Positions 1-22,152 of a stretch of 22,152 nt of DNA are shown one piece after another. The notes beneath the pieces are model-generated. The model did not search any database. It was not told the origin of the DNA and saw only the letters and a list, made by a program, of their open reading frames with translations. Positions within the stretch are counted from its first letter, which is position 1. Each line of letters begins with the position of its first letter. The translations under genes were made by a program, and so were the position numbers. This DNA is from a virus. The stretch spans positions 1 through 22,152 of the IMG/VR virus record IMGVR_UViG_3300027580_000028. One strand, 5' to 3'.

Positions 1-395
1 ACCTCTTCGGGCGTCGACATCGCCGTTCCCTCGGGGCCGATCTGCCAGCGTGAGTCGGAGCCGTACCAGAAGTCGCGGACAGATAGGTAGCCCTCGTCGT
101 CTTCGTTGGGCTCGTCGGCGCTTGGGTGCGGGACGATGTCGAAGCCGTAGCCCGCCTCGTAGCGAGCCTTCTTGCGGACGCACGCTTGGTGAGTCTCGTT
201 GAGCTCCTGGAACGCCGCCAGCGTCTCGGGGTTGTACGGCGGCTGGATGCCTCGCCCGACGTCGGTGGCGATGTGGCGCTCGTCCAGCTGGGTCGTCTCT
301 TCGGCCTTGGACATCGTCGACTGGTTGCCCAGCGTGTCGACCGTCAGGCCGATCTCATCGCCCCCGTCGTCGTCGTCCGGTGTGTCAGAACTCAT
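1..395 (-). CDS. Phage portal protein, N-terminal part (cut by window edge)
   Basis: The ATG at 395-393 overlaps the TGA of the terminase gene (ATGA), and the frame stays open for 131 codons to the left edge. Portal proteins form the dodecameric ring at the capsid vertex through which the terminase pumps DNA. The visible N-terminus is acidic (MSSDTPDDDD), then carries a block LAAFQELNETHQACVRKKA followed by YEAGYGFDIVP. This matches the PBSX/HK97-type portal pattern of a helix with a conserved N-x-x-H, then a 'G-x-G-F/W' strand. The position directly after TerS and TerL is the classical packaging-gene order. Most of the protein lies outside the window, so the call rests on this motif and on synteny. 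Confidence 0.82.
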   Translation of the reverse strand, partial: MSSDTPDDDDGGDEIGLTVDTLGNQSTMSKAEETTQLDERHIATDVGRGIQPPYNPETLAAFQELNETHQACVRKKARYEAGYGFDIVPHPSADEPNEDDEGYLSVRDFWYGSDSRWQIGPEGTAMSTPEE

Positions 396-1996
396 AGGTA
401 GCTCACTCCGTTGGAGTCGTCATCGTCGCCGGCGTCGTCCTGCCCGTACTCGAACCGCCGCAGCCCCTGCTCGGCCATGTACCACGCCGCGATGAGGTCA
501 GGCGTGTGACCAGAGAGGCGGCCGTCATCGAGCTCAAGCGAGAGCGCCGCCTGGATCCAGTCTTCCGTGGCGTCGTGCCCGCGGTAGAACTGGATGCCGC
601 CCTGGTCGACGAGCGTCCGCAGTCGCGGGATGCCGTTCTCCCACGAGTGCTTCTTCCCCGACGTCGAGATCCCGGTCACCTTCGCCCGCAACTCCGGCGA
701 GAACTCGATGGCGTCGTTGACGACGTACTGCTGCATCCCGTTGTCCTCGATGACGATGAGCGCCGGGTCGTACCGCCGGTCGTACTCCTGGAGGCGCGCC
801 TTGATCGTCGACGGCGACATCCCCTGCTCGGCGTGGGCGTCGAGGAGCACGCGCTCGCCGGACCGTCGGAGCAGCTGGACGACGAACGCCGCGTCGTCAC
901 CCGTGGGACTCTGCGCCGGGTCGTGGCCAACGACGATCGCCTCGCCGCTCCCGGCGCGGTACTTCCGCGGCGGCTCGCGCCCACGGATAGAGCAGCCGCC
1001 CTGGTCGACGTCCGCGTCGACGTCGGCGGAGTCGAGGAGGTTGCCCGACGCCCCGCGGATGACCATACAGAACTCCCGCCAAAACAGGTGCGGGCTCATC
1101 TGCTCGTACTTGTCGCGGAGGTACTGACCTCCGCGCGCCTCGGGCCAGAGCACGTGGACAGTATCGCCGCCCTCCGAGAGCGGGTTGTCGACCTCGGTGT
1201 ACAGCTCCTCAGGCGGACGGCGAACCTCCCAGTCGGCATCGCTCCGGAACTCCTGGTCCCAGACCTCGAGGACGGCCGGGTACTCGGTAAAGTCGTACGC
1301 CTCGCGAGTGGCGATGTGTCGGTAGATGTCGTCGGGTGCCTTCCGCGTCCCGATGATGGCGGTCTTCCCCGAGTCCTTTACCATCGGTACGGTGACACCC
1401 TCGATCCACGTGAGGATCTCGTCGGTGCCGCCGTCGCCGCGCTCCTTGATGACGTCGTCAAGGATAAGCAGATGCGACCGGTCGCCCTCGATGCCGCCGA
1501 AGAGCCACCCGGCGTACAGCATCGACCCGTTCTGGAACTCCTTCGCCTCCTTGGTGTCGCGGACGGTGGCTGAGTTGAGCGTGGTGAGCCACTCGTTCCG
1601 GTCGACCATCTTCCAGAACTCGGTGTCCGCCTTCTTGTGCGCCTGACCTCGTGTGTTGGTAATCCAGTGAGCGCGGAACCCGTCAATGTACTCGAGGCAG
1701 GCGATGAGGTAGCCTAGCGTGAACGTCGTCTTCAGCGAGTCACGGTGGGCAAGCATCCCGATGTTCTGATCCGACTCGAACTGCTTTGCCCAGTGGACGT
1801 GGACATCGCCGATCGGGACGTGTGAATCCCGCTCGCCCTCCATGTATCCCTCGGTGAGGCGGTTGAAGTAGACATCCCACGGGCAGCCGTCAAACGGGTT
1901 ATGTGTTTCTCGGCGTACTTCGGGATTCTCCTCGTACTTTTTCCAGATCTGATCAGCCTCGGCCGCCGGGTCGATGTCGTCGACAGCGCTACTCAT
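392..1996 (-). CDS. terL: Terminase large subunit (packaging ATPase/nuclease)
   Basis: A 534-residue two-domain packaging motor. The N-terminal ATPase has a Walker A-like loop HRDSLKTT (residues 84-91), which is of the variant type common in terminases rather than GxxxxGKT. The Walker B motif is LLILDD (176-181). The C-terminal RNase H-like nuclease shows its acidic residues in VVGHDPAQ (D359), IVIEDNG (about 416-418) and GHTPDLIAAW (D500). The start at 1996 (MSSAVDDIDP) was chosen because the open frame upstream of it runs through the TerS gene and gives basic, low-complexity sequence. A second ATG six bases upstream (2002) is also possible. An AGG-type Shine-Dalgarno sits upstream of both. 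The gene overlaps TerS by 8 bases and the portal gene by 4. Full length is normal for the family. Confidence 0.95.
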   Translation of the reverse strand: MSSAVDDIDPAAEADQIWKKYEENPEVRRETHNPFDGCPWDVYFNRLTEGYMEGERDSHVPIGDVHVHWAKQFESDQNIGMLAHRDSLKTTFTLGYLIACLEYIDGFRAHWITNTRGQAHKKADTEFWKMVDRNEWLTTLNSATVRDTKEAKEFQNGSMLYAGWLFGGIEGDRSHLLILDDVIKERGDGGTDEILTWIEGVTVPMVKDSGKTAIIGTRKAPDDIYRHIATREAYDFTEYPAVLEVWDQEFRSDADWEVRRPPEELYTEVDNPLSEGGDTVHVLWPEARGGQYLRDKYEQMSPHLFWREFCMVIRGASGNLLDSADVDADVDQGGCSIRGREPPRKYRAGSGEAIVVGHDPAQSPTGDDAAFVVQLLRRSGERVLLDAHAEQGMSPSTIKARLQEYDRRYDPALIVIEDNGMQQYVVNDAIEFSPELRAKVTGISTSGKKHSWENGIPRLRTLVDQGGIQFYRGHDATEDWIQAALSLELDDGRLSGHTPDLIAAWYMAEQGLRRFEYGQDDAGDDDDSNGVSYL

Positions 1997-2513
1997 TGGC
2001 ATCTGCCTCGTACTTCCGCTGGAGCGTTTCCCGAAGCACGTCCTTCGTCTTGTCGTCGACAGAGTGTTCGGTGGTCTGGTTGACGTCGGCCTCAACCTCT
2101 CGCTTCTCCGTCTTCTTGTAGTCGAACGAGCTCGCCAGGAGGAACTTCGCCATCGACGTGTCGACATCGTCGTCGCGGAGGCCGCCCTCGATGAGCTCGG
2201 ACTCGCCTCGTGCGCGGGCGCGCTCGAAGGCCGTGCGAAAATCCTCATGAGCATCGAGGTAGCGCAGAAGCGATGCTTTGTCGACGCCCGCGGCACGAGC
2301 GCATCCCGCCTTCGACATCCCAGTCTCGGCTGCTTCGAGGACATCGGCATGGTCGTCCTCCCCGATGGCGAAGTCGCGCCCCTGTGGGTTCTCGACATCG
2401 TCGTCATCCGAGCCATGGGTGGGGATCCAGCACGAGCCGTCCTCGCCAGCAGGGTTCTGGCACGGCTCGTCGTCCGTGGTGTCGGCGCCGCATAGCTCAG
2501 TGTCGTCGGTCAT
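1989..2513 (-). CDS. terS: Terminase small subunit
   Basis: 174 residues. The DNA-recognition partner of TerL is expected immediately upstream, and that is where this gene sits (8-base overlap). Residues 8-34 hold a Cys/His knuckle (C8, C18, C28, H33) of the 'CGA...CQNPAG...CW..HG' type that haloarchaeal TerS-like proteins often carry. A helix-turn-helix follows (EAAETGMSKAGCARAAGV then ASLLRYLDAHEDFR), with the typical small-terminase arrangement of recognition helix and 'F..A...AR..GE' helix. The C-terminal third is charged and probably mediates oligomerisation or TerL contact. The start ATG at 2513 overlaps the stop of the upstream zinc protein. The call is based on the HTH pattern and on synteny. 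Confidence 0.86.
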   Translation of the reverse strand: MTDDTELCGADTTDDEPCQNPAGEDGSCWIPTHGSDDDDVENPQGRDFAIGEDDHADVLEAAETGMSKAGCARAAGVDKASLLRYLDAHEDFRTAFERARARGESELIEGGLRDDDVDTSMAKFLLASSFDYKKTEKREVEADVNQTTEHSVDDKTKDVLRETLQRKYEADANE

Positions 2514-2671
2514 GGTGTCGAACAGATCAGGCAGTCAGCATCGTCGCACGTCTCGCGGTGGCTCGGAATCTCGTCGGCGACGTCTTCGATACAGTCCATA
2601 CACTTGTCCCGGTAGCGTCCGCCCGGGTTCGTCTCCTGGAGCTCCTCGTCGCATCGGTCGCAGGTCGGCAT
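2510..2671 (-). CDS. Small zinc-finger protein (53 aa)
   Basis: A 53-residue frame starts with MPTCDRCDEEL. It contains two CxxC knuckles (C4/C7 and C24/C27), followed by H38, C42, C47 and C50, enough ligands for two zinc ions. The start ATG shares one base with the stop of the upstream membrane-protein gene (TGATG). Its TGA overlaps the TerS ATG (ATGA), so it is translationally coupled in the packaging operon. Cys-rich microproteins of this kind are common in haloarchaeal viruses, where they may bind nucleic acid or protein partners. No specific function can be assigned. Confidence 0.8.
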   Translation of the reverse strand: MPTCDRCDEELQETNPGGRYRDKCMDCIEDVADEIPSHRETCDDADCLICSTP

Positions 2672-2985
2672 CAGTCCTCGTCGTTGCGTGTCTCCATCTG
2701 AACTTCGCGGGCGGCCTGAAGCAGCGAGAGGTACTCGCCGAGCTCGACGCCATTGAACGTCGCGAGGAAGGCGAGCGCCGACGCCGCGATCAGCGTGGCG
2801 TCGCCTCCTTGGGAGATGGCGTACGTGGAGAACGCGAGCGCGCCGACGTTGACGACGGTCGCCTTCAGGAGCTTGAGCTTCTTCAGCATCGGAAGAGGGG
2901 TGCCGTCATCGTTGATCGTCGTCTTGTACTCGTCGACGACGTCGTCGCGGCAGTACCACGGACGCGAGCGTTGTGCGGTCGTCAT
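2671..2985 (-). CDS. Small two-helix membrane protein, function unknown
   Basis: 104 residues from MTTAQRSRPWYC. A hydrophilic N-terminal half is followed by two hydrophobic segments of membrane-spanning length, about residues 39-58 and 62-80. They are separated by a short GG-containing turn, and the tail is charged. The start at 2985 was chosen because it makes an ATGA overlap with the upstream 39-residue gene. A longer frame reaching 3045 would overlap that gene extensively. A small two-span protein in a late operon could be a holin-like or entry/assembly membrane protein, but nothing in the sequence fixes this. Confidence 0.78.
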   Translation of the reverse strand: MTTAQRSRPWYCRDDVVDEYKTTINDDGTPLPMLKKLKLLKATVVNVGALAFSTYAISQGGDATLIAASALAFLATFNGVELGEYLSLLQAAREVQMETRNDED

Positions 2986-3101
2986 GAGACATCCATCAGA
3001 GGGTGGCAGTCGCAGGGTCTCGCGGAGCTGTACGCACACCCGCACTCCGGGCAGCGATTCGGTCGGTACGTCGGCGTTCGCGGTGGGTAAGCGTCGGTCA
3101 T
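2982..3101 (-). CDS. Micro zinc-finger protein (39 aa)
   Basis: A 39-residue frame beginning MTDAYPPRTP. Its Cys cluster is CPECGC (C17, C20, C22) followed by CDCH (C30, C32, H33), consistent with one zinc site. It starts 4 bases after the stop of the upstream 53-residue gene and ends in an ATGA overlap with the membrane-protein gene. The coupling at both ends and the Cys spacing support a real gene despite its size. Function is unknown. Confidence 0.72.
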   Translation of the reverse strand: MTDAYPPRTPTYRPNRCPECGCAYSSARPCDCHPLMDVS

Positions 3102-3105
3102 GGTC

Positions 3106-3267
3106 CTAGCGGTAGTCGCGAAGGTCGAGCGGGTCGCGCATCGAGATCCACGCGCGGCTTCCCGACGGGTCGTAGAACGCGAGCGGACTCGCCTCGCCCT
3201 CGGTCGTGACGACGGACACCGTGTCCGTGTCGAATTGGTGGCTGGCGGTAGGGTCCTGATGCATCAT
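3106..3267 (-). CDS. Hypothetical protein (53 aa)
   Basis: 53 residues starting MMHQDPTASH and ending in a DPLDLRDYR tail. It is acidic, without Cys clusters or membrane segments. The core (LAFYDPSGSRAWISM) resembles small haloarchaeal proteins with a 'D....AWI..D..V.L' ending, which are frequent in haloviruses and have no known role. The ATG at 3267 overlaps the stop of the phosphoesterase gene (ATGA). A second ATG follows directly, so the start may be one codon downstream. Confidence 0.74.
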   Translation of the reverse strand: MMHQDPTASHQFDTDTVSVVTTEGEASPLAFYDPSGSRAWISMRDPLDLRDYR

Positions 3268-4694
3268 TCTCCGATTTTGCCGTCGAACTTCCGCGGGTCG
3301 ATCGGGAACACGCCGGTGACACCGTCGTCGCTCACACCGTGACACGTCGCGATGTCCGGCTCGTTCAGTCCGTCGACCTCGCCGAGCTTCCGCGGATACT
3401 CTCCCACGGGCAACGGCGACGCTGTGACGAAGATCGGCGGGCCGTTCCACGGGATGCGGCCGGAGACGTGGTAGTGACCCATCCAGATGATGTCGACCGC
3501 CTGCCCGAAGTTGAGCGAGTCGACGACCGTCGAGAGCCACTCCTTCTTTCGCGACGACGTCTCTGCCTGTGGCTTCCGATCCTGCCCGTGACGGAGTTGG
3601 CCGTGTATCTCACCGTCACGCAGCCAGAACGGCGTCGGCGACCCAGCTCGGCCGATGTTGAACCCGACGTTTTCGCAGTGTCCGACCTCGGCGAGCTCGC
3701 CGACTGCGTTTCGGATCGACTTGTAGAGGAGGAGGTCGGCGTTCGCCTGTTTCGATGAGCCGGACGCGCGGATATCGCCGTGGTTGCCCGCCTGGCAGAT
3801 GATGACGACGTTGTCAAACGCCTGCGAGTAGGCTTTCACCTGCCGCATGAGCGGCGAGTGGAGTGTATCGGTCTGCTCGTCAAGCCACTGGTCGAGGTTC
3901 TCGTGTTGGCCCTCGTAGATGCCCTCGTTGGTGACGAAGTCGCCACCCCAGAGCAGATACGCCGTATCGTAGTCGCTGGCGTGTTTCTTAGCAAGCGCGA
4001 GCGATCGGTCCGTGATGTAGTCGATGATCGGGGGAAGGTCCTCGCTCTGATGGACGATTGAGTCATCGTACCCACGGACAAGATCGCCAGCGTGGAGGTC
4101 CGTCATGTGGACCACCCAGTCCTCGTTTCCGTCGGTCGCCGTCGTGTCTATCTCGGGTGTGTCGATCCGCTTCCACGCCTTGACGAGCTCGTTGTGGCGC
4201 TTCTCCCACCAGCGGTTCGCCTTCCGGGTGCGGGTGCCCTTGTGCTCGCTCGACCGGAGTGTATGGTCGCCCTCGATCTCGAAGAGGTCGGCCGTTTCGT
4301 CGTGGTATATCTGCCACCCCTTCGCCTCGAGCGTCTGGAAGTAGCTCTCGATGACGGGCGGTGACTCGCCGAGGTCGTCAGCAAGCTCCTCGGTGTCGGT
4401 CGCGGTTTGGAGCTGGTGGAGGATGTACCGTTCGCGTTCGGTCAGGTCGGACGGATCAGGTTCCTCCGGAAGCGTGGTGTCCTCCTGACTGGTTGACTCG
4501 CCGTTAACGCGCGACCAGACGTGCGTCGCCTCGTCGTAGTCAAGCTCGACACCACGCTCCTGGACGGCTTCGCGATGGTCGCGAACGCTCCGAGCCGAGA
4601 TCCCCATCTCGTCGGCGATCTCCCTCGAGGTCGCCGGGAGCGCGTTCAGGAAATCGCGTTGCCGGTCGGTGAACTCAGGCGTGTTGTCGTCCAT
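3264..4694 (-). CDS. Calcineurin-like metallophosphoesterase with N-terminal helix-turn-helix domains
   Basis: 476 residues. The C-terminal two thirds hold the full set of metallophosphoesterase motifs: MTDLHAGD (D199, H201), WGGDFV (D252), QAGNHGD (N304, H305), HGQLRHGQ (H364, H369) and MGHYHVSG (H407, H409). These bind a di-metal centre for phosphodiester or phosphomonoester hydrolysis. The first ~130 residues appear to carry two helix-turn-helix segments: TSREIADEMGISARSVRDHRE (about 22-42), and a second following LTERERYILHQL (about 84-125). A DNA-bound nuclease or phosphatase is therefore plausible. Related phosphoesterases occur next to terminase genes in tailed viruses. The substrate is not visible. 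The start at 4694 is the first ATG of the frame; the 356-base gene-free region lies upstream. Confidence 0.9.
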   Translation of the reverse strand: MDDNTPEFTDRQRDFLNALPATSREIADEMGISARSVRDHREAVQERGVELDYDEATHVWSRVNGESTSQEDTTLPEEPDPSDLTERERYILHQLQTATDTEELADDLGESPPVIESYFQTLEAKGWQIYHDETADLFEIEGDHTLRSSEHKGTRTRKANRWWEKRHNELVKAWKRIDTPEIDTTATDGNEDWVVHMTDLHAGDLVRGYDDSIVHQSEDLPPIIDYITDRSLALAKKHASDYDTAYLLWGGDFVTNEGIYEGQHENLDQWLDEQTDTLHSPLMRQVKAYSQAFDNVVIICQAGNHGDIRASGSSKQANADLLLYKSIRNAVGELAEVGHCENVGFNIGRAGSPTPFWLRDGEIHGQLRHGQDRKPQAETSSRKKEWLSTVVDSLNFGQAVDIIWMGHYHVSGRIPWNGPPIFVTASPLPVGEYPRKLGEVDGLNEPDIATCHGVSDDGVTGVFPIDPRKFDGKIGE

Positions 4695-4714
4695 TTGGAG
4701 TGGAAACGGAGGGG
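4694..4714 (+). other. Origin-recognition-box-like sequence (possible)
   Basis: The plus strand reads GGAGTGGAAACGGAGGGG just upstream of the phosphoesterase start. Haloarchaeal origin recognition boxes bound by Orc1/Cdc6 typically contain a TGGAAAC core followed after a few bases by a run of G. Both elements are present here, in a 356-base stretch without genes. Only one box is clear; functional origins normally have several. A chance match is possible. Confidence 0.3.
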
Positions 4715-5050
4715 TATGTCACTGCGTGTCGAAGGGCTGCGCCGGGGATTGAACCCGGGACGAGGTGGCCGCGTAGCAGGCTTTGGTTTCGCCTACCCCA
4801 TAGCGGCGCTCGTCACCCGACCACGGGCACAGCAAGGCGACCGGACTTAGCAGGTTTGCTCGTGACAGCAACTGGAATGTCGTCGAAGCACACACGATCT
4901 CGCCGAGACGGCGATTGTGCCGGTCGCTCGTGCGTCGGTACACTCCCTCGGGCGGACCTGGCCTCGCAGAGAAAAGCCGCGAGAACCACGCCTTCGGGAG
5001 ATGGTCACCGTCGGCCTCGAACCGACATCCACGCCTGAATACACGGGTGA
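4695..5050. other. Gene-free intergenic region
   Basis: This 356-base stretch has no supportable protein gene. It holds the two tRNA-like structures, the origin-box-like sequence at its left end, and a short hairpin near 4898-4914 (TCGCC-gagac-GGCGA). Both flanking genes are minus strand, so the region is probably transcribed as part of the left operon. Confidence 0.7.
4735..4834 (-). ncRNA. tRNA-like structured RNA 1 (T-arm plus extended hairpin)
   Basis: On the minus strand a perfect T-arm is present: CCGGG, loop TTCAATC, CCCGG (4758-4742). It is followed by CGCAGC, which can pair with GCTGTG at 4833-4828 as an acceptor-like stem (one G-U pair). Between them is a long nested hairpin: GACGAG (4814-4809) with CTCGTC (4764-4759), GCCGC (4807-4803) with GCGGC (4772-4768), and GTAGGC with GCCTGC inside. 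A CGT/ACG D-stem-like pairing sits at 4825-4811. No normal seven-base anticodon loop with U33 can be drawn, so this may be a tRNA with an intron, a decayed tRNA, or a tRNA-like RNA. Amino-acid identity cannot be assigned. Confidence 0.45.
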
Positions 5051-5052
5051 CT
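5002..5052 (-). ncRNA. tRNA-like structure 2 (acceptor plus T-arm only)
   Basis: On the minus strand a perfect T-arm (GTCGG, loop TTCGAGG, CCGAC) is followed by GGTGACC and an A in the discriminator position. The upstream GTCACC pairs with GGTGAC for six base pairs. Only about 19 bases lie between the 5' acceptor strand and the T-arm, so there is no room for both a D-arm and an anticodon arm. It starts on the stop codon of the upstream gene. This may be a tRNA remnant, a 3' half, or a mini-tRNA-like RNA. Confidence 0.35.
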
Positions 5053-5395
5053 ATCGCTCGTGATCACGGTGCTTCTCGCGCCGAATCGCCTCGCGGACGT
5101 CGCGGAGCTGGCCTTCTGTCCAGCCGGACGCGAGAGCGACCTCCTGGTCGACGCCCTGGGGGTATCCCGTCACGACCTCGCGAGTCTCGGGGTCGAGGAC
5201 GAGCCGGTAATGAACACCGTCGACCCACTGCTCGGTCGCGACGTAGCCGTTGCCGAGCTCGTGGCGAACGCCCTCCTCGATACACGCACGGATGGCCTCG
5301 CCGTCGAGGAACCGACTCGGCTTTCGGACACGATCACCGAGGTGTGGCGTCGGACTCCACGCGCTCGGCTCGCGAGGGAGCTGCTCGGCGCTCAT
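5051..5395 (-). CDS. Hypothetical protein (114 aa)
   Basis: 114 acidic residues starting MSAEQLPREP. The middle reads as an alpha/beta domain (AIRACIEEGVRHELGNGY, then HYRLVLDPETREVVTGYP). The C-terminal helix WTEGQLRDVREAIRREKHRD is strongly charged. There are no Cys clusters, membrane segments or enzyme motifs. The ATG overlaps the stop of the upstream zinc protein (ATGA), and the TAG stop coincides with the start of the second tRNA-like structure. I do not recognise the family. Confidence 0.75.
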   Translation of the reverse strand: MSAEQLPREPSAWSPTPHLGDRVRKPSRFLDGEAIRACIEEGVRHELGNGYVATEQWVDGVHYRLVLDPETREVVTGYPQGVDQEVALASGWTEGQLRDVREAIRREKHRDHER

Positions 5396-5964
5396 GCCGG
5401 CACCTCGCGCCGGGAGTCCTCGTCCGAGTCGGCCGTGTCGTCCCGGGTGATCGCGGCCGTGATGGCCGCTTCGGTCGCCTCGCCGAGGCAGTCATCGGCA
5501 TGGCTGTTCTGTTCTCGGGCTCGAAGCGCTTCCTCGGCGAACTTCTGTCGGCTGATGCTGACGCCCTTCTCCTCCAGCGTCTCGATGGTGTTCTGGATCA
5601 GTTCGTGGAAGCGCTCACGCGACAATTCACGCGGTTGGCAGTCCGGCTTGTCGTCACAGTCAAATAGCCAACCGAGTGCGACCGCAGTCCTGTACTCCGA
5701 GCGCCGGTGATCGTCCCAAGGCCGATCAAACGCGTCCTCGGTGCCGCATCGGTCGCAGAAGTCCCCCCGCTCGTCTGTGATGTCAGGAGCCGGACCGTAG
5801 TCCTCTACTGTCCGAGTCGGATGCGGAGTGTGATGTGTCTCGTAGGTGCGCTTGTTGCCCCGCCGGTGTGGGTTGAGGCGTTCTACGCGCACGACCCGAA
5901 GGCACCCCAGACACACGTCTGAAGCGTCGAGCAGGTGCTCATGGTAGGCAGGTTGTTCAGGCAT
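5392..5964 (-). CDS. Haloviral zinc-binding protein of unknown function
   Basis: 190 residues from MPEQPAYHEHLLDASDVCLGC. Two CxxC knuckles (C18/C21 and C70/C73) flank a conserved-looking stretch RTYETHHTPH and VEDYGPAP. Further on are RERFHELIQNTIETLEEKGVSI and a helical C-terminus. The layout (HLLD..VCL.CLR.., then a second knuckle, then a 'F..L...L..LE.KGV..' helix) recurs in uncharacterised haloarchaeal virus proteins as I recall them. The start at 5964 was chosen because that family begins just before the HLLD motif. In-frame starts at 6033 (ATG) and 6060 (GTG) would add a Pro/Arg-rich tail. It probably binds one structural zinc. Confidence 0.78.
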   Translation of the reverse strand: MPEQPAYHEHLLDASDVCLGCLRVVRVERLNPHRRGNKRTYETHHTPHPTRTVEDYGPAPDITDERGDFCDRCGTEDAFDRPWDDHRRSEYRTAVALGWLFDCDDKPDCQPRELSRERFHELIQNTIETLEEKGVSISRQKFAEEALRAREQNSHADDCLGEATEAAITAAITRDDTADSDEDSRREVPA

Positions 5965-6145
5965 AGTTACAGAGGACTCACGACCGACCGTCTCTCCGGC
6001 CCTGTCATCTCGCGGCGGGTGTGGTGCCGTCATCAGCGCGATTGCCTCTGGTTCTGGCACCCTGCCGCGCCCGTCGCCGGGCTGTCGTCACCCGTGTGTT
6101 GCTTGGCCCCACGCTTAAGTCGTCGTGTGAATCCCATTCTGGGAG
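5965..6145. promoter_or_regulatory. Intergenic region with possible minus-strand promoter
   Basis: A 181-base gap inside the left operon. An AT-rich CTTAAG element lies near 6113-6119, flanked by GC-rich sequence, and could serve as a TATA-like box for transcription towards 5964. No inverted repeat or other gene is evident. Confidence 0.3.
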
Positions 6146-6403
6146 TCACCCTTTGACCCTCCATTCCGACTGCGGCGGATCGGTGTGACGCGGGGAACAG
6201 GAGACGAGGTTCTCGTCGTGGAGCTGACGGAGGGCACGGTGGATCGACGTCTCCGGGCGCGCCATCTGGTGGGTGAGCTGTCGGAGAGTCCGCGGGCCGT
6301 CGGCGTTGTAGAGCTCGAGGTAGACGAGCGACGCCGTCGGCGGGAGCTCGGCGAGACGCTCTCGCGTGCGTCGGTCGAGGTTGCCGAGTGCGGCGTCACT
6401 CAT
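6146..6403 (-). CDS. Small winged-helix DNA-binding protein
   Basis: 85 residues from MSDAALGNLD. The helix ASLVYLELYNADGPRTL is followed by a helix-turn-helix (LRQLTHQMARPETSIHRALRQL, about 40-61) and a wing (ENLVSCS...EWRV). This is the ArsR/MarR-like winged-helix plan common in haloarchaeal accessory regulators. The start at 6403 overlaps the end of the C2H2 gene by 8 bases; a longer frame would run through that gene. It may regulate the viral operon, but its target is unknown. Confidence 0.82.
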   Translation of the reverse strand: MSDAALGNLDRRTRERLAELPPTASLVYLELYNADGPRTLRQLTHQMARPETSIHRALRQLHDENLVSCSPRHTDPPQSEWRVKG

Positions 6404-6497
6404 CGTCGCCTCCATGGACGCGCTCCGCGTGGAGATCGCGCTGGCGCTCGCTTTGGAAGTATGCGAGGCACTCGTCACAGCTGTAGTACGGTGTCAC
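6396..6497 (-). CDS. C2H2 zinc-finger microprotein (33 aa), GTG start
   Basis: A 33-residue protein consisting almost only of one C2H2 finger: C7-x2-C10-x12-H23-x4-H28. The start is a GTG at 6497-6495 that overlaps the TGA of the upstream zinc-ribbon gene (GTGA), the same coupling used elsewhere in this window. C2H2 fingers of this spacing can bind DNA or proteins. Its size makes it easy to miss; the exact finger spacing and the coupled start are the support. Confidence 0.75.
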   Translation of the reverse strand: MTPYYSCDECLAYFQSERQRDLHAERVHGGDDE

Positions 6498-6787
6498 CGG
6501 ACCACCTCGTGGCCGCAGGTGAGACAGCGGCCATGCCGATTCTCTCGTGCTTCGCCCGGCGAGTGCGTCATGATGGCGTCGGTGCTTGGACAGCTCGGAT
6601 CGGTGTGGAGACGCGTGCCATCCGGCGAGCGTGGCTCGTACCACCGATCGACGGCGTCGTAGGCGATCGGTTCAGTCGGGTTCTCGCCCCAGCGCTCACC
6701 ACAGCCGTGACATGTCCAGCTATAGTACGGCCCCTGTGCGCCAGCGACGAGCAGGTCCGTCTCGCAGTTGGGGCACTCCTCAGTCAT
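6494..6787 (-). CDS. Zinc-ribbon protein (97 aa)
   Basis: 97 residues starting MTEECPNCET. Knuckles are CPNC (C5/C8), CHGC (C26/C29), and a distal C66 with CLTC (C88/C91) and nearby His. Two zinc sites are likely. The middle contains YDAVDRWYEPRSPDGTRLHTD, a segment seen in small haloarchaeal zinc proteins. The start at 6787 overlaps the upstream C2H2 gene by 8 bases. Role unknown; it could bind nucleic acid or serve as an adaptor. Confidence 0.8.
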   Translation of the reverse strand: MTEECPNCETDLLVAGAQGPYYSWTCHGCGERWGENPTEPIAYDAVDRWYEPRSPDGTRLHTDPSCPSTDAIMTHSPGEARENRHGRCLTCGHEVVR

Positions 6788-7001
6788 CGGCGTACTCCTC
6801 CAGTGTCGTCGGCGAGCCCGTCTCGCCGTTGTAGTCCTCTGGCGTCCCTCCATCGCGGAGCAGCGCGACGACCTCGTCGTAGTCCTCCGGCGGGCGGCCG
6901 ACGATCTCCTCGAACTCGTTGCGGTGCTTCCGCCCGTGCGACGACATCCCGGCCGGGCTCTTTGTCGAGAAGTCACAGATGCGGCAGCCGTACCTCGTCA
7001 T
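6780..7001 (-). CDS. C2H2 zinc-finger protein (73 aa)
   Basis: 73 residues. The N-terminus is a C2H2 finger, C6-x2-C9-x12-H22-x3-H26, with the hydrophobic F and aromatic positions expected of this fold. An acidic tail (GRPPEDYDEVVALLRDGG) follows. The ATG at 7001 overlaps the stop of the upstream gene (ATGA), which decides the start over a much longer but basic and low-complexity upstream frame. A DNA- or protein-binding role is likely. Confidence 0.82.
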   Translation of the reverse strand: MTRYGCRICDFSTKSPAGMSSHGRKHRNEFEEIVGRPPEDYDEVVALLRDGGTPEDYNGETGSPTTLEEYADD

Positions 7002-7450
7002 CGGTTCGCCCCCACGACGGCGCCCTCCTGTCTGCTCCACGAGACCGCCTCGCCGTCCTCGTCGACGAGTACCGCCACTGACTCGGCGTCGCGCTCGGCG
7101 GCCACCTCCCGGCGCCCCGCCGGCGTCATCCCGGCCTGCGCGAGCCCCTCGCCCTGCTCTTCGAGCTCCTCCCGACGCTCCTGGAGCGCGTCGAGGACGT
7201 CGTCGCGAGGGTCGCGACCCTCTCGGCGAGCCAGCCAGCGCTCCACGCCTTCCCAGTAGTCGACAAGCTCGCGCGTCGCGATGCCACGGATGCGGGCAAG
7301 GATCAGTTCGCCGGTCGTCCCGGCGCCGGTGTCGATGTCGATCTCCTCGACGAGGAACCGTGCCGGGTTTTCTCCCAGCCGGGCGGACTCCTCGGCGTTG
7401 AGGTTCGGCACCTCGGTCGCCTGCTCGTTGTGCTGGCCGGTGGCCGGCAT
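6998..7450 (-). CDS. Hypothetical protein (150 aa), downstream of MCM
   Basis: 150 residues from MPATGQHNEQ. A central charged helical region (ARFLVEEIDI, ELVDYWEGVERWLARREG, ALQERREELEEQGEGLAQAG) suggests coiled-coil character. The C-terminus ends in a short beta-like stretch (ESVAVLVDEDGEAVSWSR). No catalytic motif is seen. It starts one base after the MCM stop, with a GAGGTG Shine-Dalgarno 7 bases ahead, so it is expressed with MCM. A role as an MCM accessory factor is only a guess from position. Confidence 0.75.
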   Translation of the reverse strand: MPATGQHNEQATEVPNLNAEESARLGENPARFLVEEIDIDTGAGTTGELILARIRGIATRELVDYWEGVERWLARREGRDPRDDVLDALQERREELEEQGEGLAQAGMTPAGRREVAAERDAESVAVLVDEDGEAVSWSRQEGAVVGANR

Positions 7451-9574
7451 CTAAGAACACCTCAGCGAACCCTCGCCGCTCGGGTGGTACACCTCGCCCT
7501 TGCGGTCGAGTTTGTCGATCTCATCAGCCGCCTTCGACCGAGTCATCCCGGCCTCCTTGGCGGCGTCGAGGACCTCACGCCGGCTCGCAGCCTCCTCCGG
7601 CGTACACAGCTCGTCGATGATGTCCTTGATGCGCTCGATGCGCTCCTTCTGTGACTTCGGCGTCCCTTTGCCCGTGCGCTCGGCGTCGAACTTCCCCGTC
7701 TCGGGGTCGTAGTTGAGTCCGACGACGTTCTTCGTGATGCGGATGGCGCGCTCGACGTGGCGCGGCTCGACCGTCTCGGAGAGCTCGGCGCGAGCGAAGC
7801 CGACCGACAGACGGATGCCCGCCTCGAGGCGCCGGGGTGTTGCCGGCACCGGGTCGTCGGCGCCGTCGTTGAGCGAACGGACGTCGATGTACGACTCCTT
7901 CAGCAACTCCTTCGCGGCGGGCGTCAGCGTGGGGAAGACGTTCTCGCGAGCGTACACCAGCATCGCCCGGAAGACCTCCATCGGCACCGGCGGGTCGATC
8001 GCCGTCTCCTCCGGCACGTCGATCTCGACGCCGCGGTTCTCGAGCTCCTGACGGCTCGCGTCGTCCCACGTATCGAGGACGTGGTCGGCGAGCTTCGCGT
8101 CCGTCTCCGGGTCGGGGATGTCTTGGACGGCGAGCAGGACGTCCATCCGGTCGATGAGCGCATCGTCGAGGTCGATCTGGTCGGCCATCGGCTCGTGCCG
8201 GTCGAACCGTCCGTGGACGGGGTTGCCCGACGCGAGCAGCGCCGTCCGCGTCGGCAGGTCGGCCGTGATGCCGGCCTTGTCGACCTTGACCATCTGGTCG
8301 CCCTCGAGGGCGTCGTGCATCGACTTCGTCTTCTCGTCGACGACATCGTCAACCTCGTCGATGATACAGTGGCCGCCGTTGGCTCGTGGCAGAATCCCAG
8401 GGGAGAGCGTCCACTCGGTCGTGCCGGCGAACTCCTCCTGGACGGCCGCGGCCGTGAGCCCGATCTTCGAGAGGCCGGTCCCGGAGCGGAACTCCGACTT
8501 CGGTGCGATCTCGTTCAGCCGGCTCAGGATGGTCGACTTCCCGCGGCCGGGGTCGCCGATGAGTCCGAAGTGGAGGTCGCCACGGTAGCTCCCGAGGTCG
8601 TTGTCGATGCGGTAGGCGTTGAACAGCCACGCCACCGACGCCTCGAACACTGTGTCGAGCTCGTCGTCGGCGAGGATCTGCGGGGCGATGCTGTCGGCGA
8701 GCTGGTCGACGCAGTCCTCCTGGTCGGCCAGCGTCTCGAAGTCGTCGCGATGCGCCTCGACGTCGACGTCGTCGTAGTCGTCGCTCTCGAACGCGATGGC
8801 GTGGGCGTCGATCCACGTCGTCGTCTCGGGGTCGGCGTTCCGTCCCTGGAGGTCGCCCTCGTTGACACGCAGCTTCCCGAGGATGACCGCCTGCTCGCCA
8901 CTTCGGTCGGGGAGGCCGTTCTCGCCGCCGTAGTCGCAGAGGTCGTCCTCGACGAACACCGGGATCGACTCGCCCTCGACGTCCGGGCGCTCGCCCGGAA
9001 GCTCGACCAGCTGAACCTTCCGCTGGTCGACGAACTCCGACTCGTCGACGGTGAGGCTCCACGGCCCCTGCCGCTCGCAGCCGGCGCACTCGTGCGGCTC
9101 CTGGACGCGGTTGCGGCCCTGCGGGATGTAGGTCGGTGTCCCGCAGCGCTGGCACTCGTAGGCCGCCCCGACGAGCCGCGGCGCCGTCCCGGTGACCTTC
9201 GACACCTGCCCCCGGACTGCGACGTAGTCGCCGATGTCATCGGCCGGATTGAGTTCCGGGATCGACCGCGTCTCGAGTGCGCCCTCGCTGTCCGTGAGAC
9301 GGACGTGCGCGTTCGCGAGTTCGACGTCCGCCGGGAGGTCGAACAGTCGGAGTGCCTCCTCTGCGTACTGTCGCATCTGCTCCGGCTCGTCGAGCCAGTC
9401 GTCGACGAGGTCGCGGTCGTAGCGGTAGAGGTCGTCCGCCTCGATGTATAGGGAGCGCTGCTCCCGTGGGTAGTGCTGGGCGAGCTCGCCGATCTCGTCG
9501 CGGTAGTACGTCTGATAGAACTCGAGGAACTGGTCCGTGAGCGTCGCCGTCTCACCCTGGACCGTAGCGCTCAT
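7451..9574 (-). CDS. mcm: MCM replicative helicase (viral)
   Basis: 707 residues, a full-length archaeal-type MCM. The N-terminal domain has an OB fold and zinc ribbon (C141, C144, C163, C166). The AAA+ domain shows Walker A GDPGRGKST (340-348), Walker B CIIDE (403-407), sensor 1 ASGNP (N451), an arginine finger in LIDRMD (R476) and sensor 2 in ATPRRLEAGIR (R581/R582). A C-terminal winged helix (about 655-700) follows. MCM rings unwind DNA 3' to 5' at the fork. All catalytic residues are present, so the protein should be active and would make the virus partly independent of the host helicase. It overlaps the upstream coiled-coil protein by four bases. No origin-binding Cdc6 or primase gene is visible in this window. 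Confidence 0.97.
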   Translation of the reverse strand: MSATVQGETATLTDQFLEFYQTYYRDEIGELAQHYPREQRSLYIEADDLYRYDRDLVDDWLDEPEQMRQYAEEALRLFDLPADVELANAHVRLTDSEGALETRSIPELNPADDIGDYVAVRGQVSKVTGTAPRLVGAAYECQRCGTPTYIPQGRNRVQEPHECAGCERQGPWSLTVDESEFVDQRKVQLVELPGERPDVEGESIPVFVEDDLCDYGGENGLPDRSGEQAVILGKLRVNEGDLQGRNADPETTTWIDAHAIAFESDDYDDVDVEAHRDDFETLADQEDCVDQLADSIAPQILADDELDTVFEASVAWLFNAYRIDNDLGSYRGDLHFGLIGDPGRGKSTILSRLNEIAPKSEFRSGTGLSKIGLTAAAVQEEFAGTTEWTLSPGILPRANGGHCIIDEVDDVVDEKTKSMHDALEGDQMVKVDKAGITADLPTRTALLASGNPVHGRFDRHEPMADQIDLDDALIDRMDVLLAVQDIPDPETDAKLADHVLDTWDDASRQELENRGVEIDVPEETAIDPPVPMEVFRAMLVYARENVFPTLTPAAKELLKESYIDVRSLNDGADDPVPATPRRLEAGIRLSVGFARAELSETVEPRHVERAIRITKNVVGLNYDPETGKFDAERTGKGTPKSQKERIERIKDIIDELCTPEEAASRREVLDAAKEAGMTRSKAADEIDKLDRKGEVYHPSGEGSLRCS

Positions 9575-10134
9575 GCGCCACCCCCGTCGCCGCCGAACGC
9601 CTCAGCCACCGGCTGCTCGTTGCCTGCGCGTCGCTGGGTGTCGGCGTGCATCTGTTGCATGAAGTTCGTGTTCAGCAGGTCGCGCTCCTGGTCGGCCGCG
9701 CGCTGCTTCAGGTCGTAGAGCACTTCCTCATTCGACCGGCCGTGCTCGCCGCGGATGTCGTCGACACGCGGGTGCGTCGCCCACACCTGCGGGAAGTCGC
9801 CGGCCTCCATCTCGTCGAGGAGTGTGTCGAGGGCGTCCTCGTAGCTGCCCTCCTCGTCGACCTTGTCCTCGCGGAGCTCGCGAATCTCGTCGAGGTCGTC
9901 CTTCAGCTGGGCGACGCGATCACGGTGTTCGCGAGCCTGTTCGAGTTCCTGCTCAAGGCGCTCCTCTTTCCGCCGGATCTTCCGGTCGATGACGGCGACG
10001 GAGTCGTTGCTGTTGACCCCGAGCTCACGCTCGAGAGCAGAGATGACGACCTGCTTGTTCGATCGGTCGTCCTCGTCGACCAGGTACTTCAGCGACGCCG
10101 GGATCTCGGCGACGAGCCGCTCCTCGTCGCTCAC
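9571..10134 (-). CDS. Ribbon-helix-helix/coiled-coil protein, GTG start
   Basis: 187 residues. The N-terminus (LVAEIPASLKYLVDEDD then SNKQVVISALEREL) fits a ribbon-helix-helix DNA-binding fold. About 46-95 is a long charged coiled coil (KIRRKEERLEQELEQAREHRD). The rest is acidic and helical. The start is the GTG at 10134: a strong GGGAGGTG Shine-Dalgarno at 10148-10141 lies 6 bases ahead, while an upstream in-frame GTG (10143) overlaps that site. It directly precedes MCM with an ATGA overlap. The gene lies next to the TGTACA repeat array, so it may bind those repeats as an autoregulator or replication factor; this is inference. Confidence 0.83.
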   Translation of the reverse strand: MSDEERLVAEIPASLKYLVDEDDRSNKQVVISALERELGVNSNDSVAVIDRKIRRKEERLEQELEQAREHRDRVAQLKDDLDEIRELREDKVDEEGSYEDALDTLLDEMEAGDFPQVWATHPRVDDIRGEHGRSNEEVLYDLKQRAADQERDLLNTNFMQQMHADTQRRAGNEQPVAEAFGGDGGGA

Positions 10135-10233
10135 GCCAACCACCTCCCGTGTACACCTTCTCCCTCAATGTACAATGTACATTCTAATGTATAATGTACA
10201 TCTAAGTTGTGAGTAAAGTATGTAGTAAGGCGG
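10135..10233 (-). promoter_or_regulatory. Promoter and Shine-Dalgarno region of the MCM operon
   Basis: An unusually AT-rich 99-base gap in a GC-rich region. On the minus strand, AT-rich elements such as CATTATACATTAG (within the repeat array) could act as a TATA box. The gap ends with the GGGAGGTG ribosome-binding site that fixes the GTG start at 10134. GTAAAGTA and GTAGTAAGG elements lie at 10213-10230. Confidence 0.5.
10149..10206 (+). repeat. TGTACA repeat array / 19-bp direct repeats (operator or iterons)
   Basis: TGTACA occurs at 10150, 10169, 10176 and 10195, with TGTATA at 10188. Two 19-base units (10169-10187 and 10188-10206) share TGTA-Y-AATGTACAT, and the outer site at 10150 keeps the same 19-base phase. 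Several sites are palindromic (GTGTACAC, AATGTACATT, ATGTACAT). The array lies between the zinc-protein gene and the ribbon-helix-helix/MCM genes and covers the likely promoter. It is either an operator array or replication iterons. Confidence 0.75.
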
Positions 10234-10467
10234 TTAGACACGGCGGTACACCTCCGTGGATTCGGTGGCGTTGGGAGCATCTGGGTCGTGTTCGTGGACG
10301 GCGATGCGACCACAGCGGGCGCAGTCGACGTCGATCTCGGCAGGATACTCGTCCGGACTGTACGACCAGCAGAAGTGGCTCACCGCGTGACAGCAGGCGC
10401 TGACGTACGGCTGGGCAGAATCGTTGATCGCCTGGCGTTGCGACTCCGCAAGCTGCGCCTCAGACAT
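10234..10467 (-). CDS. Small zinc-binding protein (77 aa)
   Basis: 77 residues from MSEAQLAESQ. A Cys cluster SACCHAVSHFCW (C25, C26, H27, C33) and a knuckle CARC (C49/C52) form a likely zinc site. The C-terminus is acidic. It overlaps the upstream 46-residue zinc gene by 8 bases. Function is unknown; a role in nucleic-acid or protein binding is typical for such proteins. Confidence 0.8.
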   Translation of the reverse strand: MSEAQLAESQRQAINDSAQPYVSACCHAVSHFCWSYSPDEYPAEIDVDCARCGRIAVHEHDPDAPNATESTEVYRRV

Positions 10468-10600
10468 CGGTGATCACCTCACCGCCGCCGGCGTGGTCGT
10501 CGCAGACGACGCGCTCGCCGTGCTCAGGATGGTCGATGACGTGCTCGGCCGGGTCGGTACAACCAAACGCCCCACAGAAGGAACCGGACGCGACCGCCAT
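10460..10600 (-). CDS. Micro zinc-binding protein (46 aa)
   Basis: 46 residues starting MAVASGSFCG. Ligand candidates are C9, C14, H24, H27, C33 and H36, in the order CGAFGC...HPEHGERVVCDDH. This resembles small haloarchaeal proteins in which a knuckle is followed by 'HP.HGE..VC..H'. A GGAGGTG Shine-Dalgarno (10616-10610) lies 9 bases ahead of the ATG, which strongly supports the gene. It is the first visible gene of the left operon. Confidence 0.76.
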   Translation of the reverse strand: MAVASGSFCGAFGCTDPAEHVIDHPEHGERVVCDDHAGGGEVITDV

Positions 10601-10792
10601 CTACGCGGACACCTCCGTTCCCGCGGCCGCCGCAGCGGTCGCTATCGCGGCATGTGGTGTAACTACCTGACTCTCGACAGGACGCACAACCCCACCGGGG
10701 TGCGGATCCGCGTGGGATTGTTCAGAAACTTGATAGAGCCAGGGCAGGGATGTGGGAATTATGTTTACAATCCCTGCGCTCCACCAGCCTGT
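10601..10792. promoter_or_regulatory. Divergent promoter region between the left operon and integrase 1
   Basis: The gap contains the Shine-Dalgarno of the 10460-10600 gene and an AT-rich block ATTATGTTTACAA at 10759-10770. On the plus strand this block sits about 26-30 bases ahead of the integrase ATG, as expected for a TATA box of a leaderless transcript. It is bracketed by the inverted repeat GCAGGGAT (10744-10751) / ATCCCTGC (10770-10777), a candidate operator or recombinase arm site. Confidence 0.5.
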
Positions 10793-12013
10793 ATGTCGAC
10801 GCGAGATCCCCGAGACGCCGTCGAGGGCCTCCGTGAGCGGATTCGCGAACGGAAGCGAGACGTCACTGACGAGGACGCTGAGGCTCTGATTACCTTCTCC
10901 GACCAGCTCGACCTGATGAAGAGCGAGTACTCTGACTACCGGCACCTCAAGCTCCTCCGCCACTGTACGCGGATGGCCGAGGCGACCGACCAGCTCGCCG
11001 ACGCCGCTCACGATCGCGACGCCGCCGAGGCTGTCGTCCGGTGGATCAACCGCGAGTACGACAACGAGGAGACGAACCGAGACTACCGGTCCGCCATCCG
11101 CGTCTTCGCGAAGCGCGTCCGTCGCCTCGACGAGTCTCCCGAGAGCGTCGCCTGGATCCCGACCGGTACCTCGAGCAGCTACGACCCGACGCCGAGCGAG
11201 CGCGACCTCCTCCTCTTCGAGGAGGACGTCAAGCCGATGATCGACGCCTGCCGGAACACCCGGGACGCAGCGTGTATCATGCTCCAGTTCGAGGCCGGAC
11301 TCCGCGGCGGCGAGCTCCAGTCGCTCACCGTCGGCGACATCGTCGACAGCGAACACGCCCTCGCTGTCCACGCTGACGGCAAGGAGGGCGAGCGCGTCGT
11401 CCACCTGGTCGTCTCCGTCCCGTACATCAACAAGTGGCTGAACGACCACCCCGCCGGCGACGATCCCGACGCGCCGCTCTGGTCCCACCTCTCGAAGCCC
11501 GAGGCGCAGAGCTACACCAGCTACCTGAGCAATTTCAAGGAGCCGGCAAAGCGGATCGACCTCTCGAAGGACGTCACACCGACCAACTTCCGCCGGTCGA
11601 ACACGCGGTGGCTCGTCCTCCAGGGCATGAGCCAGTCGCGTATCGAGGACCGACAAGGTCGGAAGCGCGGCTCCGAAGCGACCCAGCGGTACATGGCTCG
11701 GTTCGGCGAGGAGTCGAACGAACGCGCCTACGCGTCGATGCACGGACTCGACGTCGAGGAGGATCCCGACGGCGACGACCACGCGCCGCTCACCTGCCCG
11801 CGGTGTGACCGGGAGACGCCCCGGGACAACGACTACTGCGTCTGGTGTCACCAGGCGCTCTCGCCCGAGGCTGCCGAGCGTGTCGAAGAGGTCGACGAGG
11901 CCATGTTCGAGTCCGGCGTCGAAACTGACGACCCCGAGGTTGCGGAGGACCTCCGGACTGTCAACCGGCGGATCACGGCGCCGGTCAAGCATCTGATGGC
12001 CAACGACGAGTGA
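10793..12013 (+). CDS. Tyrosine recombinase/integrase 1 with C-terminal zinc ribbon
   Basis: 406 residues from MSTRDPRDAV. An N-terminal helical core-binding domain (about 35-110) is followed by the catalytic domain: first arginine in FEAGLRGGELQSL (R171), a beta-hairpin lysine near K197, second arginine in TPTNFRRSN (R267) and nucleophile Y300 in GSEATQRYMARF. The usual histidines are missing: position 264 is Thr, and the 'LGH' box reads QGR. The C-terminus has a zinc ribbon (C335/C338, C349/C352), common in haloarchaeal integrases. The start at 10793 was chosen for the well-placed TATA-like block; the upstream open frame reads through the promoter region. It should integrate or excise the element, or resolve dimers. 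It is convergent with the next gene. Confidence 0.92.
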   Translation: MSTRDPRDAVEGLRERIRERKRDVTDEDAEALITFSDQLDLMKSEYSDYRHLKLLRHCTRMAEATDQLADAAHDRDAAEAVVRWINREYDNEETNRDYRSAIRVFAKRVRRLDESPESVAWIPTGTSSSYDPTPSERDLLLFEEDVKPMIDACRNTRDAACIMLQFEAGLRGGELQSLTVGDIVDSEHALAVHADGKEGERVVHLVVSVPYINKWLNDHPAGDDPDAPLWSHLSKPEAQSYTSYLSNFKEPAKRIDLSKDVTPTNFRRSNTRWLVLQGMSQSRIEDRQGRKRGSEATQRYMARFGEESNERAYASMHGLDVEEDPDGDDHAPLTCPRCDRETPRDNDYCVWCHQALSPEAAERVEEVDEAMFESGVETDDPEVAEDLRTVNRRITAPVKHLMANDE

Positions 12014-12014
12014 C

Positions 12015-12188
12015 TCAGGCATCGGCCTCAGCCTCTTCGAGGCGGTCGAGTGCGTTCTGCGCGTGCGGTGCGATCGGCAGGTCCGTCTCGGCGAGCCGCG
12101 TCAGCTCGGGCTCGAGCTCGCGGACCACCTCGATCGGCGCGTCGTCTTCGTCCAGGTCGGTGCTGTCGTCGGTCGTTGTCGTACTCAT
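12015..12188 (-). CDS. Hypothetical acidic protein (57 aa)
   Basis: 57 residues starting MSTTTTDDST, very acidic. One helical stretch (EVVRELEPELTRLAETDLPIAPHAQNALDRLEEA) resembles short haloarchaeal proteins with 'L...LP....A..AL..L'. No metal site. The ATG at 12188 overlaps the stop of the upstream gene (ATGA). It is the last gene of the operon and its stop is one base from the convergent integrase stop. Function unknown. Confidence 0.72.
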   Translation of the reverse strand: MSTTTTDDSTDLDEDDAPIEVVRELEPELTRLAETDLPIAPHAQNALDRLEEAEADA

Positions 12189-12526
12189 CGGGCTTCCTCC
12201 AAGTTCCGCGAGTCGATCTGCGCACAGTATTCCGTCCCGCACTGCTCGTCGACGGCGGCCGCGACGGCGATGCCGTGGATGTTGGTGAGGTGGGCCGGCG
12301 ACAGGCCGTACACCGTCACGAGCGCCTGGTCGCGCCGGAACACAACCGTGTCCGTCAGCTCGTCGTAGACAGCCTCGTCGTGGCGCGGGACGGGCGCTGT
12401 CAGTGGGACCTCAACTGTCACCCCGCGCTCGTAGGCGACCACAGCAGAGACGAGCTCACCGCTCGTCCTGTCGATCATCCGCTCAGCGCAGTGTGGCGTG
12501 ATACGTCCGACAGAGTCGGTGCTCAT
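12185..12526 (-). CDS. Hypothetical protein, DUF4258/RelE-like N-terminus (tentative)
   Basis: 113 residues from MSTDSVGRITPHCAERMIDR. The start 'ITPH..ERM..R', followed by a helix (ELVSAVVAYERG) and beta strands ending in FRRDQALVTVYGL, is reminiscent of DUF4258-type or RelE-like small beta-sheet proteins. No toxin active site can be confirmed, and no antitoxin-like partner is obvious. The C-terminal half (LTNIHGIAVAAAVDEQCGTEYC) is less typical. It is translationally coupled to the 30-residue membrane peptide upstream. The family assignment is weak; the gene itself is well supported. Confidence 0.72.
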   Translation of the reverse strand: MSTDSVGRITPHCAERMIDRTSGELVSAVVAYERGVTVEVPLTAPVPRHDEAVYDELTDTVVFRRDQALVTVYGLSPAHLTNIHGIAVAAAVDEQCGTEYCAQIDSRNLEEAR

Positions 12527-12615
12527 CCCATCACCTCGACGAGGATGGTCGCGGCGAGCGTGACGGCGAGTCCGACCGTCGCCCAGTGGACCGTGAACCG
12601 GAGCGACCACCTCAT
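12523..12615 (-). CDS. Single-span membrane microprotein (30 aa)
   Basis: A 30-residue frame beginning MRWSLRFTVH. Residues about 7-29 form one hydrophobic helix (WATVGLAVTLAATILVEV) after a short basic N-terminus (R2, R6), suggesting the N-terminus stays inside. Both ends are coupled: its ATG overlaps the stop of the 246-residue gene and its TGA overlaps the next ATG, each as ATGA. Without it the two neighbours would be separated by an unusual 85-base gap in this operon. Function unknown. Confidence 0.68.
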   Translation of the reverse strand: MRWSLRFTVHWATVGLAVTLAATILVEVMG

Positions 12616-13352
12616 CGGCCCACCTCGCTCGGGTCGCGCCCGGCGACGACGAGGTCGTGTATCTTTCGGAGCGTCGACCGGTTCCACGAGGTGTCCGCAC
12701 CCGGCTCGTCGATACCAGCGGCGCGCTCCAGAACCTCAGTGGTCCCGGACTGCGTCAGTTCGTCGATCCAGTCGCGCAGCGCCAGCTCATCGTCTTCGGC
12801 GACAGCGTTCGGCTCGTACTCGACGAGCTCGCAGATCGCCTCGAGGACGTCGCGCATCCAATGGAGCGTGACGTGTGCCTTCTCCCAGCTGGTGCCGTCG
12901 CGTTCGGCCGTCCCGAACCGCGCCCCACTCGCGCCGGTCGCGTCGGTTATTTCCCGGACGAGTGCCGGCTTCTGAAGATGGTGAGATCGACGTCGGTCAA
13001 CCTCGCCGGCGACACGCTCGAACTGCCATTTGAACGGCCGACTCTCGCGCCACTTCTCGACCTCGACGTCAGCGAGGAACCCGTCGGGTGTGTCGCCCTT
13101 CAGGTGGGCGCCGAGCGTCTTGCCGATCTCCTGGATCCGGGTGTCGACGCGACCGTCGACGGCGTTGAACATCGACCGCGACGAGGTGATGACGACGTCG
13201 TTGACGTGCTCGCGAACGTACATTTCGATCGCCTCGCGAGCGCCCTCGGTCCCAGCGTAGCCGTCGCCCTGGAAGCCGTTGGTCTGCCCGACACCGTTGT
13301 CGTCGAGGATCTTCTGGTGGACAGAGGTAGCCCCGCCCTCTTCAGTGGACAT
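12612..13352 (-). CDS. Hypothetical protein (246 aa)
   Basis: 246 residues from MSTEEGGATS. Mostly helical and charged, with a Gly-rich segment near the N-terminus (TNGFQGDGYAG). Helical regions include EAIEMYVREHVNDVV, RRRSHHLQKPALVREITD and SWEKAHVTLHWMRDVLEAICELVE. No recognised catalytic or metal motif. It is coupled to the 47-residue gene upstream and the membrane peptide downstream. I do not recognise the family; it may be a virus-specific structural or regulatory protein. Confidence 0.8.
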   Translation of the reverse strand: MSTEEGGATSVHQKILDDNGVGQTNGFQGDGYAGTEGAREAIEMYVREHVNDVVITSSRSMFNAVDGRVDTRIQEIGKTLGAHLKGDTPDGFLADVEVEKWRESRPFKWQFERVAGEVDRRRSHHLQKPALVREITDATGASGARFGTAERDGTSWEKAHVTLHWMRDVLEAICELVEYEPNAVAEDDELALRDWIDELTQSGTTEVLERAAGIDEPGADTSWNRSTLRKIHDLVVAGRDPSEVGR

Positions 13353-13495
13353 CAGGCCTCACCTCGCAGAGTCCGGAGCTCGTCGACGCGATCCTGAGCC
13401 TCGTCGAGCATCGCTTCGACGTCGTCCAGGTCGGCGCCGGCCGCGACGGCCTGCTCGAGGGCGCGGTCGATGTGTTCGCGAACGTCCTCGCTCAC
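13352..13495 (-). CDS. Small helical protein (47 aa), GTG start
   Basis: 47 residues, one long amphipathic helical hairpin: SEDVREHIDRALEQAVAAG then LDDVEAMLDEAQDRVDELRTL. The start is a GTG at 13495 that overlaps the TGA of the upstream gene (GTGA). The stop shares one base with the next ATG. Likely a small coiled-coil adaptor; function unknown. Confidence 0.7.
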   Translation of the reverse strand: MSEDVREHIDRALEQAVAAGADLDDVEAMLDEAQDRVDELRTLRGEA

Positions 13496-14148
13496 GCGGT
13501 CTCACCCCGGTGCTGGTACTGCCGCCACGTGTCGTCGCCGTCGGGCTTCGCCTCTTCCTTGTCGTCGTCAGCTTGAAGCTGGACAAGCGAGCTCGTCGAC
13601 ACCCGGCCGACGGCGCCGACTGACTCCACGTCCCAGCCGGGCGCGTCCGGCTGCGCGCTCACATACTCGACCGGCGGATCCTCAACCCGGATCTCGTCGC
13701 CGGCGAGCACGAGGTCGAACTCTCGCGCTTTCTTGGCGGTGCCGGACGCCGACTCCGACATCCGAAGCCGGCGCGTATGCCAGTTGTCGTCGTCGCCAGA
13801 CACCCACTCGACCGGGTCGGGCGCCTCGATGACGTTCCACGCGTTCGCCCACGCATCGCGCTCAGCGAGCGTGATCTGGAGCTTCTCGCCAAGCGTCGCC
13901 TCGAGGACAACCTCGCGCGAGTCGACGAGCGGGTCGGCAGAAACCTCGTCCTCGGCAGCAGCGTGAATCCGCTCCGCTCGACACTCGCCGACGCCGTCAA
14001 GCGTCATCAAGTCGTCCGGCGTCGCGCCAGCGACGTCGGCGACGGTCTCGAGGCCGTCTGCCTGGAGACGATCGGCGGTCGTACTCCCCACCTGATCAAG
14101 CGAGTCGATGAGCTCGTCGACAGAGTCGTCGCGAGACAGCTCACTCAT
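13492..14148 (-). CDS. Helix-hairpin-helix domain protein
   Basis: 218 residues. Residues about 10-67 form a tandem helix-hairpin-helix region: LDQVGSTTADRLQADGLETV and LMTLDGVGECRAERI. This is similar to the N-terminal (HhH)2 domains of RadA, topoisomerase VI and UvrC that bind DNA backbone nonspecifically. The rest (71-218) is acidic, contains beta-like strands (EVVLEATLGEKLQITLAE, FDLVLAGDEIRV) and no nuclease motif. It probably binds DNA in replication, recombination or repair. It is coupled in an operon with nucleotide-metabolism-like genes. Confidence 0.85.
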   Translation of the reverse strand: MSELSRDDSVDELIDSLDQVGSTTADRLQADGLETVADVAGATPDDLMTLDGVGECRAERIHAAAEDEVSADPLVDSREVVLEATLGEKLQITLAERDAWANAWNVIEAPDPVEWVSGDDDNWHTRRLRMSESASGTAKKAREFDLVLAGDEIRVEDPPVEYVSAQPDAPGWDVESVGAVGRVSTSSLVQLQADDDKEEAKPDGDDTWRQYQHRGETA

Positions 14149-14599
14149 CGATGCTCACCTCCCTATCAAGATGACCGAGCGCCATTTCAACTGAGTTCGT
14201 GATCGCACCGGCGTGGTGGAGATACCACGGGCTCAGATCCATGATGTCTGTCTCATCGCGAATCCAAATCGCGACGGGCATCTCACGCTCGAAGGCCCAC
14301 ATGACTTCCATCGGTGTTCCGATGGACTGCGTGTCGACGTATCCGACAAGCACCGCGTCGCTCGCCCGTAGCTTCGCCTTGTCCTCTTCGACGATCTCCT
14401 CCGTACCGACCGTCGTGGGATCGTCGGGGTCGGACACGCCATCCACCACGGTCAGGTCCTCGACCGGAACGTTGTACTTCGCCAGCGGGTTCTGGAAGTC
14501 GTACTGCTCGCCGTAGTCACGGCCGGCACGCTCGCGCCACTCGGCGCCACCGTTTTCCAGTGCGGCGACCGGCCCAGCGAGGTAGATCGTCGGCGTCAT
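14141..14599 (-). CDS. Nucleoside 2-deoxyribosyltransferase-like protein
   Basis: 152 residues. It starts with TIYLAGPVAALENGGAEWRE, the family opening (I-Y-L-A-G-P, then a W-R). It continues with KAKLRASDAVLVGYVD and GTPMEVMWAFE, where E98 matches the catalytic glutamate of the family (GT..E...A). A hydrophobic strand MPVAIWI follows. Such enzymes cleave or swap the base of deoxynucleosides through a covalent deoxyribosyl-enzyme. In viruses they can feed nucleotide salvage or modified-base pathways. Length is normal. It overlaps the DUF6378-like gene upstream (ATGA), which supports a shared nucleotide role. Some relatives act on nucleotides or ADP-ribose-like substrates, so the exact substrate is open. 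Confidence 0.82.
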   Translation of the reverse strand: MTPTIYLAGPVAALENGGAEWRERAGRDYGEQYDFQNPLAKYNVPVEDLTVVDGVSDPDDPTTVGTEEIVEEDKAKLRASDAVLVGYVDTQSIGTPMEVMWAFEREMPVAIWIRDETDIMDLSPWYLHHAGAITNSVEMALGHLDREVSIDE

Positions 14600-14988
14600 T
14601 CGTGATCACCGTAGTCTGAGACAGTGAGATCCGCGAATGGCGTTTCACCACGACGCACTTGGCACGCGGCGCCGATCCCAGCGTATCCGGCGATGTCACG
14701 CGGATGATCGATGTCGTACTCGCCGACAGCGTTTCGCGACATCTTGAGAATCGCCATCATGTACGCGACATCGAGCCCAGTGAGCTCCGCATCGCCACCG
14801 AGCGCACCCTGTCCGCGAAGGTACCACGTCCATCCGGCGGCGATGTGCTCCTGATTTTCCACCGCATCGCCGTGGGTATCGCGGTCGTCGTCGACGAGCC
14901 GGCCGACGTCTTCGAGCAGCTCCCGCGCAAGCTCGTCGCCCGACGGCATCGTCTCAGTCTGTTCGTGCTCGATCTTGTCACTCGCCAT
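14596..14988 (-). CDS. DUF6378-like phage protein (putative all-alpha nucleotide hydrolase-related)
   Basis: 130 residues. The core reads LVDDDRDTHGDAVENQEHIAAGWTWY, then LTGLDVAYMMAILKMSRNA, then DIDHPRDIAGYA. This matches the DUF6378 pattern as I recall it (R..YG...N.......W; D...M..LK..R; D...D..GY). Proteins of this pattern are common in tailed phages and are thought to be related to all-alpha NTP pyrophosphatases (MazG-like), though no activity is established that I know of. It directly precedes the deoxyribosyltransferase-like gene with an ATGA overlap, suggesting a nucleotide-pool module. Confidence 0.8.
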   Translation of the reverse strand: MASDKIEHEQTETMPSGDELARELLEDVGRLVDDDRDTHGDAVENQEHIAAGWTWYLRGQGALGGDAELTGLDVAYMMAILKMSRNAVGEYDIDHPRDIAGYAGIGAACQVRRGETPFADLTVSDYGDHE

Positions 14989-15709
14989 CTGCCGTCACCT
15001 CCTGGCCGTCGCGAGCGTCGCCGAGCGCGCCCTGGTACTCCTCAAGAAGACTCGCGAACGGGAGGATCTCCGAGTTGATGAACGCCGCGTACGTGCCGGC
15101 CCGGTCCCCGCCGTCGTAGAGGGCAACGTACCCACTTTCGGAGACGACACCGCGGGTGTATCCCTCCTTCCAGTTGTACTCGAAGCCGAGCATGGTCGTC
15201 GCCCGACTCCCGCCCGTGTCTGCAAGGTGGGCGGCGTCGTGGTACTTGATCGTCGACTCCTCGGCGTCGCCATCAGCGTCGAGGCTCCGCGTCTGCGTGA
15301 CGTTCCACACGTCAGCAGTTGGGTAGTCGCTCAGGTACTCAGCGAACCCGTCGACGTTGATCTCGGCCCGCTCGATGAGCGTGCCCTTCGCCGCGCCGAG
15401 CGTGTTGAACAGCCAGTCGCCGTCCGAGCGGTTGACGCCGACCCACCCCTCGCGAAGGTCGGCGATCCATTCGCAGTAGACGTCCTCTTTGCCCTGCTCG
15501 GTCTCAGTGATGATCCCGTCTTCGGTGACGTAAATCGTCTCGCGCTCGGTGTCGATCGTCCCGGCAGCCTCGCCGGCGTAGATGGTCGTGCCGTCGAGCC
15601 GCTCGTACGCGGTCGACTGGATTGCCGGGTACGCGCTCTGCTCGAGGCGCCCGTCGATCATCGGGTCGGCAACGTCGTCGCGGGCGAGTCCGAGGATGGT
15701 CGCGCGCAT
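14978..15709 (-). CDS. Hypothetical protein (243 aa), mainly beta
   Basis: 243 residues from MRATILGLARDDVADP. The sequence alternates beta-like strands and turns (TTIYAGEAAGTIDTERETIYVTEDGIITETEQG; GVVSESGYVALYDGG), with a helix FAEYLSDYPTADVW in the middle. It is acidic, without Cys clusters or signal peptide. It begins immediately after the upstream stop and overlaps the DUF6378-like gene by 11 bases. I recognise no family; it could be a virus-specific metabolic or structural protein. Confidence 0.78.
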   Translation of the reverse strand: MRATILGLARDDVADPMIDGRLEQSAYPAIQSTAYERLDGTTIYAGEAAGTIDTERETIYVTEDGIITETEQGKEDVYCEWIADLREGWVGVNRSDGDWLFNTLGAAKGTLIERAEINVDGFAEYLSDYPTADVWNVTQTRSLDADGDAEESTIKYHDAAHLADTGGSRATTMLGFEYNWKEGYTRGVVSESGYVALYDGGDRAGTYAAFINSEILPFASLLEEYQGALGDARDGQEVTADGE

Positions 15710-15943
15710 CTACACCGCCTCCGTCGGCGTGTACTCGATCCACGCCTCGTCGCGCTCGCGCTCGCTGACGCGGATGGTGTTACTGTCGGAGCCAACCTGC
15801 TCGACGTCGAGTCGAGGCGCGTGCCCAGCTGGCGCCGGGATGTGCCCGTCGTCGATCGTCAACGAAGAGTCGAGTATCTGTGCGTCGGTTCTGCTGCCGT
15901 TATTGGCCGTATTACTAAGGCCGTTGGGTGTGCTATCTTCCAT
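15710..15943 (-). CDS. Hypothetical protein (77 aa), first gene of the 12-16 kb operon
   Basis: 77 residues starting MEDSTPNGLSNTANN. The N-terminal half is Ser/Asn-rich and probably disordered. The C-terminal half (RVSERERDEAWIEYTPTEAV) has the ERD..WI pattern seen in small haloarchaeal proteins. It is the first gene of the operon divergent from the PhiH1-like repressor, a position often taken by early genes. No Shine-Dalgarno is evident ahead of the ATG, and a hairpin lies 12 bases upstream. Confidence 0.7.
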   Translation of the reverse strand: MEDSTPNGLSNTANNGSRTDAQILDSSLTIDDGHIPAPAGHAPRLDVEQVGSDSNTIRVSERERDEAWIEYTPTEAV

Positions 15944-16152
15944 TGGGTCTCAAACGCCTCGTTTCGAGGCGGATCTTGGGGACCCAGCCGTCGGCGCTGC
16001 AACGCCGGCGGGTTTTCCTCCCGCGGAGGCCAGGTCATCTACGTCTTGGTACGCCCCTTACAAATAGCTTACTGACGGTTGTAAAGTAATAAGAGTCGCT
16101 TGTCAGTACACTTTTGGTAACCCGTCGCGAACTGTGATACACCGGTGAGCCT
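15944..16152. promoter_or_regulatory. Divergent operator/promoter region next to the PhiH1-like repressor
   Basis: The AT-rich centre (16058-16108) holds two inverted repeats: TTACAA (16058-16063) / TTGTAA (16079-16084), and TACTGAC (16070-16076) / GTCAGTA (16102-16108). An AT-rich CTATTTGTAAG on the minus strand could be the TATA box for the left-going operon. GTAAAGTA at 16081-16088 recurs at 10213. The minus-strand leader contains the CGCCTCG-TTT-CGAGGCG hairpin at 15955-15971. A GGTGA at 16144-16148 can serve as ribosome-binding site for the repressor. Confidence 0.6.
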
Positions 16153-16437
16153 ATGAGTACAGCCCAACGACCCACTGACATGCGACAGCCGGCCGACTGG
16201 ATGGTGCCGTCCGACGATCGGATTTTGGAGTTGATCCGAGAGTACGGCAACCTCACGCCTATCGCCATTGAGGCAAAAGGCGGCCCAGTCCGGCAGTACG
16301 CGAGTGAGCGCTGTGGCGTGCTCGCGCGCCACGGCCTCCTTGAACAGGTCCACCGTGGGCTGTACGGACTCACCGACGACGGCCGCGCCTACCTCGACGA
16401 GGAACTCGACGCCGCCGAGCTCGAGCCGGTCGAGTAG
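16153..16437 (+). CDS. PhiH1-type winged-helix repressor
   Basis: 94 residues. From MRQPADWMVPSDDRILELIREYGN through RRGLYGLT-like HRGLYGLTDDGRAYLDEELDA the protein closely follows the haloarchaeal PhiH1 repressor family, winged-helix regulators first known from Halobacterium phage phiH. The recognition helix region is about 45-62 (VRQYASERCGVLARHGLL) and the wing follows (VHRGLYGLT). In phiH the repressor silences early lytic transcription. Here the gene is divergent from a ten-gene operon and next to inverted repeats, consistent with a lysogeny switch. It is convergent with the zinc-ribbon gene at 16440 (2-base gap). Many host paralogues of this family exist, so the role in immunity is inferred. 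Confidence 0.9.
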   Translation: MSTAQRPTDMRQPADWMVPSDDRILELIREYGNLTPIAIEAKGGPVRQYASERCGVLARHGLLEQVHRGLYGLTDDGRAYLDEELDAAELEPVE

Positions 16438-16439
16438 GC

Positions 16440-16712
16440 TCACTCCAGCCGCAGCTGCTCCCACGGGATCATCACCTCGCGTTTCTTATCGAGGATCTCG
16501 TAGTGCTCGGGGTCGACGTCGAACCCGGACTCGTTGAGCTGTCGGCAGGCTGGACACCAGGCGTGGTTGTTCGTCCGGTCCCAGTCGGTGTGCCCGTACG
16601 GACAGGTGTAGCGCCACCGGTCGGGCGTCTGCTCGCGGTCGATCGTCACGATCTCCTCGGCGTCGATCGTCGTGGAGGGCGGCTCCGGCGGCGCGTGTCG
16701 TTGCGTCGACAT
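16440..16712 (-). CDS. Leaderless zinc-ribbon protein (90 aa)
   Basis: 90 residues from MSTQRHAPPE. One zinc site is formed by CPYGH (C37, H41) and CPAC (C53/C56). The C-terminus ends IPWEQLRLE, as in many small haloarchaeal zinc proteins. The minus-strand TATA box TTATATA lies about 24-31 bases ahead of the ATG, so the mRNA is probably leaderless. It is transcribed on its own, between the repressor and the 16864-19540 operon. Function unknown. Confidence 0.82.
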   Translation of the reverse strand: MSTQRHAPPEPPSTTIDAEEIVTIDREQTPDRWRYTCPYGHTDWDRTNNHAWCPACRQLNESGFDVDPEHYEILDKKREVMIPWEQLRLE

Positions 16713-16735
16713 GCGACCAAACCGATGCCCGCCGG

Positions 16736-16743
16736 GTATATAA
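16736..16743 (-). promoter_or_regulatory. TATA box of the 16440-16712 gene
   Basis: The plus strand reads GGTATATAATGCG, giving a strong TATTATATA-type box on the minus strand in an otherwise GC-rich context. Its distance of about 28 bases to the ATG at 16712 is the normal TATA-to-start spacing for a leaderless haloarchaeal transcript. Confidence 0.7.
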
Positions 16744-16829
16744 TGCGATTTCTTGTCCGAGGTGAAAGTAAAATTGTGCGGAGGTGGGCCGTCCGTCAGG
16801 AGCCAGCCGCTGCTCTGTGACAGCGAGCG

Positions 16830-16850
16830 CAAACGCAAAAAGAGCGAGTG
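16830..16850 (-). terminator. Possible T-rich terminator after the 16864-19540 operon
   Basis: Downstream of the last gene, the minus strand carries CTTTTTG (A-run at 16839-16843 on the plus strand) about 20 bases past the stop, flanked by GCG-rich sequence. Archaeal terminators are usually short T-tracts of this sort. Confidence 0.4.
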
Positions 16851-16863
16851 GGTGAAAGTGATC

Positions 16864-17106
16864 TCAGGCGAACGTCTCCTCGAAGTACTGCGAGACGACA
16901 TCGCGCTGCGGACAGTTCCGCTCGTGCGGCAGGTTGTCGATCGTCGTCGTGTGACCGTCGGGGCCGTCAATACGGACGCGAGCCCCGCACTCGGCGCACT
17001 CGAGGAACTTCGGCTCGGTGATCGCGAGCCCATCGACCGAGGGCGGGCTACCGGACTGAACGATACGGAACGCCGTCTCAGGCGAGGCGAACGAGCGGAG
17101 ACTCAT
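16864..17106 (-). CDS. Small zinc-finger protein (80 aa)
   Basis: 80 residues from MSLRSFASPE. Zinc ligands are CAEC (C37/C40) with H61 and C65 (HERNC), spacing typical of a treble-clef-like or C2HC knuckle. The segment between (ARVRIDGPDGHTTTIDNLP) is beta-rich. The ATG overlaps the stop of the upstream gene (ATGA). It is the last gene of a nine-gene operon and is followed by a T-tract. Function unknown. Confidence 0.8.
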   Translation of the reverse strand: MSLRSFASPETAFRIVQSGSPPSVDGLAITEPKFLECAECGARVRIDGPDGHTTTIDNLPHERNCPQRDVVSQYFEETFA

Positions 17107-17315
17107 GGCCCCTCCGTGACGCTCACGGCAGCGCGGTGCTCGCCATTGACAACGAGCTCGGCGAGCTCCTCGCTCCCGCAGGGCACCCACGTCCGGCCGT
17201 CCCAGCGGTCGACGTGGCGCTCGGCTCGGTGCGGTTTGTCCGGGTTGCGCTCGTAGCGGACACGCCGGCGCTCGCCCGACTCGGTCTCGTACGCGATCGT
17301 CGGGAGGTTACTCAT
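17103..17315 (-). CDS. Hypothetical protein (70 aa)
   Basis: 70 residues starting MSNLPTIAYE. Basic middle (GERRRVRYERNPDKPHRAERH) and a 'RWDGRTWVPCGSEELAELVVNG' segment, a pattern seen in small haloarchaeal proteins (W-dG-x-W-x-P-x-G). The ATG overlaps the stop of the upstream gene (ATGA). A nucleic-acid-binding role is possible from its basic charge, which is unusual among these neighbours. Confidence 0.74.
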   Translation of the reverse strand: MSNLPTIAYETESGERRRVRYERNPDKPHRAERHVDRWDGRTWVPCGSEELAELVVNGEHRAAVSVTEGP

Positions 17316-17578
17316 CGGTCGTATGCCTCGTCCATCCGCTGCGACATTGGTTTCCCTCCACGCGGGTCGGCGTCCGACTGCTCGGCGAGCCAACTCCCGA
17401 GCTCCTGCCAGACCGCCTCAACGGTGTCGACCTCGGCCCGGACGCTGACGTCGGCGGTACAGACCGGTGCCTCGATGGTCGAGGAGCCGTCAAGACTGCC
17501 GTGGTCGCGCGGCATCATGACGCGGACGTTCACCACGCCCTGCTCCTCGATGACCTCCGTCTCGATGTCGTCACTCAT
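17312..17578 (-). CDS. Hypothetical protein (88 aa)
   Basis: 88 acidic residues from MSDDIETEVI. Beta-like strands (EQGVVNVRVMMP; CTADVSVRAEV) are followed by a helix TVEAVWQELGSWLAEQSD. No metal or catalytic motif. It is joined by ATGA overlaps to the genes on both sides. Family not recognised. Confidence 0.72.
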   Translation of the reverse strand: MSDDIETEVIEEQGVVNVRVMMPRDHGSLDGSSTIEAPVCTADVSVRAEVDTVEAVWQELGSWLAEQSDADPRGGKPMSQRMDEAYDR

Positions 17579-17727
17579 AGCCGAACACCCTCAACCGTGT
17601 AGCCGCAGCGGTCACACTCCCACAGGTCGAGCATCGTCCGGCCGTCACTGTTCCGCGTCGTGCCGCGGTCGGTCCACTCGTCGTGATCGTCGCCGCAACC
17701 GGGACACGTCTCTGTCCAGTCACTCAT
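17575..17727 (-). CDS. Micro zinc-ribbon protein (50 aa)
   Basis: 50 residues: two CxxC knuckles CPGC (C8/C11) and CDRC (C38/C41), the spacing of a classical zinc ribbon as in TFIIS- or transposase-type ribbons. Between them is DRGTTRNSDGRTMLDLWE. It is joined by an 8-base overlap to the gene upstream and an ATGA overlap downstream. It may bind nucleic acid. Confidence 0.78.
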   Translation of the reverse strand: MSDWTETCPGCGDDHDEWTDRGTTRNSDGRTMLDLWECDRCGYTVEGVRL

Positions 17728-17905
17728 CGGCGACCTCCTCGACGTCGAACACGTCCTCGGTCGTCTGATACTCCTCGCGGACGAGCTCGGCGATCGCCTC
17801 GGCCTGCTCCTCGTCGCCGTCGATCGGCGTCACCGTCACCATCGTCTCGATACGCCCTTCGTCATCGCGAACGGCGACGTCGAAGCCGCGCTCGGTCTGC
17901 CTCAC
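17720..17905 (-). CDS. Hypothetical acidic protein (61 aa), GTG start
   Basis: 61 residues from a GTG at 17905 that overlaps the TGA of the SWIM-like gene (GTGA). Short beta strands (GFDVAVRDDEGRIETMVTVTPID) are followed by an acidic helix (EEQAEAIAELVREEY). The coupling supports the GTG; no other start is available nearby. Function unknown. Confidence 0.68.
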   Translation of the reverse strand: MRQTERGFDVAVRDDEGRIETMVTVTPIDGDEEQAEAIAELVREEYQTTEDVFDVEEVADE

Positions 17906-18282
17906 GCTTCGAACACCTCCGTCCGACCGTCGGTGGTAGCGATGCGGGGTGCGCCCTGAACGGCAGCTCCGAGACCGCGGTCGATCGCCTCGCGATTGAC
18001 CCAGCCCGGGATCGGAACGGCGCCACGAGCGTAGTCAACCCGCCGCTGGTGGAGACACCGAGCGCCACGGTGGATCGCGTCACGACAGCCGCATGTCTCG
18101 GCGATAGCGTCAACAACGTACGTCGTGTGCGGCCGGTACACGCGGAACTCCTCGTCGCGGAGGTCGCGGTCGACTCTGTTGTCGACGACTGTCATCGGCT
18201 TGGTAAGCGCGCGAGCGGCGCGCTCGTCGAACGTGCCCGGCCCGGTGGTCGCGTCGACGGTACCGTCGTCAGCCTTAGACAT
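17902..18282 (-). CDS. SWIM-type zinc-finger protein
   Basis: 126 residues from MSKADDGTVD. Residues 48-83 have the SWIM signature: a beta hairpin VYRPHTTYVVDAIAE followed by CGC (C64, C66) and, nine residues on, CLH (C76, H78), i.e. CxC-xn-CxH. SWIM fingers bind DNA or protein and occur in MuDR transposases, bacterial helicase-associated proteins and small haloarchaeal proteins. The second half (GWVNREAIDRGLGAAVQG) is helical. The start at 18282 is preferred over a longer frame to 18351 because it gives the usual 8-base overlap with the upstream gene. Confidence 0.82.
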   Translation of the reverse strand: MSKADDGTVDATTGPGTFDERAARALTKPMTVVDNRVDRDLRDEEFRVYRPHTTYVVDAIAETCGCRDAIHRGARCLHQRRVDYARGAVPIPGWVNREAIDRGLGAAVQGAPRIATTDGRTEVFEA

Positions 18283-18676
18283 CGCCGACACCCTCCTCGG
18301 CCCAGGCCTGCTCAACGCCGACGACAGCGAGCCGTCCTTGCGGGAAATCATAGTCGCGCAGGTCGGCGAGCTCGTCGAGGCTGTCGAGCGAGAGGTCGTT
18401 CACGTAGTAGCACTCGTAGGCGGCATCGTCGACCGACACCGGCAGCCACGGGTGGGGGCCGTACGTCGCGAGGTCGAAGCCTTCCTGCTCGTAGTACTCG
18501 CCGAGCGTGTCGGCGACCTTCGAGCGGACGAACAGCAGCTGGCGAGTCACCAAGTCTATGGCGAGGCTGCCCGGCACCGGCTCAGTGCGGACGTCCTCGA
18601 GCGCGGAGGCGACGCGCTGCTCATACGGGAGCTCAGCGTCGTCGAAGTCGGCGTCGATAGCGCCCTGTTCAGACAT
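18275..18676 (-). CDS. Hypothetical protein (133 aa)
   Basis: 133 acidic residues. A helix (YEQRVASALEDVRTEP) leads to DLVTRQLLFVRSKVADTLGEYYEQEGFDLATYGPHPWLPV. The latter resembles uncharacterised haloarchaeal virus proteins that have 'L.HP.LPV.VDDAVYE...V..L' and a YDFP.gRL segment. Those motifs are both present here (PHPWLPVSVDDAAYEC; YDFPQGRLAVV). No enzymatic motif is visible. It overlaps both neighbours by 8 bases. Confidence 0.78.
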   Translation of the reverse strand: MSEQGAIDADFDDAELPYEQRVASALEDVRTEPVPGSLAIDLVTRQLLFVRSKVADTLGEYYEQEGFDLATYGPHPWLPVSVDDAAYECYYVNDLSLDSLDELADLRDYDFPQGRLAVVGVEQAWAEEGVGDV

Positions 18677-19145
18677 CGGGAGTCACCTCCTCACCTGCGA
18701 ACAGGTCGTCGACGTCGGGCAGTGCGCTCCCGTAGTCGACACCGGCGCGCTCGGCCGGATTCGTATTCCGCGCGAGCCACTGCCGGGCTTCCCAGACGGC
18801 CGAGCGGAGATCGTCCTCGTCGTGGACATCGGTCCACTCGCCGGCGTCGGTCGCGACGAGCTCGCAGAGCTCGGCGAGGCGCTCGTACTTGCGCTGCTCG
18901 ATGGCGTACTTGATGTGGCCCGTCGCCTCGTCGAGGTTGCTCGCGGCGTCGTCGTAGCCGTGCTCGTCTTCCCGCTGCGTACACGCTTCATCGGCAGCCC
19001 CGTACGCCGCGGCCAGCTGCCGCAGCTGGTCGTCCTCCTGGAACCGGTCGTGGATGACGTCGGCGAGCAGCGTGTCGAACGCCTCGACGAACGTCGACTC
19101 GTGGTGCGAGAGCTCCTTCTTCGCGGTGCGGTTGAGGTCGCGCAT
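18669..19145 (-). CDS. Hypothetical helical protein (158 aa)
   Basis: 158 residues from MRDLNRTAKKELSHHESTF. Predominantly helical and charged (EAFDTLLADVIHDRFQEDDQLRQLAAAYGAA; LDEATGHIKYAIEQRKYERLAELCELVA), with a conserved-looking SAVWEARQWLARN near the end. No Cys clusters or membrane segment. The start shares one base with the upstream stop (TGATG); the longer open frame upstream is arginine-rich and overlaps the next gene. Family not recognised. Confidence 0.76.
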   Translation of the reverse strand: MRDLNRTAKKELSHHESTFVEAFDTLLADVIHDRFQEDDQLRQLAAAYGAADEACTQREDEHGYDDAASNLDEATGHIKYAIEQRKYERLAELCELVATDAGEWTDVHDEDDLRSAVWEARQWLARNTNPAERAGVDYGSALPDVDDLFAGEEVTPDV

Positions 19146-19540
19146 CAGGCGCTCACCCCGCGGTGCCGCTGAAGGACGTCGCCGAAGCGCGAGACCATCG
19201 CGACGGTCGGCTCGGGGTGGGCGTCGACGGCGGTCGTGTCGACCGCGTCGATGTCGGCCCACTCGCCCTCGTCGACGTAGTACCGGCGCTCGAACGCCAC
19301 CTGCGCGTCCGCGTCCATGTAGAGAATGGTCGCGCCGGTGGCGAAGCCGAGGTCGTCGTCGTTGTAGTTGATGACGCCGTTGACGCGAGCGACGGCGTAG
19401 CACCGAACCTCGTCGGCGTCGGGCTCGACATCGGGCTGGTTCATCTGGCTGATCGCTGCCTCCGAAATCGCCCGCGGGCCTTCCAGGTCGTGGAAGTCCG
19501 GAGCGCTACCGTTTTGGGATCGGATTGTGTCTGTCGTCAT
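19145..19540 (-). CDS. Hypothetical protein (131 aa), first gene of the 16.9-19.5 kb operon
   Basis: 131 residues from MTTDTIRSQNG. The central part is beta-rich (EVRCYAVARVNGVINYNDDDLGFATG; ATILYMDADAQVAFERRYYVD), followed by an acidic stretch and VAMVSRFGDVLQRHRG. The start at 19540 was chosen since further upstream codons are arginine-rich and reach into the operator region. It is divergent from the winged-helix/integrase operon. Function unknown. Confidence 0.74.
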   Translation of the reverse strand: MTTDTIRSQNGSAPDFHDLEGPRAISEAAISQMNQPDVEPDADEVRCYAVARVNGVINYNDDDLGFATGATILYMDADAQVAFERRYYVDEGEWADIDAVDTTAVDAHPEPTVAMVSRFGDVLQRHRGVSA

Positions 19541-19732
19541 TGCTGTCTTCCAGGCAGCGCGGTCGTCGGTGTGTCCGCACCGGCGACCAGTCCGTTTCTG
19601 GCCGCGTCCCGCGCTTCCTATCCTACAGTACACACCGTGGGTACTTTAGTCTTACTACCTGTAAGGTGTAGTAGTCCAAAATAGTAGTAAAGACTAACTG
19701 TATTGGACAGGTACTAAGACCTGTGGAAACGC
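19541..19732. promoter_or_regulatory. Divergent operator/promoter with large inverted repeat
   Basis: The AT-rich part (19641-19730) holds a near-perfect inverted repeat: TTAGTCTTACTAC (19646-19658) and GTAGTAAAGACTAA (19684-19697), differing by a single inserted base. A second, perfect one follows: ACAGGT (19707-19712) / ACCTGT (19719-19724), directly ahead of the winged-helix start. AAAATAGTAG (19678-19687) or TGTATTGG (19698-19705) could be the plus-strand TATA box. The 19541-19640 half shows nothing beyond a probable 5' leader. Confidence 0.65.
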
Positions 19733-20089
19733 ATGAACGAGCAAGAGATGGCCGTCAAGGTCACGAAGTCAACTAAAAGCGTCCTCGATGTTCTCCACAA
19801 CGGACGGGCCACGCCAGGCCACATCGTCCAGGAGACGGACCTCTCGAGGCAGACAGTACACAGCCAGCTGAACCAACTTCTCGCCGGTGAGCACGTTCGG
19901 TATGTCCACGAGGGTACCGGCCTCTACGAGCTCGTCGACGACCCGCGCGACGACGTCGACCAGGAGGACGACGTCGAGGAGCTGAAGCGGCACGTCCGCG
20001 CCGCCGGCGAGGCGATCGAAGCGCAGGACGTCGACGCACTCCGTCGGCACGTCCGAGCAGCATGTGAGGTAATCGACGATGAACCCTGA
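19733..20089 (+). CDS. Winged-helix regulator with C-terminal repeat
   Basis: 118 residues. About 12-66 is a winged helix: TKSVLDVLHNGRATPGHIVQETDLSRQTVHSQLNQLL (helix-turn-helix, recognition helix about 38-51), then wing EHVRYVHEGTGLYELV. After an acidic linker, the C-terminus has two copies of a short helix: LKRHVRAAGEAIE (84-96) and LRRHVRAACEVID (103-115). It is the first gene of the plus-strand operon ending in integrase 2, next to the inverted repeats, so it may control integration or the divergent operon. Confidence 0.85.
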   Translation: MNEQEMAVKVTKSTKSVLDVLHNGRATPGHIVQETDLSRQTVHSQLNQLLAGEHVRYVHEGTGLYELVDDPRDDVDQEDDVEELKRHVRAAGEAIEAQDVDALRRHVRAACEVIDDEP

Positions 20090-20537
20090 CAAGACCCACA
20101 CCGCCGAGACGCCGGACGAAGACCCACGCGACGACCGGAACGAAGGCGAGGCGATCGCCTATGTCGACACACGCGACGTCGTCGACGACTATCTCTGGGA
20201 GCAGTACGGCTTCGGTCTCACGAAGGTCGAAGAGGAGCTCGCCGACCGGGCGATGACCGAGGAGCCGTGGGACGACGTCACCACCGAGCACGTCGCCGCG
20301 ATCTCGCCGAACGAGGTGACGGCCGGCGTCCACGTCCGGCGCGTCGACGTCGACGAGCGGATCGACGACATGCCGTTCATGGTCGAGCTCGAGCAGTACT
20401 TCCCACCCGAAGATGACCGCGCCGGCGACACGGTCGCACTCCACGGCGAGCACGCTCTCCTGGAGCTGATCGCCGCGCTCGCGCAGGTGATGGACGTCGT
20501 CGACGGCGCCGCAGCGGAGGCCGGCCAGTCAGCATGA
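20079..20537 (+). CDS. Hypothetical protein (152 aa) between regulator and integrase 2
   Basis: 152 acidic residues from MNPDKTHTAETPDED. A region DVVDDYLWEQYGFGLTKVEEELADRAMTEEP is followed by HVAAISPNEVTAGVHVRRVDVDERI and helical ALLELIAALAQVMDVVDGAAAEAG. No recognised motif. It overlaps the regulator gene by 11 bases and the integrase by 4 (ATGA), so the three are one transcript. It could be a directionality factor or integrase partner, but only position suggests this. Confidence 0.74.
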   Translation: MNPDKTHTAETPDEDPRDDRNEGEAIAYVDTRDVVDDYLWEQYGFGLTKVEEELADRAMTEEPWDDVTTEHVAAISPNEVTAGVHVRRVDVDERIDDMPFMVELEQYFPPEDDRAGDTVALHGEHALLELIAALAQVMDVVDGAAAEAGQSA

Positions 20538-21421
20538 CGGACATGGACTCCCGGCGCCGGCAGATCGCGCAGGGCATCCAGATCGGAGAGCACACGACGA
20601 TCAAGCAGTCCGCCGCTGAAGCCCTCGGCGGGCGGTCCGGTCGGTCGCACTCGCGCGACGACGCCCTCACGCCGCGGCAGTGGGAGCGGATGTTCCGTGC
20701 GAGTCACGACGTCGACGACGCAGACCGCGCGCTCGAATGCCGGATGCTCCACGTCGTCTGCGGTCGCCTCGGCCTCCGATGCGGCGAGGCGACGCACCTT
20801 CACGAGGACTGGGTCGACTGGAACGACGGATCGATCCGCATCCCTCAGTACTGGGAGTGTACGAAAAGCAAGCACGACGACCCCTGTGGCTACTGCCGCG
20901 GGAGAGCTCGCGACAACCTCGACAGCCACAACCTCACGCAGGACGAGGCGATCGACGCGATCGTCGCGCACCTGGACGACGAGGTCGTCTCATCGATGAC
21001 GGACGAAGAGATCATCGAGGAGGCGGAGAGCCTCCGCGAGGAGGTGAACATGACCTTCGAGGAGATGCTCGAAGAGCAGTGGTCGCCCAAGACGCCGACG
21101 TCGGCGCGGGCGGTCCCGTTCGACTTCGCACCGCGCATCGAGCTGGTGATCGAGCGCTTCTTCGAGCGGTTCGACGAGTTCGAACGGAGCTTCGCCACGA
21201 TCCACCGCCGGATCGACCGGCTGGCAGAGCTCGCCGAGATCGACTCGAACGTGTATCCTCACGCACTTCGAGCCACCAGCGCGTCGTTCCACGCCTCGCG
21301 GGACATCTCTGTCCACGCCCTGATGTCGATCATGGGGTGGAGCGACCCCGGAACGGCCCGGGTGTACATCCGCTCGAACGACGAGAAGGCGGCCCGCGAG
21401 ATCCGCGGGAAACACCAGTGA
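20534..21421 (+). CDS. Tyrosine recombinase/integrase 2
   Basis: 295 residues. The catalytic domain shows R82 in CGRLGLRCGEATHL, a lysine candidate in SPKTPTSAR (K186), the HxxR box YPHALRATSASF (H243, R246), MGWSDPGTARVYIR with W269 and nucleophile Y278. The insertion at 108-128 carries a knuckle DDPCGYC (C118, C121; with C109), and 150-185 is a long acidic helical insert, making it unlike integrase 1. The N-terminal core-binding domain is short (about 20-75). It is the last gene of its operon and is convergent with the right-edge gene. It probably catalyses integration/excision of this element. Confidence 0.9.
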   Translation: MTDMDSRRRQIAQGIQIGEHTTIKQSAAEALGGRSGRSHSRDDALTPRQWERMFRASHDVDDADRALECRMLHVVCGRLGLRCGEATHLHEDWVDWNDGSIRIPQYWECTKSKHDDPCGYCRGRARDNLDSHNLTQDEAIDAIVAHLDDEVVSSMTDEEIIEEAESLREEVNMTFEEMLEEQWSPKTPTSARAVPFDFAPRIELVIERFFERFDEFERSFATIHRRIDRLAELAEIDSNVYPHALRATSASFHASRDISVHALMSIMGWSDPGTARVYIRSNDEKAAREIRGKHQ

Positions 21422-21514
21422 CGCCTCTAGCCGGCTGAACGCGACCGGCTACAACCTATTTATAAGCTACTCGGAGAAACCGCTGCCGAGCAGCGACAGG
21501 GCTGAAAAAGGAGT
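21422..21514. other. Intergenic region after integrase 2: hairpins, TATA-like box, T-tract
   Basis: Contains an inverted repeat TAGCCGG (21428-21434) / CCGGCTA (21445-21451), a TTTATAA element (21458-21464), a hairpin CGCTG-ccgag-CAGCG (21481-21495) and an A5 run (21505-21509). The last, read on the minus strand as CTTTTTC just past the stop of the right-edge gene, is a probable terminator for that gene. The first hairpin may terminate the integrase transcript or mark an attachment site. Confidence 0.5.
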
Positions 21515-22152
21515 CTACTGAACCGCACCGGCGGCGAGGGCGATCGACCGGTCCGACGGCGCGAAGTCGATATCGGTCTCGTCGACGAGGAGCTCGGCCA
21601 GCTGCTTGACGCCGGCGTCGACGTCGTACCCGATCCCGCGGAGGTGCCGGTACGCGTAGACCGGGTTGTACGGGTTCTTCTCTGAGTGACCAGTCACGAG
21701 CACCGGCACGAGCTCGCCGGCGTCGACGGCCTCCTGGAGCTCGGGATCCCACGTCGGCCCGTTGAGGTCCTCGGGTCGCCCGTCGAACGGCGTCAGGTGT
21801 AGCTGACGTGGGTACGCCATCAGGATGAGCGCCGACAGCGGCCATGGAAACGCGTCGATGTCGATGCCACCATACCGCCCCCACGAGCCGACCTCTCGGC
21901 GCCCACCGGGCGCCTCCTTGTGGGCGGCCAGCGGCGACAGACGGAAGTTCAGCTCTCGGAGAGCGTCCTCGAATTCGGTGATGTCCTCGACGAACGCGAC
22001 GCCGACGAACTCGTTCTCGTCGATCTCGTAGTTCGTGTAGAATCCGCGCTCGCGGGCCTCGTCGTCGACGCCCGGCAGCATGCCACGGATCGTCCGCCAG
22101 AACGGGGCGTCGTCGCCCACATGGGAGACGACCGTCGGATGCGTCAGGGTCA
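21515..22152 (-). CDS. Hypothetical protein, probably partial (runs off right edge)
   Basis: At least 201 residues from an internal GTG at 22120, but the frame stays open to the window edge (LTHPTVVSHVGDDAPFWRT) and reads as real protein, so the true start is probably outside. The sequence includes GFYTNYEIDENEFVGVAFVED, LSPLAAHKEAPGGRREVGSWGRY, and ALILMAYPRQLHLTPFDGR. The C-terminal part has TGHSEKNPYNPVYAYRHLRG. No metal site, membrane segment or enzyme motif is recognised. It is followed by a T-tract terminator and is convergent with integrase 2. It could be viral or belong to the neighbouring host DNA if integrase 2 marks the element's end. Confidence 0.75.
   Translation of the reverse strand, partial: TLTHPTVVSHVGDDAPFWRTIRGMLPGVDDEARERGFYTNYEIDENEFVGVAFVEDITEFEDALRELNFRLSPLAAHKEAPGGRREVGSWGRYGGIDIDAFPWPLSALILMAYPRQLHLTPFDGRPEDLNGPTWDPELQEAVDAGELVPVLVTGHSEKNPYNPVYAYRHLRGIGYDVDAGVKQLAELLVDETDIDFAPSDRSIALAAGAVQ

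Follow-up and report, generated by a model that had tools for sequence, protein, structure and literature searches.

A 19-bp-phased array of palindromic boxes beside the RHH-coiled-coil and MCM genes of a virus: a candidate replication origin and operator

A cluster of short palindromic boxes directly ahead of a small gene and an MCM helicase gene raises the question of whether the boxes serve to start replication, to control transcription or both. The stretch of DNA analysed here (the window), from a virus of haloarchaea, is an IMG/VR record 22,152 bases long, and its replication region is akin to those of the haloarchaeal tailed viruses BJ1 and Humcor1. Read along the minus strand, the region comprises a 77-residue ORF without a family match (10234..10467), a G-poor tract, the array, a ribosome-binding-like GGAGGTG recognized by inspection (10141..10147), the GTG start (10134) of a gene for a 187-residue protein that is the putative array binder (9571..10134) and the MCM gene (7451..9574; PF00493, E = 2.9e-54; PHROG 10371, E = 4e-194), the start of which overlaps the stop of the preceding gene by 4 nt. 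A 150-residue protein of PHROG 26506 is encoded on the same strand directly after MCM (6998..7450), and a tyrosine integrase gene lies upstream of the module on the plus strand (10790..12013), as in BJ1 and Humcor1. The window also carries, near its other end, a second tyrosine recombinase gene (20534-21421, plus strand) that follows a MarR-like gene (19733-20089), and a gene for a small HTH-type regulator (16153-16437, plus strand; PHROG 2440, transcription regulation) that is possibly part of a lysogeny region.

The array contains five TGTA[C/T]A sites at 10150, 10169, 10176, 10188 and 10195 (start differences of 19, 7, 12 and 7), exactly where a sequence-only reading of this DNA had placed them, and the two full direct repeats of that reading are likewise borne out as 16 nt segments that are 94% identical and 19 bp apart (10167-10182 and 10186-10201). 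Each repeat contains a 15-bp palindrome of the form ATGTAyA-n-TGTACAT. The dyad that comes first in the coding sense (ATGTATAATGTACAT on the plus strand, 10187..10201) is made up of boxes TGTATA (10188-10193) and TGTACA (10195-10200); the second, 19 bp away, is a perfect palindrome (ATGTACAATGTACAT, 10168..10182) with boxes at 10169-10174 and 10176-10181, and the fifth box, a single TGTACA (10150..10155), keeps the phase at 19 bp from the first box of this second dyad. Elsewhere in the window there are only three TGTA[C/T]A sites, all isolated. The observed numbers of sites, dyads and 19-bp pairs were each reached in 0 of 20,000 dinucleotide shuffles of the 90-bp gap. A scan for the four-box geometry, using any palindromic hexamer (all 64) with boxes at 0, 7/8, 18-20 and a further 7/8 (maximum score 24), gave the array as the single match in the window, with a score of 23; 1.78 Mb of Markov-shuffled sequence gave no match of 23 or above and one of 22.

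The array is abutted, at a distance of 2 nt, by a segment of 36 nt (10203..10238) that contains no more than a single C when read on the plus strand and is thus G-poor in the coding sense (CTTACTACATACTTTACTCACAACTTA). No other stretch of the window that is poor in G or C is as long, and this one, which the sequence-only reading had not mentioned, extends 5 nt into the end of the 77-residue ORF. Phased repeats beside the gene of a presumed initiator, with an AT-rich and G-poor tract alongside, are features of an iteron-type origin. The position of the array on the minus strand upstream of the gene pair, where the promoter or leader of the putative binder's gene would lie, is that of an operator. 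GC skew gave no clear origin signal at the array, and scans for sigma-70 promoters, which are not the archaeal promoter type, and for intrinsic terminators found nothing there.

The sequence-only reading had described the neighbouring gene as a ribbon-helix-helix (RHH) protein joined to a coiled coil, and the 187-residue product is assigned an RHH-like N terminus with a predicted strand (RLVAEIP), a long coiled-coil helix spanning residues 42-111 and a small C-terminal helical domain; we refer to proteins of this architecture as RHH-CC. The RHH part of the description is supported for relatives and was not recovered by direct detection in the window protein, for which there was no RHH match in Pfam, no PDB fold matched by its model in Foldseek and no support for an RHH fold from a PDB sequence search. 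One relative (L196) passes the RHH_1 cut-off (21.9 versus 20.5 bits), HFTV1 gp55 matches Arc weakly, and hhalign relates window-type N termini to clearer RHH N termini with a probability of 64% (E = 6.5e-5). An AF2 model of the monomer contains helices at 13-19 and 24-38 and no strand; the RHH fold normally forms only as a dimer. The support for an RHH fold in the 187-residue protein is thus indirect. Searches of phage and plasmid record collections with this protein gave no matches, so homologues were taken from IMG/VR, GTDB genomes and gene neighbourhood.

Were the array bound by the adjacent protein, the two might be expected at homologous loci together. Among close relatives, the array of the window (type A) is kept at the same position in L001, L002 and L004, the proteins of which are 90-98% identical; the single in-phase box is kept in L004 and is absent from type-B relatives. 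In L003/L010, L005 and L011 the same place is taken by a different palindromic array of type B (CCTATAnTATAGG) in the same 19-bp phase, made up of CCCTATAnTATAGGG or TCCTATAgTATAGGA and then a second TATAGGR half 19 bp on. The type-B proteins are ~91-92% (L003/L010), 72-73% (L011) and 46% (L005) identical to that of the window, and the predicted DNA-contacting strand is RLVAEIP in type A versus TLYVEIP in type B; by alignment to Arc and CopG we take the contacting residues to be R, V and E in the former and T, Y and E in the latter. A comparison of the window with L003 gives 69% identity for the upstream gene, 33% for the array region, 49% for codons 1-13 and 89% for the rest of the protein, whereas L003 and L011, both of type B, are 61% identical over the array region and 76% over codons 1-13, against 33% for the upstream gene. 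The array region and the first ~13 codons thus change together, and array and strand behave as one unit.

Family alignment places RHH-CC genes in further haloarchaeal genomes, several of them adjoining an MCM gene, and five halovirus isolates have a gene of this architecture immediately ahead of MCM (HSTV-1 ORF44, HRTV-29 gp15, HATV-3 gp66, BLv36 ORF21 and HFTV1 gp55). Three highly diverged proteins with a strand of the form R-x-V-x-E/D (G236, HSTV-1 and G128) all have TGTACA arrays. The geometry also occurs with other boxes: GATATC at 0, 8, 19 and 27 in G045 and TCTAGA at 0, 7, 19 and 26 in G052, with one box mismatched; the array of G256 is likewise of TCTAGA. TGTACA also accompanies RHH-CC proteins whose contact residues differ (G201 and G276), so any code relating strand to box is not one-to-one. 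In 297 kb of real sequence, from loci picked by protein homology and not by array (apart from G201 and G236, which were also met in a pattern scan), seven sites score at least 22 at phases 18-19 and all lie beside RHH-CC genes; when phases 15-31 were scanned, the sole score-22 match outside 18-19, at phase 25, came from the HSTV-1 array read again in an overlapping register. The strict palindrome geometry misses type B, HRTV-29, HATV-3, BLv36, G276, G066 and G221, in which the repeats were read by eye, and a four-box scan of the RHH-CC/MCM modules L179, L192, L194, L196 and L200 found no array.

The dyad by itself occurs in six of 391 haloarchaeal genomes, of which two have it with RHH-CC genes, one with an RHH antitoxin and three with nothing relevant. 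In the antitoxin case (G386:C8:67253; L036 ~1440-1570), ATGTACATTGTACAT stands right in front of an unrelated, antitoxin-like gene of the RHH type, with a gene for a PIN-like toxin behind it; the dyad is hence shared by two RHH families. Searched as ATGTACAN{1,2}TGTACAT in viral_contigs, the dyad matched at least 120 contigs and was set aside as too short by itself in that collection. In G273, several TTGTACAA inverted repeats lie ~500-700 bp upstream of the RHH-CC/MCM module (L183:750-1000), outside the four-box geometry.

The gap that holds the array is AT-rich (GC 39% versus 66% for the window), the AT fraction local to the array is 0.55 against an average of 0.34, and it could be supposed that the boxes are chance AT-rich repeats, or a promoter element common to haloviruses, in which RHH-CC has no part. 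The failure of shuffling to reach the observed counts, the confinement of high-scoring matches to the neighbourhood of RHH-CC genes and the joint change of array and N-terminal codons make such an explanation hardly credible. A check for the repeats at homologous loci, as the sequence-only reading had advised, finds them kept or exchanged for others of the same phase in close homologues, and finds arrays of the same geometry beside the genes of distant ones. The pairing of the array with the adjacent RHH-CC protein is therefore well supported by sequence comparison, and it is very likely that RHH-CC binds this array.

What such binding would achieve is a separate matter, on which the position of the arrays bears. 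In the window, in L001-L005 and L011 and in G236, G045, G052 and G256, the array closely precedes the RHH-CC start. It lies between RHH-CC and MCM in HSTV-1, with a similar arrangement in HRTV-29, and the repeat arrays of G201, G276, G066 and G221 are downstream of RHH-CC in non-coding DNA. In this region of HSTV-1 (26168-26258; L171:2390-2480) the annotated MCM start (26195) falls inside the TGTACA array, and the likely start of that gene is an ATG at 26258, after a CTACTACA repeat tract. The array could be an autoregulatory operator and nothing else, with RHH-CC dimers over the promoter repressing the RHH-CC/MCM operon, replication starting elsewhere and the 19-bp geometry reflecting two cooperative RHH sites. 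Autorepression is usual for RHH proteins, the array is at the start of the gene in the window clade and several others, and the unrelated antitoxin operon of G386 carries the same dyad before its start codon. However, the arrays of HSTV-1 and of four plasmid or chromosomal contigs, downstream of RHH-CC, serve no RHH-CC promoter, which would be unexpected of an operator for its own gene only, and a purely regulatory role leaves both the abutting G-free tracts and the distribution of Orc1/Cdc6 unexplained. We consider this explanation possible but less likely than not.

When tracts containing no more than one G (or one C) are ranked by length within the sequence searched, the top one is found at or close to the array in seven of 12 cases, namely the window, HSTV-1, G201, G066, G221 and, within 7-kb loci, HATV-3 and HRTV-29; the rank of the tract at the array is third for G236, fourth for G052 and low for G045, G256 and G128. 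The contig G221:C23, which carries RHH-CC and a repeat array, has ends that overlap by 127 bp and is hence probably a circular plasmid of 39 kb. Among the matches listed for its ORFs of at least 90 residues that pass a composition filter, there is no Orc1/Cdc6, MCM, ParA or recognized Rep. This contig (L218, L219) also bears genes for conjugation, and some of its matches are to families of defence systems (DISARM DrmD, KwaA and KwaB-like). The presence of RHH-CC and array on plasmids might suggest a centromere-like partition site, with RHH-CC as a centromere binder of the ParG, omega or ParR kind that segregates a plasmid prophage, and such sites typically combine multi-box arrays with RHH proteins. 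Against this, no ParA-type ATPase (PF13614) was found in the window, its relatives G003-G006, the five virus isolates or G221:C23, and the conserved partner in viruses is MCM, so that a partition role appears very unlikely.

The distribution of Orc1/Cdc6 lends some weight to the origin reading. Homologues are present in BJ1 (ORF16; TIGR02928, E = 2e-35, under the cut-off of that model), Humcor1 and HJTV-4, the three MCM-encoding isolates in which the gene before MCM is not RHH-CC, and searches with Cdc6_C, TIGR02928 and for BJ1-ORF16-like proteins found none in the window, G003-G006 or the five RHH-CC isolates. A TIGR02928 match inside the MCM gene of BLv36 (10 bits) was rejected as spurious. 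Orc1/Cdc6 thus occurs in three of three MCM isolates without RHH-CC versus none of five with it (Fisher p = 0.018, for isolates that are few and not independent). The proviruses G052 and G256 (L209 and L210), with TCTAGA arrays in leader-like positions and no top-ranked G-free tract, carry RHH-CC/MCM together with an Orc1/Cdc6 homologue 2-4 kb away, and replacement of Orc1/Cdc6 by RHH-CC is therefore not strict.

The sequence-only reading had offered an operator or iterons for an MCM partner. The variable position of the array, the G-free tract and the partly complementary occurrence of RHH-CC and Orc1/Cdc6 favour the origin, the promoter-like position in the window favours the operator, and the choice between them is not settled; both may apply. 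The array is probably a replication origin and an autoregulatory operator as well, since it covers the likely promoter and would probably repress RHH-CC and MCM too. We propose, as a reading that we regard as evenly balanced, that the array is the cognate multi-box site of the adjacent RHH-CC and marks a viral replication origin, with RHH-CC as its initiator. Binding of RHH dimers to the palindromic boxes would be cooperative, the two boxes of a pair being spaced by 7-8 bp and the pairs by 19 bp. By means of the array, RHH-CC would bring the virus's own MCM to the G-free tract in place of Orc1/Cdc6, recruiting it through the coiled coil or the C-terminal domain, and the DNA would open and the origin fire at this tract. 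Where the array sits at the promoter, array-bound RHH-CC would in addition repress the RHH-CC/MCM operon.

The RHH proteins MetJ, omega repressor, Arc and CopG have operators of short, often palindromic boxes with repeats of ~7-8 bp. The array resembles these in its repeated short boxes, in the cooperative dimers proposed for it and in adjoining the protein's own gene, and differs in that its box pairs are in a 19-bp phase and are not tied to the promoter of the gene, and in that RHH-CC has a long coiled coil and a C-terminal domain and is encoded with MCM. In the iteron origins of bacterial plasmids, phased repeats are bound by a Rep initiator; the likeness lies in phased repeats by an initiator-like gene and a helicase gene, beside a tract of odd composition, whereas here the protein is RHH-like and not a winged-helix Rep, the helicase is an archaeal MCM and the origin role is read from sequence. 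With the Orc1/Cdc6-ORB origins of haloarchaea and of haloviruses that encode Orc1, such as BJ1, the window has in common MCM and a proposed initiator on one viral genome, but the window, its relatives and the five RHH-CC isolates are without Orc1/Cdc6. In Thermococcales viral MCMs, a fused N-terminal helix-turn-helix domain has been proposed to replace origin recognition by Orc1/Cdc6, and in some of these viruses the MCM locus encodes an RHH-like protein (PMC12934983). Both cases involve a viral MCM without Orc1/Cdc6 and a DNA-binding module as the proposed substitute; there the domain is fused to MCM (PMC12934983), whereas here RHH-CC is separate and has an identifiable DNA array. No description of these arrays was found in the open-access literature.

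These findings bear on how replication starts in MCM-encoding archaeal viruses without Orc1/Cdc6, which is an unsolved problem. They point to one specific protein and a precisely placed candidate site, and to a rule open to testing, namely that the geometry is fixed while the box sequence varies; all of this is available in HSTV-1, which is a virus isolate, and in a plasmid contig that is probably circular. More tentatively, and with slightly less than even confidence, we suggest that RHH-CC proteins may be an unrecognized class of initiators and MCM loaders of many haloarchaeal tailed viruses and plasmids, replacing Orc1/Cdc6, the origins of which would be paired palindromic hexamers in a 19-bp phase beside a G-free tract, with the hexamer re-specified through the contact strand. 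If true, this would add a new mode of replication initiation to those of archaeal viruses, and related replicons would use different, possibly incompatible, origins. It would also give a natural series of RHH proteins and sites in which to study changes of DNA specificity, and small replicons for haloarchaeal genetics.
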